Positions 1 to 64,000 of a stretch of 64,000 bases of DNA are shown one piece after another. The stretch spans positions 2,046,001 to 2,110,000 of the forward strand of contig CP099652.1 of assembly GCA_024123955.1 (NCBI GenBank), in the 5' to 3' direction. The notes below the pieces were generated by a model, which saw nothing but the letters and a program-made list of their open reading frames with translations, had not been told where the DNA came from and made no database searches. This stretch comes from Oxalobacteraceae bacterium OTU3CINTB1. Lineage in GTDB: Bacteria > Pseudomonadota > Gammaproteobacteria > Burkholderiales > Burkholderiaceae_D. The position numbers were made by a program, and so were the translations under genes. The first letter of the stretch is position 1, and each line of letters begins with the position of its first letter.

Positions 1-2004
1 GGCGCTGGTGGCGGGCACGTAGCTGCCGACGTAGGCCAGCAACGTGATGAGCGCCACCTGGCGCATGAAGGTCGATTTACCGCCCATGTTCGGCCCTGTG
101 ATCAGCAGCAGGCGGCGCTCGTCGACGAAGCGGCAATCGTTGGCGATGAAGCGTTCGATCTGGTTCTCCACCACCGGATGGCGGCCCTCGACGATGTTGA
201 TGCACGGGCCGTCGACCAGCTGTGGCGCGCACCAGTTGTGGCGCAGCGCGTGGTCGGTCAGCGACACCAGCGCGTCGAGCTGCGACAGCGCCTTCGAGAT
301 CGTCTGCAGGCAGCCGATGAACGGCGCCAGGTCGGCCAGCAGCTGATCGTAGAGCATCTTCTCGCGCGCCAGCGCCTTGTCCTGCGCCGACAGCGCCTTG
401 TCCTCGAACGCCTTCAGTTCCGGCGTGATGTAACGCTCGGCGTTCTTCAGCGTCTGGCGGCGGCGGTAATCGTCCGGCACCTTGGTGGTCTGGCCGTGCG
501 TGACCTCGATGTAGAAGCCGTGCACCTTGTTGTATTCCACCCGCAGGTTGGCGATGCCGGTACGGGCGCGCTCGCGCGTCTCCAGGTCGACCAGGAACTG
601 GCCGGCGTTCTCCGACAGCGCGCGCAGCTCGTCGAGTTCCGCGTCGAAGCCGCGCGCGAACACGCCGCCGTCGCGCACCATGTTGGCCGGCTCCGGCGCC
701 ACCGCGCGCACCAGCAGGTCCAGGCATTCCTCGGGCGAGGACAGGTCGCTATGGATCGCGTTGAGCAGGCCGTTCGGATCGGTCAGCGCGCGCTGCAAGC
801 CGTGGCGCAGCGCCGGCAGCTGCTTGACGCCGTCGCGCAGGCTGGCCAGGTCGCGCGGACGCGCCGACAGCAGCGCGATGCGCGTGGTGATGCGTTCGAT
901 GTCCGGCACCTGCGCCAGGGTGTGCGACAGGCCGCCGGTGGCGTCGGCCTGCGCCAGCGCGGCGATGGCTTCGTGGCGCGAGCGGGCGATGCGCTGGTCG
1001 CGGCGCGCGTGGTGCAGCCAATAGCGCAGCAGGCGCGAACCCATCGCCGTGCGGCAGTGGTCCAGCAGCGAGAACAGGGTAGGGGACTCCTGGCCGCGTA
1101 TGGTCTCGGTCAGTTCCAGGTTGCGCCGCGTGGCCGCGTCCAGGCCGATAAACTCACTCTCGGTTTCGGTGCTCAGGCTGCGCACGTGCTGCAGGCCGCG
1201 ACCCTGGGTCGACTGGGCGTAGCGCAGCAGCGCGCCGGCCGCGCCGAACGCCGCGCCCAAACCGTCGGCGCCGAAGCCGGTCAACGTCGCCACGCTCAGT
1301 TGATCGAGCAGCGACTTGTGGCCGGTGACGACATCGAAGTGCCAGTCCGGCACGCGGTTGACATGGCAGCTGACGGCTTCCTCGAACAGGTCGGCGTTAT
1401 CGCCGCGCAGGATCTCGGCCGGCGCGATGCGCTCCAACTCCTGCTGCATGCGGGTGTTGACGGTGCGGCTGTCGCCGGAGAACTCCATCAGCTTGAGCGA
1501 ACCGCTGGCCAGCGACAGCCACGCCAGGCCGGCAGTGCACACCTTGCGCTGGCTGATGATGCACATCGCCAGCAGCGGGCGCTCGGCCTTTTCCGGCAGC
1601 AGGTCGGCATCGGTCAGGGTACCCGGCGTGACCACCCGCATCACCTTGCGCTCGACCGGGCCTTTGCTGGTGGCCGGATCGCCGATTTGTTCGCAGATCG
1701 CGCACGACTCGCCGATCTTGACCAGCTTGGCCAGATAGCCTTCCAGCGAATGGAACGGCACGCCGCACATCTTGATCGGTTGTCCGCCCGACGAACCGCG
1801 CGCCGTCAGCGTGATGCCGAGCACGCGCGCCGCTTTTTCCGCGTCCGAGTGGAACAGCTCATAGAAATCGCCCATGCGGTAGAAGACCAGCATGTCCGGG
1901 TACTCGGCCTTGATGCTTAAATATTGCTGCATCATCGGCGTGATTTTTTCTGTGGGACTGTTCTGGACGGCGGCGGCGTTGATTTCGTTGGGGACGGTGG
2001 TCAT
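1..2004 (-). CDS. mutS: DNA mismatch repair protein MutS (C-terminus beyond window)
   Basis: MutS recognises mismatches and small loops and, with MutL, starts methyl-independent or methyl-directed mismatch repair. Residues 1-668 are present and the gene runs off the left edge. The mismatch-wedge Phe-x-Glu is visible in GDFYELF (F47, E49). The connector, core and clamp regions follow in the usual order. The Walker A loop GPNMGGKST is at residues 637-645, close to the window edge, so most of the ATPase and the dimerisation end are missing. The start is the ATG at 2002-2004, giving [10 protein letters not shown]; this short N-terminal tail before the conserved TPMMQQYL is normal for betaproteobacteria. 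No partner gene lies next to it. Identity is very secure. Confidence 0.98.
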
Positions 2005-2148
2005 TGGTTCTTTTTCGGCGGTGCGATGAGTCTGGTTTTGCCGGGGCGTAACGCCCGTGGCGCGTAACCCGACATTCTACCGCTTTCGGGGGCGTGCTGA
2101 CGGTTTCGTACCACTGGCTGAACTACTGACTGCGTGCCTTGACAGTAC

Positions 2149-2472
2149 CTATGCGTTGAGCAGGCGGCGACGAATCAGACCTTCGAGATCGCGGCGCGTG
2201 TGGGCGATCATATGGACGTACAGCATATTGTCATCCCTGCGCTCGACAATGATGCGGTTTTGGCCGGCCAGCAGTTGGCGGTGGTTCGTCAAATGCAGGT
2301 CCTCAAGTTCAGGAACCAGGGTGCCCTTGTGGGGCCACTCTTTGAGCGAGTTCACCTCGGTCAGGATTTCTCGCGTCACCTTTTTGACAAACGCGGGAGA
2401 TTCGTTCAATTTCAAATGTTCGCGGATGTCCTGTAAATCATTCAGCGCGTATTGGGTCCAGATGATTTTCAT
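2149..2472 (-). CDS. RelE/ParE-superfamily toxin
   Basis: This is a 107-residue protein with the plasmid-stabilisation (ParE/RelE) layout: an N-terminal helix pair (WTQYALNDLQDIREHL), a central strand block (LLAGQNRIIVERRDDNMLYVHMIAHTRR) and a basic C-terminus (RRRLLNA). Family members either inhibit gyrase (ParE) or cleave mRNA on the ribosome (RelE); the sequence alone does not decide which. Its first codons overlap the stop of the upstream antitoxin gene by 4 bases, so the pair is translationally coupled with the antitoxin first. The regular H-x-R motif near the C-terminus (HTRR) is present. It is very likely the toxin of a type II pair. Confidence 0.85.
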   Translation of the reverse strand: MKIIWTQYALNDLQDIREHLKLNESPAFVKKVTREILTEVNSLKEWPHKGTLVPELEDLHLTNHRQLLAGQNRIIVERRDDNMLYVHMIAHTRRDLEGLIRRRLLNA

Positions 2473-2753
2473 TTTTTCAGGCTGTTGTCGTCGTCCTCGG
2501 CTTCAAAAAGAGCGACAACAGCATCGTGATCGATTACTTTTCCTTCCTCTATCTGTTTTCTGCCAAGGGCGAGGATGCGGAGCATCGCAATCTGGTCTTG
2601 GGTCGCTTGATAGCTGACGGGATCTTGAACCACTGCCTGAACTCTGCCATTGACGGTGATGGCGACCGCGTCACGCGTTTCCAGCACTTGCTTGACCACG
2701 TCACTGGTGTTTGTCTTCAGGTAACTAATCGGGTGAATGTTCGAGAAATTCAT
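2469..2753 (-). CDS. Phd/YefM-family antitoxin
   Basis: This 94-residue antitoxin starts MNFSNIHPISYLKTNTSDVV, the typical Phd/YefM N-terminal DNA-binding fold, followed by ITVNGRVQAVVQDPVSYQ (the conserved NG-x-x-x-AV-x-x strand). A low-complexity acidic tail (FEAEDDDNSLKK) would bind and neutralise the toxin. The start was placed at the internal ATG (2751-2753) rather than 8 codons upstream because family proteins begin right at this motif. It lies upstream of and overlaps the ParE/RelE-like toxin gene. The family normally represses its own promoter, with the toxin as co-repressor; a palindrome suited to this is at 2792-2812. Confidence 0.87.
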   Translation of the reverse strand: MNFSNIHPISYLKTNTSDVVKQVLETRDAVAITVNGRVQAVVQDPVSYQATQDQIAMLRILALGRKQIEEGKVIDHDAVVALFEAEDDDNSLKK

Positions 2754-2791
2754 GAGCGCCTCACGTGTTGGTGGCACATTTTACCATTCAC

Positions 2792-2812
2792 CCTAAATTA
2801 GGTACTTAATTT
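2792..2812 (-). promoter_or_regulatory. Candidate operator of the Phd/ParE-type toxin-antitoxin pair
   Basis: CCTAAATTAGG (2792-2802) is a perfect 11-base palindrome, and AAATTA/TAATTT arms (2795-2800 and 2807-2812) form a second, overlapping inverted repeat. Both lie about 40-60 bases upstream of the antitoxin start, where autoregulatory sites of Phd/YefM proteins are found. Binding is inferred, not shown. Confidence 0.45.
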
Positions 2813-2866
2813 GGCTCATGACTTCGCGTTCGTCAAGGGCACCGCCCAATTGCCGGACTTTCCTTA

Positions 2867-2906
2867 TCGAACACCCGGTGTGCTATAAATCGAACGGTTC
2901 GAACAC
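2867..2906 (+). promoter_or_regulatory. Repeat-rich promoter region of the glutathione transferase gene
   Basis: The octamer TCGAACAC occurs at 2867-2874 and 2899-2906. Between them lie the palindromes ACACCCGGTGT (2871-2881) and TCGAACGGTTCGA (2890-2902), the latter directly after a TATAAA (2884-2889) that could be a -10 box. No convincing -35 was found. The arrangement suggests a regulator binding site in front of the gene at 2926, but no regulator can be named. Confidence 0.3.
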
Positions 2907-2925
2907 ACAACGCAAAAGGAAACAC

Positions 2926-3540
2926 ATGACTATCCGGGTCCACCATTTAAACAAAAGCCGCTCGCAGCGGATCGTCTGGTTGCTCGAGGAGCTGGGACTG
3001 ACTTATGAAATCGTGCGTTATCAGCGCGATGCGAAAACCAACTTCGCGCCGCCGGAGCTGAAGAAAATTCACCCGCTGGGCAAGTCGCCGCTGCTGGAGG
3101 ACGACGGTGAACTGATCGAAGAGTCGGGCGCGATCGCCCAGTATCTGTGCGACCGCTATGGCGATGGACGCCTGCAGCCGGAGCCGGGATCGAAGGCCGC
3201 GTTGAAGCACTTGCAGCTGATGCATTTCGCCGAAGGCTCGGCGATGCTGCCGCTGCTGTTGCGCATTTATGTCTCGCGCCTGGGCGAGGGCGGCGCGCCG
3301 CTGCACGGGCGCATCGACGGCGAGATCGTCAGCTACTTCGATTATCTGGAGAGCATCTTGCAGCCGTCGGGCTACTTCATCGGCGACGGCTTGACCGCCG
3401 CCGACATCATGCTGAGCTTCCCGGTGATCCTCGCCACCCAGCAGCCGGAAGGGCAGCGCTGGCCGAAGTTGAAGGCCTTCGTCGACACCATCAAGGCGCG
3501 CCCGGCATGGCAGCGCGCCATGGCCGCCACCGAAGGCTAA
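2926..3540 (+). CDS. Glutathione S-transferase family protein
   Basis: This cytosolic 204-residue GST would conjugate glutathione to electrophiles or act as a glutathione-dependent isomerase or reductase. The N-terminal thioredoxin-like domain (about 1-80) carries the S/R cluster KSRSQRIVWLLEELGL after strand 1, the cis-proline region GKSPLLEDDGELIEESGAI (P55) and the glutathione-binding E66-S67. The all-helical C-terminal domain contains the conserved N-capping and hydrophobic staple stretch GDGLTAADIMLSFP. The ATG at 2926 was chosen because AAAGGA precedes it by 6 bases and the fold starts there; the longer reading frame from 2818 adds a non-GST tail. The substrate cannot be predicted. Confidence 0.92.
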   Translation: MTIRVHHLNKSRSQRIVWLLEELGLTYEIVRYQRDAKTNFAPPELKKIHPLGKSPLLEDDGELIEESGAIAQYLCDRYGDGRLQPEPGSKAALKHLQLMHFAEGSAMLPLLLRIYVSRLGEGGAPLHGRIDGEIVSYFDYLESILQPSGYFIGDGLTAADIMLSFPVILATQQPEGQRWPKLKAFVDTIKARPAWQRAMAATEG

Positions 3541-3556
3541 GCGCAGTCGTTTCAAA

Positions 3557-4219
3557 TCAGCCTGGCGACGCCAAACCGCGCAGCATCAGCGACAACGCCG
3601 TCGCCAGGTCCGTCTCGAACTGATACCGCAACGGCCGCAGCGCGGGCGCGGCCAGCACCTCTACCAGGGCGTCGCACGGATGGCTGAGCGGCCACAGCCC
3701 TATCATCAACGCCAGTGCCTGGCGAATGAACTCGACGTATCCCTCGACCGGTATCGACGGCTGACAGCCGTGCAACCGCCGCGCCACGTCCGCCGCCAAC
3801 GCCAGCGTCCCTATCTTGAATGTCGCCAGCCTTTGCCCAGACACGTTATGTTCCAGGATGGTTGGCAAGATACTGAGCAGGCGGCACATGAGCGGAAAGG
3901 CTGCGCTGGACGCGGCGAACGCTTGCGCGATCTGGTCGACAGTGGCGCGCGGGGCGGCGGCGAGTCGTCCTTCCAGGTCGCACCGCCACAGTTCGGACTC
4001 CTCCTCCAGCAACGCCAGCAGCAGTTCCTCGCGGTTCTCAAAATACCGGTACACGTTCGACTTGGTCATCTGGGCCTGGCGCGCCAGCTCGTTCAGGCCG
4101 AGGTCGCGAACCTCCATGCCGCCGTGTAGCGCCGCCTTCGCGGTGGCCAGCAAATGCAGGCGGCGCTCCTCCTTTTGTTCCGGGCGGCGGGCGCGTTGAA
4201 ACTGCTCTGATGTTGCCAT
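3557..4219 (-). CDS. TetR/AcrR-family transcriptional regulator
   Basis: This 220-residue repressor has the TetR helix-turn-helix at about residues 40-61 (LGLNELARQAQMTKSNVYRYFENREELLLAL). A variable all-helical ligand and dimer domain follows, containing EGYVEFIRQALALMIGLW. It faces the SDR gene at 4345 across a 125-base intergenic region that holds a near-consensus sigma70 promoter with two operator-like sites, so control of that SDR and possibly of itself is likely. The ligand is unknown. TetR membership is clear; the target assignment is inference from divergent layout. Confidence 0.9.
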   Translation of the reverse strand: MATSEQFQRARRPEQKEERRLHLLATAKAALHGGMEVRDLGLNELARQAQMTKSNVYRYFENREELLLALLEEESELWRCDLEGRLAAAPRATVDQIAQAFAASSAAFPLMCRLLSILPTILEHNVSGQRLATFKIGTLALAADVARRLHGCQPSIPVEGYVEFIRQALALMIGLWPLSHPCDALVEVLAAPALRPLRYQFETDLATALSLMLRGLASPG

Positions 4220-4267
4220 AGATGTAATTCACCAAAAAAGTGGACGCGACTTCGCTCGCGACGATGC

Positions 4268-4310
4268 TTGACAAGAGACCGGTGGTCCTTTATATTCGAG
4301 ACCACTGGTT
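4268..4310 (+). promoter_or_regulatory. Sigma70 promoter with paired operator-like repeats (SDR gene)
   Basis: TTGACA (4268-4273) is followed after exactly 17 bases by TATATT (4291-4296), a near-perfect sigma70 promoter reading toward the SDR gene at 4345. ACCGGTGGT (4278-4286, inside the spacer) and ACCACTGGT (4301-4309, just after the -10) share the form ACC-N2-TGGT and are palindromic. Their centres are 23 bases apart, about two helical turns. This fits a TetR-type operator that blocks polymerase; the neighbouring regulator is the obvious candidate. Confidence 0.6.
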
Positions 4311-4344
4311 CCTTATCTATTATATCCCACGTCGGAGTGTGCAA

Positions 4345-5301
4345 ATGCCCAGCCCCCTTATGGTTCGTCCCGAACTTCTCAGCCTTGATTTGACCGGCAG
4401 GACCTACGTCGTCACCGGCGCCAATTCCGGCATCGGGCTGGTGACCGCGCAACAACTCGCCAAGCAGGGCGCTACCGTCGTGATGGGCGTGCGGCGCGTG
4501 AAGGAGGGCGAGCGCGTGGCCGACGAGATCCGGCGCGAGGTGCCCGCGGCCAGGCTTCCCGTGTACCAGCTGGAGCTGGGCGACCTGGCGTCGGTGCGCG
4601 CGTTTGCGGCCGAGGTCAACCGCCATCACCCGAAGCTGCAGGGCCTGGTCAACAACGCCGGCGTCATGAGGACCCCATTCGGCCACACCAAGGATGGCTT
4701 CGAGACGCAGTTCGGGGTCAACCACCTCGGTCACTTTCTGTTGACCAATCTGCTGACCGATGCCTTGAAGACCGGTGCGCCGTCGCGGGTGGTCAACCTG
4801 TCGAGCTACTACCACGAGTTCGCGATGGGCCGGAAGGGCGAGATCCACTTCGACGACCTGAACTACCATCGCCGCACGTTCGACACCTGGGAGGCATACG
4901 CCCAATCGAAGCTGGCCAATCTGCTGCACGCGCGCGAACTTGGCCGTCGCATGGCGGGAACGGGCGTCACCGCCGCCAGCGTCAATCCCGGGCTGGTGCG
5001 CACCAACCTGCTGACCATTCCTTTGCCGATGTGGCTGCAACGCCTGGTGGTGCTGCCGTTGTTGCGGCTGGCCGGAATGATCGAGCCGTGGGAGGGCGCG
5101 CAGACCAGCCTGCACGCGCTGCTGGCGCCGGAGGTGGCGGAGCAGTCGGGCGCCTACTACAGCCAGGTCGCCGGCTACAAGGATAAAGCCGCGCGCAAAG
5201 GAGGCTGGCCGCTGAGCTCGCCGAATCCGGTGGCGCACGACGACGCCGTCGCCGCACGCTTGTGGCGCGCCAGCGAGGCGTTGGTGCAGGAGCACTCATA
5301 G
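4345..5301 (+). CDS. Short-chain dehydrogenase/reductase (retinol dehydrogenase/WWOX-like)
   Basis: This is a 318-residue NAD(P)-dependent SDR. The Rossmann motif is TGANSGIG (residues 24-31), NNAG is at 103-106, the catalytic serine lies in NLSS (151-154) and the catalytic tyrosine/lysine in YAQSK (185-189). The long C-terminal half (PGLVRTNL onward, with a hydrophobic stretch around IPLPMWLQRLVVLPLL) resembles the retinol-dehydrogenase/WWOX branch that reduces lipophilic aldehydes or ketones. The start at 4345 fits a CGGAG site 9 bases upstream; an upstream extension to 4240 would overlap the promoter. It is divergent from the TetR gene. The physiological substrate is unknown. Confidence 0.9.
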   Translation: MPSPLMVRPELLSLDLTGRTYVVTGANSGIGLVTAQQLAKQGATVVMGVRRVKEGERVADEIRREVPAARLPVYQLELGDLASVRAFAAEVNRHHPKLQGLVNNAGVMRTPFGHTKDGFETQFGVNHLGHFLLTNLLTDALKTGAPSRVVNLSSYYHEFAMGRKGEIHFDDLNYHRRTFDTWEAYAQSKLANLLHARELGRRMAGTGVTAASVNPGLVRTNLLTIPLPMWLQRLVVLPLLRLAGMIEPWEGAQTSLHALLAPEVAEQSGAYYSQVAGYKDKAARKGGWPLSSPNPVAHDDAVAARLWRASEALVQEHS

Positions 5302-5324
5302 GCTATCAGGCAAAGGCGATATCC

Positions 5325-6068
5325 CTACCAGGCAAGCCGCGTCATTAGGTCGGCGTGGCCATCGTTGAAGTAGCCGCCGGTGGGTCCTAGCCCGTCCAGC
5401 GTGGCGAGCCTGACGACGATCGCCGCCGCCTCGTCGACCGACCTCGGCCCGCTGTGACCGTTCAAGTCGGTCGCCGTGTAGCCGGGGTCGGCGGCGTTGA
5501 CCTTGATGCCCTCGGCGGCCAGTTCCTTGGCGAATTTCGCCGTGAACATATTGAGCGCGCTCTTCGAGGCGCAATAGCCGGCGGCCACCACCGGCCAGTA
5601 GGCGCTGGCCATGTCGAGCGTTGCCGTCACCGAGCCCAGGCCGCTGCTCATCATCACGATCCGCCCGGCGCCGGACTGGCGCAGCAGCGGCAGGAACGCT
5701 TGCGTGACGCGGACCGGGCCGAAGGTGTTTACGTCGAACATCGCCTGGATATCGGCGACGCTTTCCTCGCTGGCGGGCGGAAAGGCGCCCAGGCTGATGC
5801 CTGCATTGTTGACCAGCGCGTCGAGCTTGCCGGTTGCCGCGGTCAGCTGTGCCGCCGCCGCGCGCACACTAGCGTCGTCGGTGACATCGATCACGATCGG
5901 GAAGGCCTCGACGCCACCAGCGCGCAAGTCGGCCACCGCCTGCTCGCCGCGCGCGAGGTCGCGGCAGCCGACCCAGACCGAATAGTTTTGCTCGCCCAGT
6001 TGGCGGGCGATGGCCAGGCCGATGCCCTTGTTGGCGCCGGTGATCAGTGCAATGGATTTGGTCGACAT
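5325..6068 (-). CDS. SDR-family NAD(P)-dependent oxidoreductase
   Basis: This 247-residue classical SDR resembles carbonyl reductases. It has the TGANKGIG cofactor loop (10-17), NNAG (87-90), the catalytic serine in MSSGLGS (140-146) and YCASK (165-169). The C-terminal DPGYTATDLNG is typical of the plant/animal carbonyl-reductase-like SDR group. The start is the ATG at 6066-6068, preceded on the minus strand by AAGGAGAACCAC. It is divergently arranged with the AraC-type regulator that begins at 6197, a common layout in which the regulator activates the oxidoreductase. Substrate unknown. Confidence 0.9.
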   Translation of the reverse strand: MSTKSIALITGANKGIGLAIARQLGEQNYSVWVGCRDLARGEQAVADLRAGGVEAFPIVIDVTDDASVRAAAAQLTAATGKLDALVNNAGISLGAFPPASEESVADIQAMFDVNTFGPVRVTQAFLPLLRQSGAGRIVMMSSGLGSVTATLDMASAYWPVVAAGYCASKSALNMFTAKFAKELAAEGIKVNAADPGYTATDLNGHSGPRSVDEAAAIVVRLATLDGLGPTGGYFNDGHADLMTRLAW

Positions 6069-6196
6069 GTGGTTCTCCTTGAAAGAAAGTCCCCCATTGT
6101 CGAAGCGATGCCGTCCGCGCGCATCCGCGATCGTCCCGCAAAGATGCCTGATCCTGCCAAAATCGCGCCGGCTTCGTTGCATTGCCATCCGGCCTG

Positions 6197-7129
6197 ATGA
6201 ATAATGCGCGGATGACCAGCCTCCTGAAAAAACTAAGCGCGCTGGCGGCCAGCCACGCCGTCGGCGACGAGACGCCGACGGCGATCCCTGGACTGACGAT
6301 CTGGTCCAGCGACCGCTTGACCGAGCCGCGACCGGCGATGTTCGAACCCAGCCTGTATCTGGTGGTGCAGGGCACGAAACGCATGATCGTGGGGAGCAGC
6401 TCCTCAACGCTGGGACCGGGAAGCATGTCGGTGTCGGGCGTAGGCGTGCCGTTTACCGGGCAGGTGACCGCCGCCTCGCCGGACACTCCGTATCTGGCGC
6501 TGAAGCTGGACTTCAACGCCGGCGTGGTGGCAAGCCTGTTGTTCGATCTGCCAGCGCAGGGCGCGTCCGAGCAGCCCGCCGTTGTCAGCGGCGGTGTCGG
6601 CGACGACATCGTCGAACCGTTTTACCGCCTGACGCGGCTGCTATCGTCGCCGCGCGATATCGCGGTGCTGGCGCCCCTGGCCGAGCGCGAGCTGTACTAC
6701 CGCGTCCTGCAGGGTGGCCTGGGCGACGCGATCCGGCGCAACGCCCAGGCCCACACGCGCTTTTCGCAGGTCAGAAGCGCCGTGGAATGGATTTGCGCCA
6801 ACGCCACCGACGCCATGGGTGTGAGTCAGCTGGCCGCCGACGTGGGCATGAGCCCGACGTCGTTCCACCGGCACTTCAAGGCGGTGACCGGCCTTAGCCC
6901 GCTGGCATACCAGCGCCATGTGCGCCTGCTGCACGCAAGAAAGCTGCTCAACGCCGAGACAGGCAACGTCACGTCGGTCGCGTTCGAGGTTGGTTATGCC
7001 AGCGCATCCCAATTCAGCCGCGAATACGCCCGTATGTTCGGCTGTCCACCGGCGCGCGACACCTTCCGCGCCCGCCAGGCGGCGCTCAACGCGGCCGGTC
7101 TGAAAGACAATTCGGACGGCAGACGCTAG
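6197..7129 (+). CDS. AraC-family transcriptional regulator
   Basis: This is an activator-type regulator of about 310 residues. The N-terminal AraC_N-type cupin (roughly residues 20-170; ends near PAQGASEQPAVVSGG) would sense a ligand. The C-terminal double helix-turn-helix runs from FSQVRSAVEWICANATDAMGVSQLAADVGMS to GYASASQFSREYARMFGCPP. This pairing is the AraC_N subclass that commonly sits next to SDR or aldo-keto reductase genes, as here (SDR at 5325-6068, divergent). Starts are possible at TTG 6182, ATG 6197 and ATG 6212; 6197 is used but not proven. Regulation of the neighbouring SDR is inferred. Confidence 0.92.
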   Translation: MNNARMTSLLKKLSALAASHAVGDETPTAIPGLTIWSSDRLTEPRPAMFEPSLYLVVQGTKRMIVGSSSSTLGPGSMSVSGVGVPFTGQVTAASPDTPYLALKLDFNAGVVASLLFDLPAQGASEQPAVVSGGVGDDIVEPFYRLTRLLSSPRDIAVLAPLAERELYYRVLQGGLGDAIRRNAQAHTRFSQVRSAVEWICANATDAMGVSQLAADVGMSPTSFHRHFKAVTGLSPLAYQRHVRLLHARKLLNAETGNVTSVAFEVGYASASQFSREYARMFGCPPARDTFRARQAALNAAGLKDNSDGRR

Positions 7130-7173
7130 CGATAGGCCGCTGGACGCTTACTGAAAGGTGGTCTACACTTAGT

Positions 7174-7194
7174 TGTAGCTACATTGTGGCTACA
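7174..7194 (+). promoter_or_regulatory. Tandem palindromic operator candidate of the RelB/YafQ-type locus
   Basis: TGTAGCTACA (7174-7183) is a perfect 10-base palindrome. A near copy, TGTGGCTACA, follows at 7185-7194, one helical turn away. Both lie 40-60 bases upstream of the antitoxin start. Ribbon-helix-helix antitoxins of the RelB/DinJ family bind exactly such short tandem palindromes, so autoregulation is likely though unproven. Confidence 0.55.
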
Positions 7195-7233
7195 CAGCAA
7201 GATAGTTCAGGTGGTAACGATGAAGGAAATCAT

Positions 7234-7548
7234 ATGCTAACAGCAACCATACGCTCCCGGGTCGAGCCAGAGTTGAAGGAGGAGGCTACGAGGATACTGG
7301 AATCATGTGGCCTTGATTTGTCGACCGCGATTCGTCTTTTCCTTAACAATGTCGTGGTTGCGAAAGGGCTTCCTTTTGCTATTTCGCCGAACCCCACGAC
7401 AGTCGCTGCGATGGAAGAAGCTCGGAAGCTTTCTGGCAGATTTAGCTCCCCTGAAGAGTTTTTTGATGAATTAGAGGGTAAAAATGCCAGCAAAGGAGGG
7501 TGGAAAAAAGTCTCCAAGCCCGACGCTGGCAAGCCTAAGCGCCGGTGA
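7234..7548 (+). CDS. RelB/DinJ-family antitoxin
   Basis: This 104-residue antitoxin begins MLTATIRSRVEPELKEEA, the ribbon-helix-helix strand and helix of RelB/DinJ, followed by SCGLDLSTAIRLFLNNVVVAKGLPF, the family signature. The C-terminal part from about residue 55 would wrap the toxin. The tail ends in a very basic stretch (KKVSKPDAGKPKRR) that overlaps the toxin reading frame. The ATG at 7234 is used because the family fold begins there and GAAGGA lies upstream; a longer frame starts at 7186 but would cover the operator. The downstream toxin start lies inside this gene (65-base overlap), coupling their translation. Confidence 0.88.
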   Translation: MLTATIRSRVEPELKEEATRILESCGLDLSTAIRLFLNNVVVAKGLPFAISPNPTTVAAMEEARKLSGRFSSPEEFFDELEGKNASKGGWKKVSKPDAGKPKRR

Positions 7549-7870
7549 CGAGCGGCTGAACCCCAAGGTCACGCAGCACGCAAGTGCGAGTCCGCCACGT
7601 ATTTTTGACAGAACCAACGCCTTCAAAAAGGACTGGAATCGGCTTGCGTCGAGCGGACGCTACGACATGTCACGCCTTAAAACGGTCATGATGCATTTGA
7701 TCGCGAATGAAGGTCCTTTACCTGCGGAATACGCGGATCATGCCTTGCTTGGGAAATGGCAGGACCATCGAGATTGTCACGTTGGCGGCGATTGGGTTCT
7801 CATCTATAAGCTGACGGAGGCGGATGTGATTTTTGTCCGCACAGGCACTCACAGCGATCTTTTTACGTGA
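7484..7870 (+). CDS. YafQ-family mRNA interferase toxin with N-terminal extension
   Basis: Residues 39-128 match the YafQ fold (FKKDWNRL, then DHALLGKWQDHRDCHVGGDWVLIYKL, then FVRTGTHSDLF). YafQ cleaves mRNA in the ribosome A site. The four catalytic positions known from E. coli YafQ appear as H86, H99, D103 and H123, so the toxin looks active. The first 38 residues are extra compared with the roughly 92-residue family; this tail lies over the 3' end of the antitoxin gene. An AGAGGGT site precedes the ATG at 7484, so the long form may really be made, and no later in-frame ATG exists before the fold. Partner: the RelB/DinJ-like protein immediately upstream. Confidence 0.86.
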   Translation: MPAKEGGKKSPSPTLASLSAGDERLNPKVTQHASASPPRIFDRTNAFKKDWNRLASSGRYDMSRLKTVMMHLIANEGPLPAEYADHALLGKWQDHRDCHVGGDWVLIYKLTEADVIFVRTGTHSDLFT

Positions 7871-7883
7871 GTTGTCGCGTGTG

Positions 7884-8798
7884 TTAATTTGCCGCGTCAT
7901 CCGACCGGATAAAATCCACGAACGCGCGCAACGGCGCGGGCAAGTGGCGCCTGCCCGAATAGTATAAAAACGGTCCTGGGAAATCCGCCCACCAATCCCG
8001 CAGGATCGGCTGCAACTCGCCGGAGGCCATGTACGGCTCCAGCCACTCCTCGAACAGATAAATCACGCCGTGTCCCGCCACGGCCGCGCTCACCGCCAGG
8101 TCGAACACGGTCGGCGTGACGACCAGCGGCCCGCTCGGCTCGACCGTCAAGGTCTGGCCGTCGCGCGCGAATTCCCATGGATAGATGGCGCCACTGAGAA
8201 ACTTGCCCCGCAGGCAGGCGTGTTGCAGCAGGTCGCGCGGGTGTTCGGGCACGCCGCGCCGCGCCAGATAGTCGGGCGCGGCCGCCACCGCGAAACGCTG
8301 CACGCGCGGCCCGATCGGGATGGCGATCATGTCCTGTTCCAGCCGCTCGCCGTAGCGGATGCCGGCGTCGCAGCCGCTGGCGACGACGTCGACGAAGTTA
8401 TTGTCGATCACCACGTCCAGCACGATCTCCGGATAGGCGCGCATGAAGCGGTTGACCAGCGGCTGCAGGAAGAAGCGCGCGGCGCTGACCGGCACGTTGA
8501 GCCGCAGGGTGCCGCGCGGACTGTCGCGCAGCTCGTTGAGCACGTCGAGGGCGCCGGCCACCTGGCTCAGCGCCGGTTGCAGGCGCGCCAGCAACAGGGC
8601 GCCGGCCTCGGTCGGGGTGACGCTGCGGGTGGTGCGCAGCAGCAGCCGGATGCCGAGCTGGTTCTCCAGCCGCCGCAGCGCCTCGCTCAGCGCCGACGCC
8701 GATTGCCCGCCGGCGCGCGCCGCCTGCCGGAAGCCGCCGTGCTGGGCCACGAGCGCGAAAGTGGCCAGGTCGGCCATGGAAGGGTTCTCAGGTGTCAT
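7884..8798 (-). CDS. LysR-family transcriptional regulator
   Basis: This 304-residue LysR-type regulator has its winged helix-turn-helix at about residues 8-66 (MADLATFALVAQHGGFRQAARAGGQSASALSEALRRLENQLGIRLLLRTTRSVTPTEAG, shown by this conserved layout). A periplasmic-binding-like effector domain follows (from about 95), ending near the C-terminus. It is divergent from the aldo-keto reductase gene that starts at 8915, which is its most probable target. LysR proteins of this AKR/SDR-linked type usually respond to small carbonyl or aromatic compounds, but the effector is not visible in the sequence. Confidence 0.92.
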   Translation of the reverse strand: MTPENPSMADLATFALVAQHGGFRQAARAGGQSASALSEALRRLENQLGIRLLLRTTRSVTPTEAGALLLARLQPALSQVAGALDVLNELRDSPRGTLRLNVPVSAARFFLQPLVNRFMRAYPEIVLDVVIDNNFVDVVASGCDAGIRYGERLEQDMIAIPIGPRVQRFAVAAAPDYLARRGVPEHPRDLLQHACLRGKFLSGAIYPWEFARDGQTLTVEPSGPLVVTPTVFDLAVSAAVAGHGVIYLFEEWLEPYMASGELQPILRDWWADFPGPFLYYSGRRHLPAPLRAFVDFIRSDDAAN

Positions 8799-8914
8799 GT
8801 TCTCGATTGTGCGGAATTTCGTACAGCCCGTGCGGCATTGCCCCCATTATCACACGCTCGTCCTGCCGCTACCATGTGTCCATGCTTTTCCACATCACAC
8901 ACCAGGAGATCGAC

Positions 8915-9781
8915 ATGAGTAGTTATTCCCCATCCAGCGACCAGTTCACTCCCGCCAACAGCGGCATCCGCTTCAACCGCGTCGGCTACGGCGCCATGCA
9001 ACTGGCCGGCCCGCACGTGTGGGGGCCGCCGAAGGACCGCGCCGCCGCCGTTGCCGTGCTGCGCGAGGCGATCGAACTGGGCATCAACCACATCGACACC
9101 TCGGATTTCTACGGCCCGCACGTCACCAACCAGATCATCCGCGAAGCCTTGCATCCGTATCGCGACGATTTGACCATCGTCACCAAGATCGGCTTCGTGC
9201 GCGGCGCCGACCAGTCATGGCTGACGGCGGCCTCGCCGCAACAACTGCGCGACGCGGTCCACGACAATCTGCGCAACCTGCAACTGGAGGCGCTCGACGT
9301 GGTCAACTACCGCGCCCCCGGCGTGCAAGGCCCGGACGGCTCGTCGATCGGCGAAGCCATCGCGGCGATGGTGCGTCTGAAGGAGGAGGGACTGATCCGC
9401 CATATCGGCGTGAGCAACGTCACCGCCGGACAGGTGGCCGAGGCGCGCTCGATCACGGACATCGTCTGCGTGCAGAACCAGTACAACCTCGCCCATCGCG
9501 GCGACGACGCGTTGATCGATACGCTGGCGGCCGATGGCATCGCCTACGTGCCGTTCTTCCCGCTGGGCGGCTTCTCGCCGTTGCAGTCCGACGCCCTGAC
9601 CAGGGCGGCCGCCGCGCTGGGCGCGCAGCCGATGCAGGTGGCGCTGGCCTGGCTGTTGCAGCGCTCGCCCAACATCCTCGTCATTCCCGGCACCTCGTCG
9701 GTGGCGCACCTGCGGGACAACGTCGCCGCCGGCGCCTTGCGCCTTGACGCCGCCACCCTGGCGACCCTGGACGCCATGTGA
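8915..9781 (+). CDS. Aldo/keto reductase family oxidoreductase
   Basis: This 288-residue (beta/alpha)8 NADPH-dependent oxidoreductase has tetrad positions D61 and Y66 (HIDTSDFYG) and K91 (VTKIGF). The fourth position, normally His in the D-L-x-x-x-H strand, reads DVVNYR, so Arg133 replaces it. This replacement is found in a recognised subgroup of bacterial AKRs rather than marking a dead enzyme. The cofactor end (IPGTSSVAHLRDNVAAGAL) is intact. The start is the ATG at 8915 after CAGGAGATCGAC. It is divergently transcribed from the LysR gene. The substrate is unknown. Confidence 0.91.
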   Translation: MSSYSPSSDQFTPANSGIRFNRVGYGAMQLAGPHVWGPPKDRAAAVAVLREAIELGINHIDTSDFYGPHVTNQIIREALHPYRDDLTIVTKIGFVRGADQSWLTAASPQQLRDAVHDNLRNLQLEALDVVNYRAPGVQGPDGSSIGEAIAAMVRLKEEGLIRHIGVSNVTAGQVAEARSITDIVCVQNQYNLAHRGDDALIDTLAADGIAYVPFFPLGGFSPLQSDALTRAAAALGAQPMQVALAWLLQRSPNILVIPGTSSVAHLRDNVAAGALRLDAATLATLDAM

Positions 9782-9808
9782 CGCCGGCTGTGGGAAATCC
9801 GACACAAA

Positions 9809-9840
9809 AATTACTTTCTGGAAAGTAATTCTGTTATGAT
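9809..9840 (+). promoter_or_regulatory. Promoter with 22-base perfect palindrome (diguanylate cyclase gene)
   Basis: AATTACTTTC (9809-9818) and GAAAGTAATT (9821-9830) are exact inverted arms separated by TG. The palindrome overlaps a possible -35 (TTACTT, 9811-9816), with TATGAT (9835-9840) as -10 at an 18-base spacing. The site lies 60-90 bases upstream of the diguanylate cyclase start. ACTTTC/GAAAGT arms resemble operators of MarR/HxlR-type repressors, but no such gene is adjacent; the link is inference. Confidence 0.5.
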
Positions 9841-9900
9841 CCCACGACGAGGCCCAACCCCCGCCGCGTTTTTACCCGTTAAAAATAGCCCAAGGGAAGT

Positions 9901-11550
9901 ATGTCGCAGTCCACCATCAACGTGTCCGACCCCATCGCGCCGGCGCCCGCCGGCGCCGATGGCGGGGCGGGCGCGTCGAAACTGGTGCAGCTTGAAGGGA
10001 AAAAGCGGCCGATCCGGCGCGCCGCCTCGCTGTTCCTGGTTGCCATCCTGTGCGCCATCTGCGGCTTGCAGTTCGCCTACCGCAGCAACGCCCGCCAGAC
10101 CCAGCTCGACGAGAGCGCCCGCGCCACCGTCAACATCGCCCGCGCGACCGCCGAGCACGCCGAGCGCACGATCGACATCGTCGGCTCGGTGCTGTTCGGC
10201 GTCGTCGAGCGCGTCGAGCGCGACGGCACCGGCCCGTCCAACTTCGCGCGCCTGCAGGCGCTGCTCCAGGCCCGCGTGGCGCAGACCAGCGGCCTGCAGG
10301 GCATCTTCGTCTACGATGAACACGGGCGCTGGGTGATCACCTCGCTCGACAAAGTCGATCCCGGCGCCAACAACGCCGACCGCCCGTATTTCCAGTACCA
10401 CCGCACGCATGCCGGGCGCGGCGTCCACATCGGCACGCCGGTGCGCAGCCGCTCGTCCGGCCAATGGATACTGCCGGTGTCGCAGCGCGTCGACCACGCC
10501 GACGGCTCGTTCGCCGGCGTCGTGCTGGCCACCGTCCGCACCGACTACTTCCAGCAGTACTACAACGGCTTCGACATCGGCAAGGCCGGCGGCATCTTTA
10601 TCGCGCTCGACGACGGCACCTTGATCGCGCGCCGGCCGATGCTCAACAACGTCATCGGCAGCAGCCTCAAAGGCGGCGCCGTGTTCACGCTGATCGACCA
10701 GGGCCAGGACAGCGGCACGGCGATGCGGGTGGCGCTGGTCGACAATGTCGAGCGCCTGTACAGCTACCGGCGCGTGCACGGTTATCCGCTGGTGATCGCC
10801 GCGTCGCTGTCCAAGGACGAAATCTTCGCGCAGTGGTGGACCGACACCTGGCGCCAATGCGGCGCGCTGGCGCTGCTGCTGGCCACGCTGGGCTGGCTGG
10901 GCACGCGCCTGATCCGCCAGATCAGCCTGCGCGACCATCTGGAAATCGAATTGCGCCACTCGCAAGCCGCCTTGCAGCACAGCGTCGCGCAGCTCGAGCT
11001 GCTGGCGACAACCGACCCGCTGACCGGCCTGAAGAACCGGCGCCACCTCAACGAGCGGCTCGAGAGCGAACTGGCGCGGGCGGCGCGCGACGGCCTGCCG
11101 GTGGCGCTGGTGATGCTCGACATCGACTTTTTCAAGCGCTACAACGATACCTACGGCCACCTGGCCGGCGACGCGTGCCTCAAGCTGGTCAGCGACGTCG
11201 TCGCGCGCGCCGCGCAGCGCACCGCCGACATCGCCGCGCGCTTCGGCGGCGAGGAGTTCGTGGTATTCCTGCCCAACACCGAACTGGCAGGCGCGCACGC
11301 CGTTGCCGAGGGCATTTGCGCGGCCGTGCGGGCGCTCGGACAGCCCCACCGCACCAGCGATTTCGGCGTCGTCACCATCAGCGCCGGGGTCGCCGCCTGC
11401 GTGCCGGTGCGCGGCGCCGGCTGCAGCCCGCTGATCGGCGTGGCCGACCGGGCGCTGTACGACGCCAAACACCGGGGCCGCAATCGCGTGTCCCCGCCGC
11501 TGAGAAGCGGCCACCATCCGCTGCCGCAGCCGGCCTGCGCCGACGCCTGA
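9901..11550 (+). CDS. Membrane-bound diguanylate cyclase with periplasmic sensor domain
   Basis: This 549-residue protein would make cyclic di-GMP. TM1 is at about residues 41-59 and TM2 at 319-336. Between them lies a periplasmic double-PAS (dCACHE-like) sensor (about 65-315, with YDEHGRWVITS and DRPYFQYHR, the usual ligand-loop motifs). A short coiled link leads to the GGDEF domain (about 370-530). The active motif is GGEEF (449-453), and the product-inhibition I-site RxxD is intact at R440-D443, five residues upstream. The protein should therefore be an active, feedback-inhibited cyclase responding to a periplasmic small molecule. It stands just upstream of the encapsulin locus, but 214 bases separate them and co-function is not shown. 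Confidence 0.94.
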   Translation: MSQSTINVSDPIAPAPAGADGGAGASKLVQLEGKKRPIRRAASLFLVAILCAICGLQFAYRSNARQTQLDESARATVNIARATAEHAERTIDIVGSVLFGVVERVERDGTGPSNFARLQALLQARVAQTSGLQGIFVYDEHGRWVITSLDKVDPGANNADRPYFQYHRTHAGRGVHIGTPVRSRSSGQWILPVSQRVDHADGSFAGVVLATVRTDYFQQYYNGFDIGKAGGIFIALDDGTLIARRPMLNNVIGSSLKGGAVFTLIDQGQDSGTAMRVALVDNVERLYSYRRVHGYPLVIAASLSKDEIFAQWWTDTWRQCGALALLLATLGWLGTRLIRQISLRDHLEIELRHSQAALQHSVAQLELLATTDPLTGLKNRRHLNERLESELARAARDGLPVALVMLDIDFFKRYNDTYGHLAGDACLKLVSDVVARAAQRTADIAARFGGEEFVVFLPNTELAGAHAVAEGICAAVRALGQPHRTSDFGVVTISAGVAACVPVRGAGCSPLIGVADRALYDAKHRGRNRVSPPLRSGHHPLPQPACADA

Positions 11551-11642
11551 GCAAGCCCTCACAGATTCCCGCCACCCCGGCCGGCGCCCGCCGCGCGTCG
11601 TCCATCGACGGCATTTCCGTCGCATAGACGGTTTTCATCTTT

Positions 11643-11677
11643 GCGAAGTTGATTTTATTCGTTTTGTTTGACTTCGC
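11643..11677 (+). promoter_or_regulatory. Inverted repeat upstream of the rhodanese/encapsulin locus
   Basis: GCGAAGT (11643-11649) and ACTTCGC (11671-11677) form inverted arms around an AT-rich loop, in the only low-GC stretch (about 11640-11700) of the region before the rhodanese gene. A TATATT lies at 11685-11690, but no well-spaced -35 was found. It may hold the promoter or a regulator site of the sulfur nanocompartment cluster. Confidence 0.3.
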
Positions 11678-11764
11678 CAAAACGTATATTTCATTCCGCA
11701 AGCCGTCTATCGCCATCAACGGCCGGCGGCTCGCCACCATTCCAAGCCATCATAAGGTCTCTCT

Positions 11765-12235
11765 ATGTCAGTTGACGTCCTCTCGCCGGCGCTGCCTCCA
11801 GTGCTGGCATCGATCAAGGCCGATGCGGCCGCGTCCCAATTGCCGTATGCCGGCGGCGTCGCCCCGGCCGCCGCCTGGGAACTGTTTTCCACCAAGGACG
11901 TGCTGCTGGTCGACGTGCGCACCGGCGAGGAGCGCAAATTCGTCGGCCACGTGCCGGACAGCTTGCATGTGCCGTGGGCAACCGGCACCGCGCTGACGCG
12001 CAACCCGCGCTTCGCGCGCGAACTGGAAAGCAAAATCGGCGGCAAGGACAGCGTGGTCCTGCTGCTGTGCCGCAGCGGCAAACGTTCAGCGCTGGCGGCC
12101 GAGGCGGCCACGAAAGCCGGCCTTACCAACGTCTTCAACGTGCTAGAAGGCTTCGAGGGCGAGATCGACGCGCGCCAGCAGCGCGGCAAGGCCGACGGCT
12201 GGCGCTTCCACGGCTTGCCGTGGGTGCAGGACTAA
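11765..12235 (+). CDS. Rhodanese-like sulfurtransferase of the encapsulin locus
   Basis: This 156-residue single-domain rhodanese transfers sulfane sulfur through a cysteine persulfide. The active-site loop is CRSGKRS (C102-S108), a full six-residue loop typical of thiosulfate/persulfide-type rhodaneses. DVRTGEERKFVGHVPDSLHVPW carries the conserved CH2A motif and substrate arginine. A 30-residue N-terminal extension precedes the domain. It is the first gene of a same-strand series leading to EpsC, the encapsulin shell and the desulfurase cargo; rhodaneses are recurring neighbours of family 2A encapsulins. It may take persulfide from, or deliver it to, the cargo desulfurase. No signal peptide is seen, so it acts in the cytoplasm. 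Confidence 0.9.
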   Translation: MSVDVLSPALPPVLASIKADAAASQLPYAGGVAPAAAWELFSTKDVLLVDVRTGEERKFVGHVPDSLHVPWATGTALTRNPRFARELESKIGGKDSVVLLLCRSGKRSALAAEAATKAGLTNVFNVLEGFEGEIDARQQRGKADGWRFHGLPWVQD

Positions 12236-12281
12236 ACCGCGGCGTTCAACCAGCACTCAACCATATCCCGACGAGGACAGC

Positions 12282-13229
12282 GTGGCTACTTTCGACATCA
12301 CCACCATCGTGCAATCGCTGCATGAGGCGCGCCACCGCTGGCGCCAGGAGCAAAGCCGCGGCAGCGAGCCGGGCGGGCGTGAATTCCCGTCGCGGAACGC
12401 GCTGGCGGCCATCATCGACAGCCTCAAGGGCGTGCTGTTCCCGATGCGCCTCGGCCCGCCGGACCTGCGCCAGGAAAGCGAGGACTTCCACGTCGCCCAC
12501 GCGCTCGATGGGGTGCTGCACGCGCTGCTCAAGCAGGTGCGGCGCGAGTTGAAATACAACGCCGGCCTGCGTGGCGAACCGTTGCGCGTGGTCGATTCCA
12601 GCGTCGAGCACGACATCGACCAGGAGGCGCTGGGCGCCGTGCGCCGCTTCGCCGCCGCGCTGCCGGTGATCCGCTCGCTGCTCGACAGCGACGTCATGGC
12701 CGCCTACCAGGGCGACCCGGCCGCGCGCAGCGTCGACGAGGTGCTGCTGTGCTACCCGGGCGTGCTGGCGATGATCCACTACCGCATCGCCCACCAGCTT
12801 TATACGCTAGGCCTGACCTTGCTCGCCCGCATCGTCTCCGAGCTGGCGCACGGCGCCACCGGCATCGACATCCACCCCGGCGCGCGCATCGGCGCCGGCT
12901 TCTTCATCGACCACGGCACGGGCGTAGTGATCGGCGAGACGGCCGTCATCGGCGCCCGCGTGCGGCTGTACCAGGCCGTCACGCTCGGCGCCAAGCGCTT
13001 CCCGACCGACGCCGACGGCAACCTGCAAAAGGGCTTGCCGCGCCATCCGGTGGTCGAGGACGACGTCGTCATCTATGCCGGCGCCACGGTGCTCGGACTG
13101 ATCACGATCGGCAAGGGCGCCATCATCGGCGGCAACGTCTGGCTGACGCACGACGTGCCGCCGGGCGGGCGCATCGCCCAGGCCGAGTCGCGGGTTGGCG
13201 CCTTCGCCAACGGCATCGCGGCGGCCTGA
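12282..13229 (+). CDS. epsC: Serine O-acetyltransferase, EpsC type
   Basis: This 315-residue enzyme makes O-acetylserine from serine and acetyl-CoA, the first step of cysteine synthesis. The C-terminal left-handed parallel beta-helix (about 190-300) has DIHPGARIGAGFFIDHGTGVVIGETAVIG, including the catalytic His211 region, and the hexapeptide turns are regular. The N-terminal 185 residues are helical and longer than in enteric CysE; this long form is the EpsC/SATase type repeatedly found beside family 2A encapsulins. The start is GTG at 12282 after CGAGGACAGC. It sits 46 bases after the rhodanese gene, and its product would supply the cysteine that the cargo desulfurase consumes. A true CysE-type feedback site cannot be confirmed by eye. 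Confidence 0.92.
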   Translation: MATFDITTIVQSLHEARHRWRQEQSRGSEPGGREFPSRNALAAIIDSLKGVLFPMRLGPPDLRQESEDFHVAHALDGVLHALLKQVRRELKYNAGLRGEPLRVVDSSVEHDIDQEALGAVRRFAAALPVIRSLLDSDVMAAYQGDPAARSVDEVLLCYPGVLAMIHYRIAHQLYTLGLTLLARIVSELAHGATGIDIHPGARIGAGFFIDHGTGVVIGETAVIGARVRLYQAVTLGAKRFPTDADGNLQKGLPRHPVVEDDVVIYAGATVLGLITIGKGAIIGGNVWLTHDVPPGGRIAQAESRVGAFANGIAAA

Positions 13230-13245
13230 GCGGCGCGGCGGCCCC

Positions 13246-13544
13246 ATGAACACCCTTGTGCGCAGCTTCGGCATCGGCGTGCGGCAACTGCGCGAGGCGC
13301 AGGGATGGTCGCAGGAACAACTGGCCGAAAACTCCAACCTGAACCGCTCGTATGTGGGCGAGATCGAGCGGGCCGGGTGATCGCCTCGCTGTTGACGGTG
13401 GAGAAGCTGGCGCTGGCGCTCAAGCTGACGCCGTCGGCCTTGCTGACGCGCGGCGAAATGGTCGGCGACGCCACCACCCCCGCGTCCATCCCCCCCGGGT
13501 CAGTGCCGACATTCGGACACAAGCTCGGCAGGCGAACGGATTAG
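13246..13544 (+). pseudogene. XRE-family regulator broken by a frameshift
   Basis: The frame MNTLVRSFGIGVRQLREAQGWSQEQLAENSNLNRSYVGEIER is a good XRE/Cro-C1 helix-turn-helix, but it stops at TGA 13378-13380. The next frame, one base off, continues with the expected sequence GRVIASLLTVEKLALALKLTPSALLTRGE. Restoring one base in the GAGCGGGCCGGG run (about 13363-13375) would rejoin them as EIERGRVIASL, a normal XRE reading. The 3' end then runs into the inverted repeat at 13497-13571 and stops in its loop, so the original C-terminus seems lost as well. It lies 16 bases after epsC. It may be a decayed regulator of the cluster; a sequencing error is the alternative for the frameshift. Confidence 0.75.
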
Positions 13545-13571
13545 TCCGTGTCTGAATGTCGGCACTGACCC
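13497..13571. repeat. 24-base inverted repeat with 27-base loop (REP-like hairpin)
   Basis: The left arm (13497-13520) begins GGGTCAGTGCCGACATTC. The right arm (13548-13571) is its reverse complement with one mismatch. The loop is 13521-13547, and a C/G-rich flank (13490-13496, 13572-13586) extends the pairing loosely. The element lies between the broken XRE gene and the encapsulin shell gene. Its form suits a repetitive extragenic palindrome; copy number in the genome cannot be judged from one window. In RNA it would form a strong hairpin without a T-run. Confidence 0.8.
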
Positions 13572-13639
13572 CCGGGGTGGGGGGGCGATTGGTGGCGATA
13601 GCATGTTGAGCTGACTCATCAGTAACGCCATACTGGCCC

Positions 13640-13658
13640 GGTTATTTTCTGCATAACC
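13640..13658 (+). promoter_or_regulatory. Inverted repeat upstream of the encapsulin shell gene
   Basis: GGTTAT (13640-13645) and ATAACC (13653-13658) are inverted arms with a 7-base gap, about 37-55 bases before the shell start and within a locally AT-rich stretch (13640-13685). This may be an operator or promoter element giving the shell and cargo genes their own control, separate from epsC. No known regulator motif is recognised. Confidence 0.3.
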
Positions 13659-13694
13659 TTATGTGTTTTTTCACCTTACTGAAATGGAGTCACG

Positions 13695-14627
13695 ATGTCG
13701 GCAACTGTAGGCGGTACCACGGCGCTGGGCGATAACGCAGCACGGCAATTAGCGAACGCGACCAAGACCGTTCCCCAGCTCGAGACCATCAGCCCGCGCT
13801 GGCTGACGCACCTGCTGCAATGGGTGCCGGTGGAGGCGGGCATCTACCGGCTCAACAAGGTCAAGAATCCGGAAGCGATCAAGGTCACCTGCACCGCCCG
13901 CGAGCAAGAGAACCAGCTGCCGCGCACCTATGTCGACTACGAAGAAAATCCGCGCGAGTACTTCCTCAACGCCGTCTCGACCGTGCTTGACGTGCACACC
14001 CGCGTTTCCGATCTCTACAGCAGCCCGCACGACCAGATCAAGGAGCAACTGCGCCTGACGATCGAGACCATCAAGGAAAACCAGGAAAGCGAGCTGATCA
14101 ACAATCCCGACTACGGCCTGCTGGCCCAGGTGACCGACGAGCAGCGCATCTTCCCGCTGACGGGCGCGCCGACGCCGGACGACCTCGACGAGCTGCTGAC
14201 CAAGGTGTGGAAGGAGCCTGCCTTCTTCCTGACCCATCCGCTGGCGATCGCCGCCTTCGGCCGCGAGGCGACCCGCCGCGGCACGCCGCCGCCGACCATC
14301 AGCCTGTTCGGCTCGCAGTTCATCACGTGGCGCGGCATTCCGCTGATCCCGTCGGACAAGGTGCCGGTGGCCGACGGCAAGAGCAAGATCCTGCTGCTGC
14401 GCGTGGGCGACAAGCGCCAGGGCGTGGTCGGCCTGTTCCAGCCGGGCCTGCCGGGCGAGCAAAGCCCGGGGCTGTCGGTGCGCTTCATGGGCATCAACAA
14501 TCATGCGATCTCGTCGTACCTGATCTCGCTGTACTGCTCGCTCGCGGTGCTGACCTCGGACGCGCTGGCCGTGCTCGACGACGTCGAGATCAACAAGTAC
14601 CACGACTATCCGGACACTTATAAGTAA
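13695..14627 (+). CDS. Family 2A encapsulin shell protein (SrpI-type, HK97 fold)
   Basis: This 310-residue protein should self-assemble into an icosahedral protein nanocompartment. The N-terminal arm ATKTVPQLETISPRWLTHLLQWVPVEAGIYRLNK, the segment YVDYEENPREYFLNAVSTVLDVHTRVSDLYSSPHDQIKEQLRLTIE, and the C-terminal GVVGLFQPGLPGEQSPGLSVRFMGINNHAISSYLISLYCSLAVLTSDALAVLDDVEI are characteristic of SrpI-like family 2A shells. No cyclic-nucleotide-binding insert is present, which separates it from family 2B. The next gene, 9 bases on, encodes the matching cysteine desulfurase cargo with a long disordered arm, which makes the call firm. AATGGAG precedes the ATG. In known systems the shell houses sulfur metabolism and responds to sulfur starvation. 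No phage genes surround it. Confidence 0.93.
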   Translation: MSATVGGTTALGDNAARQLANATKTVPQLETISPRWLTHLLQWVPVEAGIYRLNKVKNPEAIKVTCTAREQENQLPRTYVDYEENPREYFLNAVSTVLDVHTRVSDLYSSPHDQIKEQLRLTIETIKENQESELINNPDYGLLAQVTDEQRIFPLTGAPTPDDLDELLTKVWKEPAFFLTHPLAIAAFGREATRRGTPPPTISLFGSQFITWRGIPLIPSDKVPVADGKSKILLLRVGDKRQGVVGLFQPGLPGEQSPGLSVRFMGINNHAISSYLISLYCSLAVLTSDALAVLDDVEINKYHDYPDTYK

Positions 14628-14636
14628 GCGCGCCAC

Positions 14637-16643
14637 GTGAGCCTCCTTTCGCCCCCCATCTCCCTGCCGGCGGACCGCGCCGCCGGCGTTCCCGAACCGT
14701 CCGGCGCGCCGTTCGATCCGGCCGCGCTGGCGCGCCTGGCCAACGAGTTCTTTTCGGCGCCGCCGTTCGCCCGGCAATTGAGCGTGCCCGGCGTGCAGGC
14801 GCCGGCCAATATCGCGCCGCCCGGTTCGCCGCTGGTCAGCCCGGCCGGCTTCGGTCCCAGCGTGCCCGGCACGCCGATACCGCAGGGACAAATTCCCGGC
14901 ACCAACCTGATTCCGGCGTCGCCGACCCAGGTGCTGTCGCTGGGTAACAGCGCGCCTGCGTTGTTGCCGGCCGCGCAAGCCGGCAACGGCGTGCCCGACA
15001 AGGCGTTCGGCGCGATTCCGGCGTACGAGCCGCGCAACGGTGGCGCCGTGCTTGGCGTTCCGGAAGGCGCCGGCAACGCCGGGCCGCCGGCCGAAGCGTC
15101 GTCGTACTATTTCCTGAGCGAGCGCTACGGCCAGCCTGGCGCCGCAACGCGGCAGGCGCCGGCGCCGTCGTCGCCTTTGCCGCAGGGCGCGCCGCCGTCG
15201 CCGCAAGGTTACACGCCATCGTTCCCGTCGCCGCAACTGCCCGCGAGTCCTTCGTTGTCGCCACCCGCCACCGGCTTGCCGGGCGCGTCCGCGCCGGCGG
15301 CGCCGTCGCCATCGTCGGCGCCGCAGTATTACTTCGTCGACGCGGTGGTGCTGCCGAGCGGCTACGTCACCCCGGCCAAGCCGGCGCCGCACGGCGGCGC
15401 GCCATTGGCCGGCGGCGACCGCCATCCGCCGTTCGACGTGCACGCCGTGCGGCGCGATTTTCCGATTCTTCAGGAAAAGGTCAACGGCCGCCAGCTGGTG
15501 TGGTTCGACAACGCTGCCACCACCCACAAGCCGCAGTCGGTGATCGACCGCATTGCGTATTTCTACGCGCATGAGAACTCGAACATCCACCGCGCCGCGC
15601 ACGAGCTCGCCGCCCGCGCCACCGACGCCTATGAAGGCGCCCGCGAGCGCGTGCGGCGCTTCCTCAACGCGCCCGAGGTCAACGAGGTCATCTTCGTGCG
15701 CGGCACCACCGAGGCCATCAACCTGGTGGCCAAGAGCTGGGGCGGGCAGCACGTGGGCGAGGGCGACGAGATCATCGTCTCCAATCTCGAACACCACGCC
15801 AACATCGTGCCCTGGCAGCAGCTGGCCGCCGCCAAGGGGGCGCGGCTGCGCGTGATCCCGGTCGACGACACCGGCCAGGTGTTGCTCGACGAGTACCGCA
15901 AGCTGCTCAACGACCGCACCAAGATCGTCGCCGTCACGCAAGTGTCGAACGCGCTGGGCACGGTGACGTCGGTCAAGGAAATCGTCGAGCTCGCCAAGCG
16001 CGCCGGCGCCCGGACCCTGGTCGACGGCGCGCAGTCGGTCTCGCATATGCGCATCGACGTGCAGGACATCGGCGCCGATTTCTTCGTCTTCTCCGGCCAC
16101 AAGCTGTTCGGGCCGACCGGCATCGGCGTGTTGTGGGGCAAGCGCGAAGTGCTCGAGGACATGCCGCCATGGCAGGGCGGCGGCAACATGATCGCCGATG
16201 TGACGTTCGACAAGACCGTGTTCCAGCCGATTCCCAACAAGTTCGAGGCCGGCACGGGCAACATCGCCGACGCCGTCGGGCTGGGCGCCGCGATCGATTA
16301 TGTGACGCGCATCGGCATCGAGAACATCGCTCGCTACGAGCACGACCTGCTGGTGTACGGCATTCGGGAGCTGGGCGCGATCAAGGGCGTGCGGCTGATC
16401 GGCACGGCCGCCGACAAGGCCAGCGTGATGTCGTTCGTGCTGGCCGGCTACACTACGGAAGAGGTCGGTCACGCGCTCAACGACGAAGGCATCGCCGTGC
16501 GCACGGGGCACCATTGCGCGCAGCCGATCCTGCGGCGGTTCGGCGTGGAGACGACGGTGCGGCCATCGTTGGCGTTCTACAACACGTTTGACGAGATCGA
16601 CCGCATGATCACGGTGGTGCGAAGGCTGGCATCGGCCCGCTAA
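14637..16643 (+). CDS. Encapsulin cargo: cysteine desulfurase with N-terminal targeting arm
   Basis: This 668-residue protein has two parts. Residues 265-668 are a complete SufS-type, PLP-dependent cysteine desulfurase that turns cysteine into alanine plus enzyme persulfide: NSNIHRAAHELAARAT, EHHANIVPW, the PLP lysine K489 in SGHKLFGPTGIG, and the catalytic C627 in RTGHHCAQP. Residues 1-264 are Pro/Ala/Ser/Gly-rich and predicted disordered, the form of the arm that packages family 2A cargo. Conserved-looking islands are a short helix FDPAALARLANEFFS (26-40), SSYYFLSERYG (155-165) and QYYFVDAVVLPSGYV (230-244). The start is GTG at 14637, 9 bases after the shell stop. Which island binds the shell is not known here. 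Confidence 0.95.
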   Translation: MSLLSPPISLPADRAAGVPEPSGAPFDPAALARLANEFFSAPPFARQLSVPGVQAPANIAPPGSPLVSPAGFGPSVPGTPIPQGQIPGTNLIPASPTQVLSLGNSAPALLPAAQAGNGVPDKAFGAIPAYEPRNGGAVLGVPEGAGNAGPPAEASSYYFLSERYGQPGAATRQAPAPSSPLPQGAPPSPQGYTPSFPSPQLPASPSLSPPATGLPGASAPAAPSPSSAPQYYFVDAVVLPSGYVTPAKPAPHGGAPLAGGDRHPPFDVHAVRRDFPILQEKVNGRQLVWFDNAATTHKPQSVIDRIAYFYAHENSNIHRAAHELAARATDAYEGARERVRRFLNAPEVNEVIFVRGTTEAINLVAKSWGGQHVGEGDEIIVSNLEHHANIVPWQQLAAAKGARLRVIPVDDTGQVLLDEYRKLLNDRTKIVAVTQVSNALGTVTSVKEIVELAKRAGARTLVDGAQSVSHMRIDVQDIGADFFVFSGHKLFGPTGIGVLWGKREVLEDMPPWQGGGNMIADVTFDKTVFQPIPNKFEAGTGNIADAVGLGAAIDYVTRIGIENIARYEHDLLVYGIRELGAIKGVRLIGTAADKASVMSFVLAGYTTEEVGHALNDEGIAVRTGHHCAQPILRRFGVETTVRPSLAFYNTFDEIDRMITVVRRLASAR

Positions 16644-16741
16644 CGCTGGCACGTTAGAAAACGCTATCAAACGGCGCGGCGAAAATCCGGCAAAATAGAT
16701 GTTCAATTTTGTCGAGCCGCGCCGATCCGGCCGGGCAGCCT

Positions 16742-19681
16742 ATGCCGCAAACTCCCAAAGAATCGATACCGTTGCCGCACCAGGCGGCCGATATGTTCTG
16801 CCTGATGGTGCAGGAGATCAAGGAATGCGCGATCTTCCTGATGGACACGCGCGGCGTCATCACCAGCTGGAACCGCGCGGCCGAGGTCATGAAGGGCTAC
16901 CGTGCCGACGAGGCCATCGGCGAGCACCTGTCGCTGCTCTACCGTGACGAGGACAAGGCGCGCGGCTGGGCCGACCACAACCTGGGCGAGGCGGCCAAGC
17001 ATGGCTTCTACAGCGAGGAAACCTGGCGCAGGAAAAAAGATGGCAGCCTGTTCTGGGCGCACATCGCGCTGACCGGCTTGCGCGACGAACACAAGCAATT
17101 GGTGGGCTTCTCCAAGGTCACGATGGACCTGACGCGCCACAAGCTGTTGGAACAGTGCCTCGACGAAAAAGAAGAAAACCGCCGCATCATGACCGCCGCC
17201 AACGCCGGCACATGGAAGTGGGAAGCCGCCAGCCGCCGCCTGGAGTTGTCCCCCGCGCTCAAGCAATTGCTCGGCTACGACGCCGCCGGCCCGGCGCCCG
17301 ACCCCGGCAACTGGCGCGCCCTGGTCGATCCGCAGGACGTGCCGGCCGTGCATGACAGGTTGCGCACCCTGATGACGGCCATGCCGGGGCAGCCGCTGAC
17401 CCTGGAGGTGCGGCTGTGCCGCCAGGACGGCAACTGCCGCTGGTTCTTCGTGCGCGCCGACTGGACCAGCGATAGCGAGGGCCAGGGCGAGCTGACCGGC
17501 GTCTGCGTCGACATCCACGACATGCGCCTGCTGGCCGAGGAACGCGAGCGCCTGCTCAACGAACTGCAGGTGATGCGCCTGCGCTTTCGCGCCATCATCG
17601 ACCAGATGCCGTCCGGCGTGTTCGTGGCCGAGGTGCCGTCGGGCAAGCTGCTGTATCAAAACCTGAAGGCCAGGCGCATCTTCGGCGCCACGCTCGAAGA
17701 GGTCGCCACCTATCATGACTACGCCCGCACCGACGTTCGCGATCCGGACGGGCGGCGCCTGCTGGCGCATGAGTTTCCCTTGGCGGAGGCCATCATCACG
17801 GGGCAGCCGGTGCCGGTGCGCGAATTGGTGTTCCACGTACCCGGGATGGCACCGCGCTACTTCCGCGTCGGCGCCACGCCGGTGCAGGCCGAGGGCGACG
17901 AGCGCCGCATGGCCGTGGCCGTGGCCCACGACATCGACGACCTGAAGCGGATGCAGGAATCGCTGCGGGCGGAAAAGGAACGCGCCGAGGTGACCTTGCG
18001 GGCGATTAGCAACGGCGTCATCACCACCGGCCTGGACGGCCGCATCGACAGCATGAACATTGCCGCCGAACGGCTGACCGGCTGGGGCCAACAGGAGGCG
18101 CGCGGCCTGCCGCTCGACCAGGTGCTGCAACTGGACGAGGAGCCGCCGGCAGAACTGGCTGCTCCGGCCGGTGCGGCCGATCCGTCGCCCGCGGCGCCGG
18201 GGTTGGACACCGTGCTGCGCTGCATGCGCGAAAACCGCCCGGTGACGTCGTCGGCGCCGGCGGTGTTGCGCTCGCGCAGCGGCAGCCGGCACACGATCGA
18301 CTACGCGGCCGCGCCGCTGCAACTGCCCGACAACCGCACCGGCGGCGCCGTGCTGGTGCTTAACGACGTCACCGAGTCGCGCGGGCTGCTCAAGAACCTG
18401 AGCTACCAGGCCAGCCACGACGTGCTGACCGGGCTGGTGAACCGGCGCGAGTTTGGCGTGCGGCTCCAGCGCGCGCTCGACCGCACCGGCCAGCCGGGCG
18501 CCAGCGACAGCGCGCTGCTCTACCTGGATTTGGACCAATTCAAGATTGTCAACGATACCTGCGGCCACGCGGCCGGCGACGACCTGCTGCGCCAGCTGTC
18601 GGTGGCTTACGGCGCCCATGTGCGCGAGCGCGACACGCTGGCGCGCATCGGCGGCGACGAGTTCGCGCTGATCGTCGAGCATTGCACGGTGGAGGAGGCC
18701 ATGGTGGTGGCCAACAAGCTGCTCGACACTACGCGCAACTTCCGCTACATCTGCAGCAACCAGGTGTTCCGGCTGGGCGTGAGCATCGGCCTGACGCCGC
18801 TCGACGGCGGCACCACCACGATGGAGGAAGCGCTGCGCCAGGCCGATCACGCCTGCTACATCGCCAAGGAGAGCGGGCGCAACCGGGTGTTCCTGCAACA
18901 GCGCGGCGGCGCCGAGATCGCCCAGCGGCGCAACGACATGTATTGGGTCAAGCGGCTCGGCGACGCCTTCCGCAACGACGACTTGCAGCTGTACTACCAG
19001 CCGATCCGCGCGCTTGGCGGCGCCGGCAACGGCGGCCTGCACTACGAGATACTGCTGCGCATGAAGGATGGCAGCGCCGGGCCGGTCGGCCCCACCAGCT
19101 TCCTGCCGGCGGCCGAGCGCTACGACATCATGCAGGAGGTCGACCGCTGGGTGCTCGACCGCAGCCTGGCCTGGCTGGAGCGGCATCCCGAACACGTCGA
19201 CCAGCTGGAACTGTGCACCATCAACCTGTCGCAGCGGGCGCTGGCCGATCCGGGTTTCCAGCAGTACGCGGTCGGACGCATCCAGGCGGTCGGGGTGCCG
19301 GCCAACAAGCTGTGCTTCGAGATCACCGAGACCGGCGCCTTCGCCAACCTGCAGAACACGCTGTCGTTCGTGCTGGCGTTGCAGCAGCTGGGCTGCCGCT
19401 TCGCGCTCGATGATTTCGGCACCGGCATGGCCTCGTTCGCCTACCTGAAACAGCTGCCGGTCAATTATGTCAAGATCGACGGCTCCTTCATCCAGATGAT
19501 GACCCGCAGCACGGTCGACTTCGAGATGGTGCGCTTCACCAACGACATCAGCCACATCATGGGGCGGCGCACCATCGCCGAGTTTGTCAATGACCAGGCT
19601 ACGCTGGCCAAGCTGACCGAGATCGGCGTCGACTACGCCCAGGGTTTCATGCTGGGCGAGCCGCAGCCGCTCGACGTCTGA
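16742..19681 (+). CDS. PAS-GGDEF-EAL cyclic di-GMP protein
   Basis: This 979-residue cytoplasmic protein has four PAS-like segments in series (about 15-130, 140-260, 270-400 and 410-545; the first with CAIFLMDTRGVITSWNRAAE). A GGDEF domain follows with an intact GGDEF (637-641), then an EAL domain with EILLR (E769), NLSQ, EITETG, DDFGTG, KIDGSF and a final GFMLGEPQ. All residues known to bind Mg2+ and c-di-GMP in active EAL domains seem present, so phosphodiesterase activity is likely and bifunctionality possible. No membrane span is seen. The ATG at 16742 is used; a TTG at 16709 would add 11 residues. It starts 98 bases after the cargo gene; linkage to the nanocompartment is positional only. 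Confidence 0.93.
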   Translation: MPQTPKESIPLPHQAADMFCLMVQEIKECAIFLMDTRGVITSWNRAAEVMKGYRADEAIGEHLSLLYRDEDKARGWADHNLGEAAKHGFYSEETWRRKKDGSLFWAHIALTGLRDEHKQLVGFSKVTMDLTRHKLLEQCLDEKEENRRIMTAANAGTWKWEAASRRLELSPALKQLLGYDAAGPAPDPGNWRALVDPQDVPAVHDRLRTLMTAMPGQPLTLEVRLCRQDGNCRWFFVRADWTSDSEGQGELTGVCVDIHDMRLLAEERERLLNELQVMRLRFRAIIDQMPSGVFVAEVPSGKLLYQNLKARRIFGATLEEVATYHDYARTDVRDPDGRRLLAHEFPLAEAIITGQPVPVRELVFHVPGMAPRYFRVGATPVQAEGDERRMAVAVAHDIDDLKRMQESLRAEKERAEVTLRAISNGVITTGLDGRIDSMNIAAERLTGWGQQEARGLPLDQVLQLDEEPPAELAAPAGAADPSPAAPGLDTVLRCMRENRPVTSSAPAVLRSRSGSRHTIDYAAAPLQLPDNRTGGAVLVLNDVTESRGLLKNLSYQASHDVLTGLVNRREFGVRLQRALDRTGQPGASDSALLYLDLDQFKIVNDTCGHAAGDDLLRQLSVAYGAHVRERDTLARIGGDEFALIVEHCTVEEAMVVANKLLDTTRNFRYICSNQVFRLGVSIGLTPLDGGTTTMEEALRQADHACYIAKESGRNRVFLQQRGGAEIAQRRNDMYWVKRLGDAFRNDDLQLYYQPIRALGGAGNGGLHYEILLRMKDGSAGPVGPTSFLPAAERYDIMQEVDRWVLDRSLAWLERHPEHVDQLELCTINLSQRALADPGFQQYAVGRIQAVGVPANKLCFEITETGAFANLQNTLSFVLALQQLGCRFALDDFGTGMASFAYLKQLPVNYVKIDGSFIQMMTRSTVDFEMVRFTNDISHIMGRRTIAEFVNDQATLAKLTEIGVDYAQGFMLGEPQPLDV

Positions 19682-20437
19682 CTAGATCTGCGCCAGGCCG
19701 CCATCGACGAACAGCTCGATGCCGTTGACGAAGCTGGCGTCGTCGGAGGCCAGGAACACCGCCGCCTTGGCGATCTCGTCGGGCTCGCCAACGCGGCCCA
19801 TCGGAATCTGCGTGGCGAAGTAGTCGAGCAGGCCTTGCTGCTGGGCGGCGTCCGGCCCGGCCAGTTCCACCAGGCCCGGCGTCTTGATCGGACCGGGGCT
19901 GATGGTGTTGACGCGGATACCGCGTCCCTTCAGGTCAAGGATCCAGTTGCGGGCGAACGAACGCACTGCCGCCTTCGACGCCGCGTAGACGCTGAACGCC
20001 TCGGTGCCGGTGCTGGCGGCGGTCGAGCCGGTCAGTATCACCGACGAGCCTGCGCCCAGCAGCGGCAGCGCCGCCTGCACCGTGAACAAGGTGCCTTTGA
20101 CGTTGCGGTTGAAGGTGTCGTCGAAGTGTTCCTCGGTGATCTGGCCCAGCGGCAGCATCGAGCCGCCGCCGGCGTTGGCCACCAGCACATCGAGCTTGCC
20201 GTGCTCGGCCTTGACGCGCTCGAACAGTGCGGTCAACTGCGCCGGGTCGGCCGAATCGACGCGCGCGCCGATCGCGGCCGCGCCGACGGCGTCGACGGCG
20301 GCGTCCAGTTCCGGCTGGCGGCGCCCGGTGATGTAGACGCGCGCGCCCTCGGCGGCGAAACGCTTGGCGACGGCCAGGCCGATGCCGCTGGTGCCGCCGG
20401 TGACCACTGCTACTTTTCCTTCGAGTTTCTGGGACAT
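19682..20437 (-). CDS. SDR-family oxidoreductase
   Basis: This 251-residue classical SDR has TGGTSGIG in the cofactor loop, ANAGGG, the catalytic serine in TGSTAAS and the YAASK tyrosine/lysine pair. The C-terminal [16 protein letters not shown] is the standard family ending. Acidic D61 after the third strand ([11 protein letters not shown]) fits typical cofactor contacts, and the TGRR pair after strand two favours NADP(H). Its stop codon abuts the stop of the convergent PAS-GGDEF-EAL gene with no space and no terminator visible. It is divergent from a LysR-type regulator at 20576 that probably controls it. Substrate unknown. Confidence 0.92.
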
Positions 20438-20524
20438 GATGTTTTCCTTTGCGTTGGGTTGCGGCCTGAAAGACCATGGAAGCAGTGTGCGGCCGAAACA
20501 CCCCTGCGATAAGACAGGCTGGAC

Positions 20525-20554
20525 GCATATGATTTATGCTCTAATTGCATATGA
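20525..20554 (+). promoter_or_regulatory. Paired CATATG sites between SDR and LysR genes
   Basis: GCATATGA occurs twice in direct orientation (20525-20532 and 20547-20554), 22 bases apart or two helical turns. Each copy contains the palindrome CATATG. The pair lies 22-51 bases before the LysR start, in the divergent intergenic region where LysR-type regulators bind. The role is inferred from position and phasing. Confidence 0.45.
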
Positions 20555-20575
20555 CGATCAGCTTGGGCTTCGCAA

Positions 20576-21481
20576 ATGAATAAATTGCTATGGATGCGCT
20601 GTTTTGTGCGCGTGGTCGAGACGGGCAGCTTTTCAGCTGTCGCCCGCGAGCTCGACATTGGCCAGCCCAACGTCAGCCGCCACATCGCCGCGCTGGAGGC
20701 GGACCTGGGGGCCTTGCTGCTGCACCGTTCGACGCGCCAGCTGGTGGTCACGGCCGAGGGACAGCGCTATTACACGCAAGCGCGGCAGGCGCTCGACCTG
20801 ATCGCCCAGGCCGAGGCGGACGTGCTGGGACAGCACAATCCACGCGGCTTGCTGCGCGTGGCCTGCTCGCCGGCGCTGGGCACCGAAGTCATTACCCCCA
20901 CCTTGCCGGCCTTTTTGGAACGTTATCCGGATATCGAACTCGAGCTGCGCGTGGACGACGGTTTTGTGGATCTGGTGGCCGAAGGCGTCGACGTCGCCAT
21001 CCGGGGTGGCGAGCTCAAGGACAGCGCACTGCGCGCCCGCCGCCTGGGCAACTCGGAGCGCTTGTGCGTCGCCAGCCCGCGTTACGTGGCGCGGCACGGC
21101 GTGCCGGCAACGGCGGCCGACCTGGCGCGCCACGAGTGCATCGTCTACACGCTGCTTGGCGGCAGCGGCGCGTGGCGGTTGAGAGATGGCGAGGTCCATG
21201 TGCGCGGACGGCTGCGGGTCAACAGTCTGGATGCCGTACGGCGCGCCGCGCTCGTCGGACTCGGCATCGGCTACCTGTCGAGATGGATGGTGGACGACCA
21301 CCTGCGCTCCGGCGCCCTGGTGGACGTATTGGCCGGGCACGCCCCGACGTTCTCGCCGGTCAACGCCGTCTACTCGGCGGCGCGCCTGCTGCCGCTGCGC
21401 GCCAGCGTGTTCATCGACCACATCGCCGGGGTATTCGCGGTCACGCCAGGCTTCGACGGCGTGGCGCCAGTCTTGCCTTAA
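20576..21481 (+). CDS. LysR-family transcriptional regulator
   Basis: This 301-residue LysR-type protein begins MNKLLWMRCFVRVVETGSFS and has the helix-turn-helix (AVARELDIGQPNVSRHIAALEADLGALLLHRSTR, by layout) at about 17-55. The effector domain carries PALGTEVITPTLPAFLERYPDIELELRVDDGFVDLVAEGVDVAIRGG, the typical CrgA/DmlR-like subgroup. It is divergent from the SDR gene at 19682-20437, so it probably controls that gene and itself through the CATATG pair at 20525-20554. The inducer is unknown. Confidence 0.93.
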   Translation: MNKLLWMRCFVRVVETGSFSAVARELDIGQPNVSRHIAALEADLGALLLHRSTRQLVVTAEGQRYYTQARQALDLIAQAEADVLGQHNPRGLLRVACSPALGTEVITPTLPAFLERYPDIELELRVDDGFVDLVAEGVDVAIRGGELKDSALRARRLGNSERLCVASPRYVARHGVPATAADLARHECIVYTLLGGSGAWRLRDGEVHVRGRLRVNSLDAVRRAALVGLGIGYLSRWMVDDHLRSGALVDVLAGHAPTFSPVNAVYSAARLLPLRASVFIDHIAGVFAVTPGFDGVAPVLP

Positions 21482-21563
21482 GTAACGGAACGCGCCGCTG
21501 CGGGTTTTTGTCCCATGATGGAGTCTCGTGATTGTGCTTCATTAATCTGAAGGGGAGATTACT

Positions 21564-22619
21564 ATGCGAAACATAACGATTGAACGGCGCGGCACGTCCC
21601 GGGCCGGGAGCGGCCGGCCGCGTTGGCGCGCCGCAGCCTTGGTTACCGCCGCAGCCCTTGCAGGCTCGTGGCTGGCCGTGCGCAACCGTGCCGCCAAGGC
21701 CGAGCGCGACAATCCGCCCGCGGGCCGCTTCATCGAGGTCGACGGCGTGCGCCTGCATTACATCGAACAGGGCGAGGGACCGGTGCTGCTGCTGTTGCAC
21801 GGCACCGTGGTGACGGCCGACGATTTCCGGGCCAATGGGCTGTTGGACCAACTGTCGCGCTCGTACCGCGTGATCGCCATCGACCGCCCCGGTTTCGGCT
21901 ATAGCGAGCGGCCGCGCGACACCAGCTGGACCCCGTGCGCCCAGGCGCGGCTGATGGCCGAGGCGCTGCGCCAACTGGGTGCCGACCGCTATCTGGTGCT
22001 GGCCCACTCCTGGGGCACGATGGTAGCGCTGGAGATGGCCCTGCGGGCGCCGGACAAGGTCCTCGGCCTGTTGCTGCTGTCGGGCTACTATTATCCGAGC
22101 GCGCGGCTCGACGTGCCGCTGGCCGCGATGCCGGCCATTCCCGTGCTCGGCGACCTGATGCGCTTTACCGTGTCGCCGCTGCTGGGGCGCCTGGCCTGGC
22201 CGCTTGCTGCCAAGGGCATGTTCAGCCCGAGCGAAGTGCCCGAATCGTTCCGCCGCGAGGACCCGTGGATGCTGCTGCGTCCCGTCCAGGTGCGCGCCAC
22301 CGCCGACGAGGCGTCGCTGATGGTGCAGGCGGCCGCCGCGCTGGAGCAGCGCTACGGCGAGCTGCGCCTGCCGTTATTGATCATGGCGGGCAAGAACGAC
22401 CGCGTGATCGATCCCGAGAGTCATTCGGCGCGGCTGCACAAGGACGTGCCGCACAGCGAGTTGACCTTGTTGCCCGACGTCGGCCACATGATGCAGCACC
22501 TGGCGCAGAACGAGATCGTCGCCGCCGCCAAGGACTTGGCCGAACGGGCAGGCATGTCGGCGTCGGCGGGGGTGAACGGCGCCGCCCGAGTTCTGCAGGA
22601 AGCCGCGCCGCCGATGTGA
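21564..22619 (+). CDS. Alpha/beta-fold hydrolase, membrane-anchored or exported
   Basis: This 351-residue hydrolase has an N-terminal basic-hydrophobic segment (residues 20-40, WRAAALVTAAALAGSWLAV) that could be a signal anchor, then an alpha/beta-hydrolase fold. LLLHGTVVTADDF forms the oxyanion loop, AHSWG (147-151) holds the nucleophile Ser149, AGKNDRVID supplies the acid and DVGHMMQH the histidine. The DRPGFGYSERP strand-loop is the epoxide hydrolase/haloperoxidase-like signature. The reaction (ester, lactone or epoxide hydrolysis) cannot be decided. It stands alone between the LysR gene and a two-component system. Confidence 0.88.
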   Translation: MRNITIERRGTSRAGSGRPRWRAAALVTAAALAGSWLAVRNRAAKAERDNPPAGRFIEVDGVRLHYIEQGEGPVLLLLHGTVVTADDFRANGLLDQLSRSYRVIAIDRPGFGYSERPRDTSWTPCAQARLMAEALRQLGADRYLVLAHSWGTMVALEMALRAPDKVLGLLLLSGYYYPSARLDVPLAAMPAIPVLGDLMRFTVSPLLGRLAWPLAAKGMFSPSEVPESFRREDPWMLLRPVQVRATADEASLMVQAAAALEQRYGELRLPLLIMAGKNDRVIDPESHSARLHKDVPHSELTLLPDVGHMMQHLAQNEIVAAAKDLAERAGMSASAGVNGAARVLQEAAPPM

Positions 22620-22692
22620 CCGGACAGGGCGGCGTTGCCGGTTGCCGTCCGACAGCTTTGCATGATGTATCCTTGCCAGATGGTGCAAATGA

Positions 22693-22713
22693 CGGATTTG
22701 TAATCCAAATCCG
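22693..22713 (+). promoter_or_regulatory. Palindrome upstream of the response regulator gene
   Basis: CGGATTTG (22693-22700) and CAAATCCG (22706-22713) are exact inverted arms with a 5-base gap, 27-47 bases before the response regulator start. OmpR-family heavy-metal regulators usually bind their own promoter, so this is a good autoregulation candidate. It is not the classical CusR copper box. Confidence 0.45.
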
Positions 22714-22739
22714 CCTTCGAACATCGGACAATGGGCGTC

Positions 22740-23411
22740 ATGAAAATACTGGTGGTGGAAGACGAGCCCAAAGCGGGCGATTATCTGGTCAAGGGCTTGC
22801 GCGAATCGGGCTACGTGGCGGACCTGGCGCGCAACGGCGTCGACGGCCTGGCGCTGGCGCTGGGACACGACTACGACCTGATCGTGCTGGACGTGATGCT
22901 GCCCCAAATGGACGGCTGGGCGGTGCTGGGCAAGCTGCGCGAGCGCAAGCACACGCCGGTGCTGTTCCTGACCGCGCGCGACGATGTCGCCGACCGGGTC
23001 AAGGGGCTGGAGCTGGGGGCGGACGATTACCTGGTCAAGCCGTTCGCCTTTGCCGAGCTGCTGGCGCGCATCAAGACCTTGATGCGGCGCGGACCGGTGC
23101 GCGAGGCCGACGTGGTGCGCGTGGCCGATCTGGAGATCGACGTGCTGCGCCGCCGCGTCACGCGCCAGGCCCAGCGCATCGAGCTGACGGCCAAGGAATT
23201 CGCGCTGCTGCACCTGCTGGCCAAGCGCCAGGGCGAGGTGCTGTCGCGCACGCAGATCGCGTCGATGGTGTGGGACATGAATTTCGATTCCGACACCAAC
23301 GTGGTCGATGTCGCGATCCGCCGGCTGCGCGCCAAGATCGACGATCCGTATCCGGTCAAGTTGATCCAGACGGTGCGCGGCATCGGTTATCTGGTCGAGG
23401 AGCGCGCGTGA
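22740..23411 (+). CDS. OmpR-family response regulator (heavy-metal CusR/CopR-like)
   Basis: This 223-residue regulator has a receiver domain (1-115) with the phosphoacceptor Asp51 ([14 protein letters not shown]), the acidic pair in VEDE and K in LVKPF. The winged-helix DNA-binding domain runs from about 125 to 220 ([53 protein letters not shown]). This wording is close to the CusR/CopR/IrlR subgroup that answers copper, silver, zinc or cobalt. [10 protein letters not shown] at 22740 is the conserved start; 22731 would add three residues. The GTG of the sensor kinase overlaps its stop (GTGA), so the two are coupled. No metal efflux gene is adjacent, so the signal is uncertain. Confidence 0.92.
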
Positions 23412-24847
23412 CGGTGGCAGGGACCGCGCCCGGGGCGCGCAGGCCGCGTCCGCTGTCGCTGACCTTGCGGGTGGCGCTGCTGCTGTCGGCGGTGGCGGTG
23501 GCGACCTTCCTGGCCGTCGGCGCCTACCTGTACCAGACCCTGGCCAGCCAGATGGCCGAGCGCGACGATATCGAGTTGATCGGCAAGGTGGCGCAGATCC
23601 GCCGCATCCTGGCCGAGCTGCCGTCGCCGCAGGCGATCGTGCAAAATCCCCGTCCGCTGACGGAGGCCCTGTTCGGCCACGACGATTTCATGCTCAGCGT
23701 CAGGAGCCCGGACGGCATGACCTTGCTGCGCACCTCGCTGACTTCGCGGCCGCTGCCGCAGGTCGAGCGCGTGCCGCCGAAGCAGCCCCTGACCCTGGCC
23801 GACGTGCACGACTGGACCCCGGCCATGGGCACCGGCCGCATGGTCAGCGCGGTCGGGCTGGTGGGCGCGGACGGCCAGCCGGTGCAGATCACCCTGGCGC
23901 GCGAGCGCTCGGACCGGCTGCGCATCATGCGCAATTACGCGGTCGACCTGTTCGTCGCCTTGTGCGTGGGTGCCACCCTGGCGGCCTTGCTCGGCTACGC
24001 CATCGTACGCCACAGCATGCGACGCTTGCGCTCGGTCATCGGCAAGGCCAACGACATCAACACCAGCCGCCTGAACACCCGCCTGTCGGTGGAGGATGCG
24101 CCGGTCGAGCTGCGCGAAATGGGGCAAGCCTTCAACGCCATGCTCGACCGGCTGGAGGACGGCGTGCAGCGGTTGTCCGGCTTTGCCGCCGACCTCGCGC
24201 ACGACCTGCGCACGCCGGTCAACACCTTGATGATGGAGACCCAGGTGGCGCTGTCGCGTCCGCGTACGGTGCAGGAATACCAGGCGCTGCTGGCCTCCAA
24301 CTTCGAGGAATACGAGCGGCTGGGGCGCATGATCGAGAACACGCTGTTCCTGGCGCGGGTCGACAACGCCCAGTTGGGCCTGCGGCGCGAATCGGTCGAC
24401 CTGCGCGCCGAGCTGCAACGGCTCCATGACTATTTCGAGATCCTGGCCGACGATGTCGGCGTGCGGCTCACGGTCGAATCGCCGCAACTGCGGGCCGAGG
24501 CCGATCCGATGCTGTTGCAGCGCGCGGTGGGCAACCTGGTGTCGAACGCGATCCGCCACACGCCGGCCGGGGGCGAGGTGGCCTTGTCGGCGCGCGCTAC
24601 GGCCGACGGCGTGGAATTGGCGGTCAGCAACACCGGCCCCGGCATCGCCGCCGAACATTTGCCGCATATCTTCGACCGTTACTACCGGGCCGATGCGGCC
24701 CGCTCGGACCGCGCGCACTCGGCTGGGCTGGGCCTGTCCATCGTGCGCGCCATCATGGAATTGCATGGAGGTAAGATCCGGGTCGACAGCGTGCCGGGCG
24801 CCAGCACGGTTTTTTACCTGTCGTTTGAAAAAACGCAAAATATTTAA
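23408..24847 (+). CDS. Sensor histidine kinase (CusS-like heavy-metal type)
   Basis: This 479-residue membrane kinase is the partner of the preceding regulator. TM1 is at about 19-40 and TM2 at about 180-198, bracketing a roughly 140-residue periplasmic sensor. HAMP follows (about 200-252), then the DHp helix with H265 ([24 protein letters not shown]) and the HATPase domain ([52 protein letters not shown]). H-box and domain spacing fit the heavy-metal sensor subfamily. The start is GTG 23408, overlapping the regulator stop. The periplasmic domain lacks an obvious His/Met metal cluster, so the metal role is only inferred from subfamily resemblance. Confidence 0.92.
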
Positions 24848-24934
24848 GAAAAGCCGTCGATTTGGTTTGTGCTGCTTCGTCGTGGAGGTAGAGTGGGATG
24901 TCTCACTCGGTTCCACCACACTTAGGAGATCACT

Positions 24935-25417
24935 ATGACTGCACAAGTAGAACCCGTCCCCCGCGACATGCATACGGTCACCCCGCACCTGGTCTGCGAC
25001 GGCGCGGCCGACGCCATCGAATTCTATAAAAAAGCCTTCAACGCCGTGGAAACGGCCCGCATGCAGACGCCGGACGGCAAGATCATGCACGCGAGCGTGC
25101 GCATCGGCGACTCCCATGTGATGCTGGTCGACGAGTTTCCCGATTACGGCAGCGTCGGCCCCAAAAAACTCAATGGCAGCCCGGTGACCCTGCACGTCTA
25201 CGTGCCGAACGTGGACCAGGTGTTCGAGCAGGCGGTCGCCGCCGGCGCCACCGTGCGCATGCCGGTGGAGAACCAGTTCTGGGGCGACCGCTACGGCCAG
25301 GTCGTCGATCCGTTCGGCCACAACTGGTCGATCGCCACGCACGTCAAGGACATGTCGCCGGAAGAGATGGGCGAGGCGATGCAGGCGATGAACCCTGAAT
25401 GCGGGCCACAATCATGA
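24935..25417 (+). CDS. VOC-family protein (PhnB/glyoxalase-like)
   Basis: This 160-residue vicinal-oxygen-chelate protein carries VTPHLVCDGAADAIEFYKKAFNAVE and FWGDRYGQVVDPFGHNWSIATH, the standard PhnB-like signature. It is the first gene of a run VOC - YCII - YCII-YCII - ECF sigma factor. This grouping with DGPF/YCII proteins is typical of the ECF42 sigma-factor neighbourhood. The reaction is unknown. Its last bases overlap the next start (ATGA at 25414-25417). TAGGAGATCACT precedes the start. Confidence 0.9.
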   Translation: MTAQVEPVPRDMHTVTPHLVCDGAADAIEFYKKAFNAVETARMQTPDGKIMHASVRIGDSHVMLVDEFPDYGSVGPKKLNGSPVTLHVYVPNVDQVFEQAVAAGATVRMPVENQFWGDRYGQVVDPFGHNWSIATHVKDMSPEEMGEAMQAMNPECGPQS

Positions 25418-25827
25418 GATTCATGATCATCGTCAAAGCCACCGAGGAGTCGGAAGCGGGCAAGATGCCAAGCACCGAATTGCTGACCGCCATGGGCAAG
25501 TTCAACGAGGAACTGGTCAACGCCGGCGTGCTGCTGGCGGGCGAGGGCCTGCAACCGAGCGCCAAGGGCGCGCGCATCCGCTACGAGGGCACCCAGCGCA
25601 CCGTCATCGACGGGCCGTTCCCGGAGACCCGGGAGCTGGTCGCCGGCTTCTGGCTGATCCAGGTCAAGTCGAAGGAGGAGGCCATCGAATGGATGAAGCG
25701 CTGTCCGAATCCGTCCGACGGGCCGTCCGAGATCGAGATCCGCCAGGTGTTCGAGCTGGAGGATTTCGGCGACGCCGCCACACCCGAGGTCGTAGCGCAG
25801 GAAGAAGCCTTGCGCGCACGCTTGTGA
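25414..25827 (+). CDS. YCII/DGPF-domain protein
   Basis: This 137-residue YCII-family protein starts MRFMIIVKATEESEAG and contains the name-giving DGPF motif (VIDGPFPETRELVAGFWLIQVKS), then EWMKRCP and EIEIRQVFE. YCII domains are ferredoxin-like folds; family members may be small enzymes or ligand binders, and no activity is known for this subgroup. It overlaps the VOC gene by 4 bases and is 50 bases from the tandem YCII gene. DGPF proteins are the conserved companions, and probable regulatory targets, of ECF42 sigma factors such as the one at 26680. Confidence 0.9.
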   Translation: MRFMIIVKATEESEAGKMPSTELLTAMGKFNEELVNAGVLLAGEGLQPSAKGARIRYEGTQRTVIDGPFPETRELVAGFWLIQVKSKEEAIEWMKRCPNPSDGPSEIEIRQVFELEDFGDAATPEVVAQEEALRARL

Positions 25828-25877
25828 AGCTGCTACCTTAGTATTCAACGACTACTAACATCTTCACAGGAGCAACA

Positions 25878-26690
25878 ATGGAATTCATGGTACTGCGCCG
25901 CGCCAACCAGAGCACGGAGCGGGGCGAGCAGCCGCCGGCGCTCGAGCCGGGCGTTTTCCTGCGCCCCAGCACCGAGGCGGTGCGCCTGACGCGCCGCGAC
26001 GGCGAGTGGCTGCAGAGCACCGGCCCATTTTCGCCCAAGGAGCTGGTCGCCGGTTTTACCCTGGTCGAGGCGGCCTCGCGCGAGGACGTCATCGAGCAGG
26101 TGCGCTGGTGGCCCCTGTTCGACAGCGGCGCGGTCTATGAAATCCGCGATCCCGGTTGCGTCGGCGGCTGCCACAGCATCGACGAGCGCGGCACGGTGCT
26201 GGGCAACATGCCGCAACGCGACGTCGCGCTCAAACGCTATGTGGTATTCCTGCGCTCGGACGTCGAGGCGGAGGCCGACCTGATGCCGCCGGCCGAAGTC
26301 ATCGATCGCATGAACGAAACCAACGAGGCGGCCGTGCGCGAGCGCGTGCTGCTGGCCGGCGCCGGCCTGCGCGGCACCGGCACCGGCGCGCGCGTGCATT
26401 TCGCCAATTCGAAAACCACCGTGGTGGACGGCCCGTTCACGGAAGTGAAAGAGTTGATCGCCGGTTATTGGATGGTGCAGGCCGCCACCCGCGAAGAAGC
26501 CACCGCCTGGGCCAAGGCGTATCCGTATCCGCACCCGGGCGACCTGACCCTGGAGATCCGCGAGGCGTGCGAGCGCATCGAACACCAGGAATTCACCCCG
26601 GAGATGCGCGCCGCCGAGGAGCGCCTGCGCGCCGAACTGCTGGAAGCGGGCCTGCGCGGCGCCTTCAGCAAGAAGAACCGTGGCCTCTGA
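25878..26690 (+). CDS. Tandem YCII-domain protein
   Basis: This 270-residue protein is a fusion of two YCII modules. The first (about 1-95) is degenerate: GPFSPKELVAGFTLVEAASREDVIEQVRWWP keeps the GPF/ELVAGF core, but its DGPF has become TGPF. The second (about 110-230) is canonical, with TTVVDGPFTEVKELIAGYWMVQAATREEA. It appears to be a duplicated relative of the preceding gene. CAGGAGCAAC precedes the ATG at 25878. Its end overlaps the sigma factor gene by 11 bases, so the two are probably co-translated. Function unknown. Confidence 0.87.
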   Translation: MEFMVLRRANQSTERGEQPPALEPGVFLRPSTEAVRLTRRDGEWLQSTGPFSPKELVAGFTLVEAASREDVIEQVRWWPLFDSGAVYEIRDPGCVGGCHSIDERGTVLGNMPQRDVALKRYVVFLRSDVEAEADLMPPAEVIDRMNETNEAAVRERVLLAGAGLRGTGTGARVHFANSKTTVVDGPFTEVKELIAGYWMVQAATREEATAWAKAYPYPHPGDLTLEIREACERIEHQEFTPEMRAAEERLRAELLEAGLRGAFSKKNRGL

Positions 26691-27978
26691 CGTCGCCCGG
26701 ATCGTCGAGGCGGTATGGCGGATGGAATCCGCCAAGATCATCGCCGTGCTGGCGCGCATGCTGCGCGATGTCGGCCAGGCCGAGGAACTGGCGCAGGACG
26801 CGCTGGTGCTGGCGCTGGAGCGCTGGCCCGAGAGCGGCGTGCCCGAGCAGCCGGCCGCGTGGCTGACCACCGTCGCCAAAAACCGCGCGCTGGACGTGCT
26901 GCGGCGGCGCCAGCTGCATCAGGAAAAGGAGCCGGCGCTCACCTACGAAATCGAAGGCACGTTGCAGGACGCCGCGCCCGACCTGGAGGCGGCGGTGGCC
27001 GACGCGCTGGAAAACGACATCGGCGACGATCTGCTGCGGCTGGTGTTCGTCGCTTGCCATCCGATTCTGCCGACCGACGGCCGGGTGGCGCTGACCTTGC
27101 GCCTGCTGGGCGGCTTGAGCACGGAGGAGATCGCTCGCGCCTTCCTGGTGCCGGAATCGACGGTGGCGCAGCGCATTGTGCGCGCCAAGCGCACCCTGGC
27201 CGAGGCCAAGGTGCCGTTCGAGGCGCCGCGCGCGCACGAGCTGGTCGAGCGGCTGGCGTCGGTGCTGCAGGTGGTCTATCTGATTTATAACGAGGGCTAT
27301 TCGGCCAGTGCCGGCGCGGACTGGATGCGGCCGGCGCTGTGCGAGGAAGCGCTGCGGCTGGGACGCATCCTGGCCGAGCTGGCGCCGCAGGAGCCGGAGG
27401 TGCATGGGCTGGTGGCGCTGATGGAGATCCAGTCGTCGCGCGCCCGTGCCAGGGTGGGGCCGGGCGGCGAGCCGATACTGTTGCTGGAGCAGGATCGTTC
27501 GCGCTGGGACCAGTTGCTGATACGGCGCGGCTTGTCGGCGCTGGCGCGGGCCGAGCGAACCGGCCGGGGGCTGGGGCCGTATGGCGTGCAGGCGGCGATC
27601 GCCGCTTGTCATGCGCGGGCGCGGTTGGCAGGCGATACGGACTGGGGGCGGATCGCGGCGTTGTATGACGCGTTGTCGCAGCTGGCGCCGTCGCCGGTGG
27701 TCGAGCTGAACCGGGCCGTCGCGGTGTCGATGGCGTTCGGGCCGGAGGCGGGGCTGGAGGTGGTGGACGGCTTGCTGGAGGTGGCGGCGCTGAAAAATTA
27801 CCATCTGCTGCCAAGCGTGCGCGGGGATTTCCTGGCCAAGCTGGGGCGCAATGACGAGGCCAGGGCGGAGCTGGAGCGCGCCGCGCAATTGACGCAGAAC
27901 GAACGCGAGCGGACGTTGCTGCTGGCGCGCGCCGGCCAGCTGCGCATAAAGACCTCGGGGACACGTAGGGGGGATTAG
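26680..27978 (+). CDS. ECF42-type RNA polymerase sigma factor with C-terminal extension
   Basis: This 432-residue sigma factor has sigma region 2 at about 10-80 (VLARMLRDVGQAEELAQDALVLALERWP) and region 4 at about 115-175 (LTLRLLGGLSTEEIARAFLVPESTVAQRIVRAKRTL). A roughly 240-residue C-terminal domain follows (NEGYSASAGADWMRPALCEEALRLGRIL, LYDALSQLAPSPVVELNRAVAVSMAFGPEAGLEVVDGL, TPR-like). This long extension plus the DGPF neighbours defines the ECF42 group, which lacks an anti-sigma factor and uses the extension for control. None is seen here. The start is GTG 26680. The last residues (TSGTRRGD) are encoded by the repeat at 27961-28060, so the natural C-terminus may have been altered. Confidence 0.92.
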   Translation: MASDVARIVEAVWRMESAKIIAVLARMLRDVGQAEELAQDALVLALERWPESGVPEQPAAWLTTVAKNRALDVLRRRQLHQEKEPALTYEIEGTLQDAAPDLEAAVADALENDIGDDLLRLVFVACHPILPTDGRVALTLRLLGGLSTEEIARAFLVPESTVAQRIVRAKRTLAEAKVPFEAPRAHELVERLASVLQVVYLIYNEGYSASAGADWMRPALCEEALRLGRILAELAPQEPEVHGLVALMEIQSSRARARVGPGGEPILLLEQDRSRWDQLLIRRGLSALARAERTGRGLGPYGVQAAIAACHARARLAGDTDWGRIAALYDALSQLAPSPVVELNRAVAVSMAFGPEAGLEVVDGLLEVAALKNYHLLPSVRGDFLAKLGRNDEARAELERAAQLTQNERERTLLLARAGQLRIKTSGTRRGD

Positions 27979-28060
27979 GCGGAACGCCGTAATCCACCAT
28001 TGTATGCGCTGCCGCAACGCATGCATGGCGGATTACGCTGCGCTAATCCGCCCTACGTGT
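27961..28060. repeat. Long imperfect inverted repeat (REP-like)
   Basis: The left arm starting ACACGTAGGGGGGATTAG (27961) is mirrored by the right arm ending GGGCGGATTAGCG on the opposite strand (28027-28060), with about 30 paired bases and small bulges. The element separates the convergent sigma-factor and msrC genes and supplies the stop codon of the former. Palindromes of this GGATTA/TAATCC type are common intergenic repeats in proteobacteria. It could also work as a two-way terminator, though there is no clear T-run. Confidence 0.75.
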
Positions 28061-28092
28061 TTCCGAGGTTTTTCCACGGCCAATGGCCGAGG

Positions 28093-28605
28093 TTATGCGT
28101 CCGTCAGCGTCGCTTCCAGCACCTTCACCAGCGCCTCGATGCCATCGGCATCGGTCCGGTCGAAACGGTTCGGCAGCGGGCTGTCCAGATCGAACACGCC
28201 GACGATTTCGCCGTCGGCGCCGCGCACCGGCACCACCAGCTCCGAGCGCGAGTTCACATCACAGGCGATATGCCCCGGGAACGCATGCACATCCGGCACG
28301 ACAATCGATTTACCCTCCACCACCGTGGTGCCGCATACCCCGCGCCCCTTCTTGATGCGGATGCAGGCCGGCTTGCCCTGGAACGGTCCGAGCACCAGCT
28401 CGTCGCCCTTGAGGAAGTAAAACCCGGCCCAGTTCAAGCCCGGCATGCTGTTGAACACCAGCGAACTGAAGTTGGCGGTGTTGGCGATCAAGTCGCTCTC
28501 GCCGTGCACCAGCCCGGTCAGTTGCGAGCGCAGGTCGTCGAACATGGCGCGCTTGGCTTCCGGCGTGTCGGTGCTGTAGGCGGTGTCACTGAGGGTGAAA
28601 GTCAT
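28093..28605 (-). CDS. msrC: Free methionine (R)-sulfoxide reductase (GAF-domain)
   Basis: This 170-residue single-GAF enzyme reduces free methionine-R-sulfoxide. The three cysteines of the family are present: C81 (GKPACIRIKKGRGVCG), C91 in the same motif and C115 (HIACDVNSRSELVVPV). The last two form the recycling disulfide around the active site. LNWAGFYF and GVFDLDSP are the usual GAF edges. It is convergent with the ECF sigma gene and separated from it by the palindromic repeat. The start is the ATG at 28605. It is a cytoplasmic oxidative-damage repair function, and identification is secure. Confidence 0.93.
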   Translation of the reverse strand: MTFTLSDTAYSTDTPEAKRAMFDDLRSQLTGLVHGESDLIANTANFSSLVFNSMPGLNWAGFYFLKGDELVLGPFQGKPACIRIKKGRGVCGTTVVEGKSIVVPDVHAFPGHIACDVNSRSELVVPVRGADGEIVGVFDLDSPLPNRFDRTDADGIEALVKVLEATLTDA

Positions 28606-28831
28606 AATATTCTGATAATCAATTGTGTCGATTGAGGGTCCGCGAAGCGCGGGTAGGCTTCGGCCAAGCCGCTATGGTAGCCCAAGCGGGCAAGACGCGC
28701 AGCAGACCGTCCGCCCTCCTACGGTAATTTAGGCAGTCTCCGATGGCGCGTGCCTGCCATGCAGGCTACTCTTGTCGCAGTGCGTCACGACGTCCAGGGG
28801 CGCGTCTTTTACCAATTAAAACGGAAACTTT

Positions 28832-29083
28832 ATGTCGACCAGAAAAAAGAACGCCGACTCACAGCGTCAGGGCAAGCCAAAAAATAATGACAAGCAAGAA
28901 CAGCAGCAACAGCAACCACCACCACGACACACCGGCAGCGAGGGCGGACCTGTACAGCCAAGCCCAACTGTAAGAGGCCTCGACCTCGCCGCCATGCTGA
29001 TGATAGGCGACGAACATGTCGTCATCAACGGCCAGGAAGACGACAACATCAGCTTCATGGCGGAGTTTATCGATCCCTCATGA
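28832..29083 (+). CDS. Small Gln-rich hypothetical protein
   Basis: This is an unrecognised 83-residue protein. The first 45 residues are charged, Lys/Asn/Gln-rich and surely disordered (KPKNNDKQEQQQQQPPPRH). The last 35 (VRGLDLAAMLMIGDEHVVINGQEDDNISFMAEFIDPS) look like a short folded or amphipathic module with an acidic end. The ATG has a weak upstream site (GGAAACTTT). No partner is evident; the downstream repair cassette starts 84 bases later on the same strand. Codon use is in line with its surroundings except for the Gln run. It may be real but is not certain. Confidence 0.5.
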   Translation: MSTRKKNADSQRQGKPKNNDKQEQQQQQPPPRHTGSEGGPVQPSPTVRGLDLAAMLMIGDEHVVINGQEDDNISFMAEFIDPS

Positions 29084-29167
29084 AGGTGCGCTGCCTGACA
29101 GACGCGGGCATGGGACGGGCGACAGAATCGGCTATCGTGGCTAAACGCCGTTTTCTGAAAGCTGTTC

Positions 29168-30274
29168 ATGTCCACATCCACATCAACGCCATCCGACTTG
29201 GTGGTCGTCCGTAAGGAAGGCCTGTATTGCGTGCCCGGCCAGTTCTACATCGACCCTTGGCGGCCGGTGGAACGCGCCGTCATCACGCACGCCCACGGCG
29301 ACCATGCCCGGGGCGGCCATCAGCACTATCTGACGGCCGAGACGGGTGTGAACGTCGTGAAGTCGCGCCTGGGCCCGATCCACATCGAGGGCCTGGCCTA
29401 TGGCGAGCGGGTGGTGCACAACGGCGTGACGATCTCGCTGCACCCGGCCGGTCACGTGCTGGGCTCGGCACAGGTGCGCATGGAGTACCAGGGCCAGGTG
29501 TGGGTGGCGTCCGGCGACTACAAGGTCGAGGCGGACAGCACCTGCACGCCGTTCGAGCCGGTGCGCTGCGATACCTTCATCACCGAATCCACCTTCGGCC
29601 TGCCGATCTACCAATGGCAGCCGCAGCAGGAAGTGTATGACGACATCAACGACTGGTGGCGCGCCAACGCCGAGCAGGGGCGCGCCAGCGTCATGCAGTG
29701 CTACAGCTTCGGCAAGGCGCAGCGCATCCTGAGCGGACTCGATCCCGATATCGGCCCGATCATCTGCCACGGCGCGGTGCAGACCCTGAACCAGGTCTAC
29801 CGCGACGACGGCGTGTGGCTGCCGCCGACCGTCATGGTCGGCGAGGTCGACAAGCAGGCCATCGGCCGCGCCATGGTCATCGCGCCGCCGTCGGCCGCCG
29901 GTTCGCCGTGGATCAAGCGCTTCGGCGACTTCAGCGACGCCTTCGCCAGCGGCTGGATGCAGTTGCGCGGCGCGCGGCGCCGGCGCGGCGTCGATCGCGG
30001 CTTTGTGTTGTCCGACCACGCCGACTGGCCGGGACTGATGCAGGCGATCTCCGCCACAGGCGCCGAGCGCGTGATCGTCACCCATGGCTCGATCCCGGTG
30101 CTGGTGCGCTGGTTGCAGCAGCAGGGCTTGCAGGCCAGCGGCTTCGACACCGAATACGGCGACGACGAGGCCGACGAAGTCGCGGCCGCCGGCATTGCGG
30201 CGGACCCCGTGGCGACAGCCGCCGCCCGGTCGGATAACCCGGTCACCGCGACGGAAGGAGCCGCCGATGCGTGA
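29168..30274 (+). CDS. Ligase-associated DNA exonuclease (metallo-beta-lactamase fold)
   Basis: This 368-residue metallo-beta-lactamase/beta-CASP-type nuclease has HAHGDH (41-46) as metal motif, HPAGHVLGSAQV, SGDYK and a late SDHADW. These are the ordered motifs of the group called ligase-associated exonuclease, whose known members are metal-dependent 3'-processing DNA nucleases. It is the first of four overlapping genes with a DNA ligase, an Lhr-type helicase and a PdeM-like phosphoesterase, a cassette found in many proteobacteria and tied to DNA damage repair. The last 40 residues (Ala/Asp-rich) are an extra tail. The gene overlaps the ligase start by 8 bases. Confidence 0.92.
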   Translation: MSTSTSTPSDLVVVRKEGLYCVPGQFYIDPWRPVERAVITHAHGDHARGGHQHYLTAETGVNVVKSRLGPIHIEGLAYGERVVHNGVTISLHPAGHVLGSAQVRMEYQGQVWVASGDYKVEADSTCTPFEPVRCDTFITESTFGLPIYQWQPQQEVYDDINDWWRANAEQGRASVMQCYSFGKAQRILSGLDPDIGPIICHGAVQTLNQVYRDDGVWLPPTVMVGEVDKQAIGRAMVIAPPSAAGSPWIKRFGDFSDAFASGWMQLRGARRRRGVDRGFVLSDHADWPGLMQAISATGAERVIVTHGSIPVLVRWLQQQGLQASGFDTEYGDDEADEVAAAGIAADPVATAAARSDNPVTATEGAADA

Positions 30275-31910
30275 TTTTGCCCGTCTCTACGCGGAACTCG
30301 ACGAAACCACCTCCACCAGCCGCAAGCTGGCGGCGTTGCAAGCCTACTTCACCAGCGCGGCGCCGCAGGACGCGGCCTGGGCGGTGTACTTCCTGGCCGG
30401 CGGCAAGCCGCGTCAGGCGGTGCCGACCAAGCTGCTGCGCCAGTTCGCCATCGAATACTCGGGCCTGGACGACTGGCTGTTCGACGAGTGCTACCACGCC
30501 GTCGGCGACCTGGCCGAGACCATCGCCCACATCCTGCCGCCGCCGAGCCAGCCGAGCGACATCGGCCTGGCCGACTGGATCGAGCTGGGCATCGCGCCGT
30601 TGCGCGGCGCCGCGCCGGAAGCGGTGCGCTCCGCGCTGCTGCTGTACTGGGACCAGCTCGACACGCGCGAGCGCTTCCTGCTCACCAAGCTGATCGGCGG
30701 CGGCTTCCGCGTCGGCGTGTCGCGCTTGCTGGTGACGCGCGCACTCAGCGCCATCGCCAACCTCGACAGCAAGCTGGTGGCGCAGCGTCTGATGGGCTGG
30801 ACCGACGGCAGCGTCAGCCCGACGGCGGCCGGTTTCCTGCAATTGATCGCCGCCCATACGCCGGAGGAGCACGCGCAGCGCGGCGGCCAGCCGTATCCGT
30901 TCTTCCTGGCGCACGCGTTGCTCGACCGCGAACCGGCCTCGCTGGGAGAGTTGTCGGACTGGCAGGTCGAATGGAAATACGACGGCATGCGCGCGCAGCT
31001 GGTCAGCCGCGAAGGCCAGAACTGGCTGTGGTCGCGCGGCGAGGATTTGATCACCGAGCGCTTTCCGGAACTGGCCGCGCTGCGCCTGCCCGACGGCGTG
31101 GTGATCGACGGCGAGATCTTGATCTGGCATGGCGGCAACGCCCCGGCGCCGTTCGCCGACCTGCAAAAGCGCATGGGGCGCAAGCAGGTGTCGGCGCGCC
31201 TGCTGGGCGAACTGCCGGCCGTGCTGGTGGCCTACGACCTGCTGGAGATGGACGGCCGCGACCTGCGCGAGCTGCCGCAATCGGAGCGCCGGCGCATGCT
31301 CGAACAACTGGTGAGCATGCTGCGCGCGCAGCAGGCGGCGCCGCAGCTGCGCCTGTCGCCGCTGATCACGGCCGACAGCTGGGCGCATCTGGCGCAAATC
31401 CGCGAGGAATCGCGCGAGCGCGGCGTCGAAGGCATGATGCTCAAGGCGAACGACGCCAGGTACGGCGTGGGCCGCACCAAGAACGTCGGCACCTGGTGGA
31501 AGTGGAAGATCGATCCGTACAGCGTCGACGCGGTGCTGATCTACGCGCAAAGCGGCCACGGGCGGCGCGCCTCGCTGTACACCGACTACACCTTCGCCGT
31601 CTGGGAACAGGAAGATGGTGGCGAGCGCAAGCTGGTGCCGTTCGCCAAGGCCTATTCCGGCTTGACCGATGCCGAGATCGCCAAGGTCGACCAGGCCATC
31701 CGCAAGACCACGGTGGAAAAATTCGGGCCGGTGCGCAGCGTCACGCCCAGCATGGTGTTCGAGATCGGCTTCGAAGGCATCGCCAGCTCGCCGCGCCACA
31801 AGTCCGGCATCGCCGTGCGCTTTCCCCGCATCCTGCGCCAGCGCGACGATAAATCGATCGACGAGGCCGACACGCTCGACACGCTGAAAAGCCTGCTGGC
31901 CACATCATGA
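30267..31910 (+). CDS. ATP-dependent DNA ligase of the repair cassette
   Basis: This 547-residue ligase has an N-terminal DNA-binding domain (about 1-200), then a nucleotidyltransferase domain whose AMP-accepting lysine is K237 in [11 protein letters not shown] (motif I). Motifs [25 protein letters not shown] (motif III), [18 protein letters not shown] (motif IV) and TWWKWKIDP (motif V) are all present. An OB-fold ends the protein. Related ligases are named 'cisplatin damage response' ligases. This should be a second ligase beside the NAD-dependent LigA of the cell. The ATG at 30267 lies inside the end of the exonuclease gene. The stop overlaps the helicase start (ATGA). Confidence 0.94.
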
Positions 31911-34417
31911 GCGGGCTGCCCGGCCCGGTGCCAGCGAAGCTCAAGACCACGGCGGCGGTCGCGCAAACGAAGGCGTGGTTCGCCACGCGCGGCTGGAGCG
32001 TGTTCCCGTTCCAGCGCGAGGTGTGGGCGGCGGCGGCGGCCGGCCAGTCCGGGCTGCTGCACGCCAGCACCGGCGCCGGCAAGACCTACGCGGTGTGGTT
32101 CGCCGCGTTGCAGCGCGCGGCGGCCGTGGCAAAACCCAAGGCGGGGCTGAAGGTGTTGTGGATCACGCCGATGCGGGCCCTGGCCGCCGACACCTTGCGG
32201 GCGCTGCAGGAGTCGCTGGAGGCGCTGCCAGGGCTTGCGGCCGGCGGCAAAACCGGCTGGCAGATCGAGGCGCGCACCGGCGACACCAGTTCCGCACAGC
32301 GCGCCCGCCAGAACAAGAAACTGCCCGACACCCTGATCACCACGCCCGAAAGCTTGACCCTGCTGCTCAGCAAGGCGGAGGCGGCCACCCAGTTCGCCCA
32401 GCTCGACATGATCATCATCGACGAATGGCACGAGCTGATGGGCAACAAGCGCGGCGTGCAGACGCAGCTGGCGCTGGCGCGCCTGCGCATGTGGAATCCG
32501 GCGCTGCTGGTGTGGGGACTGTCGGCCACGCTCGGCAACCTGGACCAGGCCAAGCAGGCCTTGATGGCGGACGGCGTGACCGTCGAAGGCCACGTCGCCA
32601 AGGAGATCCAGGTTGACACCTTGATCCCGGCTAACCCGTCGCGCTTTCCGTGGGGCGGCCACCTGGGCATTCAGATGCTGGGGCCGGTCATCGCCGAAAT
32701 CGAAAAGCACGCGACCACGCTGGTGTTCACCAACACCCGTTCGCAGGCGGAGCTGTGGTACCAGCACATGCTGGAGGCGCGTCCCGACTGGGCCGGGCTG
32801 ATCGCGCTGCATCACGGCTCGCTCGACAAGGAGGTGCGCGACTGGGTCGAGCAGGGCTTGAAGCAGGGGCAGCTGAAGGCGGTGATATGTACGTCGAGCC
32901 TGGACCTGGGCGTGGACTTCCTGCCGGTCGAGCGCGTGCTGCAGATCGGTAGCGCCAAGGGCATCGCGCGGCTGCTGCAGCGGGCCGGCCGCAGCGGCCA
33001 TGCGCCGGGAAGGATCTCGCGCCTGACCCTGGTGCCGACGCAAAGCATGGAGCTGCTGGAGGCGGCCGGCGCCAGGCAGGCGGTGGCCGCGCGCGACATT
33101 GAAGCGCGGCCGGTGCCGGACAAGCCGCTGGACGTGCTGGTGCAGCATCTGGTGACGATGGCGCTGGGCGGCGGCTTCCGCTCCGAAGCGCTTTACCAGG
33201 AGGTGCGCACCGCGTGGTCGTACCGCAACCTGGGTCCGGAGGAGTGGCAATGGGCGCTCGACTTCGTGGCGCGCGGCGGCCAGACCTTGGCCGTGTATCC
33301 GGAATACCGGCGCGTGCTGCCCGACGAGGAGGGCGTCTATCGCATGCCGGACCTGGCGCTGGGGCGACGCCACCGCATGGGCATCGGCACCATCGTTTCC
33401 GACAGTTCGCTGCAGGTCAAATACCTCAGCGGCGGGCGCATCGGCAGTGTCGAGGAATCGTTCATCTCGCGCCTGCGCAAGGGCGACCACTTCCTGTTCG
33501 GCGGCCGCATCCTGGAATTCGTCCGCCTGCACGAGATGACCGCCTACGTGCGGCGCGCCACCGGCGTCAAGAAGGGCGCGGTGCCGCGCTGGCAGGGCGG
33601 CAAGATGCCGATGTCGTCGGAACTGGCGCACGCGGCGCTGGAGCAGTTGCGCCTCGCCACCCTGGGCCGCTACGAGGGGCCGGAGATGCAGGCGATCAAG
33701 CCGCTGCTGGAAATCCAGCAGCGCTGGTCGGCGCTGCCGACGCCGGACACCACCGTGGTCGAAAGCATGCAGAGCCGCGAAGGCCGCCACCTGTTCATGT
33801 TCCCGTTCGCCGGGCGCTCGGTGCACATCGGGCTGGCGTCGCTGCTGGCGTGGCGGGTCGGCAAGGTGACGCCGGTGACGTTTTCGATCGCCGTCAACGA
33901 CTACGGCTTCGAGCTGTTGGCGCCGCAGGAGATCGATTGGGCCGCGCTGATCGCCGCAGGCGATGGTGCAAAGGTCGGCCTGTTCAGCACCGAGCATTTG
34001 CTGGAGGACGTGCTGGCCAGCCTGAACGCGACCGAGCTGTCGCAGCGGCGTTTCCGCGAGATCGCCCGCATCGCCGGGCTGGTGTTCCAGGGCTATCCGG
34101 GACAGCCCAAAAGCGCGCGCCAGTTGCAGGCGTCGTCGTCGCTGTTTTACGCGGTGTTCACCCAGCACGACGCTGGCAATCTGCTACTCACCCAGGCCCA
34201 GCGCGAGGTGCTGGAGCAGGAACTGGAATTGAACCGCCTGCGCGATACATTAGAGGCGTTGCAAGCACGCCAAGTCAGTTATCATGGAACCAAGCGGGCG
34301 ACGCCATTCGGCTTCGCGCTGATGGTCGAGCGCTTCCGCGAAAAGCTCACTACCGAAAAACTGTCGGATCGCGTCGCCAGGCTGGTGCGCGAACTTGAAA
34401 AGGCGGCCGGACCATGA
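31907..34417 (+). CDS. Lhr-family DEXH-box DNA helicase (ligase-associated)
   Basis: This 836-residue superfamily 2 helicase has Walker A ASTGAGKT (K59), a DEWH box (172-175, [10 protein letters not shown]), SATLGN (motif III), [10 protein letters not shown] (motif IV), SSLDLGVDF (motif V) and QRAGRSGH (motif VI). After the two RecA domains come a winged-helix and the Lhr core domain, ending around residue 830, without the extra C-terminal extension of mycobacterial Lhr. Family members are 3'-to-5' translocases that unwind RNA:DNA hybrids. It overlaps the ligase and the phosphoesterase genes by 4 bases each (ATGA), implying coordinated synthesis. Confidence 0.95.
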
Positions 34418-35145
34418 CGATTGCAATCAGCAAGGCACAACAGATGGAAGAGGCCGGCGTCGCCGGCATGGCGGGCACCCTGGCCATCGGACTGGCGGGC
34501 GAAGAGGTACTGTTGTTGCCGGAGAAGGCGCTGTACTGGCCGCGCGAAAAAATGCTGATCATCGCCGATATCCACTTCGGCAAGGCGGCCTCGTTCCGGG
34601 CGCTGGGCGTGCCGGTGCCGGGCGGGACGACGGCGGCCAATCTGCGCGCGCTCGACGGCTTGCTGGCGCGGCACGCGGTGCGCGAGATACTGTTCCTCGG
34701 CGACTTCCTGCATGCCAAGGCGGCGCACGCCGAAGCGACGATGACGGCGATCCACGGCTGGCGCCTGGCGCGGCCGACGCTGAAGCTGACGGTGGTGCGC
34801 GGCAACCACGACGCCCATGCCGGCGACCCGCCGGCCCGGCTGGCCATCGACATGGTCGACGAGCCGCTGCGGCAGGCGCCGTTCGCGTTCTGCCACCATC
34901 CCGATCTGCTGGTGTCCGGCTACCTGATGGCCGGCCACGTGCATCCCGTGTACCGCCTGCGCGCCGGTTGGGACTCGCTGCTGCTGCCGTGCTTCCTGGT
35001 CGGCGAGGGCCGGGTGGTGCTGCCGGCCTTCGGCGCCTTCACCGGCGGCCACCCGGTGCTGCCGGAGCCGGGCGAGCGCTTGTTCGTCACCAGCGGCGAC
35101 GCCGTGGTCGAGGTGCCTGTCAAACCGCTAGTCTTGCCGACCTAG
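34414..35145 (+). CDS. pdeM: Ligase-associated metallophosphoesterase (PdeM-like)
   Basis: This 243-residue calcineurin-like phosphoesterase carries the five metal motifs in order: [26 protein letters not shown] and GHVHPVY. Known homologues in this cassette are manganese-dependent DNA endonucleases or phosphodiesterases. It is the last of four overlapping genes (exonuclease, ligase, helicase, phosphoesterase). The middle of the protein, around [31 protein letters not shown], matches the family closely. Identification is good; the true substrate in vivo is not known. Confidence 0.92.
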
Positions 35146-35303
35146 CGGACCCAAGCGTTGTTGGGCGGCCGGCGACAGCTGTACAGGGAATGGTCCTACA
35201 TTCTCTGCTGCGCGTGTCCTATATTTCGCCGTTATGCTGTGCACTACGATGACTCCACCTGTGTAGCAAGCGGGAATGACGACAATCATTCAGGGAGATG
35301 GTC

Positions 35304-35729
35304 ATGGCGACTAATAAGAGGAGCGGTAATCAAGGCGGCGGTAATCAAGGCGGCGGTAACCAGGGCGGCAGTCGAGACAGCAAACAAGGCGGCAAGTCGG
35401 GTAGCGAGCAAAGCGCACCAAGAAAACGCGGTTTCGCGTCGATGGATCCGGAGCAGCAGCGCCAGATAGCGGCCCAGGGCGGCCGCGCCGCCCATCAAAA
35501 AGGGACGGCACACGAATTCACCTCGGAAGAGGCGCGCCGTGCGGGCGCGATGAGTCACAAGAACGATGGCAACAGCCAAAGCAGCAGCAGCGGCTCGCGC
35601 GGCGGCAACCAGGGCAGCGCGCGTGACGAGGATGACGGCGCAGATGCAGGCCGTGGCAGCGCTGGCGGAAAAGCCAGCCGTGGCGGCAGCCGTTCCGGTT
35701 CCTCGGGTAGCGCGGGCTCGAAATCTTAA
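35304..35729 (+). CDS. KGG-motif general stress protein (YciG/GsiB-like)
   Basis: This 141-residue, very hydrophilic protein has a Gly/Asn/Gln-rich N-terminus with three tandem NQGGG-type units (residues 8-22). The core is RKRGFASMDPEQQRQIAAQGGRAAHQKGTAHEFTSEEARRAGAMSHKN, two degenerate copies of the stress-protein repeat (GF-ASMDPE...GG.AAH, then FTSEEAR.AG). A Ser/Gly/Arg-rich disordered tail follows. Such proteins protect against stress or desiccation and are cytoplasmic. The ATG at 35304 is favoured because CAGGGAG lies 7 bases before it, while the ATG at 35298 is too close to that site. A strong terminator follows at 35782. Confidence 0.82.
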   Translation: MATNKRSGNQGGGNQGGGNQGGSRDSKQGGKSGSEQSAPRKRGFASMDPEQQRQIAAQGGRAAHQKGTAHEFTSEEARRAGAMSHKNDGNSQSSSSGSRGGNQGSARDEDDGADAGRGSAGGKASRGGSRSGSSGSAGSKS

Positions 35730-35781
35730 TCTACGCTTGATGTGCGGCTGGCGCCTTCTCCTCTGGGCCCCGGCCGTTTAG

Positions 35782-35815
35782 GACCTGCGGACGTCACGTC
35801 CGCAGGTCTTTTTTT
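35782..35815 (+). terminator. Rho-independent terminator after the KGG stress gene
   Basis: The 12-base stem GACCTGCGGACG (35782-35793) pairs perfectly with CGTCCGCAGGTC (35797-35808) across a 3-base loop. Seven T follow (35809-35815). It ends transcripts reading rightward, 52 bases after the stress gene, and faces the end of the convergent oxidase-like gene. Confidence 0.95.
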
Positions 35816-35822
35816 ATCGACA

Positions 35823-36320
35823 CTACAGGCAGATCGTGGTGTGGCGGCCCATCGCCATCGGCGTGCGGCCGGTAATGGCGGCCGTGGCGATCTGCACCAG
35901 CTGTTTCATCTTGGTCGAGCCGGCGTCCCAATATTCTGCCGACTCGATGCGCACGCGGATCAGGGTCAGGTGCGGATCGTCGACGCCCTCGGGGAACCAG
36001 CTGCGCGCGGCCGCGTTCCACAGTTCGCGCGCCTTGGCGCGGTCCTTGAGCACGTAGGCGCGCCCGGAAATGGACAGGTAAAGGTTGCGCTCCGGATCGG
36101 AGTAGCTGATATTAACGCCTGGGTGCCGCGGCAGGTCGAGCATGAAGGCTGCCTCGTCCGAGGCGAAGAACCACAGGTTGCCCTCGTTGTCGATCTGCTG
36201 GGTGGTCAGCGGACGGCTGGTGAGCACGTGTTCCGCGTCGAAGGTGGTGAACATGCCGAAGCGCACATCCTTGATCTTGGCGGAGATGGTGTTGATCTGG
36301 TCTTGCGAATACAGCGGCAT
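35823..36320 (-). CDS. Pyridoxamine 5'-phosphate oxidase-family protein
   Basis: This 165-residue split-barrel flavin-binding protein starts MPLYSQDQINTISAKIKDVRFGMFTTFD and carries LTSRPLTTQQIDNEGNLWFFASD, DPERNLYLSISGRAYVLKDRAKARELWN and HLTLIRVRIESAEYWD. These are signature stretches of the general-stress-protein-26 group. The group may bind FMN or heme-like cofactors and is not a true PdxH. The start was set at 36320 because GGAGGCGCATC lies directly upstream. It may belong functionally with the neighbouring stress protein gene, though it is transcribed toward it. Confidence 0.87.
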   Translation of the reverse strand: MPLYSQDQINTISAKIKDVRFGMFTTFDAEHVLTSRPLTTQQIDNEGNLWFFASDEAAFMLDLPRHPGVNISYSDPERNLYLSISGRAYVLKDRAKARELWNAAARSWFPEGVDDPHLTLIRVRIESAEYWDAGSTKMKQLVQIATAAITGRTPMAMGRHTTICL

Positions 36321-36453
36321 GATGCGCCTCCATGACAAAAGGATGATTCGGCCCAAGCTTACGCATCGTCCGGGACGCGGTCTGTACGCGCTCTCACGCT
36401 AGCGTGAAGCCAGTTTAACCAGCGAACTTTACACAGGCGTTACATTGGACAGG

Positions 36454-36485
36454 TTGACAACGCAAATGATAATTATTATCATTTG
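36454..36485 (+). promoter_or_regulatory. Sigma70 promoter overlapped by a perfect Fur box
   Basis: TTGACA (36454-36459) and TATCAT (36477-36482) are spaced by 17 bases. Covering the spacer and -10 is a 23-base exact palindrome (36463-36485) with left arm CAAATGATAAT, a centre T and the mirror-image right arm. This matches the Fur consensus GATAAT-ATTATC very closely. Iron-bound Fur would shut the promoter of the PepSY-to-reductase operon, so those genes should be on under iron limitation. Confidence 0.93.
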
Positions 36486-36533
36486 TGTTTGTGCCTGGCT
36501 CAAGGGCGCACTTTCACCGATCGAGGACATGAT

Positions 36534-37172
36534 TTGAGCGCTCAACAAGCCAGCAATGCCAGCCGCGCGGTATGGCTGAAGAATCTGCACCAGTGGCACT
36601 GGATCAGTTCGGCTTTATGCCTGCTCGGCATGTTTTTGTTCAGCATTACCGGCATCACCCTGAACCACGCCTCGCAGATCGAAGCCAAGCCGGCGATCGT
36701 GCGCCAGCAGGCCACCGTGCCGGCGGCGCTGGCGGCGCAGTTGCGCGCCTACGCGGCCGAGCACGACGGCGCCAAGGAGCCGCTGCCGGCGGCCGCCGAA
36801 CAGTGGCTGAGCGACACCTGGAAAGTGCAGGCCGGCGGCCGCGCCGCCGAATGGGCCGCCGACGAGGTCTACCTGCCGATGCCCAAGGCCGGCGGCGACG
36901 CCTGGGTGCGCATCGCGCTGGAGGACGGCGCGGCCGAATTCGAAAAGACCGACCGCGGCTGGATCTCGTGGTTGAACGATGTCCACAAGGGGCGCAACAC
37001 GGGCGCCGCGTGGAACTGGTTCATCGATATTTTTGCCGGCGCCTGCCTCGTGTTTTGCATCACCGGCTTGCTGATCCTGAAGTTCCACGCCGCCAACCGG
37101 CCGTTCACGTGGCCCATGGTCGGGCTGGGTATTTTGATTCCATTTGTCATCGCTTTGCTGTTCATACACTAA
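36534..37172 (+). CDS. PepSY-associated transmembrane protein
   Basis: This 212-residue inner-membrane protein has TM1 at about 22-43 (WISSALCLLGMFLFSITGITLNH), a periplasmic middle part and two C-terminal TM helices (about 163-185 and 192-211). Conserved pieces are NLHQWHWIS and WLNDVHKGRNTGAAWNWFIDIFAGACLVFCITGLLIL; the His residues may coordinate heme or bear electrons. Homologues accompany siderophore receptors and iron reductases. The start is TTG at 36534 after GAGGAC; the ATG just upstream is out of frame. It is the first gene of the Fur-controlled operon. A role in ferric-siderophore reduction is inferred. Confidence 0.85.
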   Translation: MSAQQASNASRAVWLKNLHQWHWISSALCLLGMFLFSITGITLNHASQIEAKPAIVRQQATVPAALAAQLRAYAAEHDGAKEPLPAAAEQWLSDTWKVQAGGRAAEWAADEVYLPMPKAGGDAWVRIALEDGAAEFEKTDRGWISWLNDVHKGRNTGAAWNWFIDIFAGACLVFCITGLLILKFHAANRPFTWPMVGLGILIPFVIALLFIH

Positions 37173-37206
37173 TTTTCCAACCTCTTTCACCTCGCACTGG
37201 GACTCC

Positions 37207-37722
37207 ATGAAATTACGTTATTCCATCGCCTTGAGCCTGCCGCTGGCCAGCGCCTCGGCCATGGGCGCCGATCTGGCCCTCAAACTCGACGTGCCGCAAT
37301 TGAACGTTGCCGAATACCACCGCCCCTACATCGCCGCGTGGCTGGAGAACGCCGACCAGAAAGTGGTGACCAACCTGGCCGTGCTGTACGACACCAAGAA
37401 GAAGGACAACGCCGGCACCAAGTGGCTCAAGGACATGCGCCAGTGGTGGCGCAAGACCGGGCGCGACGTCGAGATGCCGATGGACGGCGTCAGCGGCGCG
37501 ACCAAGGCGCCGGGCGAAGTGTCGCTGACCTTCCCGGGCGCCAAGGCGGCGCTCGACAAGCTGCCGGCCGGTAACTACACCCTGTTGGTCGAAGCGGCGC
37601 GCGAGGCGGGCGGACGCGAAGTGGTCAAGGTGCCGCTGCAGTGGCCGCCGAAGGCCAAGCAGGACCTCAAAGGCCAGGGCAAGGAAGAGCTGGGCGCCGT
37701 GGTTGTACAACTGAAACCATAA
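37207..37722 (+). CDS. DUF2271-domain periplasmic protein
   Basis: This 171-residue protein has an N-terminal export signal (MKLRYSIALSLPLASASAMG, cleavage near residue 21). The DUF2271 body has VAEYHRPYIAAWLENADQKVVTNLAVLYD, KWLKDMRQWWRK, DGVSGATKAPGEVSL and LPAGNYTLLVEAAREAGGREVVKVPLQWP. The fold resembles a beta-sandwich. The family occurs almost always with PepSY TM, DUF4198 and ApbE-type genes, as here. The GVSGATKAP segment matches no ApbE flavinylation target (which needs D-x-x-x-S/T-GA-S/T-like context) with certainty, but GVSGAT is suggestive. Exact role unknown. Confidence 0.86.
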   Translation: MKLRYSIALSLPLASASAMGADLALKLDVPQLNVAEYHRPYIAAWLENADQKVVTNLAVLYDTKKKDNAGTKWLKDMRQWWRKTGRDVEMPMDGVSGATKAPGEVSLTFPGAKAALDKLPAGNYTLLVEAAREAGGREVVKVPLQWPPKAKQDLKGQGKEELGAVVVQLKP

Positions 37723-37735
37723 GAAAGCAGGGGAC

Positions 37736-38560
37736 ATGTCCACATTCAAGAAATCGCTGGTCGCGCTGGCGCTGGCCGGCATCGCGCTGAGCGCGCACGC
37801 CCACAAGCCATGGCTGCTGCCGTCGTCGACGCTGGTCGAGGGCAAGGAAGCCTGGGTCACGATCGACGCCGCCATTTCGGAAGGCCTGTTCGATGTCGAC
37901 CACCAGCCGCTCAAAGTCGACACGGTCGTCATCACCGGTCCCGACGGCGCCAAGCTGGAAAAGCAGAACGTCGCCAACGGCAAGATGCGCAACAGCTTCG
38001 ACCTGAAGCTGCCGAAACCGGGCACGTACAAGATCGAGCTGGTGTCGAAGAACGTGTTCGGCAGCTACAAGAACGCGGCAGGCGAAATGAAACGCTTCCG
38101 TGGTACCGAGGAAACCCTGGCCAAGGACGTGCCGGCCGACGCGACCGAGGTCAAGCTCACCCGCACCGACAGCCGCCTGGAGACCTTCGTCACCACCGGC
38201 GAGCCGGACATGGCGGTCTTCAAGACCACGGGCGTGGGCCTGGAGATGGTGCCCGTCACCCATCCGAACGATCTGCGCGCGGGCGAAAAGGCGACCTGGC
38301 GTTTCCTGCTCGACGGCAAGCCGGCGGCCAACCAGGGCGTGAGCCTGATCCCGGGCGGCGTGCGTTATCGCGGCACCCTGGGCGAGATCCGCCAGAACAC
38401 CGACGCCAAGGGCGAGCTGACGTTCACCCTGCCGGCGGCCGGCATGTACATGGTCAGCAGCAGCTGGCCGGCGGCCGCGCCGCAGGTGCAGGGCCAGCCG
38501 CCGCAGATGGCGCCGCGCCGCGCCAGCTACGCGGCCACCGTGGAAATCCTGCCGGAGTAA
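37736..38560 (+). CDS. DUF4198-domain periplasmic protein
   Basis: This 274-residue exported protein has a signal peptide at 1-22 (STFKKSLVALALAGIALSAHA), and the mature form begins HKPWLLPSSTLVEGKEAWVTIDAAISEGLF. The DUF4198 family is thought to be a carbohydrate-binding-like beta-sandwich used in metal or nickel uptake (NikM-like). The H at the mature N-terminus could bind metal. The C-terminal half (GEKATWRFLLDGKPAANQGVSLIPGG, GELTFTLPAAGMYMVSSSWP) is the second sandwich. It lies 13 bases after the DUF2271 gene in the Fur-controlled operon. Function unknown. Confidence 0.86.
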   Translation: MSTFKKSLVALALAGIALSAHAHKPWLLPSSTLVEGKEAWVTIDAAISEGLFDVDHQPLKVDTVVITGPDGAKLEKQNVANGKMRNSFDLKLPKPGTYKIELVSKNVFGSYKNAAGEMKRFRGTEETLAKDVPADATEVKLTRTDSRLETFVTTGEPDMAVFKTTGVGLEMVPVTHPNDLRAGEKATWRFLLDGKPAANQGVSLIPGGVRYRGTLGEIRQNTDAKGELTFTLPAAGMYMVSSSWPAAAPQVQGQPPQMAPRRASYAATVEILPE

Positions 38561-38600
38561 TCCGGCAGGCGGCTCCACACTTAACGTCGACAAGGTCCGC

Positions 38601-39638
38601 ATGCGCCGGGTTCTCCTGCCTCATCATATTTCCGACGACCCGGCGCCGGCCGACGGCGTAATCCGCGATATCGCCGGGCGCAGCATGGGCACCAGCTGGT
38701 CGGTGCGGCTGGTGGCCGCGCCGGCAGGCTCGCCCGGCCACCTTGCCCTCGACCATTTGCAGCATGGGCTGCAACAGCAGCTCGATGCCGTCGTGGCCGA
38801 AATGAGTCACTGGGAAACCGATTCCGACCTGGGCCGTTTCAACCGCGCCGAGGCGGGCAGCTGGCTGGCCTTGCCGCCGGCGTTTTTCGATGTGCTGTCG
38901 TTCGCGATGGGCGTGGCGCGCGATTCCGGCGGCGCCTACGATCCGTGCGCGGGCAGCCTGGTCAACCTGTGGGGCTTCGGACCTTACGGGCGTTTCGACC
39001 AACCTGAATTCGTTCCCCCTTCATCCGACGAGATCGCCATCGCGCGCAACCAGCTGGCCGCCGCCGGCGTGCGGCTCGAGCGCGAAGGGCGCAAGGCGCT
39101 GCAGCCGGGCGGCGTGCAGCTCGATTTGTCGGCGGTGGCCAAGGGCTACAGCGTCGACCGGCTGGCCTACTATTTGAAAACACAAGGTATCGAGCACTAT
39201 CTGGTGGAGGTGGGCGGCGAACTGCGCGGCGCCGGCGTCAAGCCGGACGGCCAGCCGTGGTGGGTGGCGCTGGAGGAGGTGCACGATGCCCCCGCCGTGG
39301 AAGAACCGGCGTCGCTGGTGCTGGCGCTGCACGGCCTGGCGGTGGCCACCTCGGGCGACTACCGCCGCTACTTCGAGCTCGACGGCCGGCGCTATTCGCA
39401 CACCATCGATCCGCGCAGCGGCATGCCGATCGCCAACGACCTGGCGTCTGTCACGGTGGTGCACGCGCAATGCATGGCGGCCGACGCCTGGTCGACCGCG
39501 CTGACGGTGCTGGGCGCCGAAGCGGGCCTGGCGCTGGCCGAACGCCAGGGGCTGGCGGCGCGCTTTGTCGCGCGCGACGCCGATGGCGGCTTCACCGAAC
39601 ACATGAGTTCCCATTTACGCGGCATGCTGGACGAATAA
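38601..39638 (+). CDS. apbE: FAD:protein FMN transferase (ApbE)
   Basis: This 345-residue ApbE-type enzyme attaches FMN through a phosphoester to a Thr/Ser of target proteins. Motifs are GRSMGTSWSVRL (27-38), the FAD pocket in YDPCAGSLVNLWGFGP, LDLSAVAKGYSVDR, VEVGGELRGAG, HTIDPRSGMPI and the Mg-binding ...SVTVVHAQCMAADAWSTALTVLG. No lipobox or clear signal peptide is visible at the N-terminus (MRRVLLPHHISDDPAP), unlike most periplasmic ApbE proteins; the start could be elsewhere, or the protein stays inside. It lies between DUF4198 and a flavodoxin-like reductase, pointing to flavin-based electron flow. Confidence 0.93.
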   Translation: MRRVLLPHHISDDPAPADGVIRDIAGRSMGTSWSVRLVAAPAGSPGHLALDHLQHGLQQQLDAVVAEMSHWETDSDLGRFNRAEAGSWLALPPAFFDVLSFAMGVARDSGGAYDPCAGSLVNLWGFGPYGRFDQPEFVPPSSDEIAIARNQLAAAGVRLEREGRKALQPGGVQLDLSAVAKGYSVDRLAYYLKTQGIEHYLVEVGGELRGAGVKPDGQPWWVALEEVHDAPAVEEPASLVLALHGLAVATSGDYRRYFELDGRRYSHTIDPRSGMPIANDLASVTVVHAQCMAADAWSTALTVLGAEAGLALAERQGLAARFVARDADGGFTEHMSSHLRGMLDE

Positions 39639-39643
39639 CCCGA

Positions 39644-41005
39644 ATGATCTGGACCGACGACCCGACCCGATTGATGCTGGTGGCAGGACTGGGCGCCAGC
39701 TATGGCCTGGTGTGCCTGTTGCCGTATCTGCGCCATCGCCGCAAGCGCCGGGCGGCGTTGCGCGCCAAGGCCGAGGCGGCGGCTGCCCCGGGATGGATCG
39801 TCGCCTACGCCAGCCAGACCGGCAACGCCGAGGCGCTGGCGCAGCAAACGCTGGCGACGTTGCGGCTGGCCGGCATCGCCGCCCAGTTGAGCGAACTGTC
39901 CGAGCTCGACGCCGACGATTTGCGCCGCGCCGAGCGCATCCTGTTCTTGGTCAGCACCTATGGCGAAGGCGACGCGCCCGACGCGGCGGCAGCTTTCGCC
40001 GGCCGCCTGATGACCACCGAGCTGCCACTGGCGCAGCTGCACTATGCGGTGCTGGCGCTGGGCGACAGCGCCTACGCCCAATTCTGCGGTTTCGGCCGGG
40101 CGCTGGACGCCTGGCTGGCCGCGCGCGGCGCGCAGAGCCTGTTCCCGCGCATCGAGGTCGACCGCAGCGCCGACGCTGCCATCGCGTTATGGCGGCAACA
40201 GTTGAGCCATCTGGCCGGCACCAGCGACGCGCCGGACTGGAGCGCCCCGGCGTTCGAGGATTGGACATTGCGCGCGCGCGCCGAGCTCAACCCCGGCAGC
40301 GCCGGGGCTCCGGTCTACCACCTGGAGCTGACGCCGCCGGGCGGCGTGTTGCCGGACTGGGAGTCGGGCGACCTGGTGCAGATCGCCGCGCCGGCCGAGC
40401 CGTCGCGTCCGCGCGAATACTCGATCGCGTCGATCCCGGCCGACGGCAGGGTGCATCTGCTGGTGCGCCTGCACAGCCACGACGACGGCAGCCACGGCGT
40501 GGCCTCCGGCTGGCTGACGCGCCAGGTCGAGCCGGGCCGGACGGTGCGGCTGCGGCTGCGCCAGCACCGCCGCTTCCGGCTCGAGGGCAACGCGGGCCGT
40601 CCTTTGATCCTGATCGGCAACGGCAGCGGCATCGCCGGCCTGCGCGGCCACCTCAGGGCCCGCGCGCTGGCCGGGCAGGGCCGCAACTGGCTGCTGTTCG
40701 GCGAGCGCAACAGCGCCCACGACTTCCATTACCGCGACGAGCTCGAGGCGATGCACCTGGCGGGACGGCTGGACCTGGACCTGGCCTGGTCGCGCGACGG
40801 CGGCACGGAGCGCTATGTGCAGGATCTGCTGCCGGCCCGTGCCGACAAGTTGCGCGCCTGGGTGGCCGACGGCGCGGCGATCTACGTCTGCGGCAGCCTG
40901 CAGGGCATGGCGGCCGGCGTCCATCAGGCGCTCGAGGCGATTTTGGGGAGTGTGGAACTGGATGCGTTGGTCGCCGAAAGGCGGTACCAGCGGGATGTGT
41001 ATTAG
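39644..41005 (+). CDS. Membrane-anchored flavodoxin/NADPH-flavin oxidoreductase
   Basis: This 453-residue diflavin reductase has an N-terminal anchor (residues 9-29, RLMLVAGLGASYGLVCLLPYL). A flavodoxin-like FMN domain follows with YASQTGNAEALAQQT, LVSTYGEGDAP and VLALGDSAYAQFCGFG. The FAD domain has REYSIASIP and GVASGWLT, and the NADPH domain has LIGNGSGIAGLRGHL, YVCGSLQGMAAGVHQAL and a C-terminal aromatic (Tyr453). This resembles the CysJ/sulfite-reductase flavoprotein family but is shorter and membrane-bound. It would pass electrons from NADPH to the PepSY membrane protein or an ApbE-modified partner. It is the last gene of the Fur-controlled run. Ferric reduction is inferred. Confidence 0.9.
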   Translation: MIWTDDPTRLMLVAGLGASYGLVCLLPYLRHRRKRRAALRAKAEAAAAPGWIVAYASQTGNAEALAQQTLATLRLAGIAAQLSELSELDADDLRRAERILFLVSTYGEGDAPDAAAAFAGRLMTTELPLAQLHYAVLALGDSAYAQFCGFGRALDAWLAARGAQSLFPRIEVDRSADAAIALWRQQLSHLAGTSDAPDWSAPAFEDWTLRARAELNPGSAGAPVYHLELTPPGGVLPDWESGDLVQIAAPAEPSRPREYSIASIPADGRVHLLVRLHSHDDGSHGVASGWLTRQVEPGRTVRLRLRQHRRFRLEGNAGRPLILIGNGSGIAGLRGHLRARALAGQGRNWLLFGERNSAHDFHYRDELEAMHLAGRLDLDLAWSRDGGTERYVQDLLPARADKLRAWVADGAAIYVCGSLQGMAAGVHQALEAILGSVELDALVAERRYQRDVY

Positions 41006-41511
41006 CGATGTGGTACGACGGAAGCCATCCGGGCGGCGGGAGCGACCAAGTGGCCGCCGGCTTCCCGGGCGCATACAATGCGATACTTAGGTGACCGAAA
41101 AGCGCTCCCGGCGCGATGTTTATCGGCCGAAATCGTCATGTTGTTGTTGGGATATATATATCGATGTGGTAAAAACGCCACGCTTGCATATGGCTAAAGC
41201 GGACTTATGCAAAATAAAGTTTATTCTAAATAAAGGTCGCCTGAACAATCCACACTTCTCGCCGGTTTGCCTTATTGTTTCGCAAAATTGCCTTAAAACA
41301 TCCCCTGTTTGTGACAAAGCCGTTACATAATCTTCGGTTGATGAGCAAGGAAGGTCCTTACGTACTCGTCGCCTAGCCTGATCCTTTTCCGTCCTGCGTA
41401 GCGGCCCCAGTGGCCCATTCCCGCGCCAGGCCTGTCTCGGCCGCAGAGCGCGAAGCGCACGCATTCACCTTGCTCATGGAGTTTATATAACCACATTACA
41501 GGGAGTAGTGA
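41006..41511. other. Intergenic region before the TonB receptor gene
   Basis: This stretch holds no gene that can be supported. 41160-41345 is clearly AT-rich compared with its surroundings and probably carries the promoter of the TonB-dependent receptor, with a TACATAAT near 41322-41333. No Fur box was found here. A small reading frame at 41091-41330 has no family features. The receptor start is preceded by a good CAGGGAG. Confidence 0.6.
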
Positions 41512-44280
41512 ATGATTTTGCAAGAGAAAGTCGGCGCCCGTTCGGTACGCCTGGCACTCGCAGTCCTGGCCGGTACCGCCATGTTCGCAGGTCAGGCGTC
41601 GGCACAAGAGCAAGCCATCCAGAAAGTGGAAATCACCGGCTCGGCCATCAAGCGTATCAACGTTGAAGGCGCGCTGCCAGTTCAGCGCCTGAGCTCGGAA
41701 CAGATCGCCAAGACCGGCGCCACCTCGGTCGCCGAACTGATCCAGGCCCTGCCGTCGATGCAAGGTTTCACCGTCGCCGCCATCGCGGCCGGCACCAACT
41801 CCGGCGGCCGCGTGTCCGCGTCCATCCACGACATCGGCGAAAGCTACACCCTGGTGTTGCTGAACGGCCGCCGCGTCGCCCCGCAAGGCTCGGGCTCCGC
41901 GATCAACCTGAACGCCATTCCGATGAGCGCGGTTGAGCGCGTCGAGATCCTGACCGACGGCGCTTCGGCCCTGTACGGTTCGGACGCCATCGCCGGCGTG
42001 ATCAACTTCATCCTGAAGAAAAACCTGCAAGGCGGCAGCATCGAAGCGACCGCCAGCCAGCCCGGCCAAAGCCGCGCCGGCCAGTCGAGCAACTTCAGCG
42101 CCACCTACGGCTTCGGCGATCTGGACACGAACCGCTACAACATCTTGCTGTCGGCCCGCCATGACGAGAACAGCCGCGTCAAAGCGACCGACCGCGACTT
42201 CGCCAACAGCTCGTTCCTGCCATTCAGCTGGAACGGCCAGAACTACCTCCACGACCGTTCGAGCACCTCGGCCGTCCCGGCCAACGTCGCCGTGGCCTAC
42301 CGCGACGGCCGCACCCCGACGTCGACCTCGTCGATCGGCTTCAATCCGTATCGCAACATCAACGGCCAGTGCGGCCCGATGAACCAGCCGCAGAAGAACA
42401 ACACCGCCACCGTGCAGAACTGCGGCTTCGATTCGGCCGCCACGGTCGAGATCGTCCCGGCAAGCCAGCGCGACACCGCGTTCGCCAAGGCCACCGCCAA
42501 AGTCGGCGAAACCTTCGAAGTGTTCGCCGAGGCAGCCTACTCGCGCATGGACCTGACCGCCCGCATCGCGCCGAACACCGCGTCGATCGCGCTGGCCAAA
42601 GGTTCGCAGCTGTACAACAACTACGTGCGTCCGTACCTGACCACCGCGCAAGACGCCAACCTGTCGAGCGCCACGGCCACCTACCGCACCTACGACTGGG
42701 GCACCCGCGACAGCCAGACCATCACCGAGGCGAAGCACCTGGTGCTGGGCACCGAGGGCGAGATCGGCGCGTGGAGCGTCGGCGCCGGCCTGACCTGGTC
42801 CCAGAACTCGATCGACGAGCGCTATGAAGGCGGCTACGTCAAGAACGCCGAGTTCCGCAGCATGCTGGCCAACAACCAGTTCAACCCGTTCCTGGCCGCC
42901 GGCGCGCAAAGCGCAGCGACCAAGCAACTGATCGCCAATTCGGTGTTCAAGGGTTCGATCCGCGAAGCGTCGACCACGCTCAAGGGCATCGACTTCCGCG
43001 GCTCGCGCGAACTGATCCAGTTGCCGGCCGGCGCGGCCAACGTCGCCCTGGGCGGCGACTACCGCAACTACCACTACGAGCAAACTCCGAACGCGACCTC
43101 GTCGGACATCTACGGCTTCAGCGCTTCCCCGGCCTACGACATGGAGCGTAACAACTACGGCGCTTTCGCCGAGTTGAACGTACCTGTGATCAAAAGCATC
43201 GAAGTGACGGCCGCAGCGCGTTACGACACCATCGAAGCGGTTCAGAACCACATTGCCAACCGCGACATGGGCAACAAGGAATCGGCCAGCACCTACAAGG
43301 TCTCGGCCCGTTGGCAGCCGACCCAGTCGTTCCTGATGCGCGGTTCGTACGGCACCGGCTTCAAGGCGCCGTCGATGCTCGACATCGGCCAGCCACTGGT
43401 GGCGGCCGGCTTCACCGCCTCGCCATGGGAATGCCCGGCCAACCTCGCGGCGGAAAACTCGTCCTACTGCCGCGTTGGCAAGAGCCAGTACAACGTCCTG
43501 TCCGGCGGCAACGAGAACCTGCGTCCCGAGAAGTCCAAGCAATTCACCGTGGGCTTCCGTTTCGAGCCGACCTCGTCGTTCTACGTCCAGGCCGACCTGT
43601 GGGACGTGAAAATCCGTGATGCCGTCTCGGCGGTGTCGGAAGCGCAGATCTTCGCCGATCCGGTCCAGTTCCGCGACCTGTTCACGACCTTCGTGGAACC
43701 AGGCAGCGGCCAGACCTTGTGGGCCAAGAAAACGCTGTCGGTCAACATCGGCCAGACCCACAACCAGGGTATCGACTGGGAAACGACCTACCGTCACCGC
43801 TTCGGTTTCGGCAACCTGAGCACGACCCTGAACGGCACCTACCTGATCAAGTCGGACTACACCCGCCCGGGCACGAGCAACGATTGGGTCAACAGCATGA
43901 ACTTCTTCGGTATCAACGATGCCGTGTCGTTCCGCCACGTGATCCGTCTGGCCACCACGCTCGACACCGGCGCGTTCTCGAACTCGCTGATCGCCAACTA
44001 CCGCAACGGTTACACCGATGCGTCGGCGACGTCGTTCAACCTGGGTACGAACAAGAACGAAACCTTCCGCATCGAAGTGCCGTCGTACATGACCTTCGAC
44101 TGGCAGGGCAAATGGCAAGCGACCAAGCAGTTCGGTCTGCGCGCCGGCGTGAAAAACATCGCCGACCGCAATCCACCGCTGTCGCTGCGCGCCTCGTCCG
44201 GCCACCAGATCGGCTACGATGCACGCTACGCCGATCCGATGGGCCGTACGTTCTACATGACCGGCAACTACACCTTCTAA
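41512..44280 (+). CDS. TonB-dependent outer-membrane receptor
   Basis: This 922-residue receptor has a signal peptide at about 1-31 (VRLALAVLAGTAMFAGQASA). The N-terminal plug (about 35-170) has EITGSAIKRINVEGALPVQRLSSEQIAKTG and YTLVLLNGRRV, with NAIPMSAVERVEILTDGASALYGSDAIAGVINFIL. The beta-barrel region runs to a terminal aromatic (NYTF), as needed for outer-membrane insertion. The plug style is the 'ITGSxIKR/TDGASALYGSDAIAGV' type common for large carbohydrate, peptide or siderophore-like substrates in betaproteobacteria and xanthomonads. The substrate is unknown. It follows the Fur-controlled reductase operon but has no Fur box of its own, so the iron link is uncertain. Confidence 0.95.
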   Translation: MILQEKVGARSVRLALAVLAGTAMFAGQASAQEQAIQKVEITGSAIKRINVEGALPVQRLSSEQIAKTGATSVAELIQALPSMQGFTVAAIAAGTNSGGRVSASIHDIGESYTLVLLNGRRVAPQGSGSAINLNAIPMSAVERVEILTDGASALYGSDAIAGVINFILKKNLQGGSIEATASQPGQSRAGQSSNFSATYGFGDLDTNRYNILLSARHDENSRVKATDRDFANSSFLPFSWNGQNYLHDRSSTSAVPANVAVAYRDGRTPTSTSSIGFNPYRNINGQCGPMNQPQKNNTATVQNCGFDSAATVEIVPASQRDTAFAKATAKVGETFEVFAEAAYSRMDLTARIAPNTASIALAKGSQLYNNYVRPYLTTAQDANLSSATATYRTYDWGTRDSQTITEAKHLVLGTEGEIGAWSVGAGLTWSQNSIDERYEGGYVKNAEFRSMLANNQFNPFLAAGAQSAATKQLIANSVFKGSIREASTTLKGIDFRGSRELIQLPAGAANVALGGDYRNYHYEQTPNATSSDIYGFSASPAYDMERNNYGAFAELNVPVIKSIEVTAAARYDTIEAVQNHIANRDMGNKESASTYKVSARWQPTQSFLMRGSYGTGFKAPSMLDIGQPLVAAGFTASPWECPANLAAENSSYCRVGKSQYNVLSGGNENLRPEKSKQFTVGFRFEPTSSFYVQADLWDVKIRDAVSAVSEAQIFADPVQFRDLFTTFVEPGSGQTLWAKKTLSVNIGQTHNQGIDWETTYRHRFGFGNLSTTLNGTYLIKSDYTRPGTSNDWVNSMNFFGINDAVSFRHVIRLATTLDTGAFSNSLIANYRNGYTDASATSFNLGTNKNETFRIEVPSYMTFDWQGKWQATKQFGLRAGVKNIADRNPPLSLRASSGHQIGYDARYADPMGRTFYMTGNYTF

Positions 44281-44302
44281 GCCGGTTCGCCGCTTAGCAG
44301 CA

Positions 44303-44343
44303 AAAGCCCCCACCGGCGTTCAGCGCGGGTGGGGGCTTTTTTT
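44303..44343 (+). terminator. Rho-independent terminator after the TonB receptor gene
   Basis: AAAGCCCCCACC (44303-44314) pairs exactly with GGTGGGGGCTTT (44328-44339) across a 13-base loop. Seven T end at 44343. It lies 23 bases after the receptor stop. Confidence 0.95.
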
Positions 44344-44385
44344 ATGGCGGGGAGGACTGGCGCGGCGGGATCGCGCCGTTCGGTG

Positions 44386-45693
44386 TTACGGCTCGGCGCC
44401 GGCCTGCTCCAGGCCGCGCGCCAGGCTCGAGATGCTGGGGTTGTCGATGAACACGCAGCGCGTGCCCGTGCGCTTGCAATAGTCCTTGACCCGCCAGTAG
44501 GCGCTGTGGCTGATGCAGCCGGTCTGGCAGATCACCAGGTCGGCCGCCGCCAGGCTGGCGTCGAGGCGGTTGGCGTTGTCCTCCAGGCCGCCGTCGTGGT
44601 GCGCGAACTGGGCGCCCTGTTGCTCGATCAGCTCGCGGTAGGTGGCGACGTTGCCCGAGCGTCCGCCGACGCACAGCACGGCCCGGTCGCTGAGGCGCAG
44701 CGGCATCTTCATGACATGCTCGACCACCTGGCGCGTTTGCTCCTGGATCGGCGCCGGCGGCTCGACGGCGCGCAGCGCCTCGGTCTTGAGCTCGGCGATC
44801 TGCTGGCGCAGCGCGCGCTCGCGCTCGTCCATCTGGGCCAGCCGCTCGGCCAGCCTGGCGCGCGTCTCCAGGCCCGGGATCGATTCCTTCAACTGTTCGA
44901 GTTCGGTGCGCAGCGAGTCGATCATGCTGTCCTTGCCCACCAGTTGCGCGCGCAGCTGCATCAGTTCCGTCGCGTGGCGCTCGGCGTCGGCGCTCTTGTC
45001 GGCCAGCAGGGCGGCGGCGCGCTGCTGGGCCTTGCCCAGGTCGTGCGTCAGGCGCGTGTTCTCGGCCAGGGTGGCGTTGAATTTGCCGATGTCGGCGCGC
45101 ACGCAGGCGCCCGCCTGGTGTTGCACCATGTGCAGGTCGCGGCACATTTGCTCCTCGAGCTCGCTGCTGCAGCGCGGGTGCGTCAGTCCGGCCCAGAAGG
45201 CGCCGGCGACGTCGCCGTTGGCCACGGCGTTGCGCCACAGCTCGCCGACCTGCCCGGTCGTCTTGGCCGCGCGGAAGCGCAGCAGCACGGCCGCGTAGCG
45301 CCGCTCCAGTTCCTTTTGCAGCGCCTCGGACAGCCGGTTGCGACTGCCGCATTCGGTGACCGCGCCCACGTGCACTTCGTAATCATCGGCCACGACCTTG
45401 CCGCTGGTGACCTTGTCGACCAGCTTGCGCAACACGCCCAGCGGAAAGCCGACGCCGACCAGCGGGCAGTGGCAGGCGTGGCCGAGCTCCCACAAACGCC
45501 TGCGGCGCGAGGTTTGCGCGTCCGGTTCGCCGGCAAGGATGGCGGCGACGTTGTTGATGACCGGCTTGACGACTTGCCGGGCGGTTCGCGGGTCGGTGCC
45601 AGGCTGCGCTGGCGCCGGGGCCGGGTTCGCGGTGCCCAGCCGTGGCATGGCGGCGGCGACGATGGCCGCCAGCGGATCGTGTTTTTCGCACAT
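44386..45693 (-). CDS. DUF2325-domain protein with central coiled coil
   Basis: This 435-residue cytoplasmic protein has three parts. The N-terminal part (about 60-200) has two CxC/CxxxxC-like clusters (HACHCPLVG and HPRCSS...MCRDLH) that could bind metal. The middle (210-315) is a long Leu/Glu/Arg coiled coil. The C-terminal DUF2325 domain (about 330-430) has VLCVGGRSGNVATYRELIEQQGAQFAHHDGG, VICQTGCISHSAYWRVKDYCKRTGTRCVFIDNPSISSL. DUF2325 proteins in beta- and gammaproteobacteria sit by hemP or iron/heme genes; the Cys/His content suggests a metal or heme-related role. Function unknown. It follows the small unknown gene by 12 bases on the same strand. Confidence 0.87.
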   Translation of the reverse strand: MCEKHDPLAAIVAAAMPRLGTANPAPAPAQPGTDPRTARQVVKPVINNVAAILAGEPDAQTSRRRRLWELGHACHCPLVGVGFPLGVLRKLVDKVTSGKVVADDYEVHVGAVTECGSRNRLSEALQKELERRYAAVLLRFRAAKTTGQVGELWRNAVANGDVAGAFWAGLTHPRCSSELEEQMCRDLHMVQHQAGACVRADIGKFNATLAENTRLTHDLGKAQQRAAALLADKSADAERHATELMQLRAQLVGKDSMIDSLRTELEQLKESIPGLETRARLAERLAQMDERERALRQQIAELKTEALRAVEPPAPIQEQTRQVVEHVMKMPLRLSDRAVLCVGGRSGNVATYRELIEQQGAQFAHHDGGLEDNANRLDASLAAADLVICQTGCISHSAYWRVKDYCKRTGTRCVFIDNPSISSLARGLEQAGAEP

Positions 45694-45705
45694 CTGGTCG
45701 TCTCC

Positions 45706-46038
45706 TCAGACGGTGGCCGGCGTGCTGCGGGCGCGCGCCATGATGCGGCTGAGGAAGTTGGTCTTCTCCTGCTCGTGCATGCTGCGTTCGACCACCGTGG
45801 CCCATTGCTCGGACAATTGCTGACAAGTGGCGCTGAGCACCGGTGCCAGGTCCGGCAGGCCGGCCAGCGCCTTCAGGTGGCGTTCGATCACCGAGGCCAG
45901 CTTGACGCAGCCGCCAGCCGCGTCGCCGCCGGCCGTGTAGTGCGACATCAAATGCAGCACGGCGGACAACATCAGTTCTGGATTGTGTCCGCCTTGCGCG
46001 GGGGCGAGAAAAATCGGATTGCTACGGTCTATGGCCAT
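45706..46038 (-). CDS. Small hypothetical protein between hemP and the DUF2325 gene
   Basis: This 110-residue cytoplasmic protein is not recognised as a family. It is helical, with NPELMLSAVLHLMSHYTAGGDAAGGCVKLASVIERHLKALAGLPDLAPVLSATCQQLSEQWATVVERSMHEQE. CAGGAGCGTTTG precedes the ATG at 46036-46038, and the frame is well preserved. It lies 12 bases before the DUF2325 gene and 93 bases after hemP on the same strand, so it is probably co-transcribed with both under iron control. One internal Cys and several His residues are noted. No known function. Confidence 0.7.
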   Translation of the reverse strand: MAIDRSNPIFLAPAQGGHNPELMLSAVLHLMSHYTAGGDAAGGCVKLASVIERHLKALAGLPDLAPVLSATCQQLSEQWATVVERSMHEQEKTNFLSRIMARARSTPATV

Positions 46039-46131
46039 CAAACGCTCCTGTCGGATTGGGAGTGCGGCTGGCGGTGTGGCTGGCGACTCGGGGAGTGGGC
46101 GCGGCGGCGCCCGGGGCAAAGATAAAAGGAA

Positions 46132-46329
46132 TCAGGCGGTCAGGATCAGCTTGTTGAGCTGCGTGACGCGCAGACGGTAGACACGGCCGGCGTGTTCGAT
46201 CTCGAGTTCGCGGCCACCCTCCATCAGGCCGGCGCTGTTGACGCGCTTGACGGGGGACACCGCCGAGGACACCACGGCGTGGGAAGGGCGGGCTGGCTGC
46301 GGCACAGGCATGGTCAGGGTGGTGGTCAT
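46132..46329 (-). CDS. hemP: Hemin uptake protein HemP
   Basis: This 65-residue HemP-family protein has the short conserved C-terminal block VNSAGLMEGGRELEIEHAGRVYRLRVTQLNKLILTA, the family hallmark (GR-x-YRLR-x-T-x-x-NKLILT). HemP helps switch on heme-uptake genes under iron starvation in betaproteobacteria. The ATG at 46329 follows AAAGGAGAAACG. A good Fur box (46346-46364) lies immediately upstream. No heme receptor gene is visible beside it in this window; the adjacent genes are the small unknown protein and DUF2325. Identification is strong. Confidence 0.93.
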   Translation of the reverse strand: MTTTLTMPVPQPARPSHAVVSSAVSPVKRVNSAGLMEGGRELEIEHAGRVYRLRVTQLNKLILTA

Positions 46330-46345
46330 CGTCGTTTCTCCTTTA

Positions 46346-46364
46346 AATAAGAATGATTCGTATT
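46346..46364 (-). promoter_or_regulatory. Fur box upstream of hemP
   Basis: On the minus strand the site reads AATACGAATCATTCTTATT. This matches 15 of 18 scored positions of the AATGAGAATNATTCTCATT form of the Fur consensus, with a perfect GAAT-C-ATTC core. It lies just before the hemP ribosome-binding site and should repress the hemP-DUF2325 group when iron is plentiful. Confidence 0.8.
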
Positions 46365-46500
46365 TGCATTCATTATTGTGGAAGGCGGGACGGAATGCAA
46401 GCCTTATTTGAAATGAAAGTGGGGGAGGTTGGCGGGCGAAAAAAAAGCCCGGCGGGGAAGCCGGGCCCAAGGCTGGGTGATTGCCCGAGATGGCCGGAGC

Positions 46501-47361
46501 CTACAGCGCGGCGAGCAGTTGGCCGGGCGTGACCGCCTCGCCCGCCTTGCTCTTGGCCGCGGCCAGTTGTTTGGCGCGGGTGCGCGACGGCGGCAGGCGC
46601 CGCAAGGTCTTGAGCGCCTCCGGATCCTTGATGCCGATGGTGCGCTGGTCGACGCTGATGAGGCCGATTTCGTTGAAGGCCGACAGCGTGCGGCTGACCG
46701 TCTCCAGGGTCAGGCCCAGGTAGCTGCCGATTTCGTGGCGGGTCATGCGCAGGTTGAACAGCTTGCTCGAATAGCCCATCTGCGCGAAGCGGTCCGCCAG
46801 CGACACCAGGAAGCGCGCCACGCGGGCCTCGGCGCTGAGCGCGCCCAGCATGCCGATCATGGCCTGCTCGCGCACCAGCTCGCGGCTCATGACGCCGTAC
46901 ATCATGTTTTCCAGTTCCAGGTGCACGCGGCCGAGGGCGGTGAGCTTCTTGAACGGCAGCAGGATCAGGTCGCAGTCCGACAGCGCCACCGCCTCCGACG
47001 AGTAGTGGCGGGTGTGGATGCCGTCGACGCCGAGCATGTCGCCCTTCATCGGGAAGCTGAGGACCTGCTCGTTGCCGAACTCGTCGATCAGCACCGTCTT
47101 GAGGAAGCCGGAATTGACGATGTACAGCGTGTCGAACGGCTGGCCGATCGTGTGGATGCGCTGGCCCGTCTTGAACTGCACGTGCTGGAACAGCAGTTCC
47201 TCGGTCGAGACCGAGACGGCCGCCGGGATGTGCAGCAGGTCGCAGACCTCTTTCAGGTTCGACCACAGTCGCCCCTGACGCTGGCGGCCTGCTTCCATCG
47301 ACGAGGATTGCATCGTCGTGGTGGTGACTGGGCGAATTTCAGACGTTTGCGTTGACAGCAT
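46501..47361 (-). CDS. Crp/Fnr-family transcriptional regulator
   Basis: This 286-residue regulator has a cyclic-nucleotide-type sensor fold (about 60-190: VQFKTGQRIHTIGQPFDTLYIVNSGFLKTVLIDEFGNEQVLSFPMKGDMLGVDGI) and a winged helix-turn-helix (TRHEIGSYLGLTLETVSRTLSAFNEIGLI, about 225-250). The DNA-recognition helix ETVSRTLSAF is FNR-like. However, only one Cys (CDLL) lies near the N-terminus, so the four-Cys iron-sulfur site of true FNR is absent. The effector is therefore not oxygen through a [4Fe-4S] cluster as in E. coli. The start is the ATG at 47361 after CAGGAGATCAAC. It is followed by a UspA/NarL set that is often redox- or anaerobiosis-linked. Confidence 0.92.
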   Translation of the reverse strand: MLSTQTSEIRPVTTTTMQSSSMEAGRQRQGRLWSNLKEVCDLLHIPAAVSVSTEELLFQHVQFKTGQRIHTIGQPFDTLYIVNSGFLKTVLIDEFGNEQVLSFPMKGDMLGVDGIHTRHYSSEAVALSDCDLILLPFKKLTALGRVHLELENMMYGVMSRELVREQAMIGMLGALSAEARVARFLVSLADRFAQMGYSSKLFNLRMTRHEIGSYLGLTLETVSRTLSAFNEIGLISVDQRTIGIKDPEALKTLRRLPPSRTRAKQLAAAKSKAGEAVTPGQLLAAL

Positions 47362-47595
47362 GTTGATCTCCTGATCAGGTAACTCTGTTCGTTGGGCCGG
47401 GGACGGCAAACCGCATGACATTTTGTACAGCAAATGTGCCGTATGGCATCTCGCTGCTTGGCATGTAGCCTTGCAGCATCAATCGTGTGGTTTCAGTATG
47501 CCAACAGAGGGAGGAGATAGATATCAGCAATGGCTGAATATGGGAGTAGGCGTCAGCGCACGGATGTAGGAGTACTCCTACTGCCCCGGCGTTTT

Positions 47596-48240
47596 TCAGG
47601 TTTTGAAGGGAGACAACAGGCGATGCGCCACGGCATATTGGACCATCTCCGAGAGCGAGTTCATGCCCATTTTTTGCATGATGCGGGTTTTATGCGTGCT
47701 GACGGTCTTGACGCTCAGGTGCAGGCTGTTGGCGATCTCGGTGATCGATTTTCCGGCCACCAACAACGAAAATACCTCGAATTCGCGGTCCGACAGCTGT
47801 TTATGCAACAGGCTCTCGTTGGGCATCATGATATTCAGCGCAAGTTGCTCGGCCACCTCGGTGCTGATGTAGGGCCGGCCGGAGGCGACCTTGCGGATCG
47901 CGCCGACCAGCTGGGTGCCGGCGCTTTCCTTGGTCAGGTAACCCTGGGCGCCGGCGCGGATGGCGCGCACGGCGTACTGTTCCTCTTCGTGCATGGTGAG
48001 GATCAGGATGGCCAGCTTGGGCGCTTCGGCCTTGATCTGGCGGATCAGGTCGACGCCGCTGCGCCCCGGCATCGACAGGTCCAGCAGCAGCAGGTCGAAG
48101 CCGCCCTGGCGCACGTGGCCGAGCACTTCGAAGCCGTCGATCGCCTCGCCCACGATATCGATGTCCGGTGCACCGTCGAGGATGCGCTTGAGACCCTCGC
48201 GCATGATGGTGTGGTCGTCCGCAATGACTATTCGAATCAT
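47596..48240 (-). CDS. NarL/FixJ-family response regulator
   Basis: This 214-residue regulator has a receiver domain (1-120) with phosphoacceptor Asp54 (LLLLDLSMPGRSGVDL), the acidic pair in VIADDH and the Lys in LTKESAG. The LuxR-type helix-turn-helix is at about 145-205 (LSDREFEVFSLLVAGKSITEIANSLHLSVKTVSTHKTRIMQKMGM). No sensor kinase is adjacent, so its partner is elsewhere. Layout and sequence resemble regulators of respiratory or motility genes. It lies between the Crp/Fnr-type gene and a universal stress protein gene on the same strand, possibly an oxygen or stress response unit. Confidence 0.93.
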   Translation of the reverse strand: MIRIVIADDHTIMREGLKRILDGAPDIDIVGEAIDGFEVLGHVRQGGFDLLLLDLSMPGRSGVDLIRQIKAEAPKLAILILTMHEEEQYAVRAIRAGAQGYLTKESAGTQLVGAIRKVASGRPYISTEVAEQLALNIMMPNESLLHKQLSDREFEVFSLLVAGKSITEIANSLHLSVKTVSTHKTRIMQKMGMNSLSEMVQYAVAHRLLSPFKT

Positions 48241-48331
48241 AAAGAGGCTATCTCAGGTGACCTAAAGTAAATACTGTTGTGTTTGAATTAACCTTGCGAT
48301 CTTACTATAGAAACCGCAGTCAGGCCGCATT

Positions 48332-48799
48332 TTATTTGTGGTCCGGCTCTTTGATCAAGCGATGCACCAGCACCGGGATGCGCGAGTGCGACAAGACCTT
48401 GTTGGTCACGCTGCCCAGCAGCAGTTGGCCCCAACCGCTGCGCCCGTGCGAGCCCATGAAGACCAGGTCGCACGCGTGGTTTTCCGCCACCTCGACGATG
48501 TTCAGCGCGGCGCTTTCCGAAAACGTTGTCAGCGCCTCGCAGCGGACGTTGCGGCGGGCGCAGGACTCGACCACGTCCTTCGTGTGCTCCTTGCCGGCGC
48601 GCAGCATGGCGGCGCGGTACTCGTCCTCGCTCGGATAGCTGGGCGGGATGATTTCCACGTAGATCGGGTATTGGTACTCTGGCGCGACGAACAGGACCAA
48701 TACCTCGGCGCCAAGCTGTTCGGCCAGCGCAACGCCGGCGCACGCGGTTTTGCTCGACACGGCGGAGCCGTCGGTGGTGATCAGGATTTTGCGGTACAT
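48332..48799 (-). CDS. Universal stress protein (UspA-like)
   Basis: This 155-residue protein of the UspA fold begins YRKILITTDGSAVSSKTACAGVALA and ends VFMGSHGRSGWGQLLLGSVTNKVLSHSRIPVLVH. The G-x-x-G-x9-G-S/T ATP-binding motif is in that last segment (GSHGRSGWGQLLLGSVT), so it is probably an ATP-binding member. Extra residues around PEYQYPIYVEIIPPSYPSEDEYR form a typical insert. It lies upstream of the NarL-type gene on the same strand. It acts in the cytoplasm in stress or low-oxygen survival. The exact role is unknown. Confidence 0.92.
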   Translation of the reverse strand: MYRKILITTDGSAVSSKTACAGVALAEQLGAEVLVLFVAPEYQYPIYVEIIPPSYPSEDEYRAAMLRAGKEHTKDVVESCARRNVRCEALTTFSESAALNIVEVAENHACDLVFMGSHGRSGWGQLLLGSVTNKVLSHSRIPVLVHRLIKEPDHK

Positions 48800-49205
48800 G
48801 GCGAGCCTCCTTGTTCAACGCGGCCTACCGCTTATTGTAGTCGCGAATTCCAGTATTGTTAGTAAGGAAAGACTTGATGTTTATCAAATAAAAGCGCAAA
48901 TAAAAGCCTAGCGCGGCACCGCCGCCGGCCGCTTTAACACTTGTTCACAGTTGCTCGGCGGCTTTTTTGCACACAAGCATCACGTTTGTCTCTTTAATGC
49001 TCCCTTTGGCAATGTATCCGATGATAGTATCTCCAAATACAACGAAACACGGCTTTGAGACGGAGAACAGGGCAGTCGACCGACGCCGGCATTGAATATT
49101 TCCGTGTTGCCCTGCTACACTCGCATAAGTGCTTTTTATTGCCGAGCGTCATCAATACGCAGGGTTGAGGGCAGCAATTTTACAAATTATGGAGAAGCAG
49201 GGATT
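48800..49205. other. Intergenic region between uspA-like and cheZ genes
   Basis: No gene is supported here. The region has AT-rich parts (48845-48905, 49010-49065) and probably holds the divergent promoters of the stress protein gene and cheZ. The loose hairpin GCCGCCG/CGGCGGC with T-run (about 48920-48967) could be a weak terminator. A sigma28-like motif was considered and rejected (see below). The cheZ start is preceded by GGAGAAGCAGGG. Confidence 0.6.
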
Positions 49206-50042
49206 ATGACCAACGCCGCTGATGATTTCGACGCATTATTTGAAGAAGTGTCCGCTCAGAGCAAGACCGCAGCGCCCGCTCCAGCGCCTGCCCCCGCACC
49301 AGCCGCCGCAGAAGACGACCTCGAAAGCCTGTTCGACGAGGTCTCGTCGTCGGCCGCCGCTGCCGCGCCGGCTCCGGCGCCGGCCCCGGTCGCTGCGGCC
49401 CCCGCTGCCGCTGCCGCAGAGGGCGGCGAGGCCGAGGAGGGCGGCGACAAGCCGATGTTCGAGCGCCTGGGCGGCATTGTGCGCCTGCTGCACGATTCGC
49501 TGCGCGAACTGGGCTACGACAAGGCGCTGACCGAGGCGTCGACGCAGATCAACGATGCCCAGGATCGGCTCGAGTACGTCGCCAGCCTGACTGAACAGGC
49601 CGCCAACAAGGTGCTCAACACGCTTGACGAGGGCATGCCCGAGCAGGACACCTTGTCGAAGAAATCCAAGGAAATGGAAAACCGCTGGGCCGACCTGTTT
49701 GCGGGCAAGCTCAGTCTGGACCAGTTCAAGCAGCTCGCCGGCGACTCGCAAGCCTTTGCCGTGGCCGTGTCGGCCGCCACCGAGGCCGAAAAAGCCCGCC
49801 TGCTCGAAATCATGATGGCCCAGGACTTCCAGGACATCACCGGCCAGCTCATCAAGAAGGTCGTGATCATCACCAAGACGGTGGAAAACGAACTGGCGCA
49901 GCTGTTGAAAGACAACGCGCCGCCTGCCGTACGCGAGAAAATCGCGCAAAAAGAAGTGTCCCTGATGTCCGGCCCATCGGCTCCGGCCGTGGCGCTGAAC
50001 CAGGACAATGTCGACGACCTGCTTGCTGACCTGGGATTCTAA
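49206..50042 (+). CDS. cheZ: CheZ-family protein phosphatase
   Basis: This 278-residue CheZ-type protein would remove phosphate from CheY-P. The four-helix core (about 85-250) contains MAQDFQDITGQLIKKV, with the catalytic pair D210 and Q214 (D143 and Q147 in E. coli CheZ). The C-terminal CheY-binding peptide is VDDLLADLGF. The N-terminal 80 residues are Ala/Pro-rich and disordered and contain two acidic motifs, DDFDALFEEVS (6-16) and DDLESLFDEVS (37-47), resembling each other and the C-terminal peptide. The start at 49206 avoids the unconserved upstream extension. The stop and the cheA ATG overlap by one base (TAATG at 50040-50044). Confidence 0.93.
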   Translation: MTNAADDFDALFEEVSAQSKTAAPAPAPAPAPAAAEDDLESLFDEVSSSAAAAAPAPAPAPVAAAPAAAAAEGGEAEEGGDKPMFERLGGIVRLLHDSLRELGYDKALTEASTQINDAQDRLEYVASLTEQAANKVLNTLDEGMPEQDTLSKKSKEMENRWADLFAGKLSLDQFKQLAGDSQAFAVAVSAATEAEKARLLEIMMAQDFQDITGQLIKKVVIITKTVENELAQLLKDNAPPAVREKIAQKEVSLMSGPSAPAVALNQDNVDDLLADLGF

Positions 50043-51949
50043 TGGACGATATGCTGAAGGATTTCGTCGTCGAGGCGATGGATCTGGCGGTCAACGTTGA
50101 AGAGCACTTGCTGCGGCTCGAACGCGACCCCGACAACAAAGAGACGCTGAACGCGGTGTTCCGCTCCTTCCACACCATCAAGGGCGGCGCCGGTTTCATG
50201 GGCCTGCCGGCGATGGTGGCGGCCTGCCACCTCACCGAAAACCTGTTCGACGCGCTGCGCACCGGCGCCGCGCCGGTGACGCCGATCGCGATCGAGGCGG
50301 CGCTGCAGGCGTCCGGCTTCGTGGCCGACCAGCTCGCCGAACTGAACAACGGCGCCGAGCCGCACAGCCTGGCGCCGATGCCGCACGACCTGGAAGTGAT
50401 CCTGACCGACGCCATCGAGGGCAAGACCGGCGCGTCCGCTCCGGCACCGTCGCCGGCCCCCGCGCCGGCAGCTGCGCCAGCGCCCGTCGCCGCCGCGCCG
50501 GCCGCCGTGGCCGCCGTGTCGATCACGTCCGAGGACGGCCTCGACTGGGAAGGCATGTATGAAACCGTGATGCCGGCCGGCAGCTACACCCGTCCGGCCG
50601 TCTCTGCCGCGCCGGTCGCTGCCGCAGCAGCGCCCGCCGCAGCAGCTGCAGCAGCGCCAGCCCCGGCCGCCGCCGCGCCGGCCGCCGTCGCCGGCACCGC
50701 CGTGGCCGCCCCGGCCAAGCGCGACGCGCCGGAAAAACGCGAAGAGCGTCCGCATGCCGCGCCGGCCAAGGAAGAGTCGATCCGCGTCGATGCTGTTAAA
50801 CTGGATGCCTTGCTGGAAGTGGCGGGCGAATCGGTGCAGGCCGCCAACCAGGCCGCCGTGCTGCTGGAACGTCTGCTGCAATTCAAATTCGAGGGCCAGG
50901 CCCAGACCCTGATGGCCACCCTGGCGGAAACGCTGGAGCGGGCGTCGCGCTATTCGACCGAACTGCAGCGCGCCACCCTGGCGACGCGCATGCAACCGGT
51001 CGGCCGCCTGTTCCAGAAGTTCCCGCGCCTGGTGCGCGAGCTGGCCAAGGACCTGGGCAAGGACGTCGAACTGACCATCGAGGGCGCCGAGACCGAAGTG
51101 GACCGCGTGGTTGTCGACAGCCTGTACGATCCGCTGGTGCACATGCTGCGCAACTCGCTGGACCATGGCGTCGAGTCGCCGGAAGACCGGCTGGCGGCGG
51201 GCAAGCCGGCCAAGTCGTTCATCTCGCTCAAGGCATGGCAGGAAGCCAACAGCGTCATGATCGTGCTGCAGGACGATGGCAAGGGCATGGACCCGGTGGT
51301 GTTGCGCACCAAGGCCCAGCAGAAGGGTTTGATCAGCGAGTCCGCCAATCTGACCAACGACGAGTGCTTCCAGCTGGTGTTCCTGCCGGGCTTCTCGACC
51401 AAGGAAGTGGCCTCGAGCGTGTCCGGCCGCGGCGTCGGCATGGACGTGGTCAAGACCGCCGTGGAGAAGAACCGCGGCGCCATCCACATCGAATCGGCGC
51501 TGGGCAAGGGCACCAAGTTCGCCATCCGCCTGCCGATCGAGCTGTCGATCGTACCGACCATGCTGGTGTCGACCTCGGGCGCCGCGCTGGCGCTGCCGAT
51601 GGCCGTGGTGCAGCGCGTGGTGGAATTGCCGGAAGTGTTCCTGGAAGTGGGCGGCGCCCCGGTCCTCAAGGACCAGGGCCGTCCGCTGCCGGTGCGTTCG
51701 CTGGCCGATGCGCTCGGCTACGAGAGCTGCCGCGAGAAGGTCGGTATTGTTGTCGCCGCGCCACAGCCGTATATTCTGGCGGTGGAAGCGGTCGACGGCA
51801 CCGCCGACCTGGTCATCAAGCCGATGACCGCGATTACCGTCGAGGGCATCACCGGCACCGCGCGCTCGGCCGAGGGCGAACTGGTGCTAGTGGTGGGCCT
51901 ATCGTTCCTGATGGACGGATGCAGGGGAAGTGTACGCATGGCGGCCTAG
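50042..51949 (+). CDS. cheA: Chemotaxis histidine kinase CheA
   Basis: This 635-residue CheA-type kinase has an Hpt (P1) domain with H44 in FRSFHTIKGGAGF. An Ala/Pro-rich linker (about 130-245) follows, with one conserved-looking island (ITSEDGLDWEGMYETVMPAGSY, about 160-181). The dimer P3 helices (about 250-320) come next, then a P4 HATPase with SLYDPLVHMLRNSLDHGVE, DDGKGMDP and GRGVGMDVVK, and a CheW-like P5 domain (about 505-630). The usual CheY-binding P2 domain is not visible. It overlaps cheZ by one base and stands without cheW, cheY or receptor genes. A terminator follows at 51974. Function as a chemosensory kinase is clear; the pathway it feeds is not. Confidence 0.93.
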   Translation: MDDMLKDFVVEAMDLAVNVEEHLLRLERDPDNKETLNAVFRSFHTIKGGAGFMGLPAMVAACHLTENLFDALRTGAAPVTPIAIEAALQASGFVADQLAELNNGAEPHSLAPMPHDLEVILTDAIEGKTGASAPAPSPAPAPAAAPAPVAAAPAAVAAVSITSEDGLDWEGMYETVMPAGSYTRPAVSAAPVAAAAAPAAAAAAAPAPAAAAPAAVAGTAVAAPAKRDAPEKREERPHAAPAKEESIRVDAVKLDALLEVAGESVQAANQAAVLLERLLQFKFEGQAQTLMATLAETLERASRYSTELQRATLATRMQPVGRLFQKFPRLVRELAKDLGKDVELTIEGAETEVDRVVVDSLYDPLVHMLRNSLDHGVESPEDRLAAGKPAKSFISLKAWQEANSVMIVLQDDGKGMDPVVLRTKAQQKGLISESANLTNDECFQLVFLPGFSTKEVASSVSGRGVGMDVVKTAVEKNRGAIHIESALGKGTKFAIRLPIELSIVPTMLVSTSGAALALPMAVVQRVVELPEVFLEVGGAPVLKDQGRPLPVRSLADALGYESCREKVGIVVAAPQPYILAVEAVDGTADLVIKPMTAITVEGITGTARSAEGELVLVVGLSFLMDGCRGSVRMAA

Positions 51950-51973
51950 TCCAAGGACTTCGCCACAGACACC

Positions 51974-52003
51974 AAAAGCCTGCGTTCACGCAGGCTTTTT
52001 TTT
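51974..52003 (+). terminator. Rho-independent terminator after cheA
   Basis: AAAAGCCTGCG (51974-51984) and CGCAGGCTTTT (51989-51999) are a perfect 11-base stem with loop TTCA. The run of T extends to 52003. It lies 25 bases after the cheA stop and separates it from the leucine genes. Confidence 0.95.
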
Positions 52004-52174
52004 CGTTTGAATTTTATTTGCAACAGCGAATTTTTAAAGGAGTCATAAAACGTGTATCGGTAGGCGGAACCGCATCGGCTCACGAGGCCGGATGGCGGCG
52101 GTCGCTATCGCATTGCACAATATGGCATAATCGAAGTGGATCACTCACACAGGCAGCAGCAGTAAGCACACATC

Positions 52175-53578
52175 ATGATGAAGACGCTTTACGACAAACT
52201 CTGGGAATCCCACGTGGTCAAGGCCGAGGAAGACGGCACCACCATCCTCTATATCGACCGTCACCTGGTGCACGAAGTGACCAGTCCGCAGGCCTTCGAC
52301 GGCTTGCGCGCCGCCAATCGCCAGCCGTGGCGCCTGTCGGCCAACCTGGCCGTGGCCGACCACAACGTGCCGACCACCTCGCGCGCCGACGGCATCGCCG
52401 ACCCGGTCTCGCGCCTGCAGGTCGAAACCTTGGACAACAATGCCAAGTCCTACGGCATGACCTATTTCAACATGAACGACAAGCGCCAGGGCATCGTCCA
52501 CGTGATCGGGCCGGAGCAGGGCGCCACCCTGCCGGGCATGACAGTCGTCTGCGGCGACTCGCACACGTCGACCCACGGCGCCTTCGGCGCGCTGGCGCAC
52601 GGCATCGGCACCTCCGAGGTCGAGCACGTGCTGGCCACGCAAACGCTGCTGCAAAAGAAATCCAAGGCGATGCTGGTGCAGGTCGACGGCCCCTTGCCGA
52701 CCGGCGTCACCGCCAAGGACGTCGTGCTGGCCATCATCGGCAGGATCGGCACGGCCGGCGGCACCGGCTACTGTATCGAGTTCGGCGGTTCGACCATCCG
52801 CGCGCTGTCGATGGAAGGCCGCATGACCGTCTGTAACATGGCGATCGAGGCCGGCGCGCGCGCCGGCATCATCGGCGTCGACGACACCACGATCAACTAC
52901 GTCAAAGGCCGCCCGTTCTCGCCGGTGGGGCCGCACTGGGACCGCGCGGTCGACTACTGGCGCACCCTGCATTCGGACGCCGGCGCCAAATTCGACCTGG
53001 TCGTCACGCTCGACGCCGCCGAGATCAAGCCGCAGGTGACCTGGGGCACGTCGCCGGAGATGGTCACATCGATCGACGGCCGCGTGCCGGACCCGGACCA
53101 GGAAAAGGACAGCGTCAAGCGCGACGCGATGGAAAAGGCGCTGGTCTACATGAACCTCAAGCCGAACACGGCCATCGAGGACATCCGCATCGACAAGGTC
53201 TTCATCGGATCGTGCACCAACTCGCGCATCGAGGATTTGCGCGCGGCCGCCGCCGTGGTGCGCGGCAAGCAGCGGGCGTCGAACGTCAAGCTGGCGATGG
53301 TGGTGCCGGGTTCCGGCCTGGTCAAGGACCAGGCCGAGCGCGAAGGCCTCGATCGTATCTTCAAGGATGCCGGTTTCGAATGGCGCGAGCCGGGCTGCTC
53401 GATGTGCCTGGCGATGAACGCCGACCGCCTGGAACCGGGCGAGCGCTGCGCTTCGACCTCCAACCGTAATTTCGAAGGACGCCAAGGTCAGGGCGGACGC
53501 ACCCATCTGGTGTCGCCCGCGATGGCCGCCGCCGCCGGTATCGCCGGCCACTTCGTCGACGTGCGCGCACTGCGCTGA
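52175..53578 (+). CDS. leuC: 3-isopropylmalate dehydratase large subunit
   Basis: This 467-residue aconitase-type subunit of isopropylmalate isomerase works in leucine synthesis. It binds a [4Fe-4S] cluster through the Cys in [10 protein letters not shown] and the CxxC of [40 protein letters not shown] and [16 protein letters not shown] are standard active-site blocks. Length is normal. Two ATGs in tandem (52175 and 52178) are both possible starts. It is the first gene of the leuC-entericidin-leuD-leuB-asd series, which is the betaproteobacterial arrangement. No leader peptide or T-box was seen. Confidence 0.97.
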
Positions 53579-53610
53579 ATTTTTTTGATTGATACCACGA
53601 GTACACCAAC

Positions 53611-53736
53611 ATGAAAAAACTATTCGCCCTGTCCATCATCGCCTTGATCCTGACTGGCTGCAACACAGTCAACGGCTTCGGCAAGGACGTGAAAAAAGTC
53701 GGTGAGTCGCTGGAAGGCGCTTCGACCAAAAAATAA
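53611..53736 (+). CDS. Entericidin A/B-family lipoprotein
   Basis: This 41-residue protein reads [20 protein letters not shown], a lipoprotein signal with the lipobox LTGC (Cys17 as lipidation site), then [21 protein letters not shown]. The mature part G-x-G-x-D-V-x-x-x-G is the entericidin signature. Entericidins are small envelope lipoproteins with toxin/antidote-like roles in enteric bacteria; their role in betaproteobacteria is unknown. It sits between leuC and leuD on the same strand, 32 bases after leuC. Its placement inside a leucine operon is conserved in betaproteobacteria, which argues it is real. Confidence 0.9.
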
Positions 53737-53788
53737 CCGCAGTACGGCGGGCCGCGACGGTCCGCCGTCGCACAACCCGAACGAGATC

Positions 53789-54436
53789 ATGGATAAATTT
53801 ACGATATACGAAGGCCTGGTGGCCCCGCTCGACCGCGCCAACGTCGACACCGACGCCATCATTCCGAAGCAATTTCTGAAGTCCATCCATCGCACCGGCT
53901 TCGGCCCCAACCTGTTCGACGAGTGGCGTTACCTCGACCACGGCGAACCCGGTATGGACAACAGCGTGCGTCCGCTCAACCCGGACTTCGTGCTCAACGA
54001 GCCGCGCTACCAGGGCGCCTCGATCCTGCTGACCCGCAAAAACTTCGGCTGCGGCTCCTCGCGCGAGCACGCGCCGTGGGCGCTGGACCAATACGGCTTC
54101 CGCGCCATCATCGCGCCGTCGTTTGCCGACATCTTCTTCAACAACTGCTACAAGAGCGGCTTGCTGCCCATCGTGATTCCTGAAGCGCAGATCGATCATC
54201 TGTTCAACGAAGTCAAGGCCTTCCCCGGTTACCGTCTGGTGGTCGACCTTGAGCAGCAGCGCATTTCCACCAGCAATGGCAGCGTCTCCTATCCCTTCGA
54301 GATCGACGCCTTCCGCAAATACTGCCTGATGAACGGACTCGACGATATCGGCCTGACCCTGCGCCACGCCGACACCATCCGCGAATTCGAAGAGCGCCAT
54401 CTGGCAAACCAACCCTGGTTGGCTAACGTCATCTAA
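53789..54436 (+). CDS. leuD: 3-isopropylmalate dehydratase small subunit
   Basis: This 215-residue partner of LeuC completes the isomerase for leucine synthesis. It has the swivel-domain motifs [23 protein letters not shown] and [43 protein letters not shown], and the active-site SSREHA loop. The start is the ATG at 53789; an upstream extension would cover the entericidin end. It lies 52 bases after the entericidin gene and 14 bases before leuB. Confidence 0.97.
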
Positions 54437-54450
54437 TCTCGAAAACTCAC

Positions 54451-55521
54451 ATGAAAATCGCAATCCTCCCGGGCGACGGTATCGGCCCGGAAATCGTCGC
54501 CCAAGCCGTCAAAGTCCTCAATGTGCTGGGCGAATCGTTCGAGCTGGAGACCGCCCCCGTCGGCGGCGCCGGCTACGCGGCCCATGGCCACCCGCTGCCG
54601 GACGCCACCCTGGCGCTGGCCAAGGCGTCCGATGCGGTGCTGTTCGGCGCCGTCGGCGACTACCAGTACGACACCCTGGAACGCGCGCTGCGTCCAGAGC
54701 AGGCCATTCTCGGCCTGCGCAAGAACCTGGGCCTGTTCGGCAACCTGCGTCCGGCCATTTTGTATCCGGAACTGGCCGGCGCCTCGACCCTGAAGCCTGA
54801 AGTCGTTTCCGGCCTCGACATCCTCATCGTGCGCGAACTGACCGGCGACATCTACTTCGGCCAGCCGCGCGGCGTGCGCGAATGCCCGGACGGTCCGTTC
54901 AAGGGCCAGCGCGAAGGTTTCGACACCATGCGCTACGCCGAAGGCGAAATCCGCCGCATCGCCCATGTGGCGTTCCAGGCCGCGCAAAAACGCGGCAAGC
55001 GACTGACCAGCGTCGACAAGGCCAACGTGCTGGAGACGTTCCAGTTCTGGAAGGACATCGTCACCGACGTCCACAAGGAATATCCGGACGTCGCGCTTGA
55101 CCACATGTACGTCGACAACGCCGCCATGCAACTGGTACGCGCGCCGAAGAAATTCGACGTCATCGTCACCGGCAACATGTTCGGCGACATCCTGAGCGAT
55201 TGCGCGGCGATGCTGACCGGTTCGATCGGCATGCTGCCGTCGGCCTCGCTCGACGCCAACAACAAGGGCCTGTACGAGCCGTCGCACGGTTCGGCGCCGG
55301 ACATCGCCGGCAAGGGCATCGCCAATCCGCTGGCGACGATCCTGTCGGCCGCCATGATGCTGCGCTACACGTTCAACAAGAACGAACAGGCCGACCGCAT
55401 CGAGACCGCAGTCAAGGCCGTACTGGCGCAGGGCCTGCGCACCGCCGACATCTTCGAGCCGGGCACCACCAAGGTGGGCACCGAGGAGATGGGCAACGCG
55501 GTAGTTAAAGCACTCGCATAA
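54451..55521 (+). CDS. leuB: 3-isopropylmalate dehydrogenase
   Basis: This 356-residue NAD-dependent enzyme oxidises and decarboxylates 3-isopropylmalate to 2-oxoisocaproate. [23 protein letters not shown] opens the protein, then [51 protein letters not shown] and the NAD/Mg site [30 protein letters not shown] (in two pieces, [16 protein letters not shown] and the following helix). All are typical for bacterial LeuB. It starts 14 bases after leuD and is followed by asd. Confidence 0.97.
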
Positions 55522-55545
55522 AAACTAAAGACAAGGAAGAGCAAA

Positions 55546-56673
55546 ATGAAACTCGTAGGCTTGGTAGGTTGGCGCGGCATGGTTGGTTCGGTCCTGATGC
55601 AGCGCATGCAGGAAGAGGGCGATTTCGCCCACATCGAACCGGTGTTCTTCACGACGTCGAACCCGGGCGGCGACGCCCCGAAGATGGCGAAGAATGAAAC
55701 CAAACTGAAAAGCGCGACCGACATCGACGAACTGAAAAAGTGCGAGATCATCATCTCGTGCCAGGGCGGCGACTACACCACCGAGGTGTTCCCGAAGCTG
55801 CGCGCGGCGGGCTGGAACGGCTACTGGATCGACGCCGCGTCGACCCTGCGCATGGAAAAAGACGCCGTCATCGTGCTGGACCCGGTCAACCTGCACGTCA
55901 TCAAGGACGCGCTGGGCAAGGGCGTGAAGAACTACATCGGCGGCAATTGCACCGTGTCGTGCATGCTGATGGGCCTGGGCGGCCTGTTCCAGCACAACCT
56001 GGTCGAGTGGATGACCTCCATGACGTACCAGGCGGCCTCGGGCGGCGGCGCCCAGCACATGCGCGAGCTGCTGACCCAGTTCGGCACGATCAATTCGTCG
56101 GTCAAGGCGCTGCTGGACAATCCGGCTTCCGCGATCCTGGAAATCGACCGCCAGGTGCTGGCGACGCAACATGGTCTCTCTCCCGAGGAGACCAGGCAGT
56201 TCGGCGCGCCGCTGGCCGGCAACCTGATCCCGTGGATCGACAAGGACCTGGGCAACGGCCAATCGAAGGAAGAGTGGAAGGGCGGCGCCGAGACCAACAA
56301 GATCCTCGGCCTGGGCGCGGACTTCGGTTCCAAGGCGATTCCAGTGGACGGCCTGTGCGTGCGCATCGGCGCCATGCGCAGCCACTCGCAGGCATTGACC
56401 ATCAAACTGAAGAAGGACGTGCCGATCGACGAGATCCACGACATCATCGCGTCCAACAACCAGTGGGTCAAAGTGGTGCCGAACACGCGTGAAGCGTCGG
56501 TCAAGGACCTGTCGCCGGCCGCCGCCACCGGCAGCCTGACGATCCCGGTCGGCCGCCTGCGCAAGATGAGCATGGGCGACGATTACCTGTCGGCCTTCAC
56601 CGTCGGCGACCAGCTGCTGTGGGGCGCGGCCGAACCGCTGCGCCGCATGCTGCGCATCGTGCTGGATAAGTAA
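55546..56673 (+). CDS. asd: Aspartate-semialdehyde dehydrogenase
   Basis: This 375-residue NADPH-dependent enzyme makes aspartate semialdehyde from aspartyl phosphate for lysine, threonine, methionine and peptidoglycan precursor synthesis. The cofactor loop is [14 protein letters not shown]. The catalytic Cys135 is in [17 protein letters not shown] and His280 in [20 protein letters not shown]-type motif CQGGDYT and the ending [11 protein letters not shown] fit the Gram-negative long-form Asd. GGAAGAGC precedes the ATG. It ends the leucine/asd operon with a terminator. Confidence 0.97.
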
Positions 56674-56699
56674 AAGCTACCGCGCAATCTTGGTAGTGG

Positions 56700-56745
56700 A
56701 AGGGGTTTTCTCTATGTGCTCTCATAGGGAAAACCCCTTTTTTTT
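56700..56745 (+). terminator. Rho-independent terminator after asd
   Basis: The 17-base arm beginning AAGGGGTTTTC (56700-56716) pairs with 56723-56739 with only one G-T wobble, across loop TGCTCT. Eight T (56738-56745) follow. It lies 27 bases after the asd stop and should end the leu/asd transcript before fimV. Confidence 0.95.
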
Positions 56746-56888
56746 CACCAAATTAGGCACAGACCTGACAACTCCTCATGTATCACTTGAGAAACGGCGT
56801 GCAAAGCTTGCATGCTCATGTGCATGGTGATATGTTGATATATCCGGGAAAGTAACATTTTCCCTCTGATAACCTACTGCCGCCCACT

Positions 56889-59732
56889 ATGCCCTTCACC
56901 AATCGCACCAGCATCGTTTCGTTCGCGTTGAAAACACTCACTAGCGCGGTCGCCGGTGCGGTGTTGTTGTCCGCCGCCGCGAACGCCGCCGGACTTGGCA
57001 AGCTGACCGTCCTGTCGTCGCTGGGCCAGCCGTTGCGGGCGGAAATCGAACTGACCGCTGTCACCCCCGAAGAAGCCAGCGGTTTGGTCGCCCAACTGGC
57101 GTCGCTAGATGCCTTCCGTACCGCCAACATCGATTTCAATCCCGCGCTGAGCTCGCTGCGCTTCGAAGTGGAGCAGCGCAACGGCCGCCAACTGATCCGC
57201 GTCTCGTCGAGCCAGCCGGTCAACGAGCCCTTCGTCGACATGCTGCTGGAACTGAAGTGGACCGGCGGCCGCATGGTGCGCGAATACACCTTCCTGCTCG
57301 ACCCACCGGACATGCGCTCGGCCAATTCGCCGCAAGTGGCCGCGCCGGTCGATCTGAGCCGCCAGGCCAACGCGCCGGCCGCGACCGCGCCGAACGCGCC
57401 GGTGGCGTCCGCGCCCGCCGCGACCCCTGCCGCGCCTTCGTCCACGGCACCGGCCCGCCCGCAACCCGCCAGGTCGACCGAGCAGTACACCGTTAAAAAA
57501 GGCGACAACCTCAGCCGCATCGCCAGCCAGGTCAAGCCGGGCGACATCTCGCTCGACATGATGCTGGTGGCGCTGTACCGCGCCAACCCGGAGGCGTTCT
57601 CCGGCAATAACATGAACCGCCTGAAGTCGGGCCAGATCCTGAAGGTGCCGGATTCGGGCGCCGTCCGCGCCATCGTGCCCGAGGGCGAGGCGCGCGGCGT
57701 GGTGGTCGCGCACGCGGTCGATTTCAACGCCTACCGCGCCAAGCTTGCAGGGCAGGTCGCCAACAGCACGCCGGCCAGGGAAGCGGAGACGACGCAAAAC
57801 GTCAAGGGCAAGATCACCGCCAAGGTCGAGGAAAAACCGAACGCCGTCAACGAGGCCAAGGACAAGCTGACCTTGTCCAAATCGACCGCCACCGCGCCGG
57901 TCGCGGGCAAGACGGGCGTGGCGGCCGAAGAAAACATCGCCAAGCAAAAGCAGGTGGACGAAGCGGCCGCCCGCGTCAAGGAGCTGGAAAAAAACGTCAA
58001 CGACCTCGAACAGCTGATGGCGGTAAAGAACAAGACCATCGCCGAGAAGCCGCCCGTGGCCGCAGCGCCTGTCGCCGCGCCGACGCCGACGCCGGCGCCA
58101 GCCGCCACCCCGGCCGAGGCGCCGAAACCGAAGCGCACCCTGGCCGTGCCGCCACGCAAGCCGGTCGAGCCGAGCTGGTACGAAGTGATGATGGAGAATA
58201 TCCAGCTGGTCGGGCTGGCGGTCGCCGCCTTGCTGGCGCTGGTCTACGGCATCATCCTGGCGCGCCGCCGCAAGAGCAAGAAATTTGTCGTGGTGCCGGG
58301 CGAGATCGTCATGCCGCCCGACCCGACCACCCCGATACAGCCGTTCATCACCGAGGCCGGGGCCCAGAACGTCGACACCAGCAACAGCGTGTTCAACTCC
58401 AATTTCGCGCCATCGGCCAGCCAGCTCGACACCAACGAGGTCGATCCGGTGGCCGAGGCCGACGTCTACATCGCCTACGGCCGCGATGCGCAGGCCGAGG
58501 ATATCCTCAAGGAAGCGCTGCGCACGAACCCCGAGCGCCATCCGGTTCGCCTGAAGCTGCTGGAAATCTATGCTACCCGCAAGGATGCGCGCGCCTTCGA
58601 AGGCCAGGCCTCCGAGCTGTATGCGCTGACGCGCGGCCAGGGCGAGGAGTGGGCGCAGGCGTCCGCGATGGGGCAGTCGATCGATCCGACCAATCCGCTG
58701 TACTCGGCGGCGCCTGACGGCGTCGGCGGCGTTGCCATGTCGGCCGCCGCCGTGCCGGTCGCGGCCGGCGCGGTGGCCGCCGCTGCCGCCGCCTCGGCGT
58801 ATTCGGCCAACGATTTCGGCACCGGCGACGATTTCGGCGCCGAACCGCCTGCCGCCACCCGGAGCGGCCTCGATCTGGACCTGGGCCTGGATGCGGCGTC
58901 TGCCAAGGCCGACAGCGCGATGGACTTCGGCAGCGACCTGAGCGACATGGAAACGGCGTTGCCGCAACCGGCCGACGCGTCGGTATCGCCGGCATCGGTT
59001 GCCGCGCAATCGGACAACCTGATGGACTTCGACCTGGGCGACATGAATTTCGAACCGGTCGCCAGCGACAAGGCGCCGATCGAAATGCCGGCCCCGGCCC
59101 GTGAGGAGGCTGCCGACGATCCGTTCGATCTGGCCTTCGATGCGCCTGCCGCCTCCGCACCGGCGGCCGCTGCGGCGCCCGCCGACGACCCGAGCATGGA
59201 CTTCAGCCTCGATCTGCCGGAAGACACGGCAGAGCCTGCCGAATCGGCCAAATCGGCGGAGCGCGTGCCGGCGGCCGGCACCGATCCGCTGGACCTGGAC
59301 ATCATGGGCTTCGACATTCCGGAAGTGCCGGCCCTGACCGAACCGCCGAAGGTCGATCCGAAGGCGGTAGACTTCGACGAGCCGCTGGAGTTGCCGGAAG
59401 ACGCCGAATCGATCACGGCCGCGCCGGCGCCGGCGCGCGAGTTCGACCTGTCGGACATCAACCTCGATCTGGACAACGAATTCACCGGCGCGGCGGCAGG
59501 CGAGGGCGCGAAGGCGGAGTTGGCGGAACCAGCGGAGCCGGCAGCAACGCCGGCGCGCGACGACACCCTGTCGGCGCACCACATGGAGATGGACACCAAG
59601 CTCGACCTGGCCATCGCCTACCAGGAAATCGGCGACAAGGAAGGCGCGCGCGAGCTGCTGGACGAAGTGCTGCGCGGCGGCAGCGACGACCAGATCGCCA
59701 AAGCCAACGCCATGAAGGCGCAGCTGGGGTAA
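56889..59732 (+). CDS. fimV: FimV/HubP-type polar landmark protein
   Basis: This is a 947-residue inner-membrane protein. A signal/anchor segment (about 10-35) is followed by the FimV N-terminal domain (LGKLTVLSSLGQPLRAEIELTAVTPEE) and a LysM peptidoglycan-binding module (EQYTVKKGDNLSRIASQVKPGD, about 198-258). A coiled region with VKELEKNVNDLEQLMAVK and a TM helix (about 438-458) come next. A long acidic cytoplasmic part has TPR-like AEDILKEALRTNPERHPVRLKLLEIYATRKD and ends in the FimV C-terminal domain HHMEMDTKLDLAIAYQEIGDKEGARELLDEVLRGG. FimV places type IV pilus and flagellar machinery at the pole. Its position between asd and truA is the standard betaproteobacterial order. Confidence 0.95.
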   Translation: MPFTNRTSIVSFALKTLTSAVAGAVLLSAAANAAGLGKLTVLSSLGQPLRAEIELTAVTPEEASGLVAQLASLDAFRTANIDFNPALSSLRFEVEQRNGRQLIRVSSSQPVNEPFVDMLLELKWTGGRMVREYTFLLDPPDMRSANSPQVAAPVDLSRQANAPAATAPNAPVASAPAATPAAPSSTAPARPQPARSTEQYTVKKGDNLSRIASQVKPGDISLDMMLVALYRANPEAFSGNNMNRLKSGQILKVPDSGAVRAIVPEGEARGVVVAHAVDFNAYRAKLAGQVANSTPAREAETTQNVKGKITAKVEEKPNAVNEAKDKLTLSKSTATAPVAGKTGVAAEENIAKQKQVDEAAARVKELEKNVNDLEQLMAVKNKTIAEKPPVAAAPVAAPTPTPAPAATPAEAPKPKRTLAVPPRKPVEPSWYEVMMENIQLVGLAVAALLALVYGIILARRRKSKKFVVVPGEIVMPPDPTTPIQPFITEAGAQNVDTSNSVFNSNFAPSASQLDTNEVDPVAEADVYIAYGRDAQAEDILKEALRTNPERHPVRLKLLEIYATRKDARAFEGQASELYALTRGQGEEWAQASAMGQSIDPTNPLYSAAPDGVGGVAMSAAAVPVAAGAVAAAAAASAYSANDFGTGDDFGAEPPAATRSGLDLDLGLDAASAKADSAMDFGSDLSDMETALPQPADASVSPASVAAQSDNLMDFDLGDMNFEPVASDKAPIEMPAPAREEAADDPFDLAFDAPAASAPAAAAAPADDPSMDFSLDLPEDTAEPAESAKSAERVPAAGTDPLDLDIMGFDIPEVPALTEPPKVDPKAVDFDEPLELPEDAESITAAPAPAREFDLSDINLDLDNEFTGAAAGEGAKAELAEPAEPAATPARDDTLSAHHMEMDTKLDLAIAYQEIGDKEGARELLDEVLRGGSDDQIAKANAMKAQLG

Positions 59733-59799
59733 GCGGTGTCGGGTTGTCCGCGAGGTTGTCCGATATAATGCCAGCCTCAAACATCACCTCGGGCAGCAA

Positions 59800-60603
59800 T
59801 TGAAACGGATAGCAATCGGCGTCCAGTACGACGGCACCGCCTGGCACGGCTACCAGAAACAGGAAGACGGCCACACGGTCCAGGACAAGCTGGAACAGGC
59901 GCTGGAAAAATTCGCCACGGTGCGCCTGGCCACCACCTGCGCCGGCCGCACCGACACCGGCGTGCACGCGCTCGAACAAGTGGTCCACTTCGACACCGAC
60001 CTGACCCGCGACGCCCATTCCTGGGTGCGCGGCGTCAACGCCTTCCTGCCGCCGTCGATCGCCGTGCGCTGGGCCAAGGAGCTGCCGGGCGACCCGACGG
60101 CTAACGACTTCTTCCACGCCCGTTTTAGCGCCCGCGCCCGCACCTACCACTATGTGCTGTACAACAACCCGACCCGCTCGCCGTTGCTGGAAGGCCGCGC
60201 CGGTTTCTGCTTCCGCCCGCTCGACGTCGAACTGATGCAGCAAGCCGTGCAGCCGCTGCTCGGCTGGCACGACTTCACCGCCTTCCGCGCCGCGCAATGC
60301 CAGGCCAAGTCGCCGGTCAAGCTGATGCATGACATCCAGATCAAGCGCGTCGGCGAACTGGTGGTGTTCACCATCACCGCCAACGCCTTCCTGCACCACA
60401 TGGTGCGCAACCTGGTCGGCTCGCTGGTCTACATCGGCACCGGGCGCGAAAAGCCTGAATGGCTAGGCCAATTGCTGGAAACCAAAGACCGCCACGCCGC
60501 CGCGCCCACTTTCATGCCGGATGGCTTGTACCTGGCTAAAATCGACTACGATCCCAAATGGGAATTGCCGCTGGAGACCACCAGCGCGCTCCCTTGGTTC
60601 TAA
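59800..60603 (+). CDS. truA: tRNA pseudouridine(38-40) synthase TruA
   Basis: This 267-residue TruA modifies uridines 38-40 of the tRNA anticodon arm. MKRIAIGVQYDGTAWHGYQKQ opens the catalytic fold. The nucleophile Asp52 is in CAGRTDTGVHALEQVVHFDTD. ARFSARARTYHYVLYN, DFTAFRAAQCQAKSPVK and LHHMVRNLVGSLVYIGTGR are the other standard motifs. The start is TTG at 59800, after CTCGGGCAGC; no ATG is available nearby. It is followed after 14 bases by trpF. Confidence 0.97.
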   Translation: MKRIAIGVQYDGTAWHGYQKQEDGHTVQDKLEQALEKFATVRLATTCAGRTDTGVHALEQVVHFDTDLTRDAHSWVRGVNAFLPPSIAVRWAKELPGDPTANDFFHARFSARARTYHYVLYNNPTRSPLLEGRAGFCFRPLDVELMQQAVQPLLGWHDFTAFRAAQCQAKSPVKLMHDIQIKRVGELVVFTITANAFLHHMVRNLVGSLVYIGTGREKPEWLGQLLETKDRHAAAPTFMPDGLYLAKIDYDPKWELPLETTSALPWF

Positions 60604-60617
60604 AAAGGAAACATTGC

Positions 60618-61293
60618 ATGCCACGCACCCGACTCAAAATCTGCGGCCTGACCCGCGTGGAGGACGTGCAAGCGGCTGTGGCCGCCGGCGCCGATGCGAT
60701 CGGTTTCGTGTTTTATCCGAAAAGCCCGCGCTATGTCACGCCCGAGCAGGCCGCCGCGCTGATCGCCGCCGTGCCGCCGTTTATTACCTGCACTGGGCTG
60801 TTCGTCAACGCCACGCCGGAGGAGGTGGCCGCCGTGGTGAAAGTGGCGCCGGTGTCGCTGATCCAGCTGCACGGCGACGAGACGATAGCCCAGTCGGCCG
60901 CCATCGCCGCCACCTGCGGGCGACAGTTCATGCGCGTGTTTCGCGTCAAACCCGACACCTTGCCGTCCGATTTGCTAGAATACGAACAACTATGCCGCGC
61001 CGCCAGTCCCCTGTTCACCAGTTTGTTGCTGGATACATATGTGGATGCCTACGGTGGCGCAGGAAAGGGTTTTGATTGGTCTCTCATTCCAAAAGATCTC
61101 GCGCCTCGGGTCGTTTTAAGTGGTGGCTTGAGCGTACACAACGCGACTGACGCGGTGGTCGGTGTACGCCCCTATGCCGTCGACATCAGCAGTGGTGTCG
61201 AAGCGTCCAAGGGGATCAAGGACGCCCGCAAGATCGCCGCCTTCGTCGCGGCGGTGCGGGCCGGAGATGACATGATTGAAAGCGAAACCCACC

Positions 61294-61310
<17 letters not shown>
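60618..61310 (+). CDS. trpF: Phosphoribosylanthranilate isomerase
   Basis: This 230-residue TIM-barrel enzyme of tryptophan synthesis performs the Amadori rearrangement. The catalytic Cys is C9 in [13 protein letters not shown], and the catalytic Asp is in [64 protein letters not shown] is the phosphate-binding end. The ATG at 60618 follows AAAGGAAACATTGC. Its 3' end overlaps trpB by 17 bases. With trpB and trpA it forms a same-strand run. Confidence 0.96.
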
Positions 61311-62541
<1,231 letters not shown>

Positions 62542-62570
62542 TCCATCCAATAACCTTACCAAGGAAAACC

Positions 62571-63368
62571 ATGTCCAGAATCGCACCAACCTTCGCCGCC
62601 CTGAAGGCGGCCAATAAAACCGCGCTCGTCACCTTCATCACCGCCGGCGATCCGGGGCCCGAGCATACCGTTCCACTGATGCACGCGCTGGTCGCGGGCG
62701 GCGCCGACATCCTGGAACTCGGCGTGCCGTTTTCCGATCCGATGGCAGAGGGCCCGGTCATCCAGCGCGCCTGCGAGCGGGCGCTGGCGTTTGGCGTCGG
62801 CATCCGCGACGTGTTCGAGTACGTTGCCGAGTTCCGCAAGACTAACCAGACTACGCCGGTGGTGCTGATGGGTTACGCGAACCCGATCGAGCGCATCGGC
62901 GCCGCCGCCTTCATTGCCAGATCGAAGGAAGTGGGCGCCGACGGCGCCATCGTGGTCGACTATCCGCCCGAGGAGTGCGAAGAGTTCGCCGCCGCCATGC
63001 GCGCGGCCGAGCTCGACCTGATCTTCCTGCTGGCGCCGACATCGACCGAGGCACGCATCCAGCAGGTGGCCAAGGTCGGCGGCGGCTTCAGCTATTACGT
63101 CTCGCTCAAGGGTGTCACCGGTGCCGGTAATATCGATACGGTGCAGGTGGCCGAGCGCCTGAAAGAAATCCGCAAGCACGTGCAACTGCCGATCGGCGTC
63201 GGCTTCGGCATCCGCGACGGCGCCACCGCGCGCGCCGTGGCCGAGGTGGCCGACGCCGTCGTCATCGGCAGCCGCATCGTGCAAGAGATCGAAAAGCACG
63301 GCAAGGAAGGTTCGGTTGCGGCCGTCGAAGCTTTCGTCCGCGACATCCGCAGCGCCCTCGACGCCTGA
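62571..63368 (+). CDS. trpA: Tryptophan synthase alpha chain
   Basis: This 265-residue TIM-barrel enzyme splits indole-3-glycerol phosphate into indole for TrpB. E49 in [19 protein letters not shown] is the general acid/base of the family. The position equal to catalytic Asp60 of enteric TrpA is Glu60 here (MAEGP rather than LADGP). [34 protein letters not shown] holds the flexible loop, and [15 protein letters not shown] the phosphate site. GAAAACC is the weak upstream site. It is the last of trpFBA; no accD follows in this window. Confidence 0.95.
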
Positions 63369-63420
63369 CCGGTTTTAGAAGGCCGTAACACCCGCCGGCC
63401 GCTTGGCCACCATCAAATTC

Positions 63421-63476
63421 CGACCGCTCACCTTGATACATAGTTAAGTACTGACTATGTTGAAGGGGAGCGGTCG
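63421..63476 (+). promoter_or_regulatory. Nested palindromes and promoter of the BrnT/BrnA locus
   Basis: Outer arms CGACCGCTC (63421-63429) and GAGCGGTCG (63468-63476) and inner arms ACATAGT (63438-63444) and ACTATGT (63454-63460) are exact inverted repeats about a common centre. TTGATA (63433-63438) and TATGTT (63456-63461), 17 bases apart, could be the promoter, with the inner palindrome over it. The right outer arm includes the ribosome-binding GGGGAG part and ends on the first base of the GTG start. BrnA-type antitoxins repress their own promoter, so the inner palindrome is the best operator candidate. Confidence 0.5.
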
Positions 63477-63742
63477 TGCGCTTTGAATGGGATGCCCGTA
63501 AGGCCAAAGCCAACTTTCGCAAGCACGGCGTGAGCTTTGAAGAGGCGCGCAGTGTCTTCAATGATCGCGACGCGAAGCTGGAATTCGATGACGACCATTC
63601 GGAACTTGAAGACCGGTTTCTCCTTATTGGGGTGAGCGAAAAAGATCGCGTACTTTTAGTGTCCCACTGCTACCGGTCGGGCGAGCTGGTGCGTATCTTT
63701 TCCGCGCGAAAAGCCTCCCCCAGCCGCCGACTAACGTATTAA
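63476..63742 (+). CDS. brnT: BrnT-family toxin
   Basis: This 88-residue ribonuclease-like toxin of the RelE fold begins MRFEWDARKAKANFRKHGVSFEEARSVFND, the BrnT hallmark (F-W-D-x-x-KA-x-x-N-x-x-KHG-V-F-x-EA). It ends with LLVSHCYRSGELVRIFSARKASPSRRLTY. The RIFSARKAS block is the conserved Arg-rich catalytic end. Known BrnT inhibits translation. The start is GTG at 63476 after AAGGGGAG. It is followed after 10 bases by the antitoxin gene, the usual toxin-first BrnTA order. It lies just after trpA. Confidence 0.92.
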   Translation: MRFEWDARKAKANFRKHGVSFEEARSVFNDRDAKLEFDDDHSELEDRFLLIGVSEKDRVLLVSHCYRSGELVRIFSARKASPSRRLTY

Positions 63743-63752
63743 GGTGAAAAAG

Positions 63753-64000
63753 ATGCGTAAAGATGATTTTTCAAAGGCCATCCCCAATCCGTACTTTGAG
63801 CGGCTCAGCAAAGAAATTACATTCCGATTGGATTTTGATTCACTCGCGTACTTCGAAAAGCTGGGCGAACCCTACGGCATGTCCGCCGAGGACATGATTT
63901 TCCGGTACTTGCGGCACATGGCCGGTTCCGGCTATAAAGCTGATCTCGGTTTGCTAACCCTGGAGCAGCGCCGTGAACTGGAGTTGTCTATCAAAAAAGA
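63753..64000 (+). CDS. BrnA-like antitoxin (cut by window end)
   Basis: The first 82 residues of the partner antitoxin are present (MRKDDFSKAIPNPYFERLSKEITFRLDFDSLAYFEKLGEPYGMSAEDMIFRYLRHMA and more); the end lies past the window. The segment KEITFRLDFDSLAYFEKLG is a ribbon-helix-helix-like strand-helix, as in BrnA/CopG-type antitoxins. AAGGTGAAAAAG precedes the ATG. It should repress the brnT promoter, probably through the palindromes at 63421-63476. Assignment rests mostly on position after brnT; the sequence match to BrnA is moderate. Confidence 0.75.
   Translation, partial: MRKDDFSKAIPNPYFERLSKEITFRLDFDSLAYFEKLGEPYGMSAEDMIFRYLRHMAGSGYKADLGLLTLEQRRELELSIKK

What the first reader, a model, noticed from the sequence alone, without database searches (positions are those of the whole stretch)
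11765..16643. Family 2A encapsulin sulfur nanocompartment locus: rhodanese - EpsC - shell - cysteine desulfurase
The shell gene (13695-14627) encodes an SrpI-type HK97-fold protein. The next gene encodes a SufS-type desulfurase with a 264-residue disordered arm, and the preceding genes give cysteine synthesis (EpsC) and persulfide transfer (rhodanese). Seen in sequence: gene order, catalytic residues K489 and C627, rhodanese CRSGKRS, acetyltransferase beta-helix. Known: family 2A encapsulins package cysteine desulfurases and are linked to sulfur starvation. Inference: this cell stores or processes sulfane sulfur inside the shell, with EpsC feeding cysteine and rhodanese moving persulfide across or near the shell. 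This is the most exciting system of the window.
Basis: partly seen in the sequence, partly recalled or inferred. Interest (0 to 1): 0.9.

Follow-up and report, generated by a model that had tools for sequence, protein, structure and literature searches.

The report
Sulfur encapsulin operon with own controller
This is a known kind of bacterial protein shell that encloses a sulfur-releasing enzyme; what looks new is a small controller gene, related to those that switch restriction enzymes, lying between the helper genes and the shell, with matching DNA sites at both promoters.

Summary
11765-16643 encodes a rhodanese, an EpsC-type serine acetyltransferase, a family 2A encapsulin shell (encap_f2a 530 bits, cut-off 380) and its cargo cysteine desulfurase (f2_encap_cargo1 926 bits, cut-off 800). 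The core interpretation is in print: 1281 such operons, with serine acetyltransferase and rhodanese the most enriched accessory genes (PMC8346489, passages). As an encapsulin locus it is ordinary.

Between EpsC and shell lies a small XRE/HTH gene (window 13246-13457; frame broken here, open in relatives) whose best solved relatives are the restriction-modification controllers C.AhdI and C.BclI. It is in 87 of 97 related loci. A C-box-like element (GGC-TATA-GCC; window 13589-13609) abuts the -35 of a putative shell promoter in 79 of 79 deduplicated XRE-positive and 0 of 9 XRE-negative loci. A weaker copy lies at the rhodanese promoter in 53 of 85 regions.

I infer a dedicated local regulator and two transcription units. 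Four searches of the held library found no report of it. That XRE binds these sites, and in which direction it acts, is inference.

The parts
11652..11690 (+). putative rhodanese promoter: conserved T-rich block 11652-11669 and -10-like TATATT 11685-11690
   Evidence: aligned upstream regions
11700..11719 (+). degenerate second operator-like palindrome at the rhodanese promoter (7 of 20 mismatches to the ideal); core GTCTATCGCCATCAA 11705-11719
11765..12235 (+). single-domain rhodanese, C102
12282..13229 (+). EpsC-type serine O-acetyltransferase
13246..13457 (+). XRE/HTH_3 regulator related to restriction-modification C proteins; reading frame broken in this genome near 13377, open in relatives
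13491..13577 (.). hairpin repeat inserted at the 3' end of the XRE gene
13589..13609 (+). operator-like element TTGGTGGCGATAGCATGTTGA (one core change from GGCTATAGC)
13606..13634 (+). putative shell promoter: -35 TTGAGC 13606-13611, 17 bp, -10 CATACT 13629-13634
   Evidence: not listed by the consensus scan
13695..14627 (+). family 2A encapsulin shell protein
14637..16643 (+). cargo cysteine desulfurase with 264-residue N-terminal arm, K489, C627

Best explanation
The locus is a family 2A encapsulin operon. The shell protein assembles into a compartment that takes up the cysteine desulfurase by its unstructured N-terminal arm; cysteine enters, sulfur is released onto C627 and is kept inside or handed to an acceptor, for which the linked rhodanese is the candidate; EpsC raises the supply of O-acetylserine for cysteine. 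In the Burkholderiales group around this genome the locus has its own regulator, an XRE protein related to restriction-modification controller proteins. The genes form two units, rhodanese-epsC-xre and shell-desulfurase, each with its own promoter and a site for the XRE dimer. At the shell promoter the site is centred near -42, next to the -35 of a promoter with a poor -10, which fits activation; at the rhodanese promoter it lies over or after the -10, which fits repression of the unit that encodes XRE itself. Shown by sequence: genes, families, co-occurrence of XRE and element, conservation at the DNA level, one exact element per genome in the genus sample. Inferred: assembly, loading and sulfur fate in this species, the promoters, that XRE binds these sites, and the directions of regulation. 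In this genome the XRE frame is broken (real loss or sequencing error), so the switch may be disabled here. My odds: family identity 0.97, XRE acts at these sites 0.8, the stated directions 0.55.
For: Curated models and solved relatives for shell and cargo. Loading-arm motifs. XRE in 87 of 97 related loci; best solved relatives C.AhdI and C.BclI. Element in 79 of 79 deduplicated XRE-positive loci (58 exact, 14 with one, 6 with two, 1 with three mismatches) and 0 of 9 XRE-negative; in a second set of 17 loci 5 of 5 and 0 of 12, of which 2 and 10 are new. Element non-coding in 24 of 79 loci; in the other 55 it spells the last XRE codons, with ATA for Ile in 55 of 55, against 15 ATA in 1725 Ile codons of the shell genes. 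Exact element once in each of 16 of 40 genus genomes, always at this locus. XRE orthologue (93 bits or more, or the split own copy) in the same 16 genomes; the next best HTH scores 43 bits. TTGA then 17 or 18 bp to a -10-like hexamer. Second site in 53 of 85 rhodanese upstream regions against a shuffle mean of 0.87 and maximum of 2. C-box literature, passages only: GAC-TATA-GTC with an outer TG; box upstream of and partly overlapping a weak promoter, distal dimer activating in EcoRV.
Against: No binding or expression data. The element lies at the 3' end of the XRE gene, so one deletion can remove both, which weakens the co-occurrence argument. The -10 hexamer matches the consensus at only 3 of 6 places in 68 of 79 loci, and the consensus scan of the window did not list this promoter. 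One dimer site is seen per promoter, whereas a typical C-box holds two. 11 of 80 aligned sites, the window's among them, have G for T in the core. The window's own rhodanese site has 7 of 20 mismatches, and 32 of 85 regions have none at 6 or fewer; both patterns were drawn from these same loci. 2 of 7 XRE-negative loci also show a rhodanese site. XRE is broken in the genome examined. The conserved block before the rhodanese gave no link to sulfur genes.
Confidence: 0.75

Rival explanations
1. XRE is a repressor at both promoters: its site touches the -35 of the shell promoter as well as the -10 of the rhodanese promoter, and it keeps the whole locus off until a sulfur signal removes it.
For: In the shell element the conserved block runs through TGTTGA into the -35. 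C proteins can repress or act as roadblocks (passages). A repressor that is lost would leave the locus on, which could be tolerated, as in the window and in L036.
Against: The palindrome centre lies near -42, upstream of the -35, with a poor -10 behind it, the usual layout for activation (general knowledge of class II activators).
Confidence: 0.3
2. The locus is only a standard family 2A encapsulin operon; the XRE gene is a passenger and the element is a plain promoter conserved for its own sake.
For: 9 of 88 deduplicated loci do without XRE; the frame is broken in the window.
Against: The XRE orthologue occurs only at this locus in 40 genus genomes, its frame is open in all 87 loci where it was found by homology, up to the frame's own stop (one of 88 counting the window is broken), and the palindrome upstream of the -35 is as invariant as the -35 itself.
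Confidence: 0.15
3. The shell is a phage capsid remnant or another encapsulin family.
For: HK97-fold proteins are shared with phages (general knowledge); the shell passes the 2B cut-off too.
Against: encap_f2a 530 bits against 414 for 2B, no cNMP domain, cargo desulfurase model 926 bits next door; solved encapsulins as best relatives.
Confidence: 0.02

Closest known systems
Synechococcus elongatus PCC 7942 SrpI-CyD encapsulin (family 2A)
   Same: Shell and desulfurase of the same families, EpsC upstream, rhodanese in the cluster, cargo arm with the same motif types; 72.3% shell identity over 95%.
   Different: There the order is cysK, epsC, srpI, cyd, rhodanese on a plasmid, with no HTH gene beside the shell; an Rrf2 regulator lies further off. 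Here rhodanese comes first, no cysK is in the cluster, and an XRE gene and operator-like element precede the shell.
Family 2A desulfurase encapsulin operons of Andreas and Giessen 2021 (PMC8346489)
   Same: Serine acetyltransferase and rhodanese as most enriched accessory genes; the rhodanese-channelling idea (passages).
   Different: No dedicated transcription factor is mentioned in the passages seen; supplementary figures were not available to me.
Controller (C) proteins of restriction-modification systems (C.AhdI, C.BclI, C.Esp1396I)
   Same: Small XRE protein with C.AhdI and C.BclI as best solved relatives; palindrome with a TATA centre and an outer TG (passage); site next to a weak promoter (passage).
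   Different: No restriction or methylation gene beside it; half-sites GGC/GCC instead of GAC/GTC; one dimer site per promoter; the neighbours are an encapsulin and sulfur enzymes.

Membership tests
Family 2A encapsulin shell | match to the curated 2A shell model, no cNMP domain | tested here: met
   encap_f2a 530 bits over residues 11-305, cut-off 380; Pfam SrpI-like as the only Pfam match
Family 2A encapsulin shell | HK97-type shell protein with solved encapsulin relatives | tested here: met
   559.5 bits to 8t6r, 483.5 bits to 6x8m SrpI; by sequence only, no model made
Family 2A encapsulin shell | assembly into icosahedral particles | not testable with these tools
   needs expression and electron microscopy
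Family 2A cargo cysteine desulfurase | SufS-type domain with PLP lysine and catalytic cysteine, plus N-terminal arm with loading motifs | tested here: met
   f2_encap_cargo1 926 bits, cut-off 800; K489, C627, LARLANEFFS at 31, YYF at 157 and 231
Family 2A cargo cysteine desulfurase | arm-dependent loading into the shell | not testable with these tools
   shown for S. elongatus CyD (passages), not here
EpsC serine O-acetyltransferase | match over the curated EpsC cut-off | tested here: met
   NF041874 164.8 bits, cut-off 150; below the cysE equivalog cut-off, 171 against 211
Restriction-modification controller (C) protein | small XRE/HTH_3 protein close to solved C proteins | tested here: met
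   C.AhdI E 4.5e-11 and 5.4e-11, then C.BclI, for two intact relatives; HTH_3 over its cut-off also for the window's N-terminal part
Restriction-modification controller (C) protein | linked to restriction and methylation genes that it controls | tested here: not met
   flanking genes are aldo/keto reductase, GGDEF, GGDEF-EAL and SDR; none in the annotated Variovorax locus. It may work like one but is not filed as one
Restriction-modification controller (C) protein | C-box of two adjacent dimer sites with GAC/GTC half-sites | tested here: not met
   one palindrome per promoter, GGC-TATA-GCC

The most novel reading that the evidence does not exclude
A controller-protein circuit of the kind that times restriction enzymes has been taken over to run a sulfur-storing nanocompartment: XRE represses its own rhodanese-epsC-xre unit and activates shell and cargo, from one C-box-like site each, giving a sharp and possibly bistable switch, so that only some cells or only some moments make the compartment.
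Probability: 0.3. Interest if true: 0.65.

Novelty: new variant of a known kind. Interest (0 to 1): 0.42.

Why it matters
Family 2A desulfurase encapsulins are widespread, yet four searches of the held library found no report of a dedicated DNA-level regulator for one. A named regulator with one pair of candidate sites, kept across Burkholderiales, turns the question of what switches the compartment on into a single gel shift, and gives a handle to switch it for study. It would also be a controller protein best known from restriction systems serving a metabolic compartment.

Tried and rejected
Conserved block ATTTTATTCGTTTTGTTT before the rhodanese as a sulfur-starvation box: 3 hits in the genome with up to 2 mismatches; one is here, one lies beside a MarR-like gene and a Rieske oxygenase (read by eye), not a sulfur gene; the third was not examined. 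Dropped.

XRE C-terminal LAAIAC with its cysteine as a thiol sensor: rejected, because these residues are the reading of the DNA element, which stays where XRE ends earlier.

Wider regulon of the shell element: own genome with 2 mismatches gave 12 hits against 17 for the reversed control; only the shell site is exact. In 40 genus genomes 16 exact hits and 25 with one mismatch, against 20 control hits at up to one mismatch, so the one-mismatch hits are near chance; they were not examined one by one.

Rfam, 8000-20500: no family over its gathering score; the MIR6143 match is the hairpin repeat. Hairpin against plasmids: no match. Two exact hits of the rhodanese-site core away from the operon (G014, G027) share one sequence context and show no match to the operon's proteins; taken as chance.

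Not done: structure prediction, fold search, the large protein database search, a tree of XRE, covariation of XRE with its site. Work showing elemental sulfur in an Acinetobacter encapsulin is recalled only; one search listed no such paper.
Full report
CHECK. Each passes curated models: family 2A shell 530 bits (cut-off 380), family 2A cargo desulfurase 926 bits (cut-off 800), EpsC 165 bits (cut-off 150), rhodanese 52 bits (cut-off 22.2). The shell matches solved encapsulins over residues 8-310 (8t6r 559.5 bits) and 9-305 (SrpI 6x8m 483.5 bits); the desulfurase domain matches 8kg1 from residue 260 on. Catalytic residues are as stated and the arm has LARLANEFFS and two YYF. The arm diverges fast: LARLANEFF with up to 2 mismatches is in 31 of 86 related cargo frames and at least one YYF in 55 of 86 (a few of these frames are cut by contig ends). 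The genome has one SrpI-like gene and, besides EpsC, two stronger CysE-like matches at 4705820 and 2989708 of the contig, so EpsC is not its only serine acetyltransferase candidate.

WHAT IS KNOWN. Passages of PMC8346489 report 1281 family 2A desulfurase operons, name serine O-acetyltransferases and rhodaneses as the most enriched accessory components, and propose that a co-regulated rhodanese takes sulfur at the capsid exterior. Passages of PMC8049743 report arm-dependent loading, upregulation on sulfur starvation, about sevenfold faster catalysis when encapsulated, and a storage-cage model. The encapsulin is thus a member of a known kind.

THE MISSED GENE. I compared 97 loci: 17 from genomes related to the window and the 80 above. 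Between EpsC and shell 87 of 97 carry a frame of 74-96 residues counted from the homologous start. After removing identical regions 88 loci remain, 79 with the gene and 9 without. It is an XRE/HTH_3 protein whose best solved relatives are C.AhdI (E 4.5e-11) and C.BclI (likewise). A public Variovorax plasmid record annotates the order rhodanese, epsC, helix-turn-helix regulator, shell, cargo. In 40 genomes of the genus, 15 hold an orthologue of 93-137 bits; the window's genome holds it split over two frames (78 and 45 bits); the next best HTH match is 43 bits. Of the 37 genus genomes scanned for the shell, 16 have it; 15 of these have XRE, G015 has not. XRE without shell occurs in G029 only, where rhodanese, EpsC, XRE and element remain but shell and the first part of the cargo are missing.

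THE ELEMENT. Before the shell lies TTGRYGGCTATAGCMTGTTGA. With up to 3 mismatches in the 16-base core it is in 79 of 79 XRE-positive loci (58 exact) and 0 of 9 XRE-negative, within 2500 bases. In a draw of 398 genomes of the phylum 17 have the shell; of the 17 loci I then looked at (16 of those plus L002), 5 have XRE and element (3 exact, 2 with one mismatch) and 12 have neither. The element often encodes the last XRE codons, but it is the DNA that is kept: in 24 of 79 loci XRE stops before it, and in the other 55 the isoleucine codon is ATA 55 times, a codon used 15 of 1725 times for Ile in the shell genes of the 97 loci. Its right end is TTGA, followed after 17 (66 loci) or 18 bp (13 loci) by the best -10-like hexamer, which matches TATAAT at 3 of 6 places in 68 loci, 4 in 5 and 5 in 6. 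This is a weak promoter, called from position and conservation; the simple consensus scan of the window did not list it. In 40 genus genomes exactly one exact copy is found in each of 16, all at this locus. The core GGC-TATA-GCC with outer TTG parallels the best C.Esp1396I site, GAC-TATA-GTC with an outer TG (passage of PMC3758141).

THE SECOND SITE. Having seen related sequence before the rhodanese, I scored the idealised palindrome TTGGTGGCTATAGCCACCAA from 300 bases before to about 60 after its start: 53 of 85 regions hold a copy with at most 6 of 20 mismatches, against a mean of 0.87 and a maximum of 2 of 85 in 30 rounds of shuffling. The shuffles keep base content only and the pattern came from the same data. 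By group it is 51 of 78 XRE-positive (window included in the 78) and 2 of 7 XRE-negative. The window's copy has 7 mismatches and is not among the 53; its core GTCTATCGCCAYCAA is exact in 14 of 40 genus genomes, in 13 of them at this operon; the two other hits are one unrelated sequence. In many loci the site overlaps the -10; in the window it follows it.

READING. Two units, each with a site: upstream of the -35 for shell and cargo (activation more likely), on or after the -10 for the unit that holds XRE (repression more likely). In passages of PMC6237814 the C-box lies upstream of and partly overlaps a weak promoter, and a distal dimer activates it in the EcoRV system, while C.Kpn2I acts as a roadblock. 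No regulation has been shown here. In this genome the frame is broken and a hairpin repeat, one of many in the genome, sits at the gene's end, while element and promoter stand.

LITERATURE. Searches for encapsulin with XRE (1 paper; passages treat the two apart), with helix-turn-helix (4 listed; one of them seen in passages), with controller protein, C-box or restriction-modification (50 papers holding two terms, 15 listed, none with encapsulin), and with cysteine desulfurase, operon and transcriptional regulator (3 papers; two seen in passages) found no such regulator. Supplements and most subscription journals were not seen, so absence from print is only that.

Noticed in passing
window 13491-13577: Hairpin with 30-nt arms (90% complementary); the arm TCAGTGCCGACATTCGGACAC has 34 hits with up to 1 mismatch in the genome, many as facing pairs within 100 bases; control 0. 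It looks like a REPIN-type repeat and also codes the altered XRE tail in the sister locus L041.
   Followed up: partly
L165 4541-7068 (G029): A decaying encapsulin operon: rhodanese, EpsC, XRE and the element remain, shell and the front of the desulfurase are missing.
   Followed up: yes
L036/L045 (Duganella sp. 1411): XRE and the shell promoter are gone and EpsC runs almost directly into the shell gene, so the shell would be read from the rhodanese promoter.
   Followed up: partly
L123 (Halomonas sp. SpR8): A shell 88% identical outside Burkholderiales (order by name, recalled), with rhodanese close upstream but no EpsC or XRE match; suggests horizontal transfer.
   Followed up: no
window 9901-11550 and 16709-19681: The operon is flanked on both sides by cyclic-di-GMP genes: a Cache-GGDEF protein and a PAS-GGDEF-EAL protein.
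   Followed up: partly
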